Shown one piece after another: positions 1 through 64,000 of a stretch of DNA of 64,000 bases. Under the pieces are notes generated by a model. That model had not been told where the DNA came from. It saw only the letters and a program-made list of their open reading frames with translations, and searched no databases. The position numbers and the translations under genes were made by a program. Source of the DNA: Aurantibacter aestuarii (GTDB taxonomy: Bacteria; Bacteroidota; Bacteroidia; Flavobacteriales; Flavobacteriaceae); NCBI RefSeq assembly GCF_003008425.1, contig NZ_PXOQ01000007.1:310001-374000 (forward strand). The letters run 5' to 3'. Positions within the stretch are counted from its first letter, which is position 1; each line of letters opens with the position of its first letter.

Positions 1-1610
1 GCTTTAAATATGGCCCAATTGGCCATTAAATATCCTCCATCTTTTGTACCGTCACTAAAGCCTAACATAATGGTTTGTTTATTTCCGCGTTGCTTTAAAT
101 GTTTGGCGTATGCTGGATTGGTGTACAAGTCTTCCATAACTTCATGAGCACCTTCGAGGTCGTCTATAGTTTCAAATAATGGTGCTATATCAACCGGCAT
201 TTTATCTGGAAAGGCAACTAGTTTAAGCATAGCATAGACTTGCATGACATTTAATGTCGTCTGGTTATTACTTATAATATAACGGTTACACGCCTGTTCT
301 CCATTAGTTTCCTGAATGTGTTTTAATGACGTTATAGATCCTAAAGTTTTTAAAACATCTTCATCTGTAAACCAATCTAAGTCGATTTGACCTTTAATTT
401 GAGACAGTATGTTTACCTGTTCCGCTTCATCTAAAGCATTGTAATTATCTGGAAAGATCCCTGTATTTTTTTCATTTAAAACATTTACCATTGTTGTAAA
501 CACATGGTGATGTGCACGGCTATCCTGACGGATATCTAAGGTCGCAAAATGAAATCCAAATAAAGTGATTTTGTTTATTAAACTCTGTACCTCATCGGCA
601 TACAATGACTGGTGTTGTTCTTCAATGATAGTCTTTAGTTCAAGTAATTCATTTTTAAAAAAAGCTAAGGTAAAGTCTGTTTTCATATGTGGCGACACAC
701 TTAACTTATAAAGTTTCTTTTCCAGTTTTTTTATACGCTTATCAACTCCTTTAAAGGTAAGCTTACGTCTTAAAACCCGGATATCTTTGTAATAATTTTT
801 TAAAATGGTTTGCTTTAATTTTTTTGCAACTTTTAAAGTAATTTCTGGAGTCACAAACGGATTACCATCCCGATCTCCACCAGGCCAGAACCCTATATTA
901 ATAATATCGTTTTCCAGATTTTTATTATTAAAAATAGATGCATTTATAGTATCATAAATTGTCCCAAACGATGTATAAAACACATTTTCTAAAAACCAGA
1001 TTAAGCTCACCGCTTCGTCATAAGGTGTTGGTTTTTTCTTTTTAAAGAAAGGTGTTTTACCTAATTGCGCTAGTAAATTATTAATGCTAGTTAAATCATT
1101 ATTTTCAATAGCCTTAGCTAGGTCGGTTATAATACCTAAAACGCTGCCCGGATAAAATTGAGTTGGATGCGCCGTTAAAACTATACGCACTTTAAACTCT
1201 TCTAAATAGGTTTTAAGCGCTTCAACTTTATTTTCGGAATTAGCATATTCCTGAAGACTTGTTAGAGTACCCATACCATCCATATTATTTACAGTTGAAA
1301 ATGAAGCATCTTCAATTGCATCAAACAACACCACCTGACGTTCTATATATTGGATAAAACGAAATAGTAAGTCCAGATGCTCGTCTTTAGACAAATCGGC
1401 TCCATAAGTCTCAAAAAAACGCTCTACTATAGTAGTAGGATTATCTCCATTTTTAAATCCTTTCTCGCAGGTCTCATGAAATAGAGGTAACAAGGCGCCC
1501 GTATTTGAAATAGTGTCAAACGGAAGCGTCATAAAGATACTATTGTATATTTGGTATTTTGACCAGACATTTTGGTTGAACTTAGTTAGTTTGGAACTTG
1601 CTGAGTGCAT
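1..1610 (-). CDS. ppc: Phosphoenolpyruvate carboxylase, N-terminal ~536 residues (cut by window edge)
   Basis: Cytoplasmic anaplerotic enzyme that carboxylates phosphoenolpyruvate to oxaloacetate. The reading frame is open to the left edge, so the C-terminal ~40% of a family of roughly 850-900 residues lies outside the window. Visible signatures are TAHPTQ (residues 146-151, holding the catalytic His), GFWPGGDRDGNPF (around 240-252) and MLGFSDGTKDGGY (from 515), all in one frame. I chose the ATG at 1610 rather than the one at 1532: the extra 26 residues include FNQNVWSKYQIYNSIF, which fits the family N-terminus, and an in-frame stop lies just upstream. It is transcribed away from ssb and separated from it by a hairpin. 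Confidence 0.93.
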   Translation of the reverse strand, partial: MHSASSKLTKFNQNVWSKYQIYNSIFMTLPFDTISNTGALLPLFHETCEKGFKNGDNPTTIVERFFETYGADLSKDEHLDLLFRFIQYIERQVVLFDAIEDASFSTVNNMDGMGTLTSLQEYANSENKVEALKTYLEEFKVRIVLTAHPTQFYPGSVLGIITDLAKAIENNDLTSINNLLAQLGKTPFFKKKKPTPYDEAVSLIWFLENVFYTSFGTIYDTINASIFNNKNLENDIINIGFWPGGDRDGNPFVTPEITLKVAKKLKQTILKNYYKDIRVLRRKLTFKGVDKRIKKLEKKLYKLSVSPHMKTDFTLAFFKNELLELKTIIEEQHQSLYADEVQSLINKITLFGFHFATLDIRQDSRAHHHVFTTMVNVLNEKNTGIFPDNYNALDEAEQVNILSQIKGQIDLDWFTDEDVLKTLGSITSLKHIQETNGEQACNRYIISNNQTTLNVMQVYAMLKLVAFPDKMPVDIAPLFETIDDLEGAHEVMEDLYTNPAYAKHLKQRGNKQTIMLGFSDGTKDGGYLMANWAIFK

Positions 1611-1735
1611 ATTTTATATTTTGGATTTAATTAAAAATAATAAAGCAAAATTTGTTAGAAGCATGTTTAAGATTTATTTAAAAACTTTTACATTTTATGC
1701 AAAAATGCAGTGGTTTTCTTATCATTTTAAACAAT

Positions 1736-1762
1736 AAACGCCCGGGAAAATCCGGACGTTTT
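1736..1762 (-). terminator. Rho-independent terminator after ssb
   Basis: On the minus strand a 7-bp GC-rich stem (CGTCCGG / CCGGGCG, one U-G wobble) with a 6-base loop is followed by TTTATTG. It lies 22 bases after the ssb stop and before ppc, so it should separate the two transcripts. Confidence 0.65.
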
Positions 1763-1783
1763 AAAATTTCAGGTAACTATTAA

Positions 1784-2119
1784 TTATTTAGCACCAAGAA
1801 GTAATAATTCGTTACAAACTACCTCTGTAATATAACGCTTCTCACCTGTTTTAGTTTCGTAGGATCTTGAAGTTAATTTACCTTCTATAGCTACTTCTTT
1901 ACCTTTAGTAACATATTTTTCAATAATGTCTGCGGTTTTTCCCCAAGCGACTACATTATGCCACTGTGTGTCTGTTATTTTCTCGCCTTGTGCGTTTTTG
2001 TAACTCTCGTTTGTAGCTACCGAAAATTTAGCCAATTTTTTTCCAGTTTCTAAGTTGATAATTTCTGGATCATTTCCTAAGTTTCCAATTAATTGTACTT
2101 TGTTTTTTAGCGTGTTCAT
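1784..2119 (-). CDS. ssb: Single-stranded DNA-binding protein, short form
   Basis: Binds single-stranded DNA through an OB fold during replication, repair and recombination. The 111 residues contain the family core: NKVQLIGNLGNDPE at the N-terminus, FSVATNE and WHNVVAWGKTADI in the middle, GKEVAIEGKLTSRSYE and an EVVCNELLLLG end. I start at MNTLKNKVQ (ATG at 2119); the in-frame ATG eight codons upstream adds residues unlike the family. It lacks the acidic C-terminal tail (DDDLPF type) that recruits partner proteins in most SSBs, so this is probably a short paralog used in repair or uptake, and a full-length SSB may lie elsewhere. That last point is inference. Confidence 0.92.
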   Translation of the reverse strand: MNTLKNKVQLIGNLGNDPEIINLETGKKLAKFSVATNESYKNAQGEKITDTQWHNVVAWGKTADIIEKYVTKGKEVAIEGKLTSRSYETKTGEKRYITEVVCNELLLLGAK

Positions 2120-2303
2120 GATATTAAATTTATAGGTTAACAATTAATACTATCGAGTTCTTATGTTTCGACACTGCAAAGATGTAACAGCGCACAATTT
2201 TTAGTCGGTAGTTACGTATTTAATAGCGTTTGTAAATACTTGTTGTCGTTTTATAATTTGATATTCAGAACTTTATAAGAATATGAAATATTTTAATTAA
2301 TGT

Positions 2304-2348
2304 AAAAAAAAAAAAAAAACAGCAGACTACAATTGTAGTCTGCTGTTT
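2304..2348 (-). terminator. Strong terminator with 14-bp stem and T16 tract
   Basis: A perfect 14-bp inverted repeat (AAACAGCAGACTAC and its complement, with an AATT centre that is itself palindromic) is followed on the minus strand by an uninterrupted run of 16 T. It sits about 23 bases after the stop of the SDR gene and is one of the strongest terminators in the window. The homopolymer is also a likely site of length variation between strains or of sequencing error. Confidence 0.9.
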
Positions 2349-2371
2349 GATCTCTTTTTAAAGCTGTAATA

Positions 2372-3004
2372 TTATGCTTTCACGCTTTTAAATGCATCTG
2401 CAATTAAAGTAGAGCCCTTTATAATTTCAAAAGTTTCGTTGTTAGCAACATCATCATTAGCTACTCTGGCTAATACCTGAGCGACATCACTACGGCTAAT
2501 TTCGCCTCTTTTATTTAACTTTTCACTCAACTCGATTTTATTGCTAAGCTTATTGTTGTTTAAAATTCCAGGTCTTACAATTGCGTAGTTTAAACCACTG
2601 TCTTTTAAATACAAATCTGCATTATGCTTAGCCTTTAAATAATCTTTTAGCTGGTCTGCTTCTTCTGGTTGATCTGCACCCATAGAAGATAACATAACAA
2701 ATTTTTTGATACCGTCTTTTTTGGAAGCATCAATTATCTTTTTAGCTCCATTTTCATCAACCTCTTTTACTTTTTTACCTCCAGAACCAGCTGCAAAGAT
2801 TACTTTATCCATGCCTTTTGTGGTATTCGAAACATCTTCTTCCAAATCGGCTAAAATGATTTTAATTCCTTTAGATTTGAATTGTTCCTCTTGCTCTGGT
2901 TTTCTTACCATTGCATAAGGTTCAAAATATTGAGATTGATTTAATAAGTTTACAATTTCTTTTCCTGTGGTGCCGTTTGCACCGACTACTAATATCTTTT
3001 CCAT
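2372..3004 (-). CDS. Atypical SDR, NAD(P)H-binding (NmrA/YwnB-like)
   Basis: A 210-residue protein with a Rossmann fold: the N-terminal VVGANGTTGKEIV is the glycine-rich nucleotide-binding loop, followed by VIFAAGSGG and FVMLSSMGADQ, which match the NAD(P)H-binding SDR_a5-like group. Members of this group bind NAD(P) and act as small oxidoreductases, reductases or redox sensors; the substrate cannot be told from the sequence. The usual YxxxK pair of classical SDRs is not clear. It is a stand-alone gene with its own strong terminator, divergent from the M23 peptidase gene. Confidence 0.85.
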   Translation of the reverse strand: MEKILVVGANGTTGKEIVNLLNQSQYFEPYAMVRKPEQEEQFKSKGIKIILADLEEDVSNTTKGMDKVIFAAGSGGKKVKEVDENGAKKIIDASKKDGIKKFVMLSSMGADQPEEADQLKDYLKAKHNADLYLKDSGLNYAIVRPGILNNNKLSNKIELSEKLNKRGEISRSDVAQVLARVANDDVANNETFEIIKGSTLIADAFKSVKA

Positions 3005-3168
3005 AGTAGTAAGTTACTAATCTCTTTAGTTATAATCTAAATTACAGAAACGATTAACTTTTATTTAATAGCAACTGTTAAGTAAATCTTATCAAATTGA
3101 AAAAATTCTTTAAAAATGTAAACCGATTTTGTAGTACTTTAGATGATGTGAATGAAACACTTATATCC

Positions 3169-4131
3169 ATGAAATCAATTTACTTGTACGCTTTATTTAT
3201 TTTACCATTTCTTACTTTCAGCCAGACCGAAAAAGAAAGTTACAAAACGGTTTCCCATCAATTTGAAACGCTTTACAATCAAGGTAGCAGTGAGGCTATT
3301 TTCAATTTATTTTCAGATGAAATGAAAGCTGCTTTACCCTTAGATAAAACCAAAGAATTTGTTGAAGCTTTAGCACATGATTTTGGAACTATTAAAAATA
3401 GGGAGTTTTTAGGCTATGAAAATGGAAGTTATGCTATATATAAAACTCAGTTTGAAAAGATGTTATTTCAATTAAATATATCTATCAACACTAACCAGAA
3501 AATTAATGGATTATTTATAAAACCTTATAACGAAGATAGCTCTCCAAAACTTGAAAAAAACACAACGAAGCTTATTTTACCATTTAAAGATGAATGGACC
3601 GTAATTTGGGGTGGAGATACCAAAGCACTAAATTATCATGTTGAAGATCGTGCTCAAAAAAATGCGTTTGATTTAGTTGTTACAGATAATCTTGGCAAAT
3701 CTTATAAAACAGACGGTACTACAAACGAAGATTATTATGCTTTTGGAAAAGACATTATAGCACCTTGTGATGCTGAGGTGGTTTTAGCAGTAGATGGTAT
3801 TAAAGATAATATTCCAGGTGAAATGAATACTATATATGCTCCTGGAAATACTGTTATTTTAAAAACTGCAGCTAATGAGTATTTATTTTTTGCTCATTTT
3901 AAACAACACTCGGTAAAAGTAAAAGAAGGACATAAGGTAAAACAAGGAGATTTACTTGGTCTTTGTGGTAATTCTGGAAACTCGTCTGAAGCCCATTTAC
4001 ATTTTCACATTCAAAATAGTGAAGATTTAAGCAATGCCACAGGAGTGAAGTGTTTTTTTGACTCTATTATTGTAAATGGTGTCGTAAAGCAAAATTATTC
4101 GCCAATACAGGAAGATAAGATTAAAAATTAA
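3169..4131 (+). CDS. Secreted M23 peptidase with N-terminal DUF3887-like domain
   Basis: Probable periplasmic zinc endopeptidase acting on peptidoglycan cross-links. The start is the ATG at 3169, because MKSIYLYALFILPFLTFSQ is a complete signal peptide; the 24 upstream in-frame codons have no ATG and do not resemble coding sequence. Residues ~25-125 look like a DUF3887 domain (FETLYNQGSSEAIFNLFS and following). The C-terminal half is an M23/LytM domain with HLHFH at 276-280. His157 and Asp168 (HVED... and AFDLVV) are the likely remaining metal ligands, in the spaced form seen in one M23 subgroup. About 100 bases separate it from a small zinc-ribbon gene on the same strand. Confidence 0.85.
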   Translation: MKSIYLYALFILPFLTFSQTEKESYKTVSHQFETLYNQGSSEAIFNLFSDEMKAALPLDKTKEFVEALAHDFGTIKNREFLGYENGSYAIYKTQFEKMLFQLNISINTNQKINGLFIKPYNEDSSPKLEKNTTKLILPFKDEWTVIWGGDTKALNYHVEDRAQKNAFDLVVTDNLGKSYKTDGTTNEDYYAFGKDIIAPCDAEVVLAVDGIKDNIPGEMNTIYAPGNTVILKTAANEYLFFAHFKQHSVKVKEGHKVKQGDLLGLCGNSGNSSEAHLHFHIQNSEDLSNATGVKCFFDSIIVNGVVKQNYSPIQEDKIKN

Positions 4132-4233
4132 TAAGATTTTTCAGCATTTAAACCCATGAAATTTTAGTTTATATCTCGTTTCTAAGTTTTAATTTTTATC
4201 TTTTTAACTTATTACTATTGAAACTGTTTGATT

Positions 4234-4581
4234 ATGGAAAAAACATGTCCGGAATGTGGTACTAAAATTATTGGTCGGGAAGACAAAAAGTTTTGCTGTG
4301 ATGGCTGCAGAAACACCTATAACAATAGAAATAATAAGGATGCTGTTAATCTTATTCGAAATACAAACAACGCATTACGTAAAAACTGGCGAATTCTTGA
4401 AGAATTAAATCCGGACCAGAAAACAAAAGTTTCTAAACAGCAATTAAGTCTTTTAGGATTCAATTTTAATTATTTTACCAGTATATATACTACCAAAGCT
4501 GGTACTGTATATTATTTTGTATATAACCAAGGTTATTTACCATTGGATAATGATTTTTATGCACTTGTAAAAAGAACATAA
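4234..4581 (+). CDS. Small protein with N-terminal zinc ribbon
   Basis: A 115-residue cytoplasmic protein starting MEKTCPECGTKI. The cysteines arranged CPEC...CCDGC within the first 25 residues form a treble-clef or zinc-ribbon site of the DUF2116 type. The remainder (KNWRILEELNPDQKTKVSK and LGFNFNYFTSIYTTK) is a conserved but uncharacterised Bacteroidota sequence with no signal peptide or membrane segment. I use the ATG at 4234; an upstream TTG two codons earlier is less likely. The function is unknown, and binding of nucleic acid or protein is only a guess from the zinc site. A bidirectional terminator follows immediately. Confidence 0.8.
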   Translation: MEKTCPECGTKIIGREDKKFCCDGCRNTYNNRNNKDAVNLIRNTNNALRKNWRILEELNPDQKTKVSKQQLSLLGFNFNYFTSIYTTKAGTVYYFVYNQGYLPLDNDFYALVKRT

Positions 4582-4617
4582 AGAAAACCCCGAAAGTTAA
4601 TTTTCGGGGTTTTCTTT
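4580..4617. terminator. Bidirectional terminator, 16-bp perfect stem
   Basis: AAAGAAAACCCCGAAA and its exact complement around a 6-base loop, with A/T flanks on both sides. It serves both the zinc-ribbon gene (plus) and the convergent M13 peptidase gene (minus). Confidence 0.92.
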
Positions 4618-4632
4618 AACATTTAAAATAAA

Positions 4633-6735
4633 TTACCAAATTCGTACTCTATTTTCTGGTGCAATGTACATTTTATCTCCTTCATTTATATTAAAAGCTT
4701 TGTAAAACGCATCTACATTTAATAAAGGTTGAACAGCTCGCGTCATCCCAGGTGAATGCGGATCTGTTTTGATACGGTTTTTAAGCGCATCGTCACGCAT
4801 TTTAGTTCTCCAAACGGTTGCCCAACTCATAAAGAAACGTTGTTCTGGAGTAAAACCATCTATATTTTCTGGTCTACCATTTTCTTTAAAGCTCATTTGC
4901 ATAGCATCATAAGCTGCTAATACACCACCTAAATCTCCAATATTTTCACCTAAAGTAAAAGCACCATTAATTTTTGTGTCTGGTAATACTTCAATAGCAC
5001 TGTATTGATCTGCTAATGCTTTCCCTAAAGCTTCAAATTGATTTAAATCTTCGTCGGTCCACCAGTTATTCAAATTCCCATCTTTATCGTAACGAGCACC
5101 AGAGTCATCAAAACTATGCGAAATTTCATGACCAATTACAGCACCAATACCACCATAATTTACAGCATCGTCTGCTGTATAATTATAGAAAGGTGGTTGA
5201 AGAATAGCTGCTGGAAATACAATCTCATTATAGCTAGGGTTAAAGTAAGCGTTTACAATTTGTGGAGCCATACCCCATTCCGTTTTATCTACTGGTTGAC
5301 CTAATTTATCTAAATCTTCTTGAAAATTCCATTTAGATGCATTTAACATATTAGTTAGATAGGTCCCACCTTCTGCTACGCTTTTTACTTTTAAAGCTGA
5401 GTAATCCTTCCATTGGTCTGGATATGCAATTTTAACTTTAGTTGCTTTTAATTTTTCAATTGCTTTTTGCTTAGTTTCAGCACTCATCCAGTCTAAATTG
5501 TTAATTCGACCTTCAAAAGCTAAGATGACATTTTTAATCATTTTTTCTGCTTTCACTTTAGCTTCAGCAGGGAACATTTTTTCTACATAAAGTTTACCTA
5601 AAGCTTCACCAATGGTCCAATTTAATGTCCCTAAAGCTCTTTCTTCTAATGGACGTTGTTTTTTAGCACCTCCTAAAGTTTTGCTATAAAAATCCCAATT
5701 AGCCTTTTCAATTTCTGTGCTTAACATCCCTGCAGCATCGTTAAATGCCGACCATCTTAAATAAGCTTTCCAGTTTTCTACATTACCTTTTTGTAAAATA
5801 CCGTTTAAAGCTTTCATGTATTTTGGCTGAGATACAATTACAGTGTCTATAGATTTTACACCAATGCCTTTAAAGTAAGCGTTCCAATCTATCGCAGGTG
5901 TTAACTTTTGTAATTCTGAAATAGCCATAGGATTGTATGTTTTACGATCGTCACGTAACTCCACTTTATCTAATCTTGGCTGCGCTAAACTCGTTTCAAA
6001 AGCTAAAATTTGTTTCGCTTGTTTTGCTGCATTTTCTGGTGTATCACCTAAAAACTGTAACATTCTAGTAATATGCTCTACATATTTTTCTCTTTTTTCT
6101 TTAGAATCTGCATCATCTTTTACGTAGTAATCTCTATCTGGTAAGCCTAAACCTCCAGTTCCTAAGTAACCTACATTTTTATTGCTATCCTTAGCGTCTG
6201 CATACACATAAAATCCAAAAAAACCTGCGCCTCCTTGAGGTTCCATTTCAATTAAATAATCTTGTAAATCTTTAACATTGTTAATAGCTTCTATTTTTGC
6301 TAAATATGGCTTAACTGGAGAAATGCCTTGCTTGTTACGGCTTATGGTATCCATAATAGTTTGGAATAAAAAGACTGCTTTTTCTTGGTCTGATCCCGGA
6401 GCAACAGTTATTTTTTCCAAATCTTTATTTTGTCCCATTGCAGACTTTAAAATACCTAAAGCATCTTCATCTGTCATCTGACGTAACTCATCAAAACTTC
6501 CCCAACGTGATCTATCATCTGGAATTTCGGTATTTTCTAACCACTTTCCATTTACATATTTAAAAAAGTCGTCGTTAGGTTTTGTGTTTGGATCCATATA
6601 ATCCAAATTTATTCCTGGTACAGTTACCACAGCAACCTCTTCTTTTTGTTCTGGTTCTTGCTTAGGTTCCTTTTTGCATCCCATAGCAAATAGAAGCGAT
6701 GCTCCTAAAATTGTTGTTGTTAATTTAGTTTTCAT
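4633..6735 (-). CDS. pepO: M13 family metallopeptidase, lipoprotein (PepO/neprilysin-like)
   Basis: Zinc-dependent oligopeptidase predicted to be anchored in the envelope: the N-terminus MKTKLTTTILGASLLFAMGC is a lipoprotein signal with the acylated Cys at 20. The 700 residues match the full family length. The M13_N helical domain is followed by the catalytic part with HEISH (zinc ligands His536 and His540, catalytic Glu537) and GENIGDLGG (third ligand Glu597). The substrate-binding motif before HExxH is present as NPSYNEIVFPAAILQPPF, and the C-terminus ends RVRIW, matching the family CxVW-type end without its Cys. The likely role is periplasmic or surface peptide degradation. Single gene with terminators on both sides. 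Confidence 0.95.
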   Translation of the reverse strand: MKTKLTTTILGASLLFAMGCKKEPKQEPEQKEEVAVVTVPGINLDYMDPNTKPNDDFFKYVNGKWLENTEIPDDRSRWGSFDELRQMTDEDALGILKSAMGQNKDLEKITVAPGSDQEKAVFLFQTIMDTISRNKQGISPVKPYLAKIEAINNVKDLQDYLIEMEPQGGAGFFGFYVYADAKDSNKNVGYLGTGGLGLPDRDYYVKDDADSKEKREKYVEHITRMLQFLGDTPENAAKQAKQILAFETSLAQPRLDKVELRDDRKTYNPMAISELQKLTPAIDWNAYFKGIGVKSIDTVIVSQPKYMKALNGILQKGNVENWKAYLRWSAFNDAAGMLSTEIEKANWDFYSKTLGGAKKQRPLEERALGTLNWTIGEALGKLYVEKMFPAEAKVKAEKMIKNVILAFEGRINNLDWMSAETKQKAIEKLKATKVKIAYPDQWKDYSALKVKSVAEGGTYLTNMLNASKWNFQEDLDKLGQPVDKTEWGMAPQIVNAYFNPSYNEIVFPAAILQPPFYNYTADDAVNYGGIGAVIGHEISHSFDDSGARYDKDGNLNNWWTDEDLNQFEALGKALADQYSAIEVLPDTKINGAFTLGENIGDLGGVLAAYDAMQMSFKENGRPENIDGFTPEQRFFMSWATVWRTKMRDDALKNRIKTDPHSPGMTRAVQPLLNVDAFYKAFNINEGDKMYIAPENRVRIW

Positions 6736-6761
6736 AAATGTTTCTGATTAATTTTTTGCAT

Positions 6762-6795
6762 AAAAAAACGCATTACAAGTTAATGAATGCGTTTT
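6762..6795 (-). terminator. Terminator after the T9SS cargo gene
   Basis: Ten-bp perfect stem AAAACGCATT / AATGCGTTTT with an 11-base loop. On the minus strand it is followed by a T run, and it lies 19 bases after the stop of the 1150-residue protein. Confidence 0.8.
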
Positions 6796-6813
6796 AATAA
6801 TTTTTAAATATTT

Positions 6814-9800
6814 CTATTTTAACATCAATTTTTTAGTAATAGTTGTGTTTTCAGAGGTCATATTTAAGAAATACAAACCTTGAGCATAATTACTTAAATT
6901 TATTGTATACTTATTATTTTTAGTCGCTACTTCATTTTCTTTTAAAACAAGCTTACCTGTAACGTCATAAATAGCATAATTAAAACGCATTGATTTTGAG
7001 GTTTTAATATGAAATAGTCCGTTAGATGGATTTGGATAAATAGAAAAACTATCTACTGAAAATTCTTCAGTACTTAGTGTATTTCCTGTAATTACAAAAT
7101 TATCTATAATTACACCTTCTTGATTTACAGATTCATCTGAGTGAAAAACTATTCGAGCCATAAAGTTTGTAGCCGAAGCAAACGCATCTAAACTCTTACT
7201 GTATTCGTTTAAATTACCATCTGTTCCAGTCCATTGGCTTCCTGGACAATTAAAACATGTATTGTTTTGACCTTGTGTTGTATTACTATTATACCAGTTA
7301 GCGTCTGAAGCATCTCCTAAAATTGTCCAATTTAACCCATTATCTATTGAGTATTCTACATATACAATATCCCAGTCTGTTTCTAAGTCAAAAGCCATAT
7401 CAAATTTTAAAACTGGAGATGATAATGTCGTTAAATCAAAACATTGAGAAACTAAATAACTTTTAACATTATCTGCATAATTTGAAGTTAAATTAGTACC
7501 ATAAACTTGATTTGTTGGATTAGCAGCATCGTTAAGAATATCATCAGTCGGGATTCCTCTTTCCCAGTATTGGGTAGATGTTCCTTCGTCAAAAACTAAT
7601 AACTCTTCAGCTGGTGTTTCAAATGTATTTACAACATTAGTCTGACCACTATCATTGGCATAAACCAATTGTTCTTCAGAGTCATTATTTACTAAATGTG
7701 CATCATTGGTAATTGTAGATGAAACTCTAAACGTGTGTAACCCTTTTGTAAATGCAATATTTGGTAATGTAATTACTGCTGTTTGCCCAACCGCAATTGT
7801 ACCCGAAGACCAATTATAATTATTTGCTACTCCATCGATATAATACGTTATATCTACAGAGCTTATTGGATTTGCTCCATTATTTTTAACTTCAACCAAT
7901 GGTGACAAATTGGTGTTACAGTTAATTTCTGTAGAAATACCACTTAAACTTACAAACTTAATATCGTTTGTCGGTGTTTCGATTGGGATTGCAGATTGCC
8001 AAATTCCTCTTCCATAGGTAGCAGCAGTTATATTATCGTCAAAAATATTAATTTCTAAATCTGTAACCGATACTGTAGGTAATCCATTTTCAAATAATTC
8101 CCAAACTAAGGTATCGTCATCATATCTATAAACACCTAAGCTAGTTCCTAAAAACAACGGATTTTTAGAGTGTAATGGTTGATGTTTAATAATGTTTTTA
8201 GTAACATTTGGTAAACCTGAACTAATTGATACAAAATTTAAACCACCATCGTTTGACTTAAATACGCCTCCAGCTGAACCAGATGTTGTAACATAAATAA
8301 TATTATTATTAGTATTATTAACTTCAATGGATGTGATATCGCTAGTAAATGTTTCCACTGTACCAAAACTTACTCCTCTGTTTGTACTTTTTCTAAGAGA
8401 ATTATTAATGGCTATGAAAATATTATCTGGATTAATATCATCTATTTCTAAATGATCTATTCGTGTTCCAAAATTTGTAGAGACTTGTGTCCATGCAGAT
8501 CCATTCAACCTATATAGACTTTCATAACCTGCGTAAAGTTCTCTGTCGCTATTCATTTTTAAAGGTGTAATCCAATTTCCAGATGTTCCTGCCGGACTAT
8601 TTACACTTCCTGTAATCGCAGAACCTGCAGAAGATGATATATATAATCCACCGCCATTTTGAGTAAACCCAAAATATGTGCTAGAATTTCCTGGGTCTAT
8701 TGCAGTATCCATACCGTCTGCTCCATAATAATTTTGCCATGTATTATTATTAAATGCGTGTCCACCATTATCTTGAAGTCCACCAACCATTTTAGTAGAA
8801 GTTTGTTTTGAAACAGCAATTCTATAAAATTGGCTTATCTGCATGCCTTCAGTTAAATCTGTAAAGCTTGACCCTGCGTTGGTAGATTTATAAAAACCTC
8901 CATCAGTACCTGCTAATAATTCACCATTAAAAAATCTTAAATAATGTATATCTGCATGAGTATAAGCAGATGAAAAAGGAGCACTCCAAGAATTTAATTG
9001 AGTAAAAGTTGCTTGATTATTGGCCTGAACAGTACCTTTCCAGATATTTAAAACACCAACATATAACTCGTTAGGGTTTGTATCTGAAACTGCAAATGCT
9101 AAATCATACCAAGACTGTGTCGATTGAAAAATATCTCCTGAAATAGCTTGATTTGCTACTACAGAGAAATTTACTCCGCTGTTAGAAGATCTATAAATCG
9201 AACCAAACTCATAAGAATTATCTGCAGATAATAAATACACTAAATTGGGATCTGAAGGAGTAACATCTATTACATACCTAGAAACTCCATTAAAAGGTAA
9301 ACCTCCGAAAATTTGAGTAAAACTAGATCCTGAATTGGTAGATCTGTAAAAACGGTTAGAACTGGCAGCATAAATTACTGTAGGATCATTTGGTTTTACT
9401 TTAATATCTCTAATATTAATATTACTTGTACCTGCACCAACAGTCCAACTTGTCCCTGCATCTGTAGATCTATAAACACCTCTGTTAGTGGCAACCCATA
9501 ACATATTAGGATTTGAAGGATTAATATAAATATCATTCATGCTGTCTATTGCAGGAAAGTTATTAGGATTTAATCCTGTAGCGTTCCAAGTAAGTCCTCC
9601 ATCAATAGACTTCATAACCCCAACACTAAAAGAATCTCCAGCGTCATCGTCTCCAGTAGCAATGTAAATAATATTTGTATTACTTGCGTCTACAGCGATA
9701 CCTGATACTCCTATTTGAGGTAAGTCATCTGTTGAAGTCACCCATGTAAGCCCTCCATCTGTAGATTTCCAAAAACCACCAGCAGGTGCTCCTGCATAAT

Positions 9801-10266
9801 AAGTGTTAGAATCTAAAGGGTCTTTTACAATCGCATTTATTCTACCTTGACCCGAAGACCATGATCCTGTATTAATATGTGAAAAAGGTCCAACGGGTTG
9901 CCAGTTACTTACATCTACTAATTGAGCGCTCGAATTAGAGTTTTTTTGAGATGCCTTTAAAGCTTTATATTGATTAAATTGATCAAGTAGTTCTTTTCCA
10001 TTGGGTAATGTACCATCTGGTTTTACGAAGTTTTTCCAGTAGTTTTCCCAGCGCTTAAAAGGCTTATAACCACTACCTTTTACATTTGGGTCTCGGGTTT
10101 CCCAGTAATTGTTGAATGCATTTACAATTTCTTGAAATTTAAGAGGTTTATTTGTAAGTTTTGCTTTTTCATTTAATTCAATCATCCAAGGAGCCATTTC
10201 ATTAAATTGAGCGTGAGCAAAATTTATAACAACAGCAAAAACGATAAAAAATAAAATTTTTTTCAT
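6814..10266 (-). CDS. Large T9SS cargo protein with BNR/sortilin-type beta-propeller repeats
   Basis: Secreted 1150-residue protein. Residues 1-19 are a signal peptide (MKKILFFIVFAVVINFAHA). Residues ~115-760 hold many BNR-like units of the form S-x-D-x-G-x-T/S-F/W (WKSTDGGLTW, MKSIDGGLTW, YRSTDAGTSW, YRSTNSGSSF, YKSTNAGSSF), as in VPS10/sortilin and photosystem-assembly propellers. A CARDB-like Ig domain (FVSLSGISTEINCNTNLSP onward) follows, then a jelly-roll/MAM-like region. The last ~75 residues (IYPNPSNGLFHI... to KKLMLK) are a type A T9SS sorting domain that would be removed at the cell surface. The propeller may bind glycans or act as an adhesin or peptidase accessory; the substrate is unknown. 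No catalytic motif was seen. Confidence 0.88.
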   Translation of the reverse strand: MKKILFFIVFAVVINFAHAQFNEMAPWMIELNEKAKLTNKPLKFQEIVNAFNNYWETRDPNVKGSGYKPFKRWENYWKNFVKPDGTLPNGKELLDQFNQYKALKASQKNSNSSAQLVDVSNWQPVGPFSHINTGSWSSGQGRINAIVKDPLDSNTYYAGAPAGGFWKSTDGGLTWVTSTDDLPQIGVSGIAVDASNTNIIYIATGDDDAGDSFSVGVMKSIDGGLTWNATGLNPNNFPAIDSMNDIYINPSNPNMLWVATNRGVYRSTDAGTSWTVGAGTSNINIRDIKVKPNDPTVIYAASSNRFYRSTNSGSSFTQIFGGLPFNGVSRYVIDVTPSDPNLVYLLSADNSYEFGSIYRSSNSGVNFSVVANQAISGDIFQSTQSWYDLAFAVSDTNPNELYVGVLNIWKGTVQANNQATFTQLNSWSAPFSSAYTHADIHYLRFFNGELLAGTDGGFYKSTNAGSSFTDLTEGMQISQFYRIAVSKQTSTKMVGGLQDNGGHAFNNNTWQNYYGADGMDTAIDPGNSSTYFGFTQNGGGLYISSSAGSAITGSVNSPAGTSGNWITPLKMNSDRELYAGYESLYRLNGSAWTQVSTNFGTRIDHLEIDDINPDNIFIAINNSLRKSTNRGVSFGTVETFTSDITSIEVNNTNNNIIYVTTSGSAGGVFKSNDGGLNFVSISSGLPNVTKNIIKHQPLHSKNPLFLGTSLGVYRYDDDTLVWELFENGLPTVSVTDLEINIFDDNITAATYGRGIWQSAIPIETPTNDIKFVSLSGISTEINCNTNLSPLVEVKNNGANPISSVDITYYIDGVANNYNWSSGTIAVGQTAVITLPNIAFTKGLHTFRVSSTITNDAHLVNNDSEEQLVYANDSGQTNVVNTFETPAEELLVFDEGTSTQYWERGIPTDDILNDAANPTNQVYGTNLTSNYADNVKSYLVSQCFDLTTLSSPVLKFDMAFDLETDWDIVYVEYSIDNGLNWTILGDASDANWYNSNTTQGQNNTCFNCPGSQWTGTDGNLNEYSKSLDAFASATNFMARIVFHSDESVNQEGVIIDNFVITGNTLSTEEFSVDSFSIYPNPSNGLFHIKTSKSMRFNYAIYDVTGKLVLKENEVATKNNKYTINLSNYAQGLYFLNMTSENTTITKKLMLK

Positions 10267-10344
10267 AAGTTAAAATTTTCATAAAAATAGTAAAAGAAGT
10301 TTATCTGTACGATTATTTAACAAAATCATCGACGAACTGCGCGT

Positions 10345-10851
10345 TTACTGATATTTAAGTTTTGTTTGTAATTCAATTATTTTTTTAATTTTTACCACCT
10401 CATCTACATTTTCATTAGGAATAGTCATTGATAATACATAATGTTGAATCTTCCATCCTTTTGAGGTTAATATTAATACTCCAGAACCTCTACAAATTTC
10501 CATTTGCGTGTCTAATAATTCATCAAACCAGGCTATACCTCCTTCAATATTTATATAAACATGACGTTCTAAGGTAGAAAAACTCCACGCTTTTCCTCTA
10601 TCAAAGTAAGGTTTTGCAAATGTTTTAAAATCTTCTAAATGCCAATTTTCTGTAGCATCAGTCCCAATAAATATGGCATCCTTACTCATTTTTGAAAAAT
10701 AATTTTCATAATTGGCTTGCGCTGCTGCTTCATGCCATTCATTTAGTACCAAGTTCACTTGTGCAATAGGGTCTTTTACATCTGTAATCTGTTTTGTACT
10801 ACTACAACTTGTAAATAATAGTATTGTAATTAAAGTTATGACTTTGTTCAT
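10345..10851 (-). CDS. NTF2-like (SnoaL-type) lipoprotein
   Basis: A 168-residue putative lipoprotein (MNKVITLITILLFTSC, Cys16) followed by a SnoaL/NTF2-like cone fold: EWHEAAAQANYENYFSKMSK, a FIGTDATE turn, KTFAKPYFDRG, and a hydrophobic closing strand GWKIQHYVLSMTIPNE. Proteins of this fold act as isomerases, binding proteins or immunity factors, and the sequence does not decide which. It starts 9 bases after the stop of the upstream lipoprotein gene, so the two form an operon. Confidence 0.75.
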   Translation of the reverse strand: MNKVITLITILLFTSCSSTKQITDVKDPIAQVNLVLNEWHEAAAQANYENYFSKMSKDAIFIGTDATENWHLEDFKTFAKPYFDRGKAWSFSTLERHVYINIEGGIAWFDELLDTQMEICRGSGVLILTSKGWKIQHYVLSMTIPNENVDEVVKIKKIIELQTKLKYQ

Positions 10852-10860
10852 TGACTATTT

Positions 10861-11376
10861 TTAATAAGGTCTGATAATAATTTGAGCCTCCTTTTCTAGT
10901 TTTTTATTTATCTGAAGATTAAGGTTAGAGAAAGCTACTAAGACTTCCTTCACATATTTTAAATCGCTCTTAAATAATTTTTTTTTAAAGCCTAATTCGT
11001 CCTTCAGACGATACATGTGAGTTTCTAGAACTAAGGCACGTGCTTTAATAGGTTGCGTGTTTAAACTCTCTGGTATATTGGTTTGAAATTCTTTAAAAGT
11101 CGTATCAAACACATCTTTTTCTTTATTAAAGAAATCAAAATTTAAATTTTTAATCTGTTCAATTTCTGAAGCAATAGTTTGATACGACTTCCATTCGCTT
11201 GCTAAAACTGATGCTTTAGCATCTAATAAGTAATCATTAAATTTTAGTGCTGAAATAGTTTCTTTAGTCAAAAATGCTTCTTGCTTTTTTGAAATGTCAC
11301 TTGTTTTTTGAGCAACATCGTCATTTTTACAACTTAAGACCAATAGAAAAATTAATATACTATAATATTTAATCAT
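10861..11376 (-). CDS. Hypothetical lipoprotein, alpha-helical
   Basis: A 171-residue protein with a lipoprotein signal (MIKYYSILIFLLVLSC, Cys16) and otherwise charged, probably all-helical sequence rich in Lys and Glu. I recognise no family. It is the promoter-proximal gene of a two-gene operon with the NTF2-like lipoprotein (9-base gap), so both may sit on the same membrane face and share a role. A TATATTTG sequence at 11395-11402 (minus strand) fits the Bacteroidota -7 element about 19 bases before the start, but no clear TTG element accompanies it. Confidence 0.7.
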   Translation of the reverse strand: MIKYYSILIFLLVLSCKNDDVAQKTSDISKKQEAFLTKETISALKFNDYLLDAKASVLASEWKSYQTIASEIEQIKNLNFDFFNKEKDVFDTTFKEFQTNIPESLNTQPIKARALVLETHMYRLKDELGFKKKLFKSDLKYVKEVLVAFSNLNLQINKKLEKEAQIIIRPY

Positions 11377-11460
11377 TTGTAATGCTGTTTATTACAAATA
11401 TAATGGGATAAAAGAAATGTTTAGCGATTAAACTACAAATTATTGAATCACCATATTTAG

Positions 11461-11489
11461 TTGTTTTTATTATATTTATTATATTTTTA
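11461..11489 (+). promoter_or_regulatory. Probable Bacteroidota-type promoter of tdh
   Basis: TTG at 11461-11463, an 18-base spacer, and TATTTTTA at 11482-11489 (seven of eight matches to TAnnTTTG), ending 25 bases before the tdh ATG. The surroundings are very AT-rich, which lowers the weight of the match. Confidence 0.4.
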
Positions 11490-11514
11490 CGTCTGTAAAA
11501 TTGATAATTTCATA

Positions 11515-12456
11515 ATGGCAGGTAAAATACTAATTATTGGAGCTGGCGGACAAATTGGATCTGAATTAACACAAGCACTAAGAGCAAAATACGGGAACAG
11601 CAATGTTATCGCATCAGACATTAATTATAATAATGTAGCCTTAGTCAATTCAGGAACTTTTGAGATTTTAGATGCTCAGGATTATAACGCTATACAGATT
11701 TGTTGTAAAAAACATAATGTAAAAACCATATACTTAATGGCAGCACTTCTAAGTGCTACTGGAGAAAAATTTCCTATCAAAGCTTGGGACTTAAATACAG
11801 AATCTCTATTTCATGTTTTAAATCTCGCTAAAGCTAAACTTATTGATAAAATTTTCTGGCCTTCAAGTATTGCCGTATTTGGACCAACAACACCAAAAGA
11901 AAATACGCCCCAATATACAGTTATGGAACCAAGCACAGTTTATGGTATTACAAAACAGGTTGGAGAGCGCTGGTGTGAATACTATTTTAATAAATATGGG
12001 GTTGATGTTAGAAGTATAAGATATCCAGGTTTAATTAGCTGGAAAACTCAGCCTGGAGGAGGCACCACAGATTATGCTGTAGAAATTTACCATGAAGCTA
12101 TTAAGCACAAGAAGTATGAGTGTTTTTTAAGTGAAGATAGCCGTTTACCTATGTTATATATGGATGATGCCATAAAAGCTACCATAGATCTAATGGACGC
12201 CGATGCAGAAGACATAAAAATTAGATCTTCCTATAACTTGGCAGGAGTAAGTTTTACTCCAAAAGAAATTGCTGCGACAATTACTAAACATATTCCTGAA
12301 TTTGAAATAAGCTACAATCCAGACTTTAGACAACAAATTGCCGATAGTTGGCCTGGCAGCATAAATGATGATGAAGCCAGAGCACAATGGAACTGGAAAC
12401 ATCAATACGATTTAGATGCTATTACAAAAGATATGATAAAACACCTAAAAGCATAA
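11515..12456 (+). CDS. tdh: L-threonine 3-dehydrogenase, SDR (epimerase-like) type
   Basis: Oxidises L-threonine to 2-amino-3-ketobutyrate with NAD+, the first step of threonine breakdown to glycine and acetyl-CoA. The 313 residues begin MAGKILIIGAGGQIGSELTQAL with the Rossmann GxxGxxG loop. Extended-SDR features follow: the Ser of FWPSSIAVFG and the YGITK catalytic Tyr-Lys pair. PGLISWKTQPGGGTTDYAVEIYH is characteristic of the bacterial threonine dehydrogenases related to UDP-galactose epimerase, as opposed to the zinc-dependent MDR form of E. coli. I start at the ATG at 11515, since MAGKI begins the fold; an upstream TTG frame is the promoter region. Confidence 0.9.
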   Translation: MAGKILIIGAGGQIGSELTQALRAKYGNSNVIASDINYNNVALVNSGTFEILDAQDYNAIQICCKKHNVKTIYLMAALLSATGEKFPIKAWDLNTESLFHVLNLAKAKLIDKIFWPSSIAVFGPTTPKENTPQYTVMEPSTVYGITKQVGERWCEYYFNKYGVDVRSIRYPGLISWKTQPGGGTTDYAVEIYHEAIKHKKYECFLSEDSRLPMLYMDDAIKATIDLMDADAEDIKIRSSYNLAGVSFTPKEIAATITKHIPEFEISYNPDFRQQIADSWPGSINDDEARAQWNWKHQYDLDAITKDMIKHLKA

Positions 12457-12488
12457 AAAAAGAGACCTAATTTAAGGTCTCTTTTTTT
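12455..12488. terminator. Bidirectional terminator between tdh and the 246-residue protein
   Basis: A 14-bp perfect stem (A7 then GAGACCT, and the complement ending T7-8) with a 6-base loop. It overlaps the stop codons of both convergent genes, leaving no free intergenic space. Confidence 0.92.
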
Positions 12489-13228
12489 TAACTATCAAAT
12501 CGAGCTTCCAAAAGCTCCATAAATCTGTTTTCGTAATCTTCTTTACCTTCCCAATTACTATAGTCTGGTTTAATTAAATTTTGTACTAATGCCGAAGCTT
12601 CCATAAAACTACCCGATGTATTTAATTGTGACAGCACTCTATTATAATCATCTGTGTTTCCATCAAATAAGTGTTTTATAAAAGCAATTTTATCATTTAA
12701 ACCTATTTTAAATTCGCCTTTATTAAACATATCGTTTAAACTTTTCTTTTCAGAAGTTACACGATCTACCGGATCAAAAACTGGAGTTTCTTTGTAGGCA
12801 GAGGTAATATCTTCAAAATCATTTTTTTTCTGACTGTAAGTTTTAGCCTCTTTAATTTCTTCAAAAATTTCGTCCATTTTGTCTGCCTCCATTGGCATTT
12901 GTGCCACCATATCTTTAATGGTCTCCATTAATGGCTCTGTAATGGCTTCATTTTCATTCTCATCAACATTAATATAGGTCTTATTCTCTACCTCTATATT
13001 ATCGCTAATTTTATTATTAAATGCGGTATCCAGCATGCCAAAAAACGAAGAATCGTTACCTATAGTTGGTAATTTTTCGTCAAAATTTTCGTTTGCAAAT
13101 TTCAGAACGGTTAATTTTTCATATAAAGCTGAAACCTCAGCATGCATTTTAGCAACATCTTCTTTTCCTTTTAACTTTAGAATCCTGTGCGCAATGCTCA
13201 TTAATTCTGATTCTAACTTCTTCTTCAT
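12488..13228 (-). CDS. Conserved hypothetical protein
   Basis: A 246-residue soluble, acidic protein without signal peptide or membrane segments. The N-terminal ~50 residues (MKKKLESELMSIAHRILKLK and following) look like a coiled helix pair; the middle is charged and probably disordered; the C-terminal ~85 residues (DMFNKGEFKIGLNDKIAFIK and NTDDYNRVLSQLNTSGSFME) form a compact helical domain. The latter resembles a domain seen in other Bacteroidota hypothetical proteins of this neighbourhood. No function can be assigned. It is divergent from tdk and ends in the shared terminator with tdh. Confidence 0.7.
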   Translation of the reverse strand: MKKKLESELMSIAHRILKLKGKEDVAKMHAEVSALYEKLTVLKFANENFDEKLPTIGNDSSFFGMLDTAFNNKISDNIEVENKTYINVDENENEAITEPLMETIKDMVAQMPMEADKMDEIFEEIKEAKTYSQKKNDFEDITSAYKETPVFDPVDRVTSEKKSLNDMFNKGEFKIGLNDKIAFIKHLFDGNTDDYNRVLSQLNTSGSFMEASALVQNLIKPDYSNWEGKEDYENRFMELLEARFDS

Positions 13229-13338
13229 AACTATTTTTTATATAAAATTAAATTAATGCGATTTAAGAGACCTATTTTTAATAAATTTGGATGACTTAAA
13301 GAAACGAATAATTTTCGTTTTAGGCTTAAAATTACAAA

Positions 13339-13983
13339 ATGTTTCTTGAAAATACAGTAAATCAAAAAGAACAATTTGGATGGATTGAAGTCATTTGTGG
13401 CTCAATGTTTTCTGGAAAAACCGAAGAACTTATTCGAAGGTTAAAGCGTGCCCAATTTGCAAAACAAAAGGTAGAAATCTTTAAACCTGCTTTAGATACA
13501 CGTTATGACGAAGAAATGGTTGTGTCTCATGATGCCAACCAAATACGCTCTACGCCAGTTCCTGCAGCTGCTAATATTCCTATTTTAGCCGATGGTTGTG
13601 ATGTGGTAGGAATTGATGAAGCACAGTTTTTTGATGATGAAATTGTACGCGTTTGTAATGACTTAGCTAATAAAGGGATCCGAGTGATAGTTGCGGGATT
13701 AGATATGGATTTTAAAGGCAACCCATTTGGCCCGATGCCTTTCCTTATGGCTACTGCAGAATATGTTACTAAAGTTCATGCGGTTTGTACAAAAACCGGT
13801 AACCTTGCCCAATACAGTCATAGAAAAACTAGTAATGAAAATATTGTAATGCTTGGAGAGACTAATGAGTACGAGCCGTTAAGCCGAGCAGCTTATTACA
13901 AAGCCACGACCCGAGAGAAAATTAGAAAAATGAATGTTGAATCGGAAACGGTTTCTAATAAAATCGATCCAGAAAATGTCTAG
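13339..13983 (+). CDS. tdk: Thymidine kinase, type II (TK1-like)
   Basis: Phosphorylates thymidine in the pyrimidine salvage pathway. The P-loop GSMFSGKT is at residues 21-28, followed by [12 protein letters not shown], the DEAQFF Walker-B/catalytic-Glu region, [17 protein letters not shown] and the lasso-loop substrate region ([14 protein letters not shown]). The zinc-binding domain of the family normally has four Cys/His ligands; here only one Cys remains ([15 protein letters not shown]), so structural zinc is probably lost. The gene overlaps alr by 8 bases, so the two are translated from one message. Confidence 0.95.
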
Positions 13984-15082
13984 TTTTAGGGAAACGGTTT
14001 TAGAAATTGATTTGAATGCCGTAACACATAATTTTAAGGTTTTAAAATCTAAACTTCAACCTGAAACTAAAATTTTAGCAGTAGTTAAAGCATTTGCTTA
14101 CGGAAGCGATGCTCAAGTAATTGCAAAACATTTACAAGGGTTAGAGATCGACTATTTTGCAGTTGCTTATGTAAAAGAAGGTATTGCCTTGCGTGAGGCT
14201 GGGATAACAAAACCTATTTTGGTACTACATTGTCAGCCTATAAACTTCCCATTAATTATAGAGCATTGTTTAGAGCCTAGTTTATATTCTGAAAGAATTC
14301 TAAAGGAATTTATTACTATTGCAGATCAGAAAAAGCAAACGGATTATCCTGTACATATTAAATTTAACACTGGTTTGAATAGACTGGGATTTGCTGTAGG
14401 AACCGTTAATTTAATTTCATCTTATTTAAAACAAACCACAAGCATTAGAGTGGCTTCTATATTTTCTCACCTTGCTGCGAGTGAAGATGACAACGAGAAA
14501 CCTTTCACCTTAAAACAAATTGAAGACTTTAAAATAGCCTCTACCAATTTAAGAAGTTTATTAGATTATAAGCCCTTTTTACATTTATGTAACACCTCTG
14601 GAATATTAAATTTTCCACAAGCACATTTTGATATGGTTAGAAGTGGCATTGGTATTTATGGTTTTGGTAACGATAATAAATTTAACTCTTGGTTTCAACC
14701 TATTTCTACTTTAAAAACCTGTATCTCACAAATTCATTATTTAAAAGCTGGAGATAGTTTAGGATATAACAGAGCTTATATTGCTAATAAAGAAACTGTT
14801 ACGGCGACTTTACCTATAGGCCATGCAGATGGGATCCATAGAAGTTTAGGGAAAGGAAAAGGATATGTAATGATAAATAACAAAAGAGCAGCTATAATTG
14901 GTAATGTTTGTATGGATATGATTATGGTAGATGTTACAGATATTGATTGCGCGGAAGGCGATGAAGTGATTATTTTTGATAAAACTAATAGTGCCAATTT
15001 ATTAGCTGAAAAAGCAGAATCTATATCGTACGAGCTTATTACTAGTATTTCACAAAGAGTTAAAAGAACATTTATTAGGTAA
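13976..15082 (+). CDS. alr: Alanine racemase
   Basis: PLP enzyme making D-alanine for peptidoglycan. The 368-residue form starts at the ATG at 13976, which overlaps the end of tdk by 8 bases and gives [20 protein letters not shown], the normal family N-terminus; an ATG 42 bases upstream adds a basic leader inside tdk. The PLP lysine is Lys38 in [15 protein letters not shown] carries the catalytic Tyr of the C-terminal beta domain, followed by IGHADG and GNVCMDM. It is not fused to murF as in some Bacteroidota. Coupling to tdk looks like a simple housekeeping operon. Confidence 0.95.
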
Positions 15083-15161
15083 ACTCATAAGAGCTAGGTA
15101 GAGCACTTAAATTTCAATCTTTTTATTTAACTTAGTAAAATAACTATTAATCAATCATATT

Positions 15162-15563
15162 ATGTTAAAAGAATTTAAGGAATTTGCCATGAAAGGCAAT
15201 CTGGTAGACATTGCTGTTGCATTTGTAATGGGTGCAGCGTTTAACAATGTTGTAAAGTCGTTTACTGGAGGAATAGTTTCTCCTTTAGTAGGCTTAATTT
15301 TTAATACCGATTTTAAAGATTTAAAATGGGTAGCAAAAGAAGGAACCGTTAATGAAGCTGGAGAAATGGTTGGAGAAGTCGCTGTTTTATATGGCGAGTT
15401 TATTACTAATGTCTTAGACTTTGTTATTGTAGCATTTGTTATGTTTATGCTTATAAAAGGTATTGAGAAAACTAAAAAGAAAAAAGAAGAAGCTCCTGCT
15501 GCTCCAAAAGGACCAACACAAGAAGAATTATTAATAGAAATTAGAGATGCTTTAAAGAAGTAG
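15162..15563 (+). CDS. mscL: Large-conductance mechanosensitive channel
   Basis: Pentameric inner-membrane channel that opens on membrane tension to release solutes in hypo-osmotic shock. The 133 residues show the family order: a short amphipathic N-terminus (MLKEFKEFAMKGN), TM1 (VDIAVAFVMGAAFNNVVKSF), a periplasmic loop and TM2 (FVIVAFVMFMLIKGI). The KKKKEEAPAAP linker and a C-terminal helix (EELLIEIRDALKK) that forms the cytoplasmic bundle complete it. Length and motifs are normal. It is a single gene, ending in a strong bidirectional terminator. Confidence 0.97.
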   Translation: MLKEFKEFAMKGNLVDIAVAFVMGAAFNNVVKSFTGGIVSPLVGLIFNTDFKDLKWVAKEGTVNEAGEMVGEVAVLYGEFITNVLDFVIVAFVMFMLIKGIEKTKKKKEEAPAAPKGPTQEELLIEIRDALKK

Positions 15564-15584
15564 TTCTTTAAATTTAAATATTTA

Positions 15585-15619
15585 AAAAGCCCAATTTCTT
15601 AATTAGAAATTGGGCTTTT
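15585..15619. terminator. Bidirectional terminator, mscL / flotillin
   Basis: A perfect 15-bp stem (AAAAGCCCAATTTCT and its complement) with a 5-base loop between the convergent mscL and flotillin genes. Confidence 0.92.
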
Positions 15620-15643
15620 GTTATATTATAAAAGTATGACAAT

Positions 15644-17065
15644 CTATTTATTCTCAGTTTTATCTTCTGGTTTAACTTCTGTTACTTCTTCAACGTCTTC
15701 ACCTTTTAAATAATTAGGTAATTGCATTCCAGCCATGTTAAACATGTCTTGTAGTGGCGGAACAGACTTATACATTCCTGATAAAAAATTAGCTGTAGAA
15801 GATTTTCCATCTTCACCAGAACCGCCATTTTCCCAAACGGTTACTTTATCAATTTTAATATTTTTAATTGCTTCTGCTTGTGTTTTTACCAATTCCGGTA
15901 ATTTATCTGCAATTAATAATAATACTGCATCTTTAGAATTGTTTCCTGCTGCTTTTACTATTTGGTCTAAACCAGCTGCTTGTTTGGTTAATACTTCGTA
16001 TAAACCTTGTGCTTCGGCTTGTGCTTTAAATAAAATAGCGTCGGCTTCACCTTTTGCTATTCTCCTAATATTTTCGGCACGTGCTTCTGCATCAATTTCA
16101 ACTTTACGTTTATCAATTTCTGCTGGAACTATAATATCTGCTTGTTGAGAAGAACGTTCTCTTTCTGCTCTAGCTGTTTCAGCTTCTTGTTCTGCCGCAT
16201 AAGATTCTTTTAAAGCATTTGCACTTTGAACTTTTTCAGATGCAATTGCTGTACGCTCTGCTTCTGCTTCTCGTTGTCTTCTTAAAGAATCTGAGTTTGC
16301 AACTGCAATTTTTGCAGTATTCTCTCCTTCGACCGCTTGCGCATTTGCTGCTGCCACTTGTGTACGCTCGTCTTGTAAAGCATTGGCCTCTCCAATCGAG
16401 CCATCTCTGTTTTTTTCAGCAACCGACTTACGAGCAGCATTAATGGCATGAGCTGCTGCTTCCTTACCTAACGCCTCAATATATCCAGATTCATCAACAA
16501 TATCAGTAATATTTACGTTTATAAGTTTTAAACCTACTTTCTTAAGTTCAGATTCAACACTATCAGAAATATTAGTTAAAAACTTATCTCTATCATTATT
16601 AATTTCTTCAATATCCATTGAAGCTACCACTAAACGTAATTGCCCAAAAATAATTTCTTGCGCCAATTCTTGAATTTGGTTTTGCCCTAAACCTAATAAA
16701 CGTTCTGCAGCATTTTGCATAATTCCAGGTTCTGTTGAAACCCCAATTGTAAAACGAGAAGGTACATTTACACGAATATTTTGCTTAGAAAGTGCATTAA
16801 CCAAGTTAACTTCTATAGAAATTGGTGTTAATTCTAGAAACTCGTAATCTTGAATTACTGGCAATATAAATGCTGCACCACCATGAATACATTTGGCTGA
16901 TTGTCCACCTCCAACTTTACCGTAAACTACAAGTATGCGATCGGAAGGACAACGTTTATAGCGTTTAATTAAAACAATTAGAAAAACAAATACGAAAAGT
17001 ACTGCTGCAACTATTGCAATTGGAAAGCCTAAATTTAAGGCATCTGGAGAGGTTTGTAAAAACAT
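15644..17065 (-). CDS. Flotillin-family SPFH protein
   Basis: Membrane scaffold protein of functional membrane microdomains, close to FloT/YuaG. One N-terminal membrane segment (residues ~14-34, PIAIVAAVLFVFVFLIVLIK) is followed by the SPFH/band-7 domain to about residue 210. Then comes a long Ala/Glu-rich coiled coil (~210-350, e.g. VAEKNRDGSIGEANALQDER) and a C-terminal flotillin tail. The 473 residues are normal for the family. It starts 8 bases after the NfeD-like gene, the same pairing as yuaF-yuaG in Bacillus, which supports a shared membrane complex. A shared terminator with mscL follows. Confidence 0.92.
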   Translation of the reverse strand: MFLQTSPDALNLGFPIAIVAAVLFVFVFLIVLIKRYKRCPSDRILVVYGKVGGGQSAKCIHGGAAFILPVIQDYEFLELTPISIEVNLVNALSKQNIRVNVPSRFTIGVSTEPGIMQNAAERLLGLGQNQIQELAQEIIFGQLRLVVASMDIEEINNDRDKFLTNISDSVESELKKVGLKLINVNITDIVDESGYIEALGKEAAAHAINAARKSVAEKNRDGSIGEANALQDERTQVAAANAQAVEGENTAKIAVANSDSLRRQREAEAERTAIASEKVQSANALKESYAAEQEAETARAERERSSQQADIIVPAEIDKRKVEIDAEARAENIRRIAKGEADAILFKAQAEAQGLYEVLTKQAAGLDQIVKAAGNNSKDAVLLLIADKLPELVKTQAEAIKNIKIDKVTVWENGGSGEDGKSSTANFLSGMYKSVPPLQDMFNMAGMQLPNYLKGEDVEEVTEVKPEDKTENK

Positions 17066-17073
17066 AATTTAAT

Positions 17074-17649
17074 TTAGTTATTTAATTTTTCTATGATTAA
17101 AATGCCGTTTGGAGTGACTTCTGTAACTTTTACGACCGTTCCTGTATTTAAAGGTGTTTCAGAATCAGTTAAAGCATCTAACTCTCTCAAAGAACCTTGA
17201 ATTCTAATACTTACTTTTCCTATTTTAGAACGTTTGGCGTTAACAGTTAAATAAACTTCACCAATCTGGTTTATAGCATTTTTGTAAACTAACGTTCCAC
17301 TATCATTAAGTTTTCGCATATAATAAAACATTGCTGCCATTATGGTCATCATAATTAATCCACAAACAAATGAGATTAAAATAGTTATTGGATTAGAAAA
17401 GCCAGCATCTAGACAAGCTATTCCCGACCAACCAAAAATTGTAAAAAACCCTACTAAGTTTTTGAATGTTATAAACTGAAATCCAATTCCTGTATCGTTA
17501 TCAATTTCGGAATCTAAGTCTTCTAACGCTCCAGATTCTCCACCTGCGAAGGTTAAAATTATGATAATGATAAAGAAAAGGGAAGCTATTAAAGCAATTG
17601 ACCAATAAATTTTTGGAAACAATTCTAAACCCGAATACCAATCTAACAT
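17074..17649 (-). CDS. NfeD-like membrane protein, flotillin partner (YuaF-like)
   Basis: A 191-residue integral membrane protein with an N-terminal segment (IYWSIALIASLFFIIIIILT), a second hydrophobic hairpin (~residues 68-110) and a C-terminal OB-like NfeD domain (GQIGEVYLTVNAKRSKIGKV and following). Proteins of this type occur next to flotillin genes and are thought to help their assembly or positioning. It lies 8 bases upstream of the flotillin gene and is the first gene of the pair. Confidence 0.85.
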   Translation of the reverse strand: MLDWYSGLELFPKIYWSIALIASLFFIIIIILTFAGGESGALEDLDSEIDNDTGIGFQFITFKNLVGFFTIFGWSGIACLDAGFSNPITILISFVCGLIMMTIMAAMFYYMRKLNDSGTLVYKNAINQIGEVYLTVNAKRSKIGKVSIRIQGSLRELDALTDSETPLNTGTVVKVTEVTPNGILIIEKLNN

Positions 17650-17948
17650 TTTAAAAATTTTAAGTTGAACGAAATATAGTGTGTAAATTCTATATTATGA
17701 ATATAGGACTATCTTTTTTTAAAATTGTTACAAACAAATACAGATAAAATAATTATTGTTTTTCAATAATTTATACATATTTCTTATAGTCAAAAGTAAA
17801 TTTAATAGTGGTTAAGAGAAAATTAAATATTTTAAAAACTATTGTATACTTGTTCTGGATTATTGTTGCAATTTAATTTGTAAATTTCATGTTCACTTTG
17901 GTGATTTAATAGCTATTAATTTTTTATACAATATTGTTATTAAAGACT
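17650..17948. other. Intergenic region with putative flotillin promoter
   Basis: 299 very AT-rich bases with no convincing ORF. On the minus strand TATATTTC, a near match to the Bacteroidota -7 element, lies just upstream of the NfeD start. Next to it is a 7-bp inverted repeat at 17690-17706 (CTATATT, 3 bases, AATATAG). The left arm of the region is also the 3' flank of the membrane-protein gene; I see no clear terminator there. Confidence 0.3.
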
Positions 17949-18623
17949 TTATTCTTCTTTAAATAATTTTCGCCTGTAATAAACTCCCATTCCATAAGAA
18001 ATCAATAAAGGTATTGATAAAATTAAAGATAGTCCAGTTAATAACATTAGCACAAAATATGAACTATCATGTGGCGTTGGATTTCTCATTCCACCCATAA
18101 TATTGAAGACAACTCTATGTAAATTTAGCATTGTTAAAACAGATATAATTACACAAATTGGCATTAGAGTTACAGTAATTATGTCTATTTTACTGAGTTT
18201 AGTGAAATGCTTTAAGAAATAGTACAATAATGCTAATCTCCAAATTGCTACAACAGCTAAAAACCAAACATTTATAGTGTTTGAAGTTTCTATTGAAAGA
18301 AATTTTTCTACAGGAATTGCATAAAAGATTGCTGGAAATGAAGTCAAGCTTATGAAAGTAACAACAATGAAATAACTCCAGTTATTTATTTTATAAGGAA
18401 GTAAAATAAGCCAAATAATTAAGGCTAAAACAAAAATGTATATAATAGAACCTAAACCTAAATGTTGCATCCAATTAGCTCCAGTATCATCCCAATATCT
18501 TCCCATTCCAACTAGCCAAGTTCCTATTAAACCTAGAATGAAATGATACTTATTAAAATTTAACATTTCGTCTCTAGTTAACTTAAAGGTTAATAGTTTT
18601 ATTAAAGTTTTAAATGGACTCAT
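17949..18623 (-). CDS. Polytopic membrane protein coupled to radical SAM gene
   Basis: A 224-residue protein with about five or six membrane segments (e.g. FILGLIGTWLVGMG, IIYIFVLALIIWLILLPY, WSYFIVVTFISLTSFPAIFY and WFLAVVAIWRLALLYYFL). There is a conserved-looking periplasmic stretch NIMGGMRNPTPHDSSYF and a basic C-terminus. It resembles Yip1/YIP-type proteins only in topology; I do not recognise a family. Its ATG overlaps the radical SAM stop (ATGA), so the two are translationally coupled and probably act together, for example the membrane protein handling a lipid or other hydrophobic substrate. That role is inference. Confidence 0.75.
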   Translation of the reverse strand: MSPFKTLIKLLTFKLTRDEMLNFNKYHFILGLIGTWLVGMGRYWDDTGANWMQHLGLGSIIYIFVLALIIWLILLPYKINNWSYFIVVTFISLTSFPAIFYAIPVEKFLSIETSNTINVWFLAVVAIWRLALLYYFLKHFTKLSKIDIITVTLMPICVIISVLTMLNLHRVVFNIMGGMRNPTPHDSSYFVLMLLTGLSLILSIPLLISYGMGVYYRRKLFKEE

Positions 18624-19966
18624 ATATTTTTTTTCTGTCGTTTATTTAATAATGTTTGCTTAAAATGTTTTTTTCTATTCGTAACTAATTCTTTAGAGTA
18701 AACTCTTTGCATTAGCACCTCAAATTCTCTTTCAAGTTCCTCCACAGAAAAGTTTTTTGGAATGAAATTCACATCAAATAATGTACACTTATCCCAGTAG
18801 TTATCTTGTAATAATCTGTTTTGACTTTTTAACTGATTGTAAAGTTCAGTTCCGGGAAAAGGTGTTAGTAAAGTAATTTGTACTTCAGAAAGATTGCTAT
18901 TAATTATAAACTGTTCTGTTTCTTTAAACGTATCTTTTGTGTCTGTATCAAAACCAAGAATAAAGCAACCATTTACTGAAATTCCATAGGACTGTATTTT
19001 GTTAATTGCTTTAAAATAATTATCGAATTGTTTATGTTTCCAGTCTTTTCTATCTATCCCTTTTAAACCTATTTTGTTTACAGTTTCAAATCCAATTAAG
19101 ACTTGAGCACAGTTTGATTTTGCTAATAATTCTAACAATTCATCATCATAGGCAATAGAAATATCTGTTTCTGTAAACCATTTTATTTTATACTTTCCAA
19201 ATAGATTTAATAATTCTATCGACCATTTTTTATCTACAAATGTATTATCATCAGCTAACTCAATAAAAGGTCTTTCCCAAACTTCAAGTATTTTGTTAAG
19301 TTCTTTTTCGATTTGTGCAATTGATTTCTTTTTGTATGCACTTATTGTTCGTGAAGCTGCACAAAAACTACAATTTAAAGGACAACCTCTTGTTGTTTGA
19401 ATTGTTAACCTATTGTATTTTGAGATGTCGAGCAATTCATATTTCGGAACTTTACAAGATTTAAAATTGAAAGTATACTTTGGGTTTGAAAGTGAGCTAT
19501 AAATTGATTTTAGTTCATTGCTTTCAAAATCTTTAAGGATTGTTTCCCAAATTATTTCTCCTTCGCCTTGGATAATAACATCTGCAAATTTTGTAGCTTC
19601 TTCTGGCATTGCTGAAACGTGTAGACCTCCAATTGCAACCGTAATTCCAATCTTTTTAAATCGCTTACATAATTCGTAAGTTTCATTAATCCTTGCGGTT
19701 AAGGAAGAAAAAGCAATGATATCTGGATTTTCGCTAATTATTTCAAGTATGTCAGATTCTGAATAGTTATCTAATTCCTTATAGACTATATTCCAATTTT
19801 CGGGTGTATGAGAGGCAAGAGTTAATAAACCTAAACTTGGCAAACTTGCAATTACTTCGCTTCTTTCTACAAATCCTGGTAAAGTTAGACCAAGTTCAAG
19901 TAAGTGTTTGTTATAAACTCTTACGCCGCTCATTGAAATTAAAATGACTTTATAATTTTTTTTCAT
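18620..19966 (-). CDS. B12-binding-domain radical SAM protein
   Basis: A 448-residue enzyme with an N-terminal cobalamin-binding Rossmann domain (residues ~1-170, NPDIIAFSSLTARINETYEL and VAIGGLHVSAMPEEA; the DxHxxG cobalamin motif is not obvious). The radical SAM core has CPLNCSFC with the three cluster cysteines at 195, 199 and 202, then the Elp3/MiaB-like barrel (ELADDNTFVDKKW, VLIGFETV, GCFILGFDTDT). The architecture is that of the BchE/HpnJ/P-methylase class, which methylates or rearranges unreactive carbons. The basic C-terminal tail is LNKRQKKNI. The substrate is unknown; no biosynthetic cluster surrounds it, only the coupled membrane protein. Confidence 0.88.
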   Translation of the reverse strand: MKKNYKVILISMSGVRVYNKHLLELGLTLPGFVERSEVIASLPSLGLLTLASHTPENWNIVYKELDNYSESDILEIISENPDIIAFSSLTARINETYELCKRFKKIGITVAIGGLHVSAMPEEATKFADVIIQGEGEIIWETILKDFESNELKSIYSSLSNPKYTFNFKSCKVPKYELLDISKYNRLTIQTTRGCPLNCSFCAASRTISAYKKKSIAQIEKELNKILEVWERPFIELADDNTFVDKKWSIELLNLFGKYKIKWFTETDISIAYDDELLELLAKSNCAQVLIGFETVNKIGLKGIDRKDWKHKQFDNYFKAINKIQSYGISVNGCFILGFDTDTKDTFKETEQFIINSNLSEVQITLLTPFPGTELYNQLKSQNRLLQDNYWDKCTLFDVNFIPKNFSVEELEREFEVLMQRVYSKELVTNRKKHFKQTLLNKRQKKNI

Positions 19967-20323
19967 TTGTAGTTTTAGTCTATTGGGCTCACGACTGTTT
20001 AAAGCTTTTAACTAATTATTTAACAAGTAAGGTGTTATTTCCCGATTGTCTCCTGATTGTTGCCTCATGTCTAGTTCTGGAAAAACGATGTTATTTTATA
20101 GTCTTTAAAAACAAATAAAGTAGATACATACTCCTTTTTATTAAATAATAAATACAAAGTATTATTTTTTTATATTTTTTGTGTCCTCTAAATTATTGGC
20201 GCTTTTGCAACTACAAAAAATTATAGCTAATAATAATATCTTTTTCATGTAATACTGATTTTAAATTTAGTAAACCAATATTACAATGTTATAAAGTTTT
20301 GAATGTACCAAATAACAAGATAG
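19967..20323. other. AT-rich intergenic region upstream of the radical SAM gene
   Basis: 357 bases between the AraC-type regulator and the radical SAM gene, both on the minus strand. Apart from the 28-codon ORF at 20162-20248 I see no gene, no tRNA-like fold and no strong terminator after the regulator. The promoter of the radical SAM gene should lie in the left ~190 bases, but no good TTG/TAnnTTTG pair is visible. Confidence 0.4.
20162..20248 (-). CDS. Tiny lipoprotein-like ORF (28 residues), possibly truncated
   Basis: A complete short frame, ATG to TAA, reading MKKILLLAIIFCSCKSANN then LEDTKNIKK. The first 14 residues are a good lipoprotein signal (KK, a hydrophobic run, then FCSC), leaving a mature part of only about 15 polar residues. 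It may be a real lipopeptide, or the 5' remnant of a lipoprotein gene whose body was deleted; the following ~190 AT-rich bases show no continuation in any frame that I can follow. It lies between and co-directional with the AraC regulator and the radical SAM gene. Confidence 0.4.
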   Translation of the reverse strand: MKKILLLAIIFCSCKSANNLEDTKNIKK

Positions 20324-21466
20324 TTACAAATTCTGTACATCTTTTTTATACTGCAATGGTGTCTTTTTCACGTGTTTTTTAAAGACTGCATAAAAACTGG
20401 TTTTGGAATTAAAGCCAGCTTCTAACCCAATAGATTCTAAAGTATAGTTATTATAAGCTACATTTTTAAGCATCCTTTTTGCATCTTTAACACGTAGCGT
20501 ATTTAAAAAATCATTAAAGTTTGAATCTGAATTCTTATTAATTAATTGAGAAATATAACCTTCGCTTAAATCTAATTTTAAAGCTATTTTTTTTAAACTC
20601 ATCTTCGGGTCAAGATGTAGTTTTTCATTTAAAATTAAACCAATAACATTTTTGTACGCCTCTTTTCCTTCTTGAGGTATCATTTTAATCGACTTAGCTT
20701 TTTTAGATTTTTGAATTCTAACTTGTCGTAATTGTATTCTTTCTTTTAATTCTAAGGATTTATTAATTCCTACATAACCAATCCAGTAAATCAATAGGGA
20801 AATTATAATCCAAAGCGGATAAAATAAAACAGAAGTATTTTTATTTAATATTAAAATAATACAGATAGCTATTAACCAAGCAACACAAATAAGCAGCCCA
20901 ATGCATATTAATTGTTTTAACCAACTTGTTTGAGCCTTTATAATATTTAGGGTTAGTATATCTTTTTTTTCGTAAATAATTATTGATTTATAGCTAAGTA
21001 TAATTAGTAGGATATTAAAACAAATAGAGGCTAATTCTAAATAAACGAACAAACCATTTTCAAAATGTGAAGGAAGTAGATATAATTTATTAATAAACAA
21101 GCTATAAACACTTTGGATAGTATATAAAATTGATACAATTAAAAAAGGCAGTATTAGTAAAAACTGCCTTTTTAAAGTTATTTTATTTCCTATAAATTTA
21201 TTGACATACATATAGAACATTGGTAACACTAACCAATGAAAAGGAATAAAAACATATTTTATGAAGCTATACTTTTCGGTTATTTTAGTGTCTAAAAACC
21301 AATACTGTAAATTACTTAAAGATAGAAACAACACAATTAATGCTAAATAGATAGTATTATTTGTAATAAACTTCTTCTTACTTAGAACAACTGTGCTAAA
21401 AATTAATCCATTAACAATTCCTGAAAATATTAGAAGATTAAATACATTGAAATTTAATTGTCCCAT
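20324..21466 (-). CDS. Membrane-anchored AraC-family transcriptional regulator
   Basis: A 380-residue protein with roughly seven N-terminal membrane segments (residues ~8-240, e.g. LLIFSGIVNGLIFSTVVLS and YPLWIIISLLIYWIGYVG). The C-terminal AraC/XylS HTH covers ~275-375: MSLKKIALKLDLSEGYISQLIN is the first helix-turn-helix and YTLESIGLEAGFNSKTSFYA the second, followed by KKTPLQY. This layout is common in Bacteroidota and suggests a signal sensed in the membrane. Its start codon directly abuts the stop of trhO (no spacer), so it is translated from the trhO message. The target genes are unknown; the co-directional radical SAM genes downstream are candidates. Confidence 0.85.
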   Translation of the reverse strand: MGQLNFNVFNLLIFSGIVNGLIFSTVVLSKKKFITNNTIYLALIVLFLSLSNLQYWFLDTKITEKYSFIKYVFIPFHWLVLPMFYMYVNKFIGNKITLKRQFLLILPFLIVSILYTIQSVYSLFINKLYLLPSHFENGLFVYLELASICFNILLIILSYKSIIIYEKKDILTLNIIKAQTSWLKQLICIGLLICVAWLIAICIILILNKNTSVLFYPLWIIISLLIYWIGYVGINKSLELKERIQLRQVRIQKSKKAKSIKMIPQEGKEAYKNVIGLILNEKLHLDPKMSLKKIALKLDLSEGYISQLINKNSDSNFNDFLNTLRVKDAKRMLKNVAYNNYTLESIGLEAGFNSKTSFYAVFKKHVKKTPLQYKKDVQNL

Positions 21467-22546
21467 TTAATCCTTTAACTTATCTTTTTTCAAGACTTCA
21501 AAGATGTTTCGTAAATCTTTTTTATAAGGTAAATGGTCTGCGCGTCCTTTTTTAAAGATATCGTTACTATTTGCTTGACCTTTTCTTAATTCTTTTTGTT
21601 CTTCATAAGGTAAGGCGTGTATTTCTTTACAGCTGGTAGAACAGCAATTATTCATTTCTTCTTTACAAGCATCACATTGCAAGAATAATAAATGGCAGGC
21701 ATCGTTTGCACAATTAGTATGAACATCATGTGGTGCACCGCATTGGTGACATTTAGCAATAACATCGTCACTAATTTTTTCGGCACGACGATCGTCAAAC
21801 ACAAAATTCTTCCCTATAAATTTATTTTCAATGCCCTCTTCATTGACTTGTCTAGTGTACTCAATTATACCACCTTCTAATTGATACACATTTTTAAAGC
21901 CTTTATGTTTGTAATAAGCACTCGCTTTTTCACAGCGTATACCACCCGTACAATACATTAATAGGTTTTTATCTTCTTTATGATCTCGCAAATCGGCCTC
22001 AATAATATCTAAACTTTCACGAAACGTATCCACATCTGGGGTAACTGCACCATTAAAATGGCCAATTTCGCTCTCATAATGGTTACGCATATCTACACAA
22101 ACCGTATTGGGGTTAGAAAGCATTTCATTAAATTCCTTAGCAGAAAGATGAATTCCTTTATTGGTCACATCAAAAGTGTCGTCGTTTAAACCGTCTGCTA
22201 CAATTTTATCTCTAACCTTAACTTTCAGTTTTAAGAAAGACATATTATCCTGCTCTACAGCAATATTTAAACGGATATCCTTCAAAAAATCGATACTATC
22301 CAGATGGTTTTTAAAGGCTTCAAAATGATCGGCTGGTAAAGATAATTGTGCATTAATCCCTTCATGAGCCACATAAATACGTCCTAAAACGTCTAAATTG
22401 TTCCATGTAATAAATAAATCGTCTCGTAATTGTTGTGGGTTGCCAATTTGAGCATAGACATAAAAAGATAAGGTTAACCGGTCTTTTCCTGCTTTTTCAA
22501 TAAGTTCTGCTCGTTCTTTGGCGCTTAATTTGTTGTACAGTTGCAT
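21467..22546 (-). CDS. trhO: tRNA uridine(34) hydroxylase, rhodanese type
   Basis: Oxygen-dependent enzyme of the TrhO/YceA family that makes 5-hydroxyuridine at the tRNA wobble position. The N-terminal acylphosphatase-like domain (SFYVYAQIGNPQQLRDDLFI and GRIYVAHEGINAQLSLP) is followed by the rhodanese domain. Its catalytic loop is CTGGIRCEKASAY (Cys199 and Cys205) and GFKNVYQLEGGI follows. The C-terminus carries the Cys-rich cluster CHQCGAPHDVHTNCANDAC and further Cys pairs, as in long TrhO proteins. The 359 residues are normal. It is transcribed together with the AraC regulator immediately downstream. Confidence 0.93.
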   Translation of the reverse strand: MQLYNKLSAKERAELIEKAGKDRLTLSFYVYAQIGNPQQLRDDLFITWNNLDVLGRIYVAHEGINAQLSLPADHFEAFKNHLDSIDFLKDIRLNIAVEQDNMSFLKLKVKVRDKIVADGLNDDTFDVTNKGIHLSAKEFNEMLSNPNTVCVDMRNHYESEIGHFNGAVTPDVDTFRESLDIIEADLRDHKEDKNLLMYCTGGIRCEKASAYYKHKGFKNVYQLEGGIIEYTRQVNEEGIENKFIGKNFVFDDRRAEKISDDVIAKCHQCGAPHDVHTNCANDACHLLFLQCDACKEEMNNCCSTSCKEIHALPYEEQKELRKGQANSNDIFKKGRADHLPYKKDLRNIFEVLKKDKLKD

Positions 22547-22583
22547 GCTATACTAAGTTTTTAAGGTTAAAGAATAATTTTTG

Positions 22584-22591
22584 CAAAGGTA
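22584..22591 (-). promoter_or_regulatory. Putative -7 element of trhO
   Basis: TACCTTTG on the minus strand, a full match to TAnnTTTG, 38 bases before the trhO start. The -33 position has TTT rather than TTG, so this is a half-supported call. Confidence 0.4.
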
Positions 22592-22630
22592 GAATATAAT
22601 TTTAGATATAAAAACCCGCTTATTTTAAAC

Positions 22631-22668
22631 AAAAAAAAAGTCCCTTACGACGATCGTAAAGGACTTTT
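22631..22668 (-). terminator. Terminator of an unannotated minus-strand transcript
   Basis: A 15-bp stem (AAAAGTCCTTTACGA / TCGTAAGGGACTTTT on the minus strand, one wobble) is followed by nine T. No annotated-size gene lies upstream of it on this strand before recA, so it implies a short transcript, which fits the 30-residue ORF at 22723-22815. The stem also pairs worse in the plus direction. Confidence 0.85.
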
Positions 22669-22676
22669 AATAGACT

Positions 22677-22724
22677 AACTCGTTATTAATTTTTTAAATT
22701 TTTATTTAAAAAATGTTACGAGTT
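22677..22724 (-). repeat. 48-base AT-rich imperfect hairpin in the 3' end of the small ORF
   Basis: Outer arms AACTCGT (22677-22683) and ACGAGTT (22718-22724) and inner arms ATTTTTTAAAT (22689-22699) and its complement (22704-22714) enclose a 4-base loop. The outer arm includes part of the stop codon of the 30-residue ORF. It is separate from, and upstream of, the GC-containing terminator. Confidence 0.7.
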
Positions 22725-22815
22725 ACCCTCCATCGGCTTTACAGCTGCTATTTACTAAAATAGAGACTGAAACGCCTAATGCTTTAAATTGAACTATTTT
22801 TCTTAAATATCTCAT
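22723..22815 (-). CDS. Small peptide gene (30 residues), lipopeptide- or toxin-like
   Basis: ATG to TAA frame reading MRYLRKIVQFKALGVSVSIL then VNSSCKADGG. It has a basic N-terminus, a hydrophobic stretch of about 13 residues, then NSSC and a five-residue polar tail. This looks like a signal peptide for a lipoprotein whose mature part would be only CKADGG, or a short membrane-active peptide. Support for a real gene is the structured 3' end: a 48-base hairpin that covers the stop, then a strong terminator, with nothing else on that strand to terminate. Translation is not proven, and I recognise no family. Confidence 0.5.
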   Translation of the reverse strand: MRYLRKIVQFKALGVSVSILVNSSCKADGG

Positions 22816-22994
22816 AATTAACAACTAAAAATTAAAGAGATGTTGTTTTAAAATAGGAGGAATAATTTTCTTTTTCACAGCAATAATTTCCCTATTTATT
22901 AAATAGATGCATAAACTTTAAAAAGGTTGCGTCTTAGATTAAAAAAAAATAAAATAGTTGTATTTTAGCCTTACATTTATAGAAATAAGTTATT

Positions 22995-23999
22995 ATGAGC
23001 AATGAAAAAGAAGGAAAATTAAAAGCATTAAAATTAACCTTAGATAAATTAGACAAAGCTTACGGGAAAGGCACCGTCATGAAAATGAGTGATGCTGCTG
23101 TTGTTGATGTAGATGCTATCCCAACAGGATCTTTAGGTCTAGATATTGCTCTAGGGGTTGGTGGATATCCTAGAGGTCGTGTTATAGAAATTTATGGTCC
23201 AGAATCTTCAGGTAAAACCACTTTAACCTTACATGCAATTGCAGAAGCGCAAAAAGCTGGAGGCATTGCTGCCTTTATAGATGCAGAGCATGCATTTGAT
23301 CGTTTTTATGCAGCTAAATTAGGAGTTGATATAGATAATTTAATTATTTCTCAACCAGATAATGGAGAACAAGCATTAGAAATAGCAGATAATTTAATAC
23401 GCTCTGGAGCAATTGATATTGTTGTTATAGATTCTGTTGCTGCTTTAACACCTAAAAGCGAAATAGAAGGAGAAATGGGAGATTCTAAAATGGGATTACA
23501 TGCCCGTTTAATGTCTCAAGCTTTAAGAAAACTTACCGCTTCAATTAGTAAAACCAATTGCACTGTAATTTTTATTAACCAGTTACGAGAAAAAATTGGG
23601 GTTATGTTTGGAAACCCAGAAACAACAACTGGAGGTAATGCCCTTAAATTTTACGCGTCTGTTCGTTTAGATATTCGTCGTTCAACTCAAATTAAAGATA
23701 GTAATGGTGAGGTTATGGGTAATAAAACTAAAGTAAAGGTGGTTAAAAATAAAGTGGCACCACCATTTAGAACTGCTGAATTTGATATAATGTATGGCGC
23801 TGGAGTCTCTAAAGTGGGAGAAATCTTAGATGTCGCTGTAGAAATGGAAATCGTTAAAAAGAGTGGGTCTTGGTTTAGTTATGAAGAGACCAAACTTGGG
23901 CAAGGAAGAGATGCTGTAAAAGCTATTATTGAAGATAACCCAGAATTATTTGATGAACTGGAACAAAAAATTAAATCTCAACTCAAAGAATTGGCTTAA
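22995..23999 (+). CDS. recA: Recombinase RecA
   Basis: Forms ATP-dependent filaments on single-stranded DNA for strand exchange and SOS-type signalling. Walker A GPESSGKT is at residues 68-75; [19 protein letters not shown] (Walker B), the L1/L2 DNA loops ([14 protein letters not shown] and [20 protein letters not shown]) and [11 protein letters not shown] are all present. The 334 residues are a normal bacterial length with a short C-terminal tail. Single gene with its own terminator. I saw no LexA-type operator upstream, which fits Bacteroidota where the SOS box differs. Confidence 0.98.
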
Positions 24000-24003
24000 T
24001 TTT

Positions 24004-24034
24004 AAAAAAATCTCGTGTTAAACGAGATTTTTTT
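24004..24034 (+). terminator. Terminator of recA
   Basis: A 13-bp perfect stem (A7 then TCTCGT and its complement ending in T7 and more T) with a 5-base loop, beginning 5 bases after the recA stop. Confidence 0.92.
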
Positions 24035-24088
24035 TATTTACACGCAACCTTTTTGTAAATTAAGTATCTTAATATCAAAGACCTATTT

Positions 24089-24502
24089 ATGAAAAAGAAT
24101 GTTTTATACATTTTACTCTGCTCCTTTTTTGCCCTATCCTGCAGTGTAGATGATGATAGTATTGAAGATTACCAGCAGTTGTTACCAGTAGATAATGTAA
24201 TTATACCACAGACAGTAGAAGTGGGCGTAGCTGAAGATATTATTATTAATTATAATAGACCAACAAACTGTCATGCGTTTAATGATATTTATTATGCTAA
24301 AAACACTAATGAAAGAACTGTGGCTATTATAAGCACCTATTTTGCAAGTAATGGTAACTGTTCTCCATTAAATGCAAACACAGAAGCCTCTTTTCGTTTT
24401 AAAGCCGAGGAGGAAGGAACTTATGTGTTTAAATTTTGGCAAGGTAAGGATGATAACGATCAAGATGTATATTTAACATATGAAGTGGAAGCTATAGATT
24501 AA
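24089..24502 (+). CDS. Hypothetical lipoprotein upstream of sigma factor
   Basis: A 137-residue lipoprotein (MKKNVLYILLCSFFALSC, Cys18, then an acidic VDDDSIED stretch of the kind that directs Bacteroidota lipoproteins to the surface, though here an Asp-rich rather than KDDD motif). The mature part is beta-rich (VEVGVAEDIIINYNRPTNCH and FRFKAEEEGTYVFKFWQG), with two Cys that may form a disulphide. I recognise no family. It lies 20 bases before the ECF sigma gene, so it may be the first gene of that operon. Confidence 0.7.
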   Translation: MKKNVLYILLCSFFALSCSVDDDSIEDYQQLLPVDNVIIPQTVEVGVAEDIIINYNRPTNCHAFNDIYYAKNTNERTVAIISTYFASNGNCSPLNANTEASFRFKAEEEGTYVFKFWQGKDDNDQDVYLTYEVEAID

Positions 24503-24522
24503 TAACTAAACACCTGATTAAT

Positions 24523-25074
24523 TTGAGTTTGGAGCAACTCATACAAAAATGTAAATTAAATGATACTAAAGCACAAAGTGAATTATATAAACTCTTTTCG
24601 AGTAAATTATTTACTGTATGCTTGAAGTACTCAAGAAGCTATGCCGAAGCTCAAGATAATTTACAGGATGCTTTTTTGTTAATTTTTGAAAAAATAAATC
24701 AATATAATCATCAAGGCTCTTTTGAAGGATGGCTTAAAAGAGTTACTATAAATAATACATTACAACGTTATAGAAAAACATCTGTTTTCAAAATTGTAGA
24801 TGAAGAGCAAATTGAAGACAAAACAATAGACATTAATGATGACGAAACTGAAGACATTCCTTTACAGTTTTTATTGGAATGTATTCAAAATTTACCCGAC
24901 CGCTACAGAATGGTTTTTAACCTTTATGTTATGGATGGGTTTTCGCATAAAGAAATAAGCGATTTATTACATATTACAACCGGCACCTCTAAATCTAATT
25001 TAAATAGAGCTCGGGTATTATTAAAAGATCGTGTAAACCAGTATAAAACAAGACAAAATTCTCATAATTCATAA
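24523..25074 (+). CDS. ECF-type RNA polymerase sigma factor
   Basis: A 183-residue sigma-70-family factor of the extracytoplasmic-function class. Region 2 (ELYKLFSSKLFTVCLKYS, then DNLQDAFLLIFEKINQY and FEGWLKRVTINNTL) and region 4 (LPDRYRMVFNLYVMDGFSHK, EISDLLHITTGTSKSNLNRA) are complete. The start appears to be TTG at 24523: MSLEQLIQKCK matches the family N-terminus and no in-frame ATG precedes the conserved region. Its stop directly abuts the ATG of the following anti-sigma-like gene, so the pair is expressed together. Confidence 0.9.
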   Translation: MSLEQLIQKCKLNDTKAQSELYKLFSSKLFTVCLKYSRSYAEAQDNLQDAFLLIFEKINQYNHQGSFEGWLKRVTINNTLQRYRKTSVFKIVDEEQIEDKTIDINDDETEDIPLQFLLECIQNLPDRYRMVFNLYVMDGFSHKEISDLLHITTGTSKSNLNRARVLLKDRVNQYKTRQNSHNS

Positions 25075-26763
25075 ATGAGCCAAAAAAAACACATAGACCG
25101 ACTGTTTCAAGAAAAGTTTAAAGACTTTGAAGCTACGCCAGACAAACAAGTTTGGAAAAATATAGAGAAACAACTTCAAAAGAACACATCAAATACTACT
25201 CCAAAATTAATACCTATTTGGTCAAGGATTTCTGGTATTGCTGCTGCGTTGATTGTACTATTAACCTCGGGTATTTATCTATATACTTCAACCAACACAT
25301 CACCTGTCATAAATACAAAGTCTAATAAAGAAGATTCAAAAATCACTCTAAACAAACAGTCTAAGCTAAATGAAATTAATACTTCAGAAAGTAATGGCAA
25401 AGTTGTTTACAATTCTTCGGATGATAAGAAATTAAACCACCAAAATTACGATAGCTCAAACAATACAGATGTATCTGTAACGGATAAAAATGTTAGTAAA
25501 AATAAATTAAACACAATTAACAGTTCCACAACTAACGACGGATTAGTTAATAATAATTCTTCAAAAGAAATTCTAATTTCGCCAAATTCTAAACATAACA
25601 TAGATAATAAAACACTTAAATTAAATAACACTAAAGAGGAACGTTATAGCAACAAACTTCAAAAAAATACTAAAAATAATTCATCCAATACTTCAAATAA
25701 AGACCAATTGGTAAATAGCACTTCATTAAATAACCATTTATCGACCAATACAAACAAGAGTATTAAAAACTATACAAATACTGCAAATAACACACTTAAT
25801 AAGTTAAGTGCTTCAACATTAAAAAAACAAAACTCAACTAAAGTATTAGAAAAGAATTCATCTTTTAGTTCTAACTATTCTAGAAAGCAAACCACCACAA
25901 ATTCTAACAAAACATTATATGGAGTGTCAAAACCGTTGGTTTTATTAGCTCCAGATTCAATTTCAAGCTATAATATTATAATAAGAGATGCTAAAAGTAT
26001 AGAAGCCGCTATAGCAGAAAGTAAAAAGTTACTAGAAAAAGAAAAAATTGGTCACAGGTGGTCTGTTTCTCCAAATATTGCACCTGTATATTATAACTCT
26101 TTTGGAGAAGGATCTCAATTTGGAAGCCAGTTTAATAACAATAGTAAAAGTGGAGAGGTTAACACCAGTTACGGAGTTTCTGTAGGATATACTGTAAATA
26201 AAAAAATTAAAGTACGTACTGGTATAAATAAATTAAACTTAAGTTATGATACGGACGATGTTATTGTTTTTGAAAGCGTGAGCAACACTAAACCGGACTC
26301 TTTTATGAATATCGATTTTTATTCTTCTGTTAACAATCAAGGGGTAAGTGTAATTAGTGCAGATAATTTAGCCATACAACAAATTAATAGTGAATTAAAC
26401 TTTAACGCTGCTCTAAGTCAACGAATTAGTTATTTAGAGGTACCCGTAGAGCTTGAATATACTTTAAGTAATTCTAGATTTGGGGTAAGTATAATTGGTG
26501 GTTTAAGTACTTTTCTATTAGAAAATAATTTAGTAGTTTCGGAATTTGATGGCTATAAAACGGATATAGGAGAAGCTAACAATATAAATAATGTTAGTTT
26601 TAGCACAAATTTAGGTTTAGGGTTAAATTATAAGTTTAGTAAATCTTTTATTTATATATTTGAGCCAACATTTAAATATCAAATTAACGGGTTCTCAAAC
26701 ACCTCGGGTAATTTTAACCCATATATTATTGGTGTCTATACAGGATTTAGTTACAAATTTTAG
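25075..26763 (+). CDS. Anti-sigma-like membrane protein fused to an outer-membrane beta-barrel domain
   Basis: 562 residues in three parts. Residues 1-50 (DRLFQEKFKDFEATPDKQVW, EKQL) look like the cytoplasmic sigma-binding segment of Bacteroidota anti-sigma proteins. One membrane helix follows at ~52-72 (ISGIAAALIVLLTSGIYLY). Residues ~75-290 are an extreme Asn/Ser/Thr/Lys-rich low-complexity linker, and ~320-562 is a beta-rich outer-membrane-type barrel (YGVSVGYTVNKKIKVRTGIN, LGLGLNYKF) ending in YKF. Taken literally it would run from the cytoplasm to the outer membrane. It directly abuts the sigma factor gene, which supports the anti-sigma role; the role is inferred, not shown. Confidence 0.75.
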   Translation: MSQKKHIDRLFQEKFKDFEATPDKQVWKNIEKQLQKNTSNTTPKLIPIWSRISGIAAALIVLLTSGIYLYTSTNTSPVINTKSNKEDSKITLNKQSKLNEINTSESNGKVVYNSSDDKKLNHQNYDSSNNTDVSVTDKNVSKNKLNTINSSTTNDGLVNNNSSKEILISPNSKHNIDNKTLKLNNTKEERYSNKLQKNTKNNSSNTSNKDQLVNSTSLNNHLSTNTNKSIKNYTNTANNTLNKLSASTLKKQNSTKVLEKNSSFSSNYSRKQTTTNSNKTLYGVSKPLVLLAPDSISSYNIIIRDAKSIEAAIAESKKLLEKEKIGHRWSVSPNIAPVYYNSFGEGSQFGSQFNNNSKSGEVNTSYGVSVGYTVNKKIKVRTGINKLNLSYDTDDVIVFESVSNTKPDSFMNIDFYSSVNNQGVSVISADNLAIQQINSELNFNAALSQRISYLEVPVELEYTLSNSRFGVSIIGGLSTFLLENNLVVSEFDGYKTDIGEANNINNVSFSTNLGLGLNYKFSKSFIYIFEPTFKYQINGFSNTSGNFNPYIIGVYTGFSYKF

Positions 26764-26815
26764 TTCTAGGTTTTTAGTTGGTTAAACTTTTACTATATGC
26801 TAAGTCCGACACCAA

Positions 26816-26851
26816 GAAAGGCAATTCTCTCGAATTGCCTTTCATTTTTTT
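26816..26851 (+). terminator. Terminator of the sigma/anti-sigma operon
   Basis: An 11-bp perfect stem GAAAGGCAATT / AATTGCCTTTC with a 6-base loop, then A and T7, about 50 bases after the stop. Confidence 0.88.
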
Positions 26852-26872
26852 ACCCGTTATGTCTTTGCTTTT

Positions 26873-27604
26873 TTAGTAGTTTATTAATTTATTGTAAATT
26901 ATCATTTTAGTTTTTTCATTTAATGCCTTAGTACCTTTTATATCTAGAGTATCTGTTTTTATAAAAGAATGTATATGGGCTCTCATTTGTCCTGGAGAGC
27001 CGCTAAAAAATGTGTAAGAAAACCTTTTTTTATTATCTGGAAAAGTTAATGGAACAATTGGAATTTTATGATTTATAGCTAATCTAAAAGCTCCATCCTT
27101 AAATTCGTCTAATAAAATAGATTCTTCAGGCACGCCACCTTCAGGGAAAATACAAATACTTAACCCTTGTTTTAATCGTTTTTGCGCTCTTAAAAACACA
27201 GCTTGTCTACTTTTTGTGCTGTTTCTATCTACCAATATAGATGTACGCTTATAAAAAAAACCGAAAACCGGAATTTTAGCTAATTCTGCTTTACCAACAA
27301 ATACAAATGGATTTTTAATAACCACCAGCATAAGCATAATATCTGTCATTGAAGTGTGGTTAGCAACAAACATATAGCTTCTATGAGGTTCTGGAATAGC
27401 ATCCTTTGTAATTTTTATATGAAAACCCATCCCAAATAATATAATTTTAGACCAAATACGTGCCATTCTAAAAAAATACGGGTACCAAGTTTCTTTTAAA
27501 ATTGAGATAATTAAAAAAGGAAACATTACTAAAATTGGTAATGCTAGTAAAACATAAAACCAGATTCTATAAAGTAACCAAAAAAGAATTTTAAACCATT
27601 TCAT
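26873..27604 (-). CDS. plsC: 1-acyl-sn-glycerol-3-phosphate acyltransferase
   Basis: Membrane enzyme that acylates lysophosphatidic acid to phosphatidic acid. Two N-terminal hydrophobic segments (~residues 3-36) are followed by NHTSMTD (His83-x4-Asp88), the catalytic HX4D motif. KAELAKIPVFGFFYKRTSIL (motif II) and FPEGGVPEE (motif III) come next, then IVPLTF (motif IV). The 243 residues are normal. It is divergent from trpS with about 116 bases between; a TAGATTTG -7 match lies immediately upstream at 27612-27619 on the minus strand, implying a very short leader. Confidence 0.92.
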   Translation of the reverse strand: MKWFKILFWLLYRIWFYVLLALPILVMFPFLIISILKETWYPYFFRMARIWSKIILFGMGFHIKITKDAIPEPHRSYMFVANHTSMTDIMLMLVVIKNPFVFVGKAELAKIPVFGFFYKRTSILVDRNSTKSRQAVFLRAQKRLKQGLSICIFPEGGVPEESILLDEFKDGAFRLAINHKIPIVPLTFPDNKKRFSYTFFSGSPGQMRAHIHSFIKTDTLDIKGTKALNEKTKMIIYNKLINY

Positions 27605-27646
27605 ACAATGCCAAATCTAGCTATTTTTATTGAACTATTTTCTTTT

Positions 27647-27674
27647 TTGAGTCCATACAAATAAATTACCTTTG
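27647..27674 (+). promoter_or_regulatory. Promoter of trpS
   Basis: TTG (27647-27649), a 17-base spacer and TACCTTTG (27667-27674), full matches to both Bacteroidota sigma-A elements. The leader to the ATG at 27721 would be about 40 bases. Confidence 0.6.
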
Positions 27675-27720
27675 CTTTTAAACTAAATATTGAAAATCGC
27701 CTAATTTGAAGAATTAAATT

Positions 27721-28689
27721 ATGTCTAGAATACTTACAGGAATACAAAGTACAGGAACGCCACATTTGGGTAACATTTTAGGAGCTTTAATACCTGCTAT
27801 AGAAATGGCAAATAATCCAGAAAATGAATCTTTTTTATTTATTGCCGATTTACATTCCTTAACACAAATTAAGGACGCTAAAGTAATGAGAGAAAACACT
27901 TACTCTACTGCAGCAGTTTGGCTTGCTTTTGGTTTAGATATTGAAAAAACAGTGTTTTACAGACAAAGTGATGTCCCACAGGTAACAGAACTAACATGGT
28001 ATTTAAGCTGTTTCTTTCCATACCAGCGTCTAACATTAGCACATAGTTTTAAAGATAAAGCTGATAGACTAGAAGATGTTAATTCAGGCTTATTTAGTTA
28101 TCCAATGCTTATGGCTGCCGATATTTTGGCGTATGATGCAGAAATTATTCCGGTAGGTAAAGACCAGTTACAACATATTGAAATGACCAGAGATGTAGCA
28201 TCTCGTTTTCATGCAAAACTAGGTGAAACCTTTGTGCTTCCAGATGCCAAAATTCAAGAAAATACTATGCTAATTCCTGGAACAGATGGTTCTAAAATGA
28301 GTAAAAGTAAAGGCAACACTATAAATGTTTTTTTAGCTGAAAAACAATTACGCAAGCAAATTATGTCTATTGAAACAGACAGTACCGCTTTAGAAGACCC
28401 TAAAGACTGGACTACTTGTAATTGTTTTGCTATTTATAGTTTACTAGCTTCTGATAATGAAATTAAAATCATGAAAGCCAATTATGAAAATGGAAATTAT
28501 GGTTATGGACATGCCAAGCAGGCATTATATGAATTAATTTTAGACAAATTTTCTACTCAAAGAGAGCGTTACAATTATTACATGAGCAATTTAGATGAAA
28601 TTGATAATACTTTGGCTATAGGCGCTGAGAAAGCTAGTACGGTTTGTAATAGTGTTATAAAACGCGTAAGAGGTAAAGTAGGGTATTAA
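27721..28689 (+). CDS. trpS: Tryptophan--tRNA ligase
   Basis: Class I aminoacyl-tRNA synthetase that charges tRNA-Trp. The HIGH-type motif is PHLGN (from residue 14, after TGIQSTGT), and KMSKS occurs at 192-196 (GSKMSKSKGN). FIADLHSLTQ and MAADILAYDAEIIPVGKDQLQHIEMTRD are typical of TrpRS. The 322 residues are the usual bacterial size. Single gene with its own promoter and a bidirectional terminator. Confidence 0.97.
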   Translation: MSRILTGIQSTGTPHLGNILGALIPAIEMANNPENESFLFIADLHSLTQIKDAKVMRENTYSTAAVWLAFGLDIEKTVFYRQSDVPQVTELTWYLSCFFPYQRLTLAHSFKDKADRLEDVNSGLFSYPMLMAADILAYDAEIIPVGKDQLQHIEMTRDVASRFHAKLGETFVLPDAKIQENTMLIPGTDGSKMSKSKGNTINVFLAEKQLRKQIMSIETDSTALEDPKDWTTCNCFAIYSLLASDNEIKIMKANYENGNYGYGHAKQALYELILDKFSTQRERYNYYMSNLDEIDNTLAIGAEKASTVCNSVIKRVRGKVGY

Positions 28690-28690
28690 T

Positions 28691-28723
28691 AAAAAGGTCT
28701 GATAATATTATTAGGCCTTTTTT
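28691..28723. terminator. Bidirectional terminator after trpS
   Basis: A long near-perfect stem (AAAAAGGTCTGATAAT with ATTATTAGGCCTTTTT, paired through two G-U wobbles) between trpS and the convergent repeat-protein gene. Confidence 0.82.
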
Positions 28724-28741
28724 ATCGAACAATAATTAAAT

Positions 28742-29095
28742 TTAATGTTCTTTTTTATCTAATTTTTGGAAATTAAAATTTCTGTTTAAAATTTTCTCTT
28801 TAAAATTTTCTAACTCTTCTCCTTTTAAAAACTTATGTTCATTTACAGATTTAGAAAAATTGTTCAATCTTCTGCCTAAAATTTTCTCTTTAAATTGTTC
28901 TAATTCTTCTCCTTTTAAGTAACTTTTAGAATTAATCTTCTGTTCTAAGATTGAAGTTTGATCTCCTCCTAGTATCTTTATTTTAAAAAGTTTTAATTCT
29001 TCACCTTCTAAAAATCTTTGTGAAGGATTAGAATGATTTTGTGAAAAAATAAGTGAAGTAAAAATTAAAAAAACAATAAGAATTAAGCTTTTCAT
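28742..29095 (-). CDS. Small secreted protein with three tandem GEEL repeats
   Basis: A 117-residue protein with a signal peptide (MKSLILIVFLIFTSLIFSQ). The mature part consists almost entirely of three copies of a ~30-residue unit whose core is F/Y-L-x-G-E-E-L-x-x-F-K-x-K-I-L, at residues 28-42, 59-73 and 89-103. Linkers are rich in Lys, Asn and Gln. I recognise no family. It starts 12 bases after the stop of the upstream VGIGT-type secreted protein, so the two form an operon and may interact outside the inner membrane. Confidence 0.75.
   Translation of the reverse strand: MKSLILIVFLIFTSLIFSQNHSNPSQRFLEGEELKLFKIKILGGDQTSILEQKINSKSYLKGEELEQFKEKILGRRLNNFSKSVNEHKFLKGEELENFKEKILNRNFNFQKLDKKEH
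28787..29014 (-). repeat. Three-copy internal coding repeat, ~30 codons each
   Basis: Cores at 28970-29014, 28877-28921 and 28787-28831, with periods of 31 and 30 codons. The repeats are visible in the DNA as well as in the protein, which suggests duplication that is not ancient or is under selection to stay similar. Confidence 0.85.
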
Positions 29096-29107
29096 AACAG
29101 TCTTATA

Positions 29108-30352
29108 TTAATTATGATAAATTATTTGAAAGCGGCTTAGAGCATTGTTTCCAAATCTAATTCGGTAACCTTGGGCACCAAAACCACCTGTGCCTCCTAA
29201 AGCAAAAGCCGTAACAGTAAATGTATGGTTACCTGCTGGCAGGCTTACATATCCATTTCCACTTAACGTGAAATTTTCATTAACTCCTGAGGTTGTACCA
29301 TTACTATAAGAATTTGCGCAATAAGATACATCCACTGCGGTACCTGTAGTAGCGCCCGTCTCTTGAACCAAAACACCATAACCTCTTGCCTGATCATCTG
29401 ATATTATTGGTGTAAATGTGCTAAATCTATTTATTGAGCATCCTGTCCAATAAACAACTTCTACAAGTGTGGGCTTAGTTAAAGTTATATTAACTGTATG
29501 GATGACTGCAGAGGTAAACGCACCAGTGCTACTTGATAGTTCAAAAGGAGCAGCTAAAAATGTGTCTGCAGAACTTTCATTAGAAGCTTGAGTTGTTACA
29601 GAGGGTTCTAAGATAAAATCTCCATTTGCATTCACCTTAACCACAGGATTATCGATCCCATTATTATTAACATTAATTGAGCTTAAATTATCTACTCTTA
29701 TAGTGTTTCCTGCTCCTGTAAGGTGTAATTTAGCTCCACCTGCACCCATTGTACTTCCAATAACCACATTTCCATTATTATTTACACGTAATTTTTCTAC
29801 TCCATTTGTAGTTAAACCTACAGCGTCTACACCAGAACTAAATAATCCTGTATTAGTATCTGTTTGAAAAGAATATATTGGAGCTCCTGCAGTTCCTCTA
29901 CTATAAGATTGTAATTGACCATTATTTGCATTAGATATATTCCATCTATTTATATTTTGGGTTTTTATCCTTAAATCTGTCGCGTCTGTAGTTCCCAAAA
30001 AATTAGTGCCTGCAGTAGTTCCTGCATTTCCTGTTAACGTCCAGTCATTAGAAGTGGACGCTGCTGCCATTCTTACCCATAAAGTACCATTCCAGTAATA
30101 ATAACCTGGAGAAACATCTGCTATGGTATTTATATTATATACCATAGTTCCTGCCGGTAATAAACCACCTTGAGGATTTAAAACTGGAGCTGAAATTAAC
30201 GTATTTGTAAGTGCAACTCTTGGCGCTAATAAGCCTCCAGTTGAAGATTGCACATCCAAAGCTGCGGTTGGATTTACTGTACCGATTCCAACTTGAGCCA
30301 CACAAATATCAAAAAGAATAGATAAAACTAAGAATAATGTAATTTTTTTCAT
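29108..30352 (-). CDS. Secreted VGIGT-type surface protein without S74 domain
   Basis: A 414-residue protein with signal peptide (MKKITLFLVLSILFDICVAQ), then VGIGTVNPTAALDVQSSTGG, the hallmark start of a large Bacteroidota family of secreted fibre-like proteins. A low-complexity beta-rich middle (LRVNNNGNVVIGSTMGAGGA and similar) leads to a C-terminal C1q/TNF-like or jelly-roll module (PTLVEVVYWTGCS and LSGNGYVSLPAGNHTFTVT). It has no C-terminal tail-fibre chaperone domain, unlike its two paralogs at 58.2 and 61.0 kb. Function unknown; a role in adhesion or surface structure is inference. Confidence 0.8.
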   Translation of the reverse strand: MKKITLFLVLSILFDICVAQVGIGTVNPTAALDVQSSTGGLLAPRVALTNTLISAPVLNPQGGLLPAGTMVYNINTIADVSPGYYYWNGTLWVRMAAASTSNDWTLTGNAGTTAGTNFLGTTDATDLRIKTQNINRWNISNANNGQLQSYSRGTAGAPIYSFQTDTNTGLFSSGVDAVGLTTNGVEKLRVNNNGNVVIGSTMGAGGAKLHLTGAGNTIRVDNLSSINVNNNGIDNPVVKVNANGDFILEPSVTTQASNESSADTFLAAPFELSSSTGAFTSAVIHTVNITLTKPTLVEVVYWTGCSINRFSTFTPIISDDQARGYGVLVQETGATTGTAVDVSYCANSYSNGTTSGVNENFTLSGNGYVSLPAGNHTFTVTAFALGGTGGFGAQGYRIRFGNNALSRFQIIYHN

Positions 30353-30481
30353 TTAAAAGAACGTTAATTATTTATTGCGCATACAATATACGAATGAACG
30401 TTCGGTTTTTTGAAAAATTAAAATATTTAAACAAATTCACCTTCACTTGTTAATTATTTAACATTTCAATTGTGCTCATTA

Positions 30482-31585
30482 TTAAACTGTTTCAAATAAT
30501 TTCCCTGGTAAAGGCCTAATAATACCTTTTAATTCCATAGTAATTAGTAATCCTGCTAATTTATAAGTAGGTATATTACAATCTAAAGCTATAACATCTA
30601 GTAATTCTTTGTTTTTATGTTTTAAGTAATTATAAACTAATGTTTCCTCATTAGTCATCTCAACAAAAAGCTGTTTTTGTATTGGTATACTTTTTTGTTT
30701 TTCTAAATTCCAGTTTAGTAAATATGGAATGTCTAAAGGGTTAGAGAGCAAATGTGCTTTTTGATGTTTAATTAAATCATTACAACCTACACTTTGAGAA
30801 TCTGTTACTCTGCCAGGCACTGCAAAGACTTCACGATCGTAAGAATTAGCTATGTCTGCAGTGACTAAACTTCCTCCTTTTTCAGCAGATTCAATAACTA
30901 TAGTCGCCTCACTTAAACCGGCAATAATTCGATTTCGTTTCAAAAAATTATTTCTATCAAATGCATCTGTACTCCAAAAATCTGTTAAAAAACCACCATT
31001 TTTTTCTACATCACTCATGTACTTTTTGTGAACTTTGGGATATATTTGATCTAGTCCATGAGCCAAGCAAGCAATAGTTTGCAACTTATTATTTATGGCT
31101 GCTTTATGTGCCGTGATATCTGTACCGTAAGCAAACCCTGAAACAATAATTGGATTGTACATAGCAAGTTCTTCTACTAAACGTTCACAAAAAGCGATTC
31201 CTGCAGTCGTGATTTTTCTAGCGCCTACTACACTAATAATATGTGGATTATCTAAATCTATTTGTCCCGCTTCAAATAACACAATTGGAGCGTCAATACA
31301 TTGTTTTAAACGTTCTGGATAATCTTCATCTTTAAAATAGCGCGGCGTTATAAAATTTTTTTCCATAAAATCAAGCTCCTTTTCAGCCTCAATTAAATGG
31401 GTTTTATCAAAAAGATTAGATATTGTTAATTCTCCTATCCCGTCAATTCTAAGTAAATTGGATTTCTTTTCTTTAAAAACTGCTTCAGCAGATCCACAAT
31501 GAGAAATGAGTTTCTTAGCAGTTACATCTCCTATTTTAGCTACATGTTGAAGGGCTAAAACATATAATAACTCATTTTTTTTCAT
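30482..31585 (-). CDS. dprA: DNA-processing protein DprA
   Basis: Binds incoming single-stranded DNA and loads RecA during natural transformation. An N-terminal HhH/SAM-like region (TAKKLISHCGSAEAVFKE and DGIGELTISNLFD) is followed by the Rossmann DprA core with SVVGARKITTAG, SGFAYGTDITAHKAAI, FLKRNRIIAGLSEATIVIES and GSLVTADIA. A C-terminal winged-helix domain begins around TNEETLVYNYLKHKNKELLD. The 367 residues are complete. A single gene with no other competence gene in the window. Confidence 0.95.
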   Translation of the reverse strand: MKKNELLYVLALQHVAKIGDVTAKKLISHCGSAEAVFKEKKSNLLRIDGIGELTISNLFDKTHLIEAEKELDFMEKNFITPRYFKDEDYPERLKQCIDAPIVLFEAGQIDLDNPHIISVVGARKITTAGIAFCERLVEELAMYNPIIVSGFAYGTDITAHKAAINNKLQTIACLAHGLDQIYPKVHKKYMSDVEKNGGFLTDFWSTDAFDRNNFLKRNRIIAGLSEATIVIESAEKGGSLVTADIANSYDREVFAVPGRVTDSQSVGCNDLIKHQKAHLLSNPLDIPYLLNWNLEKQKSIPIQKQLFVEMTNEETLVYNYLKHKNKELLDVIALDCNIPTYKLAGLLITMELKGIIRPLPGKLFETV

Positions 31586-31678
31586 TTTTATGTTATTGAT
31601 TTTTAGTTAGAACACTAAAATTTAAGCACAGTGTTAATAACTAATATACAAGAAATTTCAGTCTTTTTTAAAAAAGTA

Positions 31679-31686
31679 TAACTTTG
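31679..31686 (+). promoter_or_regulatory. Putative -7 element of the HU/SPOR gene
   Basis: TAACTTTG matches TAnnTTTG. It ends only 5 bases before the ATG, so the transcript would be nearly leaderless. No TTG at the expected distance, hence low confidence. Confidence 0.3.
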
Positions 31687-31691
31687 CTCTA

Positions 31692-32645
31692 ATGCAATTA
31701 CAAACTTACATAAGCGATTTATTATACCGTTACGACTGTGTAACGTTACCAGACTTTGGTTCTTTCGTGACACGACAAGTTTCGGCAGAACTTAACTCTA
31801 CTACAAAAACCTTTTTTGCTCCAAAAAAAGCTATTTTATTTAATGAACACATTAAAGTAAATGATGGTTTATTAGCACGTTATATTGCAGATGTTGAAAA
31901 AATACCATTTGAAGCAGCAAATTTAAAAATTGCAAAACAGGTTGAGCGATTTAAATCTCAATTAATACAAGGAGAAAGCGTAGAACTAGATACTATTGGA
32001 GAGTTACGTTTTAATATAGACTCTAAAATTGAATTTAAACCAAGCCTAAGTGTTAATTACTTACCTGAAGCTTTTGGTTTACAACAAATTGTAGTGTCTT
32101 CTGTAGAGCGCTTATCAACTTCAGCAGTTACTGAAAAAGCACAAACTCTTGAAAAAGAAACAACAGTTAAGGTAATAAAACCATCAAAATCTAGATCTAA
32201 AAACTATTTAAAATATGCAGCTGTCGGACTAGTTGCTTTAACATTAGGTGGTTTTGCTGGTGGAACTTATTACAGCAATCAGGTTAAAACTCATAACCAA
32301 GTGGTTATGGAGGAAGCTAATGATGCTATAGAATCTAAAATTCAAGAAGCTACTTTTATAATTTCCAACCCATTACCTTTAGTTAAATTTTCTGTTGAAA
32401 AAAAACCAAATGGTCCTTATCATATCATTGCTGGTGCTTATAGAGTTGAAGAAAATAGTCTAAGCAAGGTAGAGCAATTAAAAGATAAAGGATTTAAAGC
32501 CCATAAAATTGGTGTAAACAAATATGGTTTACATGAAGTGGCTTATGAAAGTTATAGCGACAAACTTGAAGCCTTATCTGCATTACGACATATTAAAAAT
32601 AACGAAAACAGTAACGCTTGGTTACTTGTAAAAGCTTTAGATTAA
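31692..32645 (+). CDS. HU-CCDC81/SPOR domain membrane protein
   Basis: A 317-residue inner-membrane protein of a Bacteroidota-specific family. The N-terminus holds two HU-like CCDC81-type domains (YISDLLYRYDCVTLPDFGSF, then VNDGLLARYIADVEKIPFEA and onward) to about residue 115. One membrane helix (~176-192, YAAVGLVALTLGGFAGGTYY) and a C-terminal SPOR domain (PYHIIAGAYRVEENSLSKVE to the end) follow. SPOR domains bind glycan strands without stem peptides at division sites, so this is probably a cell-division or envelope protein with a cytoplasmic partner-binding head. Its position 5' of a thioesterase gene is on the same strand with a 75-base gap. Confidence 0.88.
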   Translation: MQLQTYISDLLYRYDCVTLPDFGSFVTRQVSAELNSTTKTFFAPKKAILFNEHIKVNDGLLARYIADVEKIPFEAANLKIAKQVERFKSQLIQGESVELDTIGELRFNIDSKIEFKPSLSVNYLPEAFGLQQIVVSSVERLSTSAVTEKAQTLEKETTVKVIKPSKSRSKNYLKYAAVGLVALTLGGFAGGTYYSNQVKTHNQVVMEEANDAIESKIQEATFIISNPLPLVKFSVEKKPNGPYHIIAGAYRVEENSLSKVEQLKDKGFKAHKIGVNKYGLHEVAYESYSDKLEALSALRHIKNNENSNAWLLVKALD

Positions 32646-32694
32646 GCTTTTGTAAATTTTCTGTTAATTACTACCATAAACCTATTTTAGGCTT

Positions 32695-32702
32695 TACATT
32701 TG
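32695..32702 (+). promoter_or_regulatory. Putative -7 element of the thioesterase gene
   Basis: TACATTTG, a full -7 match, 18 bases before the ATG at 32721. No TTG at the usual spacing. Confidence 0.35.
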
Positions 32703-32720
32703 CATAAAATTTGAAGCCCA

Positions 32721-33233
32721 ATGGATGCACGTAAAGCAATAGAATCTCTTACCGTTTTAACCGATATGGTTTTGCCTAGTGAAACTAACCCACTAAATAA
32801 TCTTTTTGGAGGAGAACTTTTAGCTCGAATGGATCGTGCTGCAAGTATTAGTGCCCGAAGACATTCTCGACGCATTGTCGTAACCGCATCTGTAAATCAT
32901 GTCGCATTTAATAAATCGGTTCCTCTAGGTAGTGTTGTTACAGTAGAGGCAAAGGTTTCTAGAGCATTTAAGACTTCTATGGAGGTGTTTATGGATGTTT
33001 GGGTAGAAGACAGAGAATCTGGTATTAAAACTAAAGCTAACGAAGCTATTTATACTTTTGTTGCTGTAGATGAAACTGGGCAACCTGTAAGAATTCCAGA
33101 ATTAGTTCCTGAAACCGAATTAGAAATTAGCCGCTTTAAAGGTGCCTTGCGAAGAAAACAGTTAAGTTTAGTACTTGCGGGAAAAATGAAACCTAGTGAA
33201 GCTACAGAATTGAGGGCTTTGTTTATGGAATAG
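32721..33233 (+). CDS. Acyl-CoA thioesterase, hot-dog fold (YciA-like)
   Basis: A 170-residue cytoplasmic hydrolase that releases free CoA from acyl-CoA. The hot-dog signature is clear: LPSETNPLNNLFGGELLARMD (with the catalytic Asp), ASVNHVAFNKSVPLGSVVTV, and the beta strands SMEVFMDVWVED and EAIYTFVAVDETG. It is similar to YciA/BACH-type enzymes of broad specificity; the chain-length preference cannot be read. Single gene or distal to the HU/SPOR gene. Confidence 0.9.
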   Translation: MDARKAIESLTVLTDMVLPSETNPLNNLFGGELLARMDRAASISARRHSRRIVVTASVNHVAFNKSVPLGSVVTVEAKVSRAFKTSMEVFMDVWVEDRESGIKTKANEAIYTFVAVDETGQPVRIPELVPETELEISRFKGALRRKQLSLVLAGKMKPSEATELRALFME

Positions 33234-33336
33234 AACACTATTTACAGTCTTAAAAAGAAGCTATTCTAAATTTTATTGTTTCGAAAAAAACTTTACAAAC
33301 TATTTTAAAAGCTTTTGTGTATTTACTCTACTATTT

Positions 33337-33353
33337 CACGGACTACAAGTCCG
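33337..33353. repeat. REP-like short hairpin (copy 1)
   Basis: CGGACT - ACA - AGTCCG, a tight hairpin within CACGGACTACAAGTCCGCGC. A related sequence occurs 390 bases further on in the same orientation. Such GGACT/AGTCC palindromes are typical of dispersed REP elements mobilised by RAYT transposases; no such transposase is in the window. Confidence 0.5.
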
Positions 33354-33463
33354 CGCTATTGTTTTTTTTAAAATCTAATTCTAATACTTTTAGACTTAAT
33401 AAGTTGACTAATAAGAGTATTATAAAAAAATTATACAGGTTTTAAAATATTTTTAAAAAAAAC

Positions 33464-33664
33464 TCATTGATTAAATAATAAAAAGCTTAACAATAAAAAC
33501 CCAAAAATCAATACCCAATCACTGATAAATACCTTAATTTCTGACTGCTCAAATTTTTTTAATTTTTGACTTAAATTGAAATTTAGCTGTTTAAAAATTA
33601 GAATTAAGCTTATTAACAAAAAAATAAATGCAAAGATAAAATTATGTTCGTAAATAAAATCCAT
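33464..33664 (-). CDS. Small membrane protein (66 residues)
   Basis: A short frame with two clear membrane segments (FIFAFIFLLISLILIFKQL and WVLIFGFLLLSFLLFNQ) joined by a charged loop (LSQKLKKFEQSEIK). I recognise no family. It lies in the 539-base gap between the thioesterase gene and the envelope operon, flanked on both sides by REP-like hairpins. It could be real or an AT-rich chance frame, since hydrophobic residues are favoured by T-rich codons. Confidence 0.4.
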   Translation of the reverse strand: MDFIYEHNFIFAFIFLLISLILIFKQLNFNLSQKLKKFEQSEIKVFISDWVLIFGFLLLSFLLFNQ

Positions 33665-33726
33665 AAATTTATATCATGATAGTTATAACTTTATCACCAA
33701 ACCAAGAGAAAAGATTAACCTTTTAG

Positions 33727-33750
33727 CACGGACTTGGACCTTAAGTCTGT
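33727..33750. repeat. REP-like short hairpin (copy 2)
   Basis: ACGGACTT - 7 bases - AAGTCTGT (one non-Watson-Crick pair), sharing CACGGACT with the copy at 33337. It lies about 23 bases after the stop of the EnvC-like gene and may also act as the 3' end of that operon. Confidence 0.5.
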
Positions 33751-33772
33751 AAAACGCCTTGAAAATTAAGCT

Positions 33773-35008
33773 TTACATTTTATAAATCCAAAGTGCTGGA
33801 TTTTGTGTGGTGCTATTTTTAAAAATACTAAATCTTAAAATGGTTTCGTTGGTAATTGGATTAGTAAATATTTCTCCTATATCTTGTTTTGTAGATACTT
33901 TTTCTCCTTCACTTACATAGACTTTACCCAAATTGGTATAAGAACTTACATAATTACCATGCTGAATTAATACAGTAATACTTCCTAATTTTGCTTTTTG
34001 TACCGCAAGTACTTCGCCATTAAAAACAGCTCTTACTTTAGCATTCGTTTCGGTTGCAATACGCACACCATTACTTTCTATTTGCAAGGATTTATCTATA
34101 GGATGCGGTTGGCGCCCATAGCGAAGTTTTATAATTCCTTTTTCTACAGGCCAAGGTAGTTTTCCTTTATTACTTAAAAAGTCTGCTGCTAGAGCTTTAG
34201 ATTCTGCTGTTAATGCAAACTCTTCTGCCTTACCTACTTTATTACTTGGTTTTACACCTGCTTTTTTGTTAGATTTTGCAATAGCTGCTTTAATTAAATC
34301 TGAGATTTCCTTGTCTATTTTTGCAACTTCCTTTTGCTTTTCTCTAACTTCTGCACTGTATTTGTCTAAATCTTTTTGTATTAAAGCTAATATGGCTTTT
34401 TGTTCTATAACGTCTTTTTCTAAAGCAATTTTTGCTTTTCTGTTTTCTTCAATTAAAGCATCTTTAGATTTTTTCTGTTCTATTAGTTTTTTATTAACCG
34501 CTAATAATTCGTTTGTTTTTTCCGTAATGTTTTCACCTTGCTTTTTTTGATAATCACTATACTGATTTATGTATTGAAGGCGTTTATAAGCTTGTTTAAA
34601 ATTATTTGAAGACAATAAAAACATAATACGGCTTTGCGTATTTTTATTTTTGTATGACTTGACCAAAAGCTTTGCGTAATTGGCTTTTAAAACCTCAAGT
34701 TCTTTATTTAAATCAGAAATTTTATTTTGATTACTATTAATTTCTCTAGTAAGTAAATTAGCCTGCTCATTAGTTACTTTTATAAGATTTCGTCTTACTT
34801 CAAGCTTGTAATTTAAATCTTCAATTTTAGACGCTTCAGATTTTTTTTTATTGGTATTTTGAAACAATAAGTTATTGATTTTACGTATTTCATTACGCAA
34901 TTCTTGTCGGCGTTCTTCTAATTGGTCTTGTTTACTTTTTTGAGCAGAACTTAAGGTTATTCCACAGAAAAAAGCAATACATAAGATTATGACTTTATGT
35001 TTAAGCAT
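33773..35008 (-). CDS. EnvC-like coiled-coil protein with degenerate LytM domain
   Basis: A 411-residue periplasmic protein with signal peptide (MLKHKVIILCIAFFCGITLSSA), two long coiled coils (~residues 25-110 and 150-245) and a C-terminal M23/LytM domain (LPWPVEKGIIKLRYGRQPHP to the end). The metal ligands are missing: the HxxxD position reads SNGVRIA and the HxH motif reads LRFSI. It should therefore be a non-catalytic activator of peptidoglycan amidases, as EnvC is. It is the last gene of a minus-strand envelope operon and directly abuts the DUF4292 gene. Confidence 0.9.
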   Translation of the reverse strand: MLKHKVIILCIAFFCGITLSSAQKSKQDQLEERRQELRNEIRKINNLLFQNTNKKKSEASKIEDLNYKLEVRRNLIKVTNEQANLLTREINSNQNKISDLNKELEVLKANYAKLLVKSYKNKNTQSRIMFLLSSNNFKQAYKRLQYINQYSDYQKKQGENITEKTNELLAVNKKLIEQKKSKDALIEENRKAKIALEKDVIEQKAILALIQKDLDKYSAEVREKQKEVAKIDKEISDLIKAAIAKSNKKAGVKPSNKVGKAEEFALTAESKALAADFLSNKGKLPWPVEKGIIKLRYGRQPHPIDKSLQIESNGVRIATETNAKVRAVFNGEVLAVQKAKLGSITVLIQHGNYVSSYTNLGKVYVSEGEKVSTKQDIGEIFTNPITNETILRFSIFKNSTTQNPALWIYKM

Positions 35009-35782
35009 CTATAGTTTAATTAATTCGTATCCTGAAGGAATTTCAAAAGGAAAACTTAAATCTTTGTCCAAATCTAAGCTTTTTAATTCTAAATTTATTT
35101 GTAATTCGCTTCCATCTTCTACCGCTAGAATTTTAATATTTTCAGGAATATTAAGTTGTTTTACTTTTTGATAACTTAAATAATCTATTTGTAAAAAACG
35201 TTTTTCTTTGGTTTGGGAAATTTGTTGAGAATTGGATTTAAAATGAGAAGGGTTCATCAAAAAGAAGATTTCATATAACTCCAATTGTTGTTTAGGACTA
35301 AGTATGTAAGAATTATCAGCAACAGAACTATTATAAGTTTTAGCATCTAGAGCCAAAATAGGTTGCCCTAAAAGTATGTTTTGAACTTTAAAAAAGTCTA
35401 ATTCTGTACCAACTAAATTACTTAAATAACTAAAATCTCCATCAAAATAAGTGTTATCTAGTTTGTTGTAAAACGCAACACGATCTTGTGTTATAATTGC
35501 TTTAACAAGACCTAATTTGCTTATCCATATGGTTTTATCTTTTTCCATACGAAAAGACACGCTGGTGCTCTGAGATTTATCGCCATTAATGGTTTCAATT
35601 TTTAATTTTCCAACTAAAGTCTTAAACTCGGTTTCTGCAGTATTAACTGCATTTACTACTTGTTTTGTTTTAATTGAAGGATCTGCTGTAGCCGAACTTG
35701 TAACTGTTTTACTAGCATTACAAGAAGAAAACAAAATGGCTAAAGCAGCAAAAAAAACTGCAAATTTTATAGTTTTGAACAT
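35009..35782 (-). CDS. DUF4292 lipoprotein (LolA/LolB-like fold)
   Basis: A 257-residue lipoprotein (MFKTIKFAVFFAALAILFSSC, Cys21) of the DUF4292 family, restricted largely to Bacteroidota. The beta strands LVGKLKIETINGDKSQSTSV and TIWISKLGLVKAIITQDRVA and the pattern of a half-open barrel resemble LolA/LolB lipoprotein carriers, so a role in handling lipoproteins or lipids is plausible but not shown. It is placed between a TPR protein (5-base gap) and the EnvC-like protein (abutting) in a conserved envelope operon. Confidence 0.85.
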   Translation of the reverse strand: MFKTIKFAVFFAALAILFSSCNASKTVTSSATADPSIKTKQVVNAVNTAETEFKTLVGKLKIETINGDKSQSTSVSFRMEKDKTIWISKLGLVKAIITQDRVAFYNKLDNTYFDGDFSYLSNLVGTELDFFKVQNILLGQPILALDAKTYNSSVADNSYILSPKQQLELYEIFFLMNPSHFKSNSQQISQTKEKRFLQIDYLSYQKVKQLNIPENIKILAVEDGSELQINLELKSLDLDKDLSFPFEIPSGYELIKL

Positions 35783-35787
35783 ATATT

Positions 35788-37137
35788 TTAGTTGATTTTA
35801 AGCTTGTTTGCTTTGTCTTTAAACGTTTTTGCCTTTTCTAAATTGTTTAGACCATTAAAAGCTTCACTTAATTGTATGTAAAAATCTTTTTCCATAGTTG
35901 TGTCTTCAATAAGGTAATCTACACCAATTTCTAAAGTATCTACAGCTTCTTGAAACCGATTTAAACCATTTAAAGCTACGCCATTTAATAAATATAAAAT
36001 GGGTTGTGCAGGATATATCTCTATGGCTTCATCACTTAAAGTCAATGCTTTATTATAATCTGAAAGATCTATTTGAATTAATATAATTTGTTTAATTAAT
36101 GTGAAATCCTGATTATTATTTTGATAAGCCTCTAAATAGTAGTCTAATGCTTTTTGTTTGTTCCCTTTTTTAAAGTAATAATTTCCTAAATCTATTGCGC
36201 TTGAGGAATCTGAAATTACTGAAGTTGCTTCTATTAAATCGTCTTCATATTTAGGGTTTTGTGCAACAAAACGAACAAAGTCGTTAAGTACTTTACTCTT
36301 GCTGGTCGCATCTATTTTTGTACCGTTAATAACAATTTTCATAGACTCTACAGCTAAATCTAATTGATTTTTCTGAATATAAAACTTATATAAAGCCAAA
36401 TGGACTAACTGAGATGTTGGATTTATTTTTAAAAGGTCTTGAGCTGTTTCGAATGCTTTTTCAGGTTGATTGTTTTCGCTGTAACGATATATTAATTTGA
36501 GATAATTAGCTTCATCTTCTGGATTAATCGTTTTTTGGTTTTCTAGATTATCTATGAGTACATCTTGTTGTCCTGTAATTTTATAAATGCTGTTTCTTAA
36601 TTGTTCGCGTTCACTGGTTATTCCAAATTTTTTATCCAACTCGTCTAAAATAGACAAGGCGCTGTCGTAATCTTTAATCTGAACATAAATGTTTGCAAGG
36701 TCTTCCTTATATTTTGGTTGATACTTAACCAGTTCCTTTATAGTATTTACCGCACTATTATAATCTTTTTGCTGTATGTAAACAAAATACAATTCATCTA
36801 AAATCCAAAGATTACCTGGTTTAAGTTCTAAGGCTTTTTTTAATGCGTTTGCCGCTAAAACATAATTACCCAGCTTATTGTGGTTTTTACCTAATTCAAA
36901 ATATAATGAAGCTTCTTCAGGGTTAATTTGAATACATTTTTGAACGTATTCTATTGCTTTTTCATAATTTTCAATTCCTTTTTGTTTGATGGCTTCAAAG
37001 AAATACTCCTGAAATTTATTTTCGTTATTGCCTAAATCGTCATTTGGGGTTTTATTAAAATCTACTTGAGCACAAAGCATTGATGGGATTAAAACTAACC
37101 CCACTAACAAGTTTAATAAATGTGCTTTACGATTCAT
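35788..37137 (-). CDS. TPR protein of the envelope operon
   Basis: A 449-residue secreted protein with signal peptide (MNRKAHLLNLLVGLVLIPSMLCAQ) and roughly ten tetratricopeptide repeats, for example NYEKAIEYVQKCIQINPEEA, NYVLAANALKKALELKPGNL, DYNSAVNTIKELVKYQP and RFQEAVDTLEIGV. No catalytic domain. It is probably a periplasmic or outer-membrane scaffold for the partners encoded in the operon. The function has not been assigned in this family as far as I know. Confidence 0.88.
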   Translation of the reverse strand: MNRKAHLLNLLVGLVLIPSMLCAQVDFNKTPNDDLGNNENKFQEYFFEAIKQKGIENYEKAIEYVQKCIQINPEEASLYFELGKNHNKLGNYVLAANALKKALELKPGNLWILDELYFVYIQQKDYNSAVNTIKELVKYQPKYKEDLANIYVQIKDYDSALSILDELDKKFGITSEREQLRNSIYKITGQQDVLIDNLENQKTINPEDEANYLKLIYRYSENNQPEKAFETAQDLLKINPTSQLVHLALYKFYIQKNQLDLAVESMKIVINGTKIDATSKSKVLNDFVRFVAQNPKYEDDLIEATSVISDSSSAIDLGNYYFKKGNKQKALDYYLEAYQNNNQDFTLIKQIILIQIDLSDYNKALTLSDEAIEIYPAQPILYLLNGVALNGLNRFQEAVDTLEIGVDYLIEDTTMEKDFYIQLSEAFNGLNNLEKAKTFKDKANKLKIN

Positions 37138-37174
37138 AAATTTTAAAAAAAGATATATTGAAATTTCTCAATAA

Positions 37175-38194
37175 CTATTCCATTGTCGTGTAATCTCCAA
37201 TACTTATTTTGGTAAAATCACCATTATATTTTACGTGATTACCTATCATCGCTTCATTTAATTGAGCATTTGCAATTGTACTATGATTTTGTATTAGACT
37301 GTTTTGAATGGTACAATTCTCTATAATACAATTATTACCAATAGATACATGAGGTCCAATTGTAGTGTTTTTAAGTTTTACATTTTCACCTATGATACAT
37401 GGCTCGATAATATTAGAATTCTCTAAGATTACAGAATCCGAAATCATTTGTTCTATGCCATCAGCCTTAATAAAGTCAAGCATCTTAGCATTAGTTTCTA
37501 AAGTAATATTTTTATTACCACAATCCATCCATTCGTCTACCGTACCTGTTTTAAACACTTTTCCTTTAGACATCATTGCTTTAATACCATCATTGATTTG
37601 GTATTCTCCACCATGGATAATATTATTATCTAAAACGGTTTGTAGTTCTGCTTTTAATTCGGCAACCTCTTTAAAATAATAAATCCCAATTACTGCCTGG
37701 TTACTTACAAAAGTTTCTGGTTTTTCAACCAATTCTATAATATTTTGGTCTTTATTTAGTTTTACAACACCATACGCTTCAGGGTTTTCAACTTCCTTGG
37801 TCCATATTACAGCATCTGCTTCTGGATCTAAATTAAAACTTGCACGAATTAAGGTGTCTGCATAAGCAATTACAGCTGGTCCAGATAATGAAGGCTCGGC
37901 ACACATAATAGCATGTCCTGTGCCTAATGGTTGGTCTTGTCTATAAATAGAAGCTTTTGCGCCTAAGCTCTCTGCTAATTCAGTTAAATGCGAAACCACA
38001 TCTTCTCCAAACCAAGCAGGATCACCTAAAACAAATGCGATTTCTGTAACAGGTTGATCTAAGACTTTTACAATGTCTTTTACCAAACGATGTACTATTG
38101 GTTGCCCTGCTACAGGAATTAATGGTTTTGGAACGGTTAAACTATGTGGACGAAGACGTGAACCACGTCCCGCCATAGGAACTATAATTTTCAT
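37175..38194 (-). CDS. Sugar-phosphate nucleotidyltransferase with left-handed beta-helix
   Basis: A 339-residue cytoplasmic enzyme that activates a sugar phosphate with an NTP. The N-terminal pyrophosphorylase signature is MKIIVPMAGRGSRLRPHSLT followed by KPLIPVAGQPIVH. AVIAYADTL (metal-binding Asp) and VIGIYYFK come next. After residue ~245 hexapeptide repeats (IIEPCIIGENVKLKNTTIG, HVSIGNNCIIENCTIQNSLI) make a beta-helix. The sugar (glucose, mannose or rhamnose precursor) cannot be decided. Its place in an operon with a flippase suggests supply of nucleotide sugars for a surface glycan. Confidence 0.88.
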   Translation of the reverse strand: MKIIVPMAGRGSRLRPHSLTVPKPLIPVAGQPIVHRLVKDIVKVLDQPVTEIAFVLGDPAWFGEDVVSHLTELAESLGAKASIYRQDQPLGTGHAIMCAEPSLSGPAVIAYADTLIRASFNLDPEADAVIWTKEVENPEAYGVVKLNKDQNIIELVEKPETFVSNQAVIGIYYFKEVAELKAELQTVLDNNIIHGGEYQINDGIKAMMSKGKVFKTGTVDEWMDCGNKNITLETNAKMLDFIKADGIEQMISDSVILENSNIIEPCIIGENVKLKNTTIGPHVSIGNNCIIENCTIQNSLIQNHSTIANAQLNEAMIGNHVKYNGDFTKISIGDYTTME

Positions 38195-38239
38195 TTTATT
38201 ATTTCTTATCCCTTAAAAAGGTGGTTTTAATTATTTGAA

Positions 38240-39199
38240 TTAATTAACAATATTTAAGTTATTGTCTTTTGCGATTTCTAAAAACTCATTTTTCATCCCT
38301 TTTTCTTCCATCGTCTTGTAAATTAAACTTAAAATTTGTTCTGCATCTGCTTTATATGGAGATTCCATTTTTACATACAATTTATAAGCTTTCATTATAT
38401 TATCTGCAGCAGCATTATAATCTTCTTTAAAGATATACATCCTTGACAACCCATAATAACTTTCAGGATTGTCTTTATAGTATTTTTTAAGCTTTTTATA
38501 ATACTTTATAGCATTATCATAATCTTCCAGATACTGGTAAGCTATGCCAATATTCATTAAAGGCATGGAACCTTTTGGATCAATCTCTAGAGATTTCTTA
38601 TAGGCTTCTATAGCTTCTTTATTTCGGTTTAATCTGCGATAGGTAATCCCTAAATTATCCCAAGCAAAAGCAAATTTTGGGTCAATTTGTACGGCTTTTT
38701 TATAATGCATTAAGGCTGTTTGAAAATCTTCATTTTCTCCTGCTCTAATACCTAAAGAATATTGAGCTCTTGCTTCATCATTTTTAGAGATGGATTTTCT
38801 TCGAGTTTCATCATTTGAAAAATAAATATCTCTCATATCTCCACAAGTTTCCATAAGATAATCTTCAATTTCTTGATAATCTTCCTGAGTATTGAGTGTA
38901 AGTGTATAATTTTTTGTAGTACTATTTAAATTATCTACAGACTTATCCAGCTCTTTCGTATTAGAAATCGTATCATTTAAAACTTCCGAAATAGTTTCTA
39001 ATTTATGGCTAAGTTGGTAGCTTGTATTTGCAGATTCTATGCATGATTTTATTTCAGCACTTTTATCTTCAAAACTTAAAGCTGTATCTATTTTTGCGAT
39101 ACAGTCGCAAGCATTTAAAGAAACTTCTACAACTTTTTCTGAATTGTCTTGTGCAAGACTGAATGTTGAGTACAATAGTGCTATAATAAAATATTTCAT
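38240..39199 (-). CDS. TPR protein, secreted
   Basis: A 319-residue protein with signal peptide (MKYFIIALLYSTFSLAQ), a Cys-containing N-terminal helical region (residues ~25-135, with SLNACDCIAKIDT and ETCGDMRDIY), then four or five TPRs (FQTALMHYKKAVQIDPKFAF, RNKEAIEAYKKSLEIDPKGS, DYDNAIKYYKKLKKYYKDNP, DYNAAADNIMKAYKLY). Likely a periplasmic scaffold. It lies between dut (14-base gap) and the nucleotidyltransferase gene. Confidence 0.85.
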   Translation of the reverse strand: MKYFIIALLYSTFSLAQDNSEKVVEVSLNACDCIAKIDTALSFEDKSAEIKSCIESANTSYQLSHKLETISEVLNDTISNTKELDKSVDNLNSTTKNYTLTLNTQEDYQEIEDYLMETCGDMRDIYFSNDETRRKSISKNDEARAQYSLGIRAGENEDFQTALMHYKKAVQIDPKFAFAWDNLGITYRRLNRNKEAIEAYKKSLEIDPKGSMPLMNIGIAYQYLEDYDNAIKYYKKLKKYYKDNPESYYGLSRMYIFKEDYNAAADNIMKAYKLYVKMESPYKADAEQILSLIYKTMEEKGMKNEFLEIAKDNNLNIVN

Positions 39200-39213
39200 T
39201 GCCTATAAGTTTT

Positions 39214-39648
39214 TTATTTTACACCTGTACTTCCAAAACCGCCTTCTCCACGTTGTGTTTCAGATAATTGATTTACCTCTTTCCATTCGGCACGTTCGTG
39301 TTTTGCAATAACCAGTTGTGCGATTCGCTCGCCGTTTTGTATGGTAAAAGCTTCATTAGATAGGTTAACTAAAATAACACCAATTTCACCTCTATAATCT
39401 GCATCTATAGTTCCAGGAGCATTTAAAACTGTTATTCCATTTTTAGCAGCTAAACCACTTCTTGGTCTTACCTGTGCTTCAATACCTACTGGTAACTCAA
39501 TAAATAAACCTGTTTTTACAATTGTGCGCTCTAAAGGCTTTAAAGTAACTGAGGCTTCTAAATGAGCCCTTAAATCCATTCCTGCAGAACCTAAGGTTTC
39601 ATAACTAGGTAACTCATGACTGGATTTATTAATAATTTGAATTTGCAT
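39214..39648 (-). CDS. dut: dUTP diphosphatase
   Basis: Hydrolyses dUTP to dUMP, limiting uracil in DNA and feeding dTMP synthesis. All five motifs are present in 144 residues: AGMDLRA (I), [11 protein letters not shown] (II), [14 protein letters not shown] (III), GERIAQLV (IV) and [10 protein letters not shown] (V). It lies in an envelope operon between the flippase gene (18-base gap) and a TPR gene, an arrangement shared by many Bacteroidota. Confidence 0.97.
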
Positions 39649-39666
39649 AGATTTATTCTTAGAGTT

Positions 39667-41091
39667 CTAACGGTTTAATAATTGTTTTAGTTCTTTCTTT
39701 TCTACCATAACTACTAATCCCAAAAATACTAAAACAAAAAATGTGTTTAAGTAATAATTTTGATGGGTTTTTAAAGCACATAGAGATAAAAGAGTTGCAC
39801 TAACTAAATACAAGAGTATTTTTTTAATATCGTAAGGCACTGGATAATACTTCTGCCCTAATAAATAAGACACTAACATCATTGACACATAGGTAATTAA
39901 TGTTGCCCAGGCAGAAGCCATAAAACCAATTTCCTTTACAAACATAATGTTCAGTCCAATAGTAATTAATGCCCCAAAAATAGAAATATACATTCCATAG
40001 CGTGTTTTGTCGGTAAGTTTATACCAAATGGCTAAATTAAAATAAATGCCTAAACACAAGTTTGCAAGTAAAATAATAGGCACAATCTCTAAGGCTATCC
40101 AATAGTCAGGATTGTCTACTAAAATGACTTTAAACACATCTAAATAGGCAATTATAAATACCAGCATGGCACAACCTAAAATGACAAAGTACTTCATAAT
40201 AAAAGCATAGGTCGTCGTTGCGTTTTTTTCTTTAGCATGATTAAAAAAGAATGGTTCTGCACCCAGACGAAATGCCATGATAAAAATGGTCATAAACACT
40301 CCTAGTTTGTAGCAGCCTGCATAAGCACCATTAACCGATTTTCCTAAAACCTGAGGAATCCAGAATTTATCAAAATTTTCGTTTATAACATAAGCTAAAC
40401 CAGCCACCATAATTGGCCAGCTATAATTTAATAACTGTTTTAAAATGCGTTTACTAAATTGAAGTTTTGTTCTGAAAAAATAAGGTAGTAATAATAAAAA
40501 GGTTACTAAACTTGCCATTAAGTTGGCTATAAATATATAAGTTACCAGCTGCGTGTTATTATAACCTGGAAAGTTGATTTGAAATTTAGGTATTGCCCAC
40601 AAAAAAAAGTAGTTTAAAACCACTACAATAATAATATTAATAAGCTTTATTGCCGTAAACTTAATAGGTCTTCCTGAAGCTCTCAAATAAGCAAAAGGTA
40701 TTGCTACTAAGGTGTCTAAAACTAATACACCTACTAATAAATTAAAAAAGGTTTGGTCTAGCGCTACAAAGTTGGCCAAACTTTCATTAAATGAAATGAC
40801 GATTATAAAAAAGACAGCTGTTGTTGACAATAGGCTTATCAAGGCTGTAGAAAATATCTTATCCTTTTCTTTGCTTTTACTAAAAAACCTAAAAAAAGCG
40901 GTTTCCATACCATAGGTTAGCAATACATTAAAAAAAGCCGCGTAGATGTAAAACGTAGTGTTTTCGGAATAACTAGTCGTCTCTAATGTTTCGGTATGTA
41001 AACTTACAAGAATAATATTCATTAGTCTTGGAATTACAGTGGCTAAACCATAAATTATAGTATCCTTTAGAAACTTTTTTAAAACGCTCAA
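39667..41091 (-). CDS. Polysaccharide flippase (Wzx/MATE-like)
   Basis: A 474-residue integral membrane protein with about 14 membrane segments of the oligosaccharide flippase (MVF) superfamily. The N-terminus is FLKDTIIYGLATVIPRLMNI and the later helices include MVAGLAYVINENFDKFWIPQ, typical of PST/Wzx carriers that move undecaprenyl-linked glycans across the inner membrane. It is the first gene of the seven-gene operon running to the EnvC-like gene, with a good promoter 20 bases upstream. Confidence 0.9.
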   Translation of the reverse strand: MSVLKKFLKDTIIYGLATVIPRLMNIILVSLHTETLETTSYSENTTFYIYAAFFNVLLTYGMETAFFRFFSKSKEKDKIFSTALISLLSTTAVFFIIVISFNESLANFVALDQTFFNLLVGVLVLDTLVAIPFAYLRASGRPIKFTAIKLINIIIVVVLNYFFLWAIPKFQINFPGYNNTQLVTYIFIANLMASLVTFLLLLPYFFRTKLQFSKRILKQLLNYSWPIMVAGLAYVINENFDKFWIPQVLGKSVNGAYAGCYKLGVFMTIFIMAFRLGAEPFFFNHAKEKNATTTYAFIMKYFVILGCAMLVFIIAYLDVFKVILVDNPDYWIALEIVPIILLANLCLGIYFNLAIWYKLTDKTRYGMYISIFGALITIGLNIMFVKEIGFMASAWATLITYVSMMLVSYLLGQKYYPVPYDIKKILLYLVSATLLSLCALKTHQNYYLNTFFVLVFLGLVVMVEKKELKQLLNR

Positions 41092-41110
41092 GTAAATCTA
41101 TTTATTGGTC

Positions 41111-41140
41111 TAAATGTACGTTATATAAGCTGCTTTTCAA
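41111..41140 (-). promoter_or_regulatory. Promoter of the flippase-dut-EnvC operon
   Basis: Minus strand TTG (41138-41140), a 19-base spacer, and TACATTTA (41111-41118; seven of eight matches). It ends about 20 bases before the flippase start. Confidence 0.55.
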
Positions 41141-41153
41141 AAAAGTGTATGAA

Positions 41154-41660
41154 TTACTTTTTAGGCGGTGTAGATGGATAATACGTTGCGGGTAATTCTT
41201 TAAGTTTTGTGGTTTTTAAGAATTTTGTACGACTGTTTTCAATATAACTGATGACACATTCTTTGTCATTTAAATTGAATGGCATTTTAGAAATATCTGG
41301 GAGTTCGTTTTCTAATTCTTCAATTTGGTTTTCAGACATAATTAAATCTCTATTTGATGGACCATTTAATACTGCTGTATAGGAGTTATTCTGCAATTTT
41401 AATTTCCCTTTTAGTCCTCTAAAATAAATACTATCTAGTTCTGAATTTTTAGGGTTAGATAAAATATCAACCATTAATTTATACGACTCACCAACTTCCT
41501 CTTTACCTGCTACTTGTTTTTGATAAGTCACTTGATTAATCTTAATGAGTGCATCTTTCTCAAATAGTAGTGCGTTGTTAGCATTTTTGTTTTTATTAGT
41601 GGAGCATGTTGTTAAAACAGCTAAACTAAATATTATTGTAAGTAATCCGTAAATTTTCAT
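41154..41660 (-). CDS. Hypothetical lipoprotein
   Basis: A 168-residue lipoprotein (MKIYGLLTIIFSLAVLTTC, Cys19). The mature part has predicted beta strands (ALIKINQVTYQKQ, ESYKLMVDIL, SIYFRGLKGKLKLQNNSYTA), as in small Bacteroidota envelope proteins. I recognise no family. It stands alone: a terminator precedes it and the promoter of the flippase operon lies directly downstream. Confidence 0.65.
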   Translation of the reverse strand: MKIYGLLTIIFSLAVLTTCSTNKNKNANNALLFEKDALIKINQVTYQKQVAGKEEVGESYKLMVDILSNPKNSELDSIYFRGLKGKLKLQNNSYTAVLNGPSNRDLIMSENQIEELENELPDISKMPFNLNDKECVISYIENSRTKFLKTTKLKELPATYYPSTPPKK

Positions 41661-41700
41661 AGCTGTAAGTTTTTGTTTATTACAATATAGGCATAAATTT

Positions 41701-41736
41701 AAAAAAGCCTCATTTGAAAATTCAAATAAGGCTTTA
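41701..41736 (-). terminator. Terminator after the 545-residue protein
   Basis: Minus strand AAAGCCTTATTTGAA / TTCAAATGAGGCTTT (one wobble, 4-base or smaller loop) followed by TTTTTT. It lies 24 bases after the stop. Confidence 0.85.
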
Positions 41737-41759
41737 ATACTATTAAATTAGTTTTAGAA

Positions 41760-43397
41760 CTAGTTTAGCGTCATTACACCAATACAGTTTCCTTCTTTAT
41801 TTCCTCCATAAATATAATACACGTTTGAAGCTTTTCTATACTTCGTTGCTGGACGTATTACAATCTGTTTTTTCTCAAATTCTAAAGGATCTGTTCGCTC
41901 TAACTCTCCTGTTTGCTCATCAAAAGTAAACGCAACAGGAATCATCTTTTTAATATTTCTAACTTTTTTTACATCGTCAATATCTGTAATCCCGATGTTT
42001 TTAGGGTCATCATTAACCACCACAGTTAATTCTCCATTGTGATAAATTGGGATAGCACTTAAAAATTCTGGTCCATTACCTAGTATGGCTAATGGGAAAT
42101 ATAATCCAGCAGACACTGAAACACCTCCATTACCTCCACCAAAACCAAGAGTAAAACCTAATTCTGACACAGTAACCTGCTGCTCTTTAGGAATAACATT
42201 ACTCCATTCTAAACTACCATCTTGTTTTAGAGCGGTAACGATAATTTCATTTGAAATATAAGTATATGGAGTAATTGCCAATGGGCCAATACCACTAGAA
42301 CGGCCTTGCACTACTAAAGCATATTCAGACAAAACAATAACACCACCATTATCTCTTTCTACGAAAGAAATATTTCTATAAAAAGGTTTTAAATCTTTCC
42401 CTTTCTTTGCTCGTCTTTCTCCAATTAACTTCTCTTTTACAGCTACAGTAAAATCGTTAAAAGTCTGCTTTGTTACCTCGCCTGTTGTGTAATTAAACGT
42501 CACGTCATAAATACCTTCAACCGTATATTCTGCTCTACCACTATTTTTTAAATCTGAATAAAATCCAATTGCGTGTAAGGTATTATCCTTTGTCTCCATC
42601 AAACTACAGTTTAAGGCACGCTTACCTTGTAAGGTTACGTTGGTTACTTGTTTTTTGTATTCATTTTTAGAAAGATAAGCGTGAATGGTAATGTTGTTAA
42701 CACTTGTTTTATTTTTTTTATCTCTAAAACTTTCTGTAGTTGCTATTAAAACATCTCCATGCTCATTAACTTGAACATCAGAAAAATCGAAAAATTGATC
42801 CTTTTGTTCTTCAAAGACAACTTCATAAGTATCACTTAAAACCTCGTTTAAATTATTATCGTAAAGTTTAACGCTATAAGCCAACTCTTCTTTTCTCTCG
42901 TTTATTCCAACGTGAGAAATAAGATAATTATATTCATCATAAGATGTTGTAAATACAAAACTTCCCATTTTACTTTTTTTCTCTACTGGCACAGAAAGTA
43001 AATTAGTTGTTTTTATAATTTTATCATCTTTAATTTCTTTAGCTATAAAATTATTGGTCTTTTCTTTTCTATCATAATAAGACAACATTAAATAAATTTT
43101 ATCCCCTAAAACGGTTAAATCCTGAATTTCTAGTTTGTTTCCATTTAATTTATCAAACTCTAATAAAACACTAGACTTAAAATTACTTGTAGCTGCATCA
43201 AAAGTTTGAAGGAAAAACTTGTTTTTCTGTCTTGCTAATGCATAAATAGTATTATTATGAACTCCTGAAATTTGGATGACTTCACCTATTTTAGTGTCTG
43301 TAACAGGCTCTCCAAAATCTAAGCTGATATCTCCCACTTTTAGCTGTGCGGATAAACTTGTGCAAATAAGAAATACGAGTAAAGAAATTTTTTTCAT
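41760..43397 (-). CDS. Secreted protein of unknown function (possibly DUF6770)
   Basis: A 545-residue protein with signal peptide (MKKISLLVFLICTSLSA) and beta-propeller-like content (NTIYALARQKNKFFLQTFD, LTVLGDKIYLMLSYYDRKEK, DVLIATTESFRDKK, VIVLSEYALVVQGRSSGIGP). A Gly-rich stretch GFTLGFGGGNGGVSVSAG lies before the end. The sequence resembles the family annotated as DUF6770 in Bacteroidota, recalled from memory and not checked. No sorting domain is seen at the C-terminus (ending CIGVMTLN). It lies between the terminator of the atp operon and its own terminator, so it is a single gene. Confidence 0.7.
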   Translation of the reverse strand: MKKISLLVFLICTSLSAQLKVGDISLDFGEPVTDTKIGEVIQISGVHNNTIYALARQKNKFFLQTFDAATSNFKSSVLLEFDKLNGNKLEIQDLTVLGDKIYLMLSYYDRKEKTNNFIAKEIKDDKIIKTTNLLSVPVEKKSKMGSFVFTTSYDEYNYLISHVGINERKEELAYSVKLYDNNLNEVLSDTYEVVFEEQKDQFFDFSDVQVNEHGDVLIATTESFRDKKNKTSVNNITIHAYLSKNEYKKQVTNVTLQGKRALNCSLMETKDNTLHAIGFYSDLKNSGRAEYTVEGIYDVTFNYTTGEVTKQTFNDFTVAVKEKLIGERRAKKGKDLKPFYRNISFVERDNGGVIVLSEYALVVQGRSSGIGPLAITPYTYISNEIIVTALKQDGSLEWSNVIPKEQQVTVSELGFTLGFGGGNGGVSVSAGLYFPLAILGNGPEFLSAIPIYHNGELTVVVNDDPKNIGITDIDDVKKVRNIKKMIPVAFTFDEQTGELERTDPLEFEKKQIVIRPATKYRKASNVYYIYGGNKEGNCIGVMTLN

Positions 43398-43418
43398 GTT
43401 TTTTTGAGTTTAATTAAT

Positions 43419-43451
43419 AAAAAAAGCTTTATTCTTTAAAGAATAAAGCTT
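43419..43451 (-). terminator. Terminator of the atp operon
   Basis: A perfect 28-base palindrome (AAGCTTTATTCTTT and its complement) followed on the minus strand by T7, about 64 bases after the atpG stop. Confidence 0.88.
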
Positions 43452-43514
43452 CTTAAGTAATTTAAAATTATCTTATAAGAGATAATTAATTGATAATATG
43501 TTTAAAAGTTATTT

Positions 43515-44372
43515 TTAGTTATTTAAAGCTTCTGCTCCACCAACAATTTCTAAAATTTCGTTAGTAATGGCTGCTTGTCTTGCTTTGTTATAAGTTAATT
43601 TTAACTGGTCTCTTAATTCTTTAGCGTTATCTGTTGCTTTGTGCATAGCCGTCATACGTGCACCATGCTCTGAAGCGAAAGAATCTCTAACACCTTTGTA
43701 TAATTGTGTTTTTAAAGATTTTGGAATTAATTCCTCTACAATTTTTTCTTTTTCTGGCTCGAAAATATAATCTAACACGACATTAGAATCGTTTTCAACA
43801 GGAACAATTGGCAAGAATTGTTCTACCATTACTAATTGTGTTGCTGCGTTTTTAAATTTATTATAAACAATTTCGATTTTATCGACTTCGCCATTAACAA
43901 ATTTTTCCATCAAACTTTCTGCTATTTCAGAAACGTTTTCAAAAGTTAAGTCGTCATAAACTTTACTTTCGTTACCCACCACTGTAAATGACTTAGATAA
44001 AATATCGTTAGCTTTTTTACCTATAGTTAAAAAAGACACGTTTTTACCTGCGTACTTAGCGGCTAAAGCAGTAGATTGTTTAATAATATTAGTATTAAAA
44101 GCACCACATAATCCTCTGTTTGAGGTAATGGCTACAATTAATACATTTTTTACTTCACGTTGTTCTGCAAATTTGCTTCCAGAATCTGCATCTAAAGTAG
44201 CACTTAAACTTTGTAAAAGTTCAGTTAATTTATCTGCATAAGGACGCATTGCAGTAATAGCATCTTGGGCTTTCTTCAGCTTTGCAGCAGATACCATTTT
44301 CATGGCACTGGTAATCTGCATCGTAGAATTAACCGATGATATTCTGTTACGTATTTCTTTTAAATTTGCCAT
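43515..44372 (-). CDS. atpG: ATP synthase subunit gamma
   Basis: The central rotor shaft of F1. The N-terminal coiled helix MANLKEIRNRISSVNSTMQI and TSAMKMVSAAKLKKAQ, the Rossmann-like middle (ITSNRGLCGAFNTNIIK) and the C-terminal helix SEHGARMTAMHKATDNAKEL and NKARQAAITNEILEIVGGA are complete in 285 residues. It is the last gene of the cluster; atpD (beta) and atpC (epsilon), which usually follow in other phyla, are absent and presumably lie elsewhere, as is common in Bacteroidota. Confidence 0.98.
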   Translation of the reverse strand: MANLKEIRNRISSVNSTMQITSAMKMVSAAKLKKAQDAITAMRPYADKLTELLQSLSATLDADSGSKFAEQREVKNVLIVAITSNRGLCGAFNTNIIKQSTALAAKYAGKNVSFLTIGKKANDILSKSFTVVGNESKVYDDLTFENVSEIAESLMEKFVNGEVDKIEIVYNKFKNAATQLVMVEQFLPIVPVENDSNVVLDYIFEPEKEKIVEELIPKSLKTQLYKGVRDSFASEHGARMTAMHKATDNAKELRDQLKLTYNKARQAAITNEILEIVGGAEALNN

Positions 44373-44374
44373 TT

Positions 44375-44442
44375 GTTAGTCTTTAGTGTTTAGTTGTTAG
44401 TCTATAGTTTAGATCACTACAGACTAACGACTAAAGTCTAAT
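44375..44442. repeat. Iterated TAG heptamers forming a hairpin (atpA-atpG junction)
   Basis: Plus-strand heptamers GTTAGTC, TTTAGTG, TTTAGTT, GTTAGTC, TATAGTT run from 44375 to 44409, then TAGATC, then the complementary set ACTACAG, ACTAACG, ACTAAAG, TCTAATT. TAG falls at the same place in each heptamer. The two halves can pair into a long intergenic stem, entirely filling the gap between atpA and atpG. Confidence 0.75.
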
Positions 44443-46017
44443 TTAATATTTAGCTGATAATTCTTTAGCTACTAAAGTTAAGGTGTCGATTACCTCATCT
44501 GTTAACTTACCAGCTTTTAGAGTATCTAAAGTGTCTCTATGCTTAGCATTTAAGAACTCTAAATAATCTCTTTCAAATTCTTTTACTTTCTCTACAGGAA
44601 CATTCTTTAATAAGTTTTTAGAACCTGCGTAGATAATTGCAACCTGATCTTCAACTTTAAACGGATCGTTTTGTCCTTGCTTTAAAATCTCAACGTTACG
44701 CTTACCTTTATTAATTACGTTTAAAGTTACCGCATCTAAATCTGATCCAAACTTCGCGAATGCTTCTAATTCACGGAATTGTGCCTGGTCTAATTTTAAA
44801 GTACCAGATACTTTTTTCATAGACTTAATCTGTGCGTTACCACCTACACGAGATACCGAAATACCTACGTTAATTGCTGGTCTAACTCCAGAGTTAAATA
44901 AATCTCCATCTAAGAAAATTTGTCCGTCTGTAATAGAAATTACGTTTGTTGGAATATATGCCGAAACGTCTCCCGCTTGAGTTTCAATAATTGGAAGTGC
45001 TGTTAAAGAACCACCACCTTTTACGATTCCTTTGATAGAATCTGGTAAGTCATTCATTTCTCTAGCAATCGCATCATTATTAATTACTTTTGCAGAACGC
45101 TCTAATAATCTTGAGTGTAAGTAGAAAACGTCACCTGGATAAGCCTCACGTCCTGGTGGACGACGTAATAATAAAGATACCTCACGGTAAGCAACCGCTT
45201 GTTTAGATAAATCATCAAAAACAATTAATGCTGGTCTACCTGTATCTCTAAAATATTCTCCAATAGATGCTCCAGTAAATGGTGCATATACCTGCATTGC
45301 TGCTGGATCACTTGCGTTTGCTGCAACAATAGTAGTATAAGCTAAAGCGCCTTTTTCTTCTAATGTTTTAGCAATGTTTGCTACTGTAGATGCTTTTTGT
45401 CCTACTGCAACATATATACAATATACAGGATTTCCTGCATCGTAAAATTCTTTCTGATTTAAGATGGCATCAATACAAACGGTTGTTTTACCTGTTTGTC
45501 TATCTCCAATAACAAGCTCACGCTGACCTCTACCTACAGGAATCATCGCATCAATTGCTTTAATACCAGTTTGCATTGGTTCTGTTACTGGCTCTCTGTA
45601 AATAACACCAGGAGCTTTACGCTCTAATGGCATCTGGTAAGTTTCCCCAACAATAGGACCTTTACCATCAATTGGATTTCCTAAAGTATCTACCACACGA
45701 CCAACAATACCTTCACCTACGTTAATAGAAGCGATACGGTTAGTTCTTTTTACTGTAGATCCTTCTCTTACTCCTACTGAAGTTCCTAAAAGTACAATAC
45801 CTACATTATCTTCTTCAAGGTTAAGTACGATACCTTCTAATCCACCTTCGAATTCTACTAACTCACCATATTGTGCGTTAGATAGTCCGTAAGCTCTTAC
45901 AATACCATCACCAACAGTTAATACTGTCCCTACTTCGTTTAATGAAGCACCTGCTTCAAAACCTGAAAGTTGTTGTTTTAAGATCGCTGATACTTCAGCT
46001 GGTTTTACTTCTGCCAT
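44443..46017 (-). CDS. atpA: ATP synthase subunit alpha
   Basis: Non-catalytic nucleotide-binding subunit of F1. The P-loop [17 protein letters not shown] context, [20 protein letters not shown] (Walker B), [20 protein letters not shown] and the ATPase alpha/beta signature in the [13 protein letters not shown] stretch are all present in 524 residues, the normal length. The stop is 70 bases before atpG, with a heptamer-repeat hairpin filling the gap. Confidence 0.98.
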
Positions 46018-46021
46018 TTTA

Positions 46022-46064
46022 TTTAGTCTTTAGACGCTAGAGGTTAGACGTTAGATACATCTAA
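46022..46064. repeat. Iterated TAG heptamers (atpH-atpA junction)
   Basis: Five consecutive plus-strand heptamers, TTTAGTC, TTTAGAC, GCTAGAG, GTTAGAC, GTTAGAT (46022-46056), then ACATCTAA, which pairs with the last one (TTAGAT-AC-ATCTAA). Same register and core as the array after atpA, but with only a short reverse arm. Confidence 0.7.
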
Positions 46065-46075
46065 TTTCCAACACT

Positions 46076-46612
46076 TTAGTTTAATGTAAATTCTCTTTTT
46101 AATTTGTTTAGTTTGTTGGCAATACTTGCATCGTACTGTATATCTCCAACTCTTAAAATGAAACCACCTAAAATAGTTTCATCTACTATATTTTTTACCG
46201 TTACAGCTTTACCCGTTAATTCTTTAACTTTTTGTAAAACCTTAGTTTCTAAATCTCCCGATAATTCTACTGCGGTAGTAACTGTTGCGGTTTGGTTACC
46301 TATAGACTCATTATAAATTACAACATATTTTGATGCAACTGCTCCTATAATATCTAAACGGTTATTTGTAATTAAGGTATTAATTAAGTCTAAGGTATTT
46401 TTTGTGGTATTAGGAAAAACAGCTAATAAAGCCGATTTTTTAACCTCAGCACTTATTACAGGGCTGCTTAAAACATCTTGTAATTCCTTACTACCATTAA
46501 CCGTATTAGCTATTAAACTCATATCATTATTTACAGCTTCTGCTGCATTTTGATCTTGAGCTAAAGCTAAAACTGCTTTGGCGTAACGTATGGCTGCTCT
46601 TGTTCCTGACAT
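46076..46612 (-). CDS. atpH: ATP synthase subunit delta
   Basis: Peripheral-stalk subunit linking F1 alpha to the b subunits. The N-terminal six-helix bundle (TRAAIRYAKAVLALAQDQNA, PVISAEVKKSALLAVF) and the C-terminal GGFILRVGDIQYDASIANKL with the family signature are complete in 178 residues. It is preceded by a small hairpin (46625-46644) and followed by the heptamer array before atpA. Confidence 0.96.
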   Translation of the reverse strand: MSGTRAAIRYAKAVLALAQDQNAAEAVNNDMSLIANTVNGSKELQDVLSSPVISAEVKKSALLAVFPNTTKNTLDLINTLITNNRLDIIGAVASKYVVIYNESIGNQTATVTTAVELSGDLETKVLQKVKELTGKAVTVKNIVDETILGGFILRVGDIQYDASIANKLNKLKREFTLN

Positions 46613-46624
46613 ATCCTATACTAA

Positions 46625-46644
46625 CCTTTTCAAAAAAGAAAAGG
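46625..46644 (-). repeat. Intercistronic hairpin, atpF-atpH
   Basis: CCTTTTC - 6 bases - GAAAAGG, 7-bp stem in the 52-base gap between atpF and atpH. There is no T tract, so it is an RNA-processing or stability element rather than a terminator. Confidence 0.5.
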
Positions 46645-46664
46645 ATTGTTTGTTAATTAATAAT

Positions 46665-47165
46665 TTAGTTTAAAGTCGCTTCACCTAACATAGACTCCAC
46701 TAATGCTTCTTGCTTGTCTTTATTAGATAATTCTTGGCGTACCACTTTTTCTGCAATTTCTAAAGATAAGCTTGCTACGTGAGATTTTAACTCTGCCATA
46801 GCTGCTTTTTTCTCACTTTCTATAGCTGCTTGAGCTTGAGCAATCATAGCATTAGCCTGAACTTGAGCTTCTTCTTTAGCTGAAGAAATCATAGTTTCTT
46901 TCATCTCGCGAGCTTCTTTTAATAATACTTCGCGTTCTGCACGAGCTTCTTTTAATAATTTATCGTTAGATGCAGTTAAGTTTTGCATTTCTAACTTTGC
47001 TTTCTCTGCTGAATCTAATGCATTTTGAATACCATCTTCACGAGATTGTAACGCGTCTAAGATAGGTTTCCATGCAAATTTTCTCATTAATAAAATTAAT
47101 ATTAATAAGATAACCGCTTGCATTATAAATAAGCCAACCGAAAAATCATTTAATAAAGTTTCCAT
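46665..47165 (-). CDS. atpF: ATP synthase subunit b
   Basis: Peripheral-stalk subunit anchored by one N-terminal membrane helix ([20 protein letters not shown]) and followed by a long charged helix ([20 protein letters not shown] to the end) that reaches F1. The 166 residues are normal; only one b gene is seen, so the stalk is presumably a homodimer. It lies between atpE and atpH. Confidence 0.96.
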
Positions 47166-47209
47166 ATGGTATAGATTAACTAACTATTGTTTTGTTTAAT
47201 TTTTAAAAA

Positions 47210-47240
47210 CAGTTTCTGCAACCAACCGTTACAGAAACTG
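47210..47240 (-). terminator. Hairpin with T tract after atpE (candidate attenuator)
   Basis: Minus strand CAGTTTCTG - 13 bases - CAGAAACTG (9-bp perfect stem) followed by TTTTTAAAAA. It looks like a weak Rho-independent terminator inside the operon, 19 bases after the atpE stop. It could reduce expression of the genes beyond or protect the 3' end of an atpE message, since many c subunits are needed per complex. Confidence 0.55.
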
Positions 47241-47258
47241 AGTTTGTTTGTTTTAGGA

Positions 47259-47512
<254 letters not shown>

Positions 47513-47518
47513 ATTATA

Positions 47519-48631
47519 TTAATGATGTTCGTGTTCTTCAACCGCCATCCCTATAAATAGAGATGATAACATCGTAAAAATAAACGCCTGTAAAAATGCT
47601 ACTAAAATTTCTATAACCGAAATAAATAGAGCCAATACTAAAGACATTCCTGTAGACGCAACTGGTCCGAATGCTTCTTTCATCGTAATCATTAAAGCTA
47701 TTAAGCTCATTACTACGAAGTGACCTGCCGTCATGTTAGCAAATAAACGTACTAATAATGAAAACGGTTTGATAATAACAAATCCTATTAATTCTATAAC
47801 TGCTAATATTGGTCTTAATATTACTGGCACTCCTGGCATCCACAACGTGTGCGCCCAGAAATCTTTACTACCACTAAATAAGTAAATTATAGCTGTGAAA
47901 ATAGCTAAACATACTGTTACTGCTATTTGTCCTGTTACGTTAAATCCTAATGGTGTTAAACCTAATAAATTTAATATCCAGATAAAGAAAAACACAGTTA
48001 ATAAGAAGCCCATAAACTTACGGTACTTTTTACCAATGTTTGGTTTTGCAATATCATCTCTTACATAAATAACTAAAGGCTCTAAAACTCTAGCAAAACC
48101 TTTTGGTACAGAATGTCCTTTTTTATAACCTCTTGCTAAAGCACCAAACCCTAATAACATTAAGATTCCTGCCAATAACATTCCAAAAACAGATTTGGTT
48201 ATAGAAAAGTCTAATACTTTGTGAGCGTTTGTAGGATGATTTTCCTCATCAAAATTAATTGAAGTTGCTCCTTCTTCTAATTCGTATATTTTACTGTGAA
48301 GTTTTACTAAACGTGCATCTCCTTTTTCAACAATAACTTCACCATTATCATCATGATGAAATGCAGACGACATAAAGGTTTTTAAACCATCATTAGTCCA
48401 AACAATTACAGGTAAAGGAAAGCTTACATGAGTACCTGACTCGTTATCTGTAAATAAATGAAAATCGTGAGAATCTTTTAAGTGATGAGCAATATAGTCT
48501 TTAATTTCCTCTGGAGTATCTATGGTATTGCCTGGCTGACCATTATCGCTACCGCCAGCAAATGCTGAGAATGACGTAAAAATGAAAGCTAAAGCTGCTA
48601 TAAATTGAATAGATTTTGTTGCTACCATCAT
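47519..48631 (-). CDS. atpB: ATP synthase subunit a with N-terminal periplasmic extension
   Basis: F0 stator subunit forming the proton half-channels. The C-terminal ~230 residues are the usual subunit a, with the essential Arg in SLLVRLFANMTAGH and LNLLGLTPLGFNVTGQIA. The 370-residue total is long: it begins with a signal peptide (ATKSIQFIAALAFIFTSFSAFA) and a ~115-residue acidic, His-rich soluble domain (HHLKDSHDFHLF, SSAFHHDDNGE) before the first membrane helix. Such extensions are known in Bacteroidota AtpB. Either of two adjacent ATGs may start it. A strong promoter lies 43 bases upstream. Confidence 0.96.
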   Translation of the reverse strand: MMVATKSIQFIAALAFIFTSFSAFAGGSDNGQPGNTIDTPEEIKDYIAHHLKDSHDFHLFTDNESGTHVSFPLPVIVWTNDGLKTFMSSAFHHDDNGEVIVEKGDARLVKLHSKIYELEEGATSINFDEENHPTNAHKVLDFSITKSVFGMLLAGILMLLGFGALARGYKKGHSVPKGFARVLEPLVIYVRDDIAKPNIGKKYRKFMGFLLTVFFFIWILNLLGLTPLGFNVTGQIAVTVCLAIFTAIIYLFSGSKDFWAHTLWMPGVPVILRPILAVIELIGFVIIKPFSLLVRLFANMTAGHFVVMSLIALMITMKEAFGPVASTGMSLVLALFISVIEILVAFLQAFIFTMLSSLFIGMAVEEHEHH

Positions 48632-48673
48632 ATTTTTTCTAACTAATGAAATTTATGCTTCGTAAATTTTGTG

Positions 48674-48702
48674 CAAATGTACGCAATAATTTAAAATACC
48701 AA
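48674..48702 (-). promoter_or_regulatory. Promoter of atpBEFHAG
   Basis: Minus strand TTG (48700-48702), an 18-base spacer and TACATTTG (48674-48681), a full match to the Bacteroidota consensus. It lies in the 150-base gap before atpB, so atpBEFHAG can be transcribed apart from the sprE-bactofilin-atpZ genes. Confidence 0.72.
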
Positions 48703-48781
48703 ACCCTTTTTTTTATTCAATTTTTATGTTAAAATTTCAGGATGAGATATCTATGAATAAATTCGCTTTAAATTTTGTTAA

Positions 48782-49153
48782 CTATTTGCTGTTTAGCAAC
48801 TTTCCTACGGCAATAGCTTCTACTATTAAAAACAGGAATAGTGGGACTACCAGAGCTATTTTATCGGCTTGTTCTAATTGGTCCTTTGCAAAAACAGAGG
48901 TTTGAAACAACAATACAAATGCCCCAATTTTAAAAAACATCAACATAAGGTATGCATATCCTGCCTGATTAGGCAACTTACTCGCCACCAACTCTACAGC
49001 CACATATACTATAATTGCTGCTATAGCATGAAAGCCGTAAACTGATATTAAAGGAAAAGACAAGGCTTTAATACTTAAATAGTTATGAATATTATAAGCG
49101 ACAAGAAATAACACCACAAGCGCTGCAGTTACGATAAGAATACGTTTTAGCAT
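48782..49153 (-). CDS. Small membrane protein between atpZ and atpB (DUF6168-like)
   Basis: A 123-residue protein with four membrane helices (RILIVTAALVVLFLVAYNIH, YGFHAIAAIIVYVAVELVAS, YAYLMLMFFKIGAFVLLFQT and ALVVPLFLFLIVEAIAVGKL). It corresponds to the family I remember as DUF6168, found in this position in Bacteroidota and likely the counterpart of AtpI. It probably helps c-ring or F0 assembly; that role is inferred from position and topology. It starts 15 bases after atpZ. Confidence 0.8.
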   Translation of the reverse strand: MLKRILIVTAALVVLFLVAYNIHNYLSIKALSFPLISVYGFHAIAAIIVYVAVELVASKLPNQAGYAYLMLMFFKIGAFVLLFQTSVFAKDQLEQADKIALVVPLFLFLIVEAIAVGKLLNSK

Positions 49154-49168
49154 TTGTTTAATTTTATT

Positions 49169-49399
49169 TTAGGGTGATTTGTCTTTAGTAATTTGAATAA
49201 CCTGATATATTACTGATGCAATTGCAATAAAAATGGCAATTAAAGACACTATTTTATAATATAACTGGTCTTGATTGTTAAACTTAACATCCAGCCACTC
49301 ACCTAATTTACTACCTAAGTAAATGGTTAAGCCCATTTGTAAACCAATAGAGGTAAAACGAATAAATTTATTAAGCGGTTTTTTGGGTTTTTGCGTCAC
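49169..49399 (-). CDS. atpZ: AtpZ/AtpI family protein
   Basis: A 76-residue membrane protein with two helices (FTSIGLQMGLTIYLGSKLGE and YYKIVSLIAIFIAIASVIYQ) matching AtpZ/AtpI proteins that accompany ATP synthase and may act in c-ring assembly or Mg2+ supply. Its start overlaps the 3' end of the bactofilin gene by 29 bases in another frame, so the two are translated from the same message. Confidence 0.85.
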   Translation of the reverse strand: MTQKPKKPLNKFIRFTSIGLQMGLTIYLGSKLGEWLDVKFNNQDQLYYKIVSLIAIFIAIASVIYQVIQITKDKSP

Positions 49400-49760
49400 C
49401 TTTTAGGTCTTTAACGGTTGATTTCATAACACAAGATACGTTAAAAATAGCACCAGGCTCTACCATCAACTTTTCAGTCACTACATCGCCTTCAATTTTT
49501 GCACTTGCTTTTAAAGTAAGTGTATTTTCTATTTTCATCTCTCCTTGAAAAGCTCCTTCAAAATAAGCACTTGTACACTCTAACTTACCAACAATTTGTC
49601 CGTCTTTTCCAACTACTACTTTTCCTGAAGTTTTTACTGTACCTTCTAAATATCCGTCCACTCTAATGTCTCCATTACTGCTAAAATCTCCTTTAACACG
49701 AGTTGATGGCGAAATAATGTTCTGGATAGAAGAAGAATCTAATTTTTTATCTCTTTTCAT
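49371..49760 (-). CDS. Bactofilin (polymer-forming cytoskeletal protein)
   Basis: A 129-residue protein built on a right-handed beta-helix typical of bactofilins: STRVKGDFSSNGDIRVDGYL, EGTVKTSGKVVVGKDGQIVG, TSAYFEGAFQGEMKIENTLT and ASAKIEGDVVTEKLMVEPGA show the ~16-residue periodicity. Bactofilins assemble into filaments that organise envelope or motility machinery. It lies 9 bases after sprE and overlaps atpZ by 29 bases. Confidence 0.92.
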   Translation of the reverse strand: MKRDKKLDSSSIQNIISPSTRVKGDFSSNGDIRVDGYLEGTVKTSGKVVVGKDGQIVGKLECTSAYFEGAFQGEMKIENTLTLKASAKIEGDVVTEKLMVEPGAIFNVSCVMKSTVKDLKGDAKTQKTA

Positions 49761-49769
49761 AATTTGGGG

Positions 49770-52319
49770 TTATTTAAGATTTAGATAGCTATTAAGACTT
49801 TTATAAATTTGAATTTTCTGATAATTCTCGGATGATACCGCAATAGGCTGACGCTTAATTTTAAAAGGTTTTGTGCTTTTTAATTGACCAAACAAATCGG
49901 TTAATCCTTTTGGATTTTGTATATTTTTAAAACCATGTACCACAACAAACCACGTGTTTCTATCGTACAAATCTTTAGACACAGTAAGCTCTCTATAGTT
50001 TGCTTTTTCTATAGCTTCAGTTAAACGCTTTGTAAAGTCGTCTATTTGGTTTAGTTCTGAAGCATTAAAAACATATATAGCTTTATAGTTTTTTGATGCT
50101 TCATTATTTACAAAAGTTGTATCGTTTAATTGTACTAACTGGTTTGATCGGGTTTTAGCCTGTATGCCTTCTGGGGAATTTGCAAACTCCAGCGCCACAT
50201 TATCTAATGCTTGTTTATAGGCAGCATAACCGTCTAAACGACCAATTGCAGTTGCTTTTAAAAGTTCAAATTTTGGTTGAATTGGCTCATCACTAAAATT
50301 AGCGCTATACTGGTCACTTTTTTCTATTACTTCTTCAAACTTTTGCTCGTCTAACAACTTAAATGTTTGTGCATACAAATATTCTGGACTTTCTGTGTCG
50401 GTTATATTTGCAGCATCCGGATTTAATAAAATTTTTGCATAACGAGAATCCGGATAATTCTTAATGATGTCTTCCTTGTAAAAAGCCATTTGAGAACCTT
50501 CATTTAAAAGCTCATTAATTTTATATAAGTTATACTTAGAAGGCAGTATCAACTTTTCTTCAGGGTTGTTATCTAGTAAGTTTTCAAACTTAGTTTTAGA
50601 TAGTTTATACTCTTTAAACTTTTCTTTATAAATTAAACCTAGTTGATAATAAGCATAATTTCTGTCCGTTACCAAACTATCAATAACAACTGCGTCCTTA
50701 GGTATTTTCGAGATATAATAGTCTGGTTGAAGTGTCTCTAAAGAATCGTTAGAAACAATTGCATTATTTGCAATGTTATTAGATTTAAAGCCATTAGATT
50801 TTAAACTAGACCAACGCCAGTTATCGTTATTTTTTCTGTCTCCATAAATTTGTTCGAACTCTTGTTTTCCATAAGCTACAGTGGTCGGGTTATAAAAATA
50901 GAATGTTGATGCTGCTCCAGGATTAGATCTGTTTTTAACAAATGGTGTAGTATTTTTATCTTGGTTTAAGCCTTTATTACGAGATTTTATTTCTTTTTTC
51001 TCGGCTAAGAGTGCCATTTCCTGTTTTAAACTATCGGTATACTTTGTGAAATAAGATAAACGTTCCGCTTCAGACATGTTTACCAGGCGTAAAATACTAT
51101 CGTTTGTAGTGGCAATACCTTCATATAAAATAACGTCATCTAAATTTTCACGCTTACGTTTCATTACCCGAAAAGGCTTACTATTAGTTCTTAAATTAGT
51201 CATAGTGCTATCAAAATAAGCACCTGCAGTTTTATATTCAGAATTATCAAAATAATAATCGCCTAAAATGGTATAGGTATTTGCGGTAAGCTGTTTATCT
51301 CTGGAACCTTTACGTAAAGATTTATTATAGTAAACAATAGCTAACGAGTCGTTATTGGTGTTTTGAAAATACTGAGCTTTCTGAAAAAATATTTTATCCA
51401 GAAACGGACGGTTTTCACGATCTTCCTCCAAATCCGTTAACAACTCTGAGAAAGCCAGTTTATCGCCATTTTTATAGTCGAAATTTTTAGCTTTTTCTAT
51501 ATGCGCTGCCATTAAATATTTACGTGGAATTTTTCTATTTAATTTTATGACTTTGTCAAAAGCCATATTAGCGCTGTCTTTATAATTTAGTTTATTATAA
51601 AGTTGTCCTTTTATAATATTGAAACGTCCTTTTTCGAAATCTTTTTTAGTGTTTTTTGCCGCCACTTTAATTTGTGTAAGCGCACTATCTAAAGATTTTG
51701 TGTTAATGTAGGCTTGGGCTAACATAGAAGTGGCGTCTGCTAAATTTTGCTGCTCCAGTTCTTCCTGTTCTAATAAACGTTTTAGATTCTCTATAGCAAC
51801 CTCATCATTTTCAAGACGGATATTGGTTTTTTCACGCCATATTTTTGCTTGATTAATTTTGTCGCTTGTAGGGTATTTATAAAGTATGTAGTTGAAGGCT
51901 TCTAAAGCAGGAATAAAACGTTGGTCGAAATAACGTGCTTTTCCTAAAAGAAGATACGCTTCATCTATTTGAGGATTTTTTTCCTTACCGTTAATATTCA
52001 TGCCATGTTTTTGAATGGCTTTAACGGCTTTTTCTTCAGCTCTTGAAAAGTTTTCATTTTTAGACTCACTAGGAAGAAAGATATCTTCGCTAATTTGCAT
52101 ACGTTCTATAGGTAGAAGCTCCCAGTAATTATCTTCGTAAGAATTATTTAGCTCATCACGACCTTTTTCTAAAGCCTGATAACCATTAAATAAGGTATTA
52201 TATTTTGTGTTTAACGCATGGTAATTACGGCTTACAAAATTGTCTTTTTTTCTGGAACAACTTTGAAAAGCTATCGTGATAACTCCTGCTATTATAATAG
52301 ATTTTAATGCTAACTTCAA
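49770..52319 (-). CDS. sprE: T9SS/gliding lipoprotein SprE (PorW)
   Basis: An 849-residue TPR lipoprotein (MKLALKSIIIAGVITIAFQSC, Cys21) needed in Flavobacterium for gliding and type IX secretion. The N-terminal NYHALNTKYNTLFNGYQALE and following are characteristic. Repeats include KYPTSDKINQAKIWREKTNI and LNYKDSANMAFDKVIKLN, and the C-terminal ~90 residues (AIYVFNASELNQIDDFTKRL, RNTWFVVVHGF) form a PorW-specific domain. It heads the minus-strand group sprE-bactofilin-atpZ, connecting secretion/gliding with the start of the ATP synthase region by position only. Confidence 0.92.
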   Translation of the reverse strand: MKLALKSIIIAGVITIAFQSCSRKKDNFVSRNYHALNTKYNTLFNGYQALEKGRDELNNSYEDNYWELLPIERMQISEDIFLPSESKNENFSRAEEKAVKAIQKHGMNINGKEKNPQIDEAYLLLGKARYFDQRFIPALEAFNYILYKYPTSDKINQAKIWREKTNIRLENDEVAIENLKRLLEQEELEQQNLADATSMLAQAYINTKSLDSALTQIKVAAKNTKKDFEKGRFNIIKGQLYNKLNYKDSANMAFDKVIKLNRKIPRKYLMAAHIEKAKNFDYKNGDKLAFSELLTDLEEDRENRPFLDKIFFQKAQYFQNTNNDSLAIVYYNKSLRKGSRDKQLTANTYTILGDYYFDNSEYKTAGAYFDSTMTNLRTNSKPFRVMKRKRENLDDVILYEGIATTNDSILRLVNMSEAERLSYFTKYTDSLKQEMALLAEKKEIKSRNKGLNQDKNTTPFVKNRSNPGAASTFYFYNPTTVAYGKQEFEQIYGDRKNNDNWRWSSLKSNGFKSNNIANNAIVSNDSLETLQPDYYISKIPKDAVVIDSLVTDRNYAYYQLGLIYKEKFKEYKLSKTKFENLLDNNPEEKLILPSKYNLYKINELLNEGSQMAFYKEDIIKNYPDSRYAKILLNPDAANITDTESPEYLYAQTFKLLDEQKFEEVIEKSDQYSANFSDEPIQPKFELLKATAIGRLDGYAAYKQALDNVALEFANSPEGIQAKTRSNQLVQLNDTTFVNNEASKNYKAIYVFNASELNQIDDFTKRLTEAIEKANYRELTVSKDLYDRNTWFVVVHGFKNIQNPKGLTDLFGQLKSTKPFKIKRQPIAVSSENYQKIQIYKSLNSYLNLK

Positions 52320-52490
52320 CGTTATTAATTATTTTAATACATAACTAAAAACTTTAGTAAATAGTATATGTATTGACTAAAGCACGTAAAAATAAGCAAC
52401 TTTTTGGATTATAGCGTTTTATTAACGACTAAAATTAACTCAACTCAACTCTTAAACCTAAGAAGCTTCTCGCTTCTTTACTTTTAATTT

Positions 52491-53186
52491 TTAGTTTGAA
52501 AAATGAGCCTCTAATTCTTTTAAAGTCGCCTCGTTAGTAGCTAAATCTTTAATAATTTGCCCCTTCTCCAAAACCACTATACGTTCGCAAACATCGGTAA
52601 CATGAAGTAAATCGTGACTAGACACCAAAACAGTAACTCCTTTGGTTTGTGCTAAATCTTTAATTATAGCTTTTAGCCTAATTTGTGTGGTTGGATCTAA
52701 ATTAGCAAATGGCTCGTCTAAAATAATAACTTCTGGATGCCCAATTAATGCTGCAACAATACCTGCTTTTTTCTGGTTTCCTTTACTTAAATCTCTCAGG
52801 TATTTTTTTTGATTTAATATTTCACCATGAAAAAAATCTTCAAATTGACTTAACAAAGCGTCAACATCACTTTTATTCTGACCTCTTAATTCGCCAATAA
52901 AGTAGAAATATTCTTCTGGAGTTAGGTAACCAATTAAAAAAGTTTCATCTATAAATGCCGAAGTAAAAGGTTTCCAGTCTTCACTTTTATTAACCACGAC
53001 ATCATTATTACTAATTTCTCCAGTTGTAGGTTGTATTAAGTCTAAAAGCAAACTAAAATAGGTGGTTTTTCCTGCACCATTATTACCAACCAGTCCAAAA
53101 CTCTGACCTTTTGGAATAGACAGGCTTTCAATATGTAATACTAAAGCGTCGTTATATTTTTTAGATAAATTTGTTGTTGTAATCAT
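52491..53186 (-). CDS. ABC transporter ATP-binding protein
   Basis: A 231-residue ATPase. Walker A GNNGAGKT, signature LSKGNQKKAGIV, Walker B EVIILDEPFANLDP, and VLVSSHDLLHVTDVC with the H-loop are all present. It starts 5 bases after the DUF5687 permease-like gene and so should power that protein. The substrate is unknown. It is the last gene of a PadR-headed cluster. Confidence 0.9.
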   Translation of the reverse strand: MITTTNLSKKYNDALVLHIESLSIPKGQSFGLVGNNGAGKTTYFSLLLDLIQPTTGEISNNDVVVNKSEDWKPFTSAFIDETFLIGYLTPEEYFYFIGELRGQNKSDVDALLSQFEDFFHGEILNQKKYLRDLSKGNQKKAGIVAALIGHPEVIILDEPFANLDPTTQIRLKAIIKDLAQTKGVTVLVSSHDLLHVTDVCERIVVLEKGQIIKDLATNEATLKELEAHFSN

Positions 53187-53191
53187 GATTT

Positions 53192-54664
53192 TTAATTGGT
53201 TTGTTTATAAGCGGCAATAGTTTTGTATTTCTCTGTTTTATAAATGCTTTCTATTAAAGTAAACACTCTATTTTTGAATAAAAAGCCTAAAACTCCAACT
53301 ACAACTATTAAAGAAAATCCTAACAATTCGCCATGCAGTAAATGCCCTGCAGCATATATTGCCATAGGTAATAGTAATTTAGGAATGGTTAATAGCAAGG
53401 TTTTAACATTAAATGCTTTCTTATCTCCAAATGCTTTTTTATTAGAAGTTAAGTCTATTGGTGTTTTTATATATGCACCACCCCAAAGTACAATATGAGA
53501 GTTTACTCCAATGTTATAAATTGCTCCAGCAACTACAGCAGCGTAAGCTTGCCAACCAAAATATAAATAAAATGAAGCTAATATCGTTGAAACAATAGTA
53601 GCTATAACCATTAAGTACCATTTAGATTCTAAATACAATCTATATTTAATATTCTGACTCATTAATAACGGATAATAAGAACTATCCCAGCTTGGTACAA
53701 ATTGCCCGAAGCTAAATAGAAAGCCGCCAGAGACAAAAATACCTGCAAATATTCTCCAGAATGGACCATCATATGCTTCTACTGCGCCTGTAAAGAATAA
53801 CATGCCGTAAAAAATGAATAACACACTCATTAAAACCGTAGTCTTAGAGCGCTTATTTCGTTTTATTAATTTAATGTCATTTTTTAAAAACGTAGAAACA
53901 CTTCCGAAGCGATTTAACCAAGTCATATTATCGGTTTCTGCAACCGCAACTTTGGATGCCAAACCAGCATCTAAATAAAAATGTGTCTTGAAATAGTTAA
54001 ATGCCAGCCTATATAAAGCCACAGCCAATAGTAATGGTATAATTGCCAGGTAAGGTAAATTGTAAAAAGCTGTAAAGATTTGAGAAGTGTATGCAGTAAG
54101 ATCGAATACATTAAAATACATTAATGCTCCTAATGCAACAATAACCATTACAACTAAAGCAAAAACAAGATCCTTACTATTAACAAAAATGTTTATAAAG
54201 TTGTTACAATAAATTAAAGACATAATGGCGATATGCCAACCTATAACATTTACTACATCATAACCTTCAATAATTAAAACTATAGAAAATGGAATAAAGA
54301 AAAATGCATGAATAACATTAAAAAAAGAAATGGCTGTTTTAGCAATCCCAAAATTTATGACCGTATTTTTTTTAAGCGGTAGATATAAAAAAGGCTTGAT
54401 ATTAACAATAGGCATTTTTTGTAAAAAATACCGAATGACCAAATCCAAAATCACATAAAAAATTAGAATTTTATTAATGACTTCAAACGGTTCTTTTTCT
54501 AAAGCTTTTTCTATAATATAATAGGTACCAAACCCTAGCAACAGAAAGCAAGCAATAAAATATAGAGCTCCTAAAACCATTAAAATTTTAAGCGCAAGAT
54601 TGGTTTTAAATGCTGCAGACCTCAAAAAAGATTTCCACTCTAACTTTATAAATTGTTTAATCAT
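53192..54664 (-). CDS. DUF5687 membrane protein, presumed ABC permease
   Basis: A 490-residue polytopic protein with about 11 or 12 membrane segments. The N-terminus MIKQFIKLEWKSFLRSAAFK and the soluble connection (VAVAETDNMTWLNRFGSVSTF, LKNDIKLIKRNKRSKTTVL) are those of the DUF5687 family. This family is Bacteroidota-specific and adjacent to an ATP-binding protein gene, so it is the likely permease of the exporter. No substrate is known. It lies 44 bases downstream of the DUF2059 gene. Confidence 0.85.
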   Translation of the reverse strand: MIKQFIKLEWKSFLRSAAFKTNLALKILMVLGALYFIACFLLLGFGTYYIIEKALEKEPFEVINKILIFYVILDLVIRYFLQKMPIVNIKPFLYLPLKKNTVINFGIAKTAISFFNVIHAFFFIPFSIVLIIEGYDVVNVIGWHIAIMSLIYCNNFINIFVNSKDLVFALVVMVIVALGALMYFNVFDLTAYTSQIFTAFYNLPYLAIIPLLLAVALYRLAFNYFKTHFYLDAGLASKVAVAETDNMTWLNRFGSVSTFLKNDIKLIKRNKRSKTTVLMSVLFIFYGMLFFTGAVEAYDGPFWRIFAGIFVSGGFLFSFGQFVPSWDSSYYPLLMSQNIKYRLYLESKWYLMVIATIVSTILASFYLYFGWQAYAAVVAGAIYNIGVNSHIVLWGGAYIKTPIDLTSNKKAFGDKKAFNVKTLLLTIPKLLLPMAIYAAGHLLHGELLGFSLIVVVGVLGFLFKNRVFTLIESIYKTEKYKTIAAYKQTN

Positions 54665-54708
54665 GGTTTAAAAGGAATTGGTTTTGGGATCAAGTCAATA
54701 ATTTGTAA

Positions 54709-55122
54709 TTATTTGCTGTGTTTTTCTGCAATTTTACCTAAGCCCATACCCCAATTCTGACCTAACATCATCCCTTTTTGTGCTAGTAAGCCTTGCTTAG
54801 AAGCCACTTTTTTTCCTAAATCGGATTTATAAAACTTCACCAACTCATTAATCTCTTGAGCTGTAAATTCTTCCATATAAATATCGGCTAAATCTGAATA
54901 TAACTGGTCTAAAGTTGCATTAGCTTCTTTTCTGTAAGCTGCTTTGTTCTCTTCTGGAACACTTGCTCCAATTTGTTCTATAGCTCCATCAAATAAATCT
55001 CTAGAGCCCGTAATTTTAATAAACTCTATGGTTTGATTTTTAAAATCTGAATTTTCACTTTGTGCGAAAGTCGACAAAGATGTGGCTAAAGCAATTGCCA
55101 ATACATAAATTATTTTATTCAT
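54709..55122 (-). CDS. DUF2059 secreted protein
   Basis: A 137-residue protein with signal peptide (MNKIIYVLAIALATSLSTFA) and the DUF2059 helical core (IEFIKITGSRDLFDGAIEQI, AQEINELVKFYKSDLGKKVA). The function of the family is unknown. It sits between the paired membrane proteins and the ABC transporter genes of the PadR cluster, so it may be a periplasmic component. Confidence 0.85.
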   Translation of the reverse strand: MNKIIYVLAIALATSLSTFAQSENSDFKNQTIEFIKITGSRDLFDGAIEQIGASVPEENKAAYRKEANATLDQLYSDLADIYMEEFTAQEINELVKFYKSDLGKKVASKQGLLAQKGMMLGQNWGMGLGKIAEKHSK

Positions 55123-55171
55123 AACGTTATATTTATTTTACATTTTATTAGTAGCCTAAAGGTAATAAATG

Positions 55172-55861
55172 TTACACATTAAATTCCGGATACACTTTTT
55201 TTAATACATCTTGAGACTTATTAGGTAAAACCACTACACTTACGTAACTATAAATGGTAAATAGAGTAAACACAAGCGCCGCAATTAGTGGCGCAAATTT
55301 ATAAGTCCAAAAGATACTTATGGTATTATAACTATTTACAACAAGAGATAGTAATAACAGTGCGTTTGCTGAAGCATTCCTAAAAATTAAATCTTCTAAA
55401 AGCCATAATTTCTCTTTTGGTTTTTCTTTTTTCTTAATGTATTTAGAAAACTTTACACCTTTAATAAACATAGCTACAAATAATCCTGTAAAAAGACTAA
55501 TAGCTAAATAATTACCATAATCTAGTTGAAATAAAAAAAGTACTATAAAGAATACTACTAAGGTTTTAAGTAGTTCTGGAAAAGCAAACCAATCCCTAGC
55601 AAACAACCATAGTAATTTCATGTAGCGCTTATTCATAGCTTTTTGGCGTGCCGAAACTACATCCATAAAACCAAAAACTCCAAATTTTTTAAAAGATATA
55701 TCTCTAGCTTGCTCAAAACTTAAACTAGGTTTTGTTTCCCAAATGGTTTCGATATCATTTGCAAGATGATCTACAAGCTCGGTTTGTAAATCGTAATGTA
55801 CCACGTAATGTTGACGGGTGAATTTGTATAGAGATGCTATTTGTTCTTTACTTAGCTTCAT
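55172..55861 (-). CDS. PadR-linked membrane protein B (HAAS-like N-terminus)
   Basis: A 229-residue protein with an N-terminal soluble helical domain (residues ~1-75: VVHYDLQTELVDHLANDIET, SFEQARDISFKKFGVFGFMD) resembling the HAAS domain that accompanies PadR regulators. Four membrane segments follow (e.g. LKTLVVFFIVLFLFQLDYGN, YLAISLFTGLFVAMFIKGVK, NALLLLSLVVNSYNTISIFW). Its ATG overlaps the stop of the preceding gene (ATGA), and it shares the L/V-DH motif with that protein, so they are likely tandem paralogs and form a pair in the membrane. Confidence 0.75.
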   Translation of the reverse strand: MKLSKEQIASLYKFTRQHYVVHYDLQTELVDHLANDIETIWETKPSLSFEQARDISFKKFGVFGFMDVVSARQKAMNKRYMKLLWLFARDWFAFPELLKTLVVFFIVLFLFQLDYGNYLAISLFTGLFVAMFIKGVKFSKYIKKKEKPKEKLWLLEDLIFRNASANALLLLSLVVNSYNTISIFWTYKFAPLIAALVFTLFTIYSYVSVVVLPNKSQDVLKKVYPEFNV

Positions 55862-56508
55862 AAAAAGTAATATTGCTTTTTATATTTGTTGATATAATTA
55901 TTTAAAACACAGAAGGAGTTGAATAACAAAACAATAAAGACACTTAAAAAAACAATTAAAACTGTTTTGTCAAAAACTCTATTTACAATTCTGAAAAGTA
56001 TAGATAATGAGTAATAGCTAATAACAAGAACCGAAGCCATAATAGATATAGCCGAATATTTTAAACTATAATCAATTTTAGGTTTTGAAAAGAAAAAATT
56101 AAGATATTTAGTAGCGAAAAAGCAACCTAACATTAACAAACCGTAATAACTAAAAAAATAATTATCTTCAAAAAAATGGTGATTATTATTTAAATAAAGT
56201 TGTGTCATAAAAGCGATACAAAAAACTAAAAATGCCTGAATAGATATTGTTTTTTTGAGGATTTGTTTTATAATATCTTTTCGTATAGACTTTCTATGTT
56301 TTTTATCACTTTTAATTAAAGATTTTTTATGTTCCACCATATAGTCTTTAAAAGCATTATAAAAATCTTCGTTTTTTGTTTGCATTCGAGATTCTAAGGC
56401 TGTTGCGATATGATCAATCATTTCAACTCTAATATCTAAATAAATTACATCAGCTTTAACCAAATAATTGTCTATAAACTTTATGTTTTCTGGTGTTAAT
56501 TTATTCAT
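55858..56508 (-). CDS. PadR-linked membrane protein A (HAAS-like N-terminus)
   Basis: A 216-residue protein with an N-terminal helical domain (PENIKFIDNYLVKADVIYLD, IRVEMIDHIATALESRMQ) then four membrane segments (IQAFLVFCIAFMTQLYL, FFSYYGLLMLGCFFATKY, YSAISIMASVLVISYYSLSI, TVLIVFLSVFIVLLFNSFCV). Start and stop overlap on both sides: TAATG with padR and ATGA with the next gene, so three genes are translationally coupled. The function is unknown; PadR-linked HAAS proteins are thought to be the regulated partners. Confidence 0.75.
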   Translation of the reverse strand: MNKLTPENIKFIDNYLVKADVIYLDIRVEMIDHIATALESRMQTKNEDFYNAFKDYMVEHKKSLIKSDKKHRKSIRKDIIKQILKKTISIQAFLVFCIAFMTQLYLNNNHHFFEDNYFFSYYGLLMLGCFFATKYLNFFFSKPKIDYSLKYSAISIMASVLVISYYSLSILFRIVNRVFDKTVLIVFLSVFIVLLFNSFCVLNNYINKYKKQYYFL

Positions 56509-56846
56509 TAGTCTAAACTTAATTTAGGATTTACCAAATGCTGCATGGTTTGAATATATTGTTGTAATTCGGTTAATAAATTAACCGTTTCTTTCATACC
56601 ACTTTCTGTTAATTTGTAGTATTTACGTAAACGGTTATCTACTTTTTTTACCTCAACATCTAATAAACCCTCTGCCTCTAATTTATGTAAGGCTGGATAT
56701 AAAGCTCCTTCGGTAATATTTAATTCACCTTTGGTTAAATGTTTTACTTTTTGAGTTATTTCATAACCATACATTTTATCATGTTCTGCCAACAGCTTCA
56801 TGATTATAGTGGTTAAACTACCTTTATAAAGTTTTGAATTTCCCAT
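56508..56846 (-). CDS. PadR family transcriptional regulator
   Basis: A 112-residue winged-helix protein: YKGSLTTIIMKLLAEHDKMY and GYEITQKVKHLTKGELNITE form the DNA-binding fold; EGALYPALHKLEAEGLLDVE and NRLRKYYKLTESGMKETVNL are the characteristic PadR wing. It is the first gene of the cluster and probably represses it, responding to a ligand or stress. An inverted repeat overlaps its -7 box. Confidence 0.93.
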   Translation of the reverse strand: MGNSKLYKGSLTTIIMKLLAEHDKMYGYEITQKVKHLTKGELNITEGALYPALHKLEAEGLLDVEVKKVDNRLRKYYKLTESGMKETVNLLTELQQYIQTMQHLVNPKLSLD

Positions 56847-56850
56847 AGTT

Positions 56851-56877
56851 CAAATATACATCAATTTCTTATGTATA
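56851..56877 (-). promoter_or_regulatory. padR promoter -7 box with overlapping inverted repeat (operator)
   Basis: TATATTTG on the minus strand (56851-56858) is a full -7 match. It overlaps the perfect inverted repeat TATACAT - 9 bases - ATGTATA (56855-56877), 8 bases before padR. PadR proteins bind ATGT/ACAT-type dyads, so autoregulation is likely. The order here is ACAT then ATGT, the reverse of the common ATGT-N8-ACAT, so the fit is not exact. Confidence 0.5.
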
Positions 56878-56957
56878 AAATACTTAGGCATATAATTTTA
56901 TTCAATTTGATTTAATAATGGTAAAAGCTTCACTATTTTTGTATAAAATATTGAAAA

Positions 56958-58013
56958 ATGGCACAATTTAATACCTTAAATATAAAATCTATCACCAAAG
57001 AGACAGCTAAAGCTGTTACTTTAAGTTTTGTTATTCCTAGTCATTTAAAAAACGATTACCGTTTTAAAGCTGGACAATATCTTACTTTAAAATCTAGTAT
57101 TAATGGTGAAGATATAAGAAGAGATTACTCTATCTGTTCTTCTCCTAATAGTGGGGAATTAAAAGTCGCTATTAAAGCTGTAGAAAATGGTGTATTTTCT
57201 AATTATGCGACCACTAGTTTAGAAGCTGGAGACACCTTAGAGGTTGCTACACCTCAAGGTCGTTTTGTTTTTGAAGCAGATCCTAATAAAACAAGACGAA
57301 TTGCTGCTTTTGCTGCAGGTAGTGGTATTACACCAATATTAAGCATTGCTAAAACGGTTTTAGAAGATGAGCCAAAGAGTGAGTTTGTTTTGGTTTACGG
57401 TAATAAAACTGTTAAAGACACGATATTTTTTCAAGAGTTGTTAGACTTGCACCAAACCTATGGCGATCGTTTTCATTTACAGTTTTTATATAGTCAGAAT
57501 AAAGAAGCAAATGCTTTGTTTGGCCGAATTGAAGAATCTACTGTGGATTTAATTATTAAAGATAAGTTTAAAGACTTAACCATAGACGACTTTTATTTAT
57601 GCGGACCTGAGGCTATGATAAACATGGTAAAAACTACGTTATTAGCGAATCAAGTACATGAAGAACGTATTCATTTTGAATTATTTACCTCTTCTTCTAC
57701 TGCAGTTGCTGCAGATCCTATACTTGCTAATGGTGAAACAAAAATTACCGTTATTGTTGATGATGAAGAGGAAACCTTTATGATGTCTCAAGAAAAAACG
57801 GTTCTTGAAATGGCTATTGAAAAAGATTTAGACGCACCCTATTCCTGTCAAGGCGGTGTTTGTAGTAGCTGTATTGCTCGTGTTAAAGTAGGTACAACTG
57901 TTATGAGACAAAACTCTATTTTAACCGATAAAGAAGTTGCTGAAGGACTCATTTTAACCTGTCAAGCGCAACCTACTAGCGCAACTCTTGTTGTAGATTA
58001 CGATGATGTTTAG
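56958..58013 (+). CDS. paaE: PaaE-type ferredoxin reductase with C-terminal 2Fe-2S domain
   Basis: A 351-residue electron-transfer protein: an FAD domain (FRFKAGQYLTLK-type region, RRDYSICSSP), an NAD(P)H domain (AAFAAGSGITPILSIAKTVL, FYLCGPEAMI) and a plant-type 2Fe-2S ferredoxin domain with Cys297, Cys302, Cys305 and Cys335 (YSCQGGVCSSC ... LTCQAQ). The architecture is that of PaaE/PaaK, the reductase of phenylacetyl-CoA epoxidase. No paaABCD genes are present in the window, so it may serve another oxygenase or a desaturase in this organism. Stand-alone gene, divergent from padR, with a strong terminator. Confidence 0.88.
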   Translation: MAQFNTLNIKSITKETAKAVTLSFVIPSHLKNDYRFKAGQYLTLKSSINGEDIRRDYSICSSPNSGELKVAIKAVENGVFSNYATTSLEAGDTLEVATPQGRFVFEADPNKTRRIAAFAAGSGITPILSIAKTVLEDEPKSEFVLVYGNKTVKDTIFFQELLDLHQTYGDRFHLQFLYSQNKEANALFGRIEESTVDLIIKDKFKDLTIDDFYLCGPEAMINMVKTTLLANQVHEERIHFELFTSSSTAVAADPILANGETKITVIVDDEEETFMMSQEKTVLEMAIEKDLDAPYSCQGGVCSSCIARVKVGTTVMRQNSILTDKEVAEGLILTCQAQPTSATLVVDYDDV

Positions 58014-58031
58014 AAAGTAAAAACGTTATAT

Positions 58032-58066
58032 AAAAAAAACGAGGAGATAATTCCTCGTTTTTTTTT
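58032..58066 (+). terminator. Terminator of paaE
   Basis: A 14-bp perfect stem (A8 then CGAGGA and its complement TCCTCG then T8) with a 6-base loop, 19 bases after the stop. Confidence 0.92.
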
Positions 58067-58207
58067 GCATTTAATCTTAAAAACAGAATGTAATTTACAT
58101 ATTATAAATTCTAAAACGTATTAACAATTTTATCAACCTTTCATCTGTTTTTTTACACATAAAAAAGAAATACTATATATTTTAACATAATGATTAAATA
58201 ATTCATT

Positions 58208-59824
58208 ATGATCAAACATTTTTACTTCACTATTCTATTAGTCTTACTTTCAACATTTACTCTATTCTCACAAGTAGGTATTGGTACCACAAACCCAGAT
58301 CCTAGCTCTATCTTAGAGCTAAATTCGACCAACCAAGGTTTATTAATTTCAAGAATGAGTCAAACAGACAGAGATGCAATAACAGCTCCCGCAACCGGAC
58401 TTTTAATTTACCAAACGGACAACACACCTGGTTTTTATTATTTTACTGGAGTTATTTGGTCTCCATTTAGTGGTGCGGATTTAGATTGGACTATTACTGG
58501 AGCAGATATATACAATGCTAATACAGGAAATGTAGGTATAAACACTACTACGCCTACAGCTCCGTTACATGTGGAGTCTATTTCTTTAGGAACAGGAACA
58601 TTTACTCAAGATTTTGAAAGTGGTTTAGCGCCTTTAACCACAAGTGGTGATGCCAATTGGTTTGTACAAACTACAAGTGCAAATGGTGGTGTACAAGCTG
58701 CAGAATCTGGAGATATAAATAACAGTCAATCGACCCAAATGAATTTAAATATAAATATTGGCGCAGGTGGAGGAACAGTTACCTTTTTTTACGAAGTAAG
58801 TTCGGAAGCTAGTTTTGATTATTTAAGATTCTATGTTAATGGTACACAAATAAACCAATGGTCTGGAACCATTGGATGGACAAGTTTTAGCTATGTTATA
58901 CCAACAACTGGAGCATACACACTTACATGGGCTTATGAAAAGGATGGATCTATTAGTACTGGAGGAGATTTGGCACGAGTTGATGATATTGTTATTACCA
59001 ATGTTGGTTTAACAAGTTCTGCATTACGAATTGTTGATGGCAGTCAAGCTATTGGTAGAGTTCTTACTTCTGATGCTAACGGAAATGCAACATGGCAAGA
59101 CCCTGGCTCTGGCACTCCAGGCGCTTCAGATGATGATTGGCGTTTCCATTCCGGAAGCTCTTCTGCAGATGATATTTATAGGACTGGACGTGTTACTATA
59201 GGTACTAATCTAACTACATCACACTTATTAGATGTAGACAATGGACTAACAGATGGTACAGAAATTGGCTTGGGTTCCATTGAATTTATAAGAGATGGAG
59301 TTGTTGAAACATTTTTAGACCAACCATTATCACCACTTTTTGACGCCACCTATAACTTAGGTAGTGCAACGAACAGATGGAATCAGTTATATGCTTCAAA
59401 TGGAGTTATTAATACCTCAGATGCTAGATTAAAAGAAGACATTAAACCATTACATTATGGATTAAATGAACTAATGCAATTAAAACCTGTAAGCTATAAA
59501 TGGAAAAATGAAAGTTATGGTAAAACAATACTTACTAATAGTCAAAAAGAATTGAAAATAGGCTTTTTAGCTCAAGATCTACAAGAAATAATTAGTGAAG
59601 TTGTAGTATCCCATTCTTGGAAACCAATCAGTGAGGCTCAAAAAGATGATTACATTAAAGTAAAGAATGATAAATTAGGTGTTGCTTATTCTGAAATTAT
59701 TCCGGTTACAGTAAAAGCGATACAAGAACAGCAAGCTATTATAGAGTCTCAACAAAAAGAAATTGATGCAATGAAAATAGAATTAGAAGAATTAAAAAAG
59801 ATAGTTACATCTATTAAGAAATAA
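58208..59824 (+). CDS. Secreted fibre-like protein with intact S74 tail-fibre chaperone domain
   Basis: A 538-residue protein: signal peptide (MIKHFYFTILLVLLSTFTLFS), VGIGTTNPDPSSILELNSTN start, a jelly-roll/MAM-like module (~residues 135-270, with VTFFYEVSSEASFDYLRFYV), a low-complexity linker, and a C-terminal tail-fibre/peptidase S74 domain. The domain opens TSDARLKEDIKPL with Ser404 and Lys409 in the positions of the endosialidase self-cleavage dyad. GFLAQDLQEIISEVV and IIPVTVKAIQEQQ follow, then a trimer-forming coiled coil. It is probably a surface trimer whose chaperone domain may be cleaved off. The jelly-roll part may bind sugars. Confidence 0.85.
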   Translation: MIKHFYFTILLVLLSTFTLFSQVGIGTTNPDPSSILELNSTNQGLLISRMSQTDRDAITAPATGLLIYQTDNTPGFYYFTGVIWSPFSGADLDWTITGADIYNANTGNVGINTTTPTAPLHVESISLGTGTFTQDFESGLAPLTTSGDANWFVQTTSANGGVQAAESGDINNSQSTQMNLNINIGAGGGTVTFFYEVSSEASFDYLRFYVNGTQINQWSGTIGWTSFSYVIPTTGAYTLTWAYEKDGSISTGGDLARVDDIVITNVGLTSSALRIVDGSQAIGRVLTSDANGNATWQDPGSGTPGASDDDWRFHSGSSSADDIYRTGRVTIGTNLTTSHLLDVDNGLTDGTEIGLGSIEFIRDGVVETFLDQPLSPLFDATYNLGSATNRWNQLYASNGVINTSDARLKEDIKPLHYGLNELMQLKPVSYKWKNESYGKTILTNSQKELKIGFLAQDLQEIISEVVVSHSWKPISEAQKDDYIKVKNDKLGVAYSEIIPVTVKAIQEQQAIIESQQKEIDAMKIELEELKKIVTSIKK

Positions 59825-59844
59825 GATTTAATTATATTATTCTT

Positions 59845-60897
59845 TTATGTCTTTTTGTTAGTTTTAAATTGGGTAGGTGTAAGACCAGTTACTTTCTTAA
59901 AAGTTGCATTAAAACCAGATTTAGAATTAAAACCAGCTAAACCTCCAATAGCCTCTATAGTGAAATTACTATACTCTTCATCAAACAATAATAACTTAGC
60001 ATAATCTACTCTATAGATATTAATAAAATTAGAAAAATTCATATTATTTTTTTTATTAATTAAATTAGAAACATATTTCTCGTTAGAACCAATTTCCCTT
60101 GCTAAATCTTTTACAGTTAATTTTGGATTTAAGTATATTTTATCTTCTAATATAGCTGTCATTAGTCGCTGATGTAAACTTTCTATATCAATATCTTGAT
60201 CTAAATTATTATTCTTAACTTCTATTTCAGCAACTTTATATATACAATAATATGATAGTATAAAGTAAAACACATAATAAGCTTTAAGTAGGCTTTTAAA
60301 AAAACTTTCATTTAATATATAATTTTGAAAAACCCAAATAATGATATAAATAACATATAATAAAATAAAGAATGTCATGTAATTTTTACTCGATTTCTTT
60401 TTGAACAATTCTACCGAAGAAAAAAACCCTATAATTTTAAAAGATTTGTATGTATAGTAAATTGTCGAAATTGGAAATATAAATAAAATAATTATGTAAT
60501 TAACATATGACATTACATTCTCAACAACCACATCAATAAATTCATTTTTATCATTTTCTAAGCCAAAATAAATAAGACAAAATACATTGATAAGAAAAAG
60601 TGTTGCTGGTAAATAGAAATTTTTGAAATCGTATTCTTTATTACCAAAATAAGAACAGACAATGTTATACATTATTACAGGTAATAAAGTAAGCCAAACG
60701 AAAAATAATAATGCAAAAGTATTTATAAAAGATTCATTAAAAATAGATGGATTACTTGAAGAAATTATTAAGCTAGCAAATAAGAGAAACCAAGAGGTAT
60801 AAAAAGCAAAAACTGTTGGTTTTATCTTTTTTAAATAGTAGTGTAAAAAAGATAACGTAAAAATTATTATTGATGTAGTTACTATTGCAATTTTCAT
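59845..60897 (-). CDS. Membrane-anchored AraC-family regulator between two S74 proteins
   Basis: A 350-residue protein with about six or seven membrane segments (~residues 1-215) and a C-terminal AraC HTH. KLTVKDLAREIGSNEKYVSN LIN and FTIEAIGGLAGFNSKSGFNA are the two helix-turn-helix motifs, ending GLTPTQF. It is similar in layout to the AraC protein at 20.3-21.5 kb but only distantly in sequence. It is convergent with the 538-residue protein gene (20-base gap) and divergent from the 578-residue one, sharing a 113-base control region with a 10-bp inverted repeat. Confidence 0.87.
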   Translation of the reverse strand: MKIAIVTTSIIIFTLSFLHYYLKKIKPTVFAFYTSWFLLFASLIISSSNPSIFNESFINTFALLFFVWLTLLPVIMYNIVCSYFGNKEYDFKNFYLPATLFLINVFCLIYFGLENDKNEFIDVVVENVMSYVNYIIILFIFPISTIYYTYKSFKIIGFFSSVELFKKKSSKNYMTFFILLYVIYIIIWVFQNYILNESFFKSLLKAYYVFYFILSYYCIYKVAEIEVKNNNLDQDIDIESLHQRLMTAILEDKIYLNPKLTVKDLAREIGSNEKYVSNLINKKNNMNFSNFINIYRVDYAKLLLFDEEYSNFTIEAIGGLAGFNSKSGFNATFKKVTGLTPTQFKTNKKT

Positions 60898-60921
60898 AAA
60901 TTTTAATGTAATACAGTATTA

Positions 60922-60952
60922 AATTACGGAAAATAGTATAAATTCCGTAATT
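60922..60952. promoter_or_regulatory. Operator-like inverted repeat in the divergent AraC/S74 region
   Basis: Perfect 10-bp arms AATTACGGAA (60922-60931) and TTCCGTAATT (60943-60952) with an 11-base spacer; half-site centres are 21 bases apart, two helical turns. It lies between the AraC start and the TTG of the 578-residue protein promoter, a good place for an activator. A third TTCCG half-site follows immediately. Confidence 0.6.
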
Positions 60953-60967
60953 CCGCATAGTGTTTAT

Positions 60968-60998
60968 TTGATTTTAATGATACTAAAATTTAGGTTTG
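60968..60998 (+). promoter_or_regulatory. Promoter of the 578-residue S74-like protein
   Basis: TTG (60968-60970), a 20-base spacer and TAGGTTTG (60991-60998), full matches to the Bacteroidota consensus, ending 12 bases before the ATG. The leader must be very short, so regulation should act at transcription, in line with the inverted repeat 15 bases upstream. Confidence 0.68.
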
Positions 60999-61010
60999 AG
61001 AAAAAAAACA

Positions 61011-62747
61011 ATGAAAACACTACTGTCATTTTTTATCATCTTTAATTTAAGTTTAGGAATTAGCTTTGGTCAAGTTGGAATTGGCACAGTAAATCCAGAA
61101 GCAACACTACACATAGTTGGTAATACTGTACTTGGAAATAGTGGTGGATTAATTGAATTACTTAATGAAAATTTTACCAGTTATACTGTATTAGAAAACA
61201 ATAATAGTACGGGATGCACTGTAGATGGTTGGGAAAACACAACTACTGGTGATATAAATGCTAATTGTTCAAGTTGTACCGGGAATTGGCTTTATATAGA
61301 TTCTGACGAAAGTGGTTGTACTCAAAATGCTACTGCATTAATAAATTTTACTTCTACACCATCAACTGCGAGTATTAATGTAAGTTTTGATTATAGGTAC
61401 AATAACTTTGGTGCTAGTGGAGACTCTTTTCGTGTTTATCTATTTAACAATACCCTTAATATACAAGAAGGAGGAGATTTGATTAATACAACATCTGATA
61501 TTGATACTTCATACACGAATTCTTTAAACGTGATTGCTGGAAATAATTATTCTTTACGATTCGAATATAATGGAAATTATGATTATGGCGCTTCGATAGA
61601 TAATGTTCTAGTCACCGAAAACATTACAGCTAATACTGGAGTTTACACATTTAAGTTAGAAGACGGACAACAGCAAAATGGTTATGTACTTACCAGTGAT
61701 GCAAATGGGTTTGCAACTTGGATGCCTCCAACTGGTGGAGGAACCGGAACGGATAGTCAAACTTTAAGCATTACTGGAAGTGTTTTAAGTATAAGTAATG
61801 GAAACTCTGTAACACTACCAGTGTTAGGTGGTGGAGGCACTTATACATTTGAAAACGGAATAACAGAAAACTCAGGGACAGTTAGACTTGGAGGGTCCTT
61901 AACACAGACTACTTACATCGATTTAAATTCAAGAGATTTATATTTTGAAGGTACTGGATCTGGAAATATAACTTTTGAAGACAACTCGGGTCAACCTCAA
62001 ATGACCACCAATTTCTCAGATGGTTATACAAATTTTGGTGCAGGAACTGCAATAGTAGACTCTGATGATGGTACAAGTTTTTCAGATACTTTTGGTGGCG
62101 GACCTTTTACAAAGGAGTTTGTTGTTGGAGGTTATAATGGATCATCAGGAGGAACTGCAATTGCTTTAGGATCTATAGAGTATGTTGTAGATGGAACAAA
62201 TGAATTGTTTTATGAAGGCGGCGGATTTAGTCCAATGGACGATTTTAGCTCGGATCTTGGAGCAGATCCATTCTCAGGTACTACAAGACGATGGGATGAT
62301 GTTTATGCTGATGATTTTATTACACCTACTAACACCTATTCTAGAACTACAGGAAAATTATCTACAACCAAAGATTTAAATAAGGGATTATCTACAATAA
62401 TGCAATTAAAACCAATTAGCTACAAAGACCAAATGACTATAAAAGGTAAATCAATTCCTGAAAACACAAAAGAAGACAAACTAGGTTTTTTTATTGAAGA
62501 ATTATGGAGTGTACTACCAGAAGCTGTTAAAACTTCAGATTGGGTTAGTTTGGACGAATCTGGAGATAAAACTCATGTAGTTTACAATAAACCTAGTGGA
62601 ATAAAATTCACACAAATAATTCCTGTTACAGTAAAAGCAATTCAAGAGCAACAAACTCAAATAGAAAATTTAAATTCTGAAGTTCAAAGTTTAAAAACTG
62701 AACTTGCTCAGATTAAAGAGTTACTTTTAAATCGTTCAAAAAACTAG
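61011..62747 (+). CDS. Secreted fibre-like protein with degenerate S74-like domain
   Basis: A 578-residue paralog of the 58.2-kb protein. I start at the ATG at 61011, since MKTLLSFFIIFNLSLGISFG is a complete signal peptide; a TTG five codons earlier is within the promoter. VGIGTVNPEATLHIVG, a Cys-containing jelly-roll module (CSSCTGNWLYIDSDESGC region), a Gly-rich linker and a C-terminal S74-like domain follow. The Ser-Lys dyad region is replaced: SRTTGKLSTTKDLNKGLSTI instead of SDARLKED. GFFIEELWSVLPEAV, IIPVTVKAIQEQQ and the final coiled coil are kept. It overlaps the GT9 stop by 4 bases in convergent orientation. Confidence 0.82.
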   Translation: MKTLLSFFIIFNLSLGISFGQVGIGTVNPEATLHIVGNTVLGNSGGLIELLNENFTSYTVLENNNSTGCTVDGWENTTTGDINANCSSCTGNWLYIDSDESGCTQNATALINFTSTPSTASINVSFDYRYNNFGASGDSFRVYLFNNTLNIQEGGDLINTTSDIDTSYTNSLNVIAGNNYSLRFEYNGNYDYGASIDNVLVTENITANTGVYTFKLEDGQQQNGYVLTSDANGFATWMPPTGGGTGTDSQTLSITGSVLSISNGNSVTLPVLGGGGTYTFENGITENSGTVRLGGSLTQTTYIDLNSRDLYFEGTGSGNITFEDNSGQPQMTTNFSDGYTNFGAGTAIVDSDDGTSFSDTFGGGPFTKEFVVGGYNGSSGGTAIALGSIEYVVDGTNELFYEGGGFSPMDDFSSDLGADPFSGTTRRWDDVYADDFITPTNTYSRTTGKLSTTKDLNKGLSTIMQLKPISYKDQMTIKGKSIPENTKEDKLGFFIEELWSVLPEAVKTSDWVSLDESGDKTHVVYNKPSGIKFTQIIPVTVKAIQEQQTQIENLNSEVQSLKTELAQIKELLLNRSKN

Positions 62748-63760
62748 TTATTTAATACTGTTTCAAGACATGTGATAACGGTTGTTGGACTAATAGTTCC
62801 AGCAACGGTTTTATAGTTTTCTGGTACATTTTTTCCAAAAATACTAGTTGGAATTAATGGGTAATTTTCGCGGTTTGGCACTAATTGATGACTGTCTGGC
62901 TGGTTAAATGGCACAAAGCCAGCATAAGGATGCGTATTTCCCCAAATGGTAATCACCTTTACACCAAACATAGCCGCTAAGTGTCCATTTCCAGAATCCA
63001 TACTTAACATGAGGTCAAGATTTGAAATTATAGCTAATTCTTGAGTAAAAGTAAATTTGCCTACCACGTTAAAGATATTGGAATCATCTTTCTCAATAAA
63101 CTCTAATTGCTCTTGCTCTTTTGTCCCACCACCAAATAACAAGATATTATAGTCTTTACTTAATAAATTAATTACAATTTTCATTTGGTCTAAGGGATAT
63201 GTTTTAGACTCGTATTGTGCAAATGGCGCAATTCCTATTAGTGGTTTGTGTTTAAATTCTTCTGGAAAACCAACTGGAAATTGTTGTGAAGGTTCTATAA
63301 TTGGATTAGTCAAATCCAATTGATAACCTAAAGCTCTAAAGACGTCTGCATATCGTTCGTGAGATGATTTTAATGGCTCAAAAATTTTTCCTGAAACTAA
63401 TGCCTTTTTTTCAGCTCTACCTTTATCAATTTGCACACATTTTGTTCCAAAAAGAAATGTTTTTAGAATATTTGTACGCAACACATTATGTAAATCGGCT
63501 ATTTCTGTAATACCTAATGCTTTTAATTGTTTTGATAACTTATATAAGCCAAAAACACCTTTATGTTCACCTTTCAAATCGGCTTTAAAAACTGATACGT
63601 TGGTGATATGTTCAAATATTGGTGCAAAAAAAGTTCGAGTTAAAACTGTAATTTTTACATCGGGATTTTTTTCGGTGAATGCCCGAAGCACAGGTACAGA
63701 AATAGCAACGTCTCCCATAGCAGAGAGACGTATTACTAAAATATGTTTTTGTAAAGGCAT
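62744..63760 (-). CDS. Glycosyltransferase family 9 (heptosyltransferase-like)
   Basis: A 338-residue cytoplasmic GT-B enzyme of the ADP-heptose:LPS heptosyltransferase family. HILVIRLSAMGDVAISVPVL at the N-terminus, ADLHNVLRTN and GIAPFAQYESKTYPLDQM in the middle, LMLSMDSGNGHLAAMFGVKV and TIWGNTHPYAGFVPF (donor site) are all present. The likely role is LPS core or other glycan assembly at the inner membrane; the donor is not proven. It is 9 bases after the DUF4254 gene, the usual pairing in Bacteroidota. Confidence 0.92.
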   Translation of the reverse strand: MPLQKHILVIRLSAMGDVAISVPVLRAFTEKNPDVKITVLTRTFFAPIFEHITNVSVFKADLKGEHKGVFGLYKLSKQLKALGITEIADLHNVLRTNILKTFLFGTKCVQIDKGRAEKKALVSGKIFEPLKSSHERYADVFRALGYQLDLTNPIIEPSQQFPVGFPEEFKHKPLIGIAPFAQYESKTYPLDQMKIVINLLSKDYNILLFGGGTKEQEQLEFIEKDDSNIFNVVGKFTFTQELAIISNLDLMLSMDSGNGHLAAMFGVKVITIWGNTHPYAGFVPFNQPDSHQLVPNRENYPLIPTSIFGKNVPENYKTVAGTISPTTVITCLETVLNN

Positions 63761-63769
63761 GAAAACTGA

Positions 63770-64000
63770 CTATTTCTGACCTCTTAACACGGGATTAAGT
63801 TCGTCGTCATTATACATTTTCATTTGTTTATATACTTTCATGTATTTATCTCCATTTTCAATATCTAAAAGCAGCTCTTCTATTGCGGTACTTAAATCTA
63901 TTCTTTGTTCTAGAAGCACATCTAATTTTTTCTTACAAGCTTGCTTATGAGCTTCTGTAGCATCTGGACGTCTTGCTTCTTCGTCCATATGATAAATTTT
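63770..64000 (-). CDS. DUF4254 protein, C-terminal part (cut by window edge)
   Basis: The frame is open to the right edge; the ATG at 63988 is internal, as the upstream codons read KIYH and join smoothly to MDEEARRPDA. KLDVLLEQRIDLSTAIEELL, DKYMKVYKQMKMYNDDELNP and VLRG match the C-terminus of DUF4254, a family encoded beside GT9 glycosyltransferases in Bacteroidota. Function unknown, possibly LPS-related. About 77 residues are in the window. Confidence 0.85.
   Translation of the reverse strand, partial: KIYHMDEEARRPDATEAHKQACKKKLDVLLEQRIDLSTAIEELLLDIENGDKYMKVYKQMKMYNDDELNPVLRGQK

Follow-up and report, generated by a model that had tools for sequence, protein, structure and literature searches.

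The window, a 64,000-nucleotide stretch of the Aurantibacter aestuarii genome (contig NZ_PXOQ01000007.1, positions 310,001 to 374,000), contains an ECF sigma factor gene followed by a gene for a 562-residue protein, and the two form a pair of the Dma type, an architecture that has already been published. The 562-residue protein probably spans both membranes, with the sigma factor driving its own operon and a lipoprotein regulon. The analysis adds profile kinship and family-wide spread to what has been published, and the sequence also points to a promoter, a likely regulon, two micropeptides, a non-ATG start of the sigma gene and a split relative as new elements. The features of the region are listed in Table 1.

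Table 1. Predicted features of the sigma/Dma region, in coordinates of the window
Feature	Position	Strand	Basis
Terminator-like hairpin 3′ of the micropeptide frame	22636..22668	-	Hairpin scan
Putative 30-residue micropeptide ending NSSCKADGG, behind the second promoter	22723..22815	-	Codon-position pattern, conservation
Second candidate ECF-type promoter copy, divergent from recA	22905..22931	-	Exact match
Candidate ECF-type promoter CGCAACC-N14-GYATCT of the lipoprotein-sigma-Dma operon	24043..24069	+	Exact match
Small lipoprotein gene, first of the operon, 20 bases 5′ of the sigma gene	24089..24502	+	Conserved position; lipobox by eye
ECF sigma factor (Das-like), TTG start	24523..25074	+	Pfam r2 and r4 over cut-off; starts of relatives
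Dma-type anti-sigma factor, 562 aa	25075..26763	+	Fold model, conservation, profile comparison at both ends
Cytoplasmic helices, aa 1-38, putative sigma binding	25075..25188	+	Invariant residues, pLDDT with sigma
Predicted single membrane helix, aa 48-71	25216..25287	+	AlphaFold2 model, hydropathy maximum aa 45-70
Predicted disordered periplasmic tether, aa 72-326	25288..26052	+	Low pLDDT over 73-306
Predicted short helix within the tether, aa 309-322	25999..26040	+	AlphaFold2 model
Predicted eight-stranded outer-membrane barrel, aa 327-562	26053..26760	+	AlphaFold2, Foldseek, VIA-align
Terminator-like hairpin 3′ of the operon	26816..26843	+	Hairpin scan

Domain architecture of the Dma-type protein

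A sequence-only reading of this DNA had proposed an ECF sigma factor gene abutting a gene for an anti-sigma factor fused to an outer-membrane barrel. Its coordinates for the sigma gene and the adjoining frame were correct on recheck, the ATG of the Dma gene directly follows the sigma stop codon, and the ECF identity was confirmed by both ECF regions of the sigma protein passing the Pfam cut-offs (Sigma70_r4_2, 8e-16; Sigma70_r2, 2e-10). No ECF21 model was found in the libraries searched (Pfam and NCBIfam). The 562-residue protein generated no meaningful match in Pfam, NCBIfam or PHROGs. Neither a FecR nor an RseA domain was matched in it by Pfam up to E 1, and the barrel predicted for it is not a feature of RseA-type anti-sigma factors.

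The AlphaFold2 model of the full-length protein, built on 52 rows, had a mean pLDDT of 62.5 and contained two N-terminal helices (residues 5-19 and 24-38), the membrane helix at 48-71, a short helix at 309-322, and eight long strands between residues 329 and 562 with pLDDT mostly 90-98 (66-86 around 401-450), while pLDDT was about 30 across most of residues 73-306. The single membrane helix expected by the earlier reading is thus placed by the model where hydropathy also peaks. Asn, Ser, Thr and Lys make up 59% of residues 72-326 as against 35% of the rest, and the description of the linker as Asn/Ser/Thr-rich stood; its length of ~215 residues did not, as about 235 residues are predicted to be disordered and 255 separate the membrane helix from the barrel.

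OmpA was the top match of the C-terminal domain in Foldseek and gave a Z of 15.9 in VIA-align (170 residues at rmsd 2.7), where NspA, OmpW and OprF also ranked among the first ten. Phe was the last residue in all 101 distinct rows of the family alignment, in line with the barrel ending in Phe noted earlier, and the OMP_b-brl_2 cut-off was passed by two of the nine relatives scanned. Structure prediction had been suggested as a check on the barrel, and its outcome was an OmpA-type eight-stranded barrel at high confidence. The C-terminal domain is therefore predicted to be an outer-membrane barrel of this type and not the soluble fold that the same reading had held in reserve, which is disfavoured by the confident model and the OmpA score. 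Four terminator-like hairpins were seen in the region, where shuffles gave an expectation of 1.6.

Start of the sigma gene and predicted contact with the anti-sigma helices

The codon aligned with the TTG start of the sigma gene was GTG in 43, TTG in 36 and ATG in 1 of the 80 best-scoring loci. As this codon is non-ATG in 79 of 80 relatives, the TTG start was accepted. An in-frame start lies upstream of the aligned codon in six of the 80, and in three of them it is ATG. The Dma gene, by comparison, starts with ATG in 79 of the 80 loci, the exception (AAA) being a mis-set start. If the sigma start is weak and the anti-sigma start strong, the anti-sigma factor would remain in excess over the sigma factor.

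As the two genes abut in frame, a read-through construct was made in which the intervening TAA was read as Gln, giving the sigma factor joined to Dma residues 1-76; its alignment consisted of 15 paired rows, the window's own included, and 18 sigma rows. The model had a mean pLDDT of 83 and a pTM of 0.72, and Dma residues 7-36 reached pLDDT 88-95 with the sigma factor, as against 61-79 over residues 1-40 modelled alone, the two values coming from different alignments. The three best PDB matches of the model were SigW bound to RsiW (TM by target 0.64-0.67); among the PDB rows listed, other anti-sigma-bound ECF factors scored 0.43-0.61 and polymerase-bound ones 0.32-0.43. The read-through model thus favours a held sigma factor and supports the proposed contact, with pLDDT as its basis and short of proof.

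Conservation in Flavobacteriaceae

A relative of the Dma protein was found in 241 of 299 Flavobacteriaceae genomes, and 15 of the 20 misses listed had a genome of at most 2.2 Mb. The 80 best-scoring loci from named genomes, a set weighted towards close relatives, include Bizionia, Lacinutrix, Winogradskyella and Xanthomarina. Among these loci, the sigma gene adjoins the Dma gene on the same strand in all 80, a homologue of the small lipoprotein is a neighbour in 78 and recA in 77. The small lipoprotein itself had no Pfam match up to E 1. Five Rfam matches within positions 20000-28000 of the window were all below the gathering score and were taken as chance.

The alignment of 101 distinct rows (the window and 110 loci, minus 10 duplicates) showed conservation of the start and of the barrel, which measures 235-249 residues, but not of the middle, where the tether ranges from 169 to 324 residues (median 219). 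The same pattern holds in 51 relatives that are 33-50% identical to the query. This contrast between strongly conserved ends and an unconserved middle excluded chance as an explanation of the architecture. Among the most conserved parts is DR.FQEKFKDF...P....W..I near the N-terminus, in which D8, R9, F11-F18, P22, W27 and I30 are invariant in 52 rows. When the profile of the window's family was run over 296 genomes of the phylum, 76 were matched; matches outside the family were much weaker, and some frames outside Flavobacteriaceae matched the profile at both ends.

Kinship with the Dma proteins of Bacteroides

Statements on the published systems are taken from the available excerpts of PMC13088901 and PMC9308784. 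In Dma proteins an N-terminal anti-sigma domain is followed by a membrane helix, a long disordered tether and, at the C-terminus, a barrel; their genes adjoin ECF21 sigma genes, and the family is described as occurring solely in Bacteroidota (PMC13088901). In Bacteroides thetaiotaomicron, Dma1 and Dma2, which are paired with Das1 and Das2, control vesiculation (Pardue et al. 2026, PMC13088901). NigD1, a target of Dma1, belongs to a group termed putative lipoprotein (PMC9308784).

The published Dma2 gene order is sigma, Dma, DUF4943 (PMC13088901). The DUF4943 model matched three of 247 genomes, two of which carry the gene behind a sigma gene and a Dma gene (L251 and L252); these Dma proteins are 351-356 residues long, and two further genes downstream fit the published order by eye. 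The search of 296 phylum genomes with the profile of the window's family covered both of these genomes but missed both Dma2-order genes at E 0.001, and only profile-profile comparison linked the window's family to them. The barrel profile matched that of 20 Bacteroides-side relatives (probability 98.9%, E 2e-17, 148 columns, 18% identity), and the N-terminal profile matched that of 19 (probability 98.7%, E 2e-16, 76 columns, 14% identity). The 20 relatives include the two in sigma-Dma-DUF4943 order (L263 and L264, from loci L251 and L252). Similar barrels and the N-terminal domain were each also found in non-Dma proteins, and because each domain occurs outside Dma, the kinship rests on the combination of the two ends.

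Approximate tether lengths in the 20 Bacteroides-side relatives, taken from one alignment, were about 108-168 residues, and none of 121 proteins had a tether below about 108. A minimum of this size is as expected if the tether must cross the periplasm. The sequence-only reading had argued that one polypeptide could join an outer-membrane event to sigma release; this is the published Dma model (PMC13088901), and the protein has kin of that type at both ends. The same reading had regarded insertion in two membranes as a puzzle; the architecture it observed was right, but a model for it was already in print for Bacteroides.

Split forms

The N-terminal anti-sigma domain was also found without a barrel. 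In the A. aestuarii genome itself, a short anti-sigma factor of 236 residues (L257) matched the N-terminal domain HMM at E 4.6e-6 and adjoins another ECF sigma gene; a 355-residue protein follows that looks barrel-like by eye and had no Pfam match over cut-off. Short anti-sigma factors from other families, at L248 and L249, matched the same HMM at E 1.9e-12 and 2.9e-12, and the order there is sigma gene, short anti-sigma gene, barrel gene, the barrel passing the OMP_b-brl_2 cut-off at L248 and scoring below it at L249. As the fused protein thus has a three-gene counterpart, both ends are argued to serve one pathway. One of the two forms may have given rise to the other.

Promoter and candidate regulon

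The motif ACGCAACC-N14-GCATCTA was found in 68 of 76 recA-lipoprotein upstream regions when as many as three mismatches were allowed, 42 of these copies being exact, and a divergent copy with at most two mismatches was present in 63 of 78 recA-upstream regions. Of 149 family genomes, 88 contain the exact pattern and 61 lack it, and none contains the reversed pattern. In five other genomes the motif lies directly before the sigma gene, 76-89 bases upstream. From this position, the sigma factor of the pair would be the one that reads the CGCAACC-N14-GYATCT promoter.

The 27-base form, CGCAACC-N-TTT-N10-GYATCT, has three exact sites in the A. aestuarii genome, namely before the operon, divergent from recA, and 141 bases 5′ of a lipoprotein that is amidohydrolase-like by eye. 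A one-mismatch site precedes genes for a lipoprotein and a barrel protein (OMP_b-brl over cut-off). As the genome count at up to two mismatches (six: three exact, one with one mismatch and two with two) was no better than the five of the reversed control, only the exact sites were regarded as safe and the one-mismatch site as a candidate. Within the window, two sites, both exact, were found at up to three mismatches, where 0.84 was expected and 21 of 100 shuffles reached two; this count by itself proves nothing.

Among the matches listed, 70 motif loci were picked by eye as lying away from recA. Eight of these proved to be the sigma/Dma locus, five of them with that locus's own lipoprotein frame, and were left out, giving 62 loci. 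The 70 loci hold 71 sites, six of which are not followed within 150 bases by an ATG frame of 25 codons; the remaining 65 frames comprise 17 under 60 codons, 10 of them encoding the 28-residue peptide described below, and one sigma-gene frame among those of 60 codons or more was left out of the lipoprotein count. Of the frames of at least 60 codons behind the motif in the 62 loci, again among the matches listed, 35 of 42 passed a lipoprotein rule, and 33 of 42 did so by eye, L173 and L213 looking like ordinary signal peptides. Among background frames, the rule was passed by 87 of 1275 at 60 codons and by 28 of 601 at 100 codons; it was written after the sequences had been seen and also passes 8 of 111 sigma frames. 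SusC-like and SusD-like proteins and LVIVD-like lipoproteins were recognized by eye among the frames behind the motif. The motif looks like an ECF promoter, and the pattern is consistent with autoregulation of the operon and a regulon of outer-membrane lipoproteins.

A literature search on ECF sigma factors and lipoproteins in Flavobacteriaceae led to one paper (PMC9723704), on the SM6 motif of Flavobacterium psychrophilum; this was set aside as a different motif, having a CGT box at -10 in the available part of its description. A literature search for such a promoter together with a lipoprotein and a small protein found nothing. In a search for GCAACC in the sigma-factor and Bacteroid literature, the letters lay in a probe in one case.

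Micropeptides behind the motif

A frame of 27-30 codons ending in Cys-x-x-x-Gly-Gly follows the divergent motif in 34 of the 63 motif-bearing recA-upstream regions, the window included, and 19 of the 34 frames end in NSSCKADGG. In the last nine codons, 21 distinct 30-codon versions showed 114 differences at codon position 1, 78 at position 2 and 554 at position 3, the kind of excess at position 3 that selection on a translated peptide would produce; across the entire frame it was milder (1536, 1213 and 2326). The CKADGG-stop coding pattern was found once each in 25 of 149 genomes, and the control was found in none. At least 19 of the 25 genomes have the exact motif shortly upstream among the matches listed, and four are without it. 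The frame is missing from the other 29 of the 63 regions, many of them from Winogradskyella. These regions, and the partial conservation of the 5′ end, would also suit a small regulatory RNA behind the divergent promoter in place of a peptide. The micropeptide was also considered as a possible lipoprotein, but Asn precedes its Cys in several rows, and an Asn there suits a lipobox badly.

A second peptide, of 28 residues with one hydrophobic helix, lies behind the motif in 10 of the 62 loci away from recA, among the matches listed. It mostly ends in SVNKKTEP or SVNKKTDP, and the first mostly in (S/N)CKADGG. To our knowledge, neither conserved micropeptide was previously known.

Proposed mechanism and alternatives

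In the mechanism that we consider probable, the N-terminal helices of Dma would keep the ECF sigma factor bound at the inner membrane, and the membrane helix would continue into the long disordered tether, crossing the periplasm to the OmpA-like barrel in the outer membrane. A disturbance of the outer membrane, which might be a ligand, loss or misfolding of the barrel, or cleavage of the tether, would free the sigma factor. Once free, this factor would use CGCAACC-N14-GYATCT promoters to transcribe the operon that encodes it and further genes, most of them for outer-membrane lipoproteins.

Of this mechanism, the predicted architecture, the homology, the gene order and the conservation of the promoter are shown here, and we infer the binding of sigma, the insertion of Dma in both membranes at once, the signal and the use of this promoter by this sigma factor. 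By rough scaling, the 255-residue tether would span about 14 nm as a free coil, and it must be stretched or Dma may be cleaved. If the tether were cut in the mature cell, Dma would become a single-pass anti-sigma factor and an independent barrel, with the fusion ensuring their equal synthesis. As such cleavage would allow, the linker sequence is unconserved and there are split forms, one of them in this genome, in which the two parts have genes of their own, but a cleaved linker could shrink, whereas no linker among the 121 proteins falls below about 108 residues, and in the published Bacteroides model one protein extends across both membranes (PMC13088901). We regard cleavage as unlikely. That Dma is an ordinary inner-membrane anti-sigma factor with a large periplasmic sensor, its C-terminal domain forming a soluble or periplasmic beta structure, is very improbable; the missing Pfam barrel match of the 562-residue protein would agree with this, but the eight strands have pLDDT mostly 90-98, OmpA, NspA, OmpW and OprF stand near the top of the structural matches, the terminal Phe is present in all 101 rows, and two of nine relatives pass the OMP_b-brl_2 cut-off.

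Another question is which sigma factor the promoter belongs to. PF04542 (sigma region 2) was found at nine other places in the genome, one of them a primary-type sigma factor by length, and in an alternative reading another sigma factor reads CGCAACC-N14-GYATCT and also drives the operon, the Dma regulon then being different or smaller. Against this, 68 of 76 regions have the motif upstream of the sigma/Dma operon, and autoregulation is usual for sigma/anti-sigma pairs. Deletion of dma2 in Bacteroides also raised das2 by 4.54 log2 units, according to the excerpts of PMC13088901. We allow the reading with another sigma factor a modest chance and keep the sigma gene of the pair as the probable source of the factor that uses the motif.

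Beyond this, the Flavobacteriaceae pair could be a widespread, recA-linked form of outer-membrane surveillance, with a lipoprotein-dominated regulon that includes both micropeptides, at least one of which acts on the envelope or feeds back on the barrel, and with an anti-sigma domain shared between the fused and split forms; we put this wider proposal forward tentatively, as somewhat short of an even chance. The occurrence of a relative in 241 of 299 genomes suggests that Flavobacteriaceae, distant from the gut species where Dma was discovered, commonly read their outer membrane in this way. The Dma design is a rare case of a single protein thought to occupy two membranes, and the sharp promoter motif and the candidate targets make its sensing and function a testable question, while the conserved micropeptides and the split form provide handles on its mechanism and origin. 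The founding study of Dma is reportedly a 2024 PNAS paper (10.1073/pnas.2321910121), and a literature search on Dma-like proteins in Flavobacterium found nothing beyond a citation of it.

Comparison with known systems

In the FecI/FecR/FecA system, an outer-membrane event is reported to an ECF sigma factor by way of a TonB-dependent receptor that serves as the sensor. Whereas that system consists of three proteins, a single protein is proposed for both the sensor and the anti-sigma function in the window. The split systems have the same N-terminal domain as Dma, with a sigma gene upstream and a barrel or barrel-like gene downstream, but their anti-sigma factor and barrel are two proteins. The Phocaeicola vulgatus pair M0N98_03761/03760 includes an anti-sigma factor that by prediction extends across the periplasm and carries an outer-membrane barrel (Evans et al. 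2022, PMC9308784), as is predicted for the window's Dma; the toxin BcpT induces the sigma gene of the pair, likely via envelope stress, and activation of the pair leads to longer O-antigen, according to the same excerpts. A further comparison is with Dma/Das of B. thetaiotaomicron. The available excerpts of PMC13088901 mention no such promoter or micropeptide for Dma/Das, and the domain plan and the adjacent ECF sigma gene are shared with the window. The tether measures 169-324 residues in the window's family and about 108-168 in the Bacteroides-side relatives, and the gene order is recA, lipoprotein, sigma, Dma in the window as against sigma, Dma, DUF4943 for Dma2.

Gene organization and relatives of the sigma factor–Dma operon

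Among 80 relatives, the ECF sigma gene starts with GTG or TTG in 79 (window site 24523), and the gene that follows it, the counterpart of that for the anti-sigma-type protein Dma, starts with ATG in 79. Within Dma, the predicted helix at aa 309-322 is partially conserved and lies at the end of a tether that otherwise varies (coordinates of this and other features are listed in the table below).

The Dma relative at L257 is split, the sigma gene being followed by a gene for a short anti-sigma with a Dma-type N-terminus and then by a separate barrel-like gene. At L247, a Dma-type N-terminal anti-sigma domain heads a long protein (752-codon open frame) adjoining an ECF sigma gene, and no match to the Dma barrel was found in this long protein. 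The anti-sigma domain is thus reused with other periplasmic parts.

Peptide frames behind the ECF-type promoter motif

A frame for a micropeptide of 27-30 residues was present in 34 of the 63 regions bearing the promoter motif. Another conserved peptide frame, of 28 residues, was observed 3′ of the same motif in other genomes; its product contains a single hydrophobic helix and ends C-terminally with SVNKKTEP or similar.

Locations of features in the window, elsewhere in its genome (L122, L123, L257) and in other genomes (L139-L208)
Feature	Location	Strand	Context
Predicted micropeptide, here ending NSSCKADGG	window 22723-22815	-	conserved frame behind ECF-type promoter, divergent from recA
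Short predicted helix, Dma aa 309-322	window 25999-26040	+	immediately N-terminal to barrel
Candidate promoter copy, exact	L122 1501-1527		5′ of amidohydrolase-like lipoprotein gene
Candidate promoter copy, one mismatch	L123 1501-1527		5′ of lipoprotein gene and barrel gene
Split Dma relative, three genes	L257 1356-3714 (G000:C4, about 1047.2-1049.5 kb)		same genome as window
28-residue peptide frame	L139, L141, L149, L166, L167, L170, L174, L184, L200, L208		behind promoter motif
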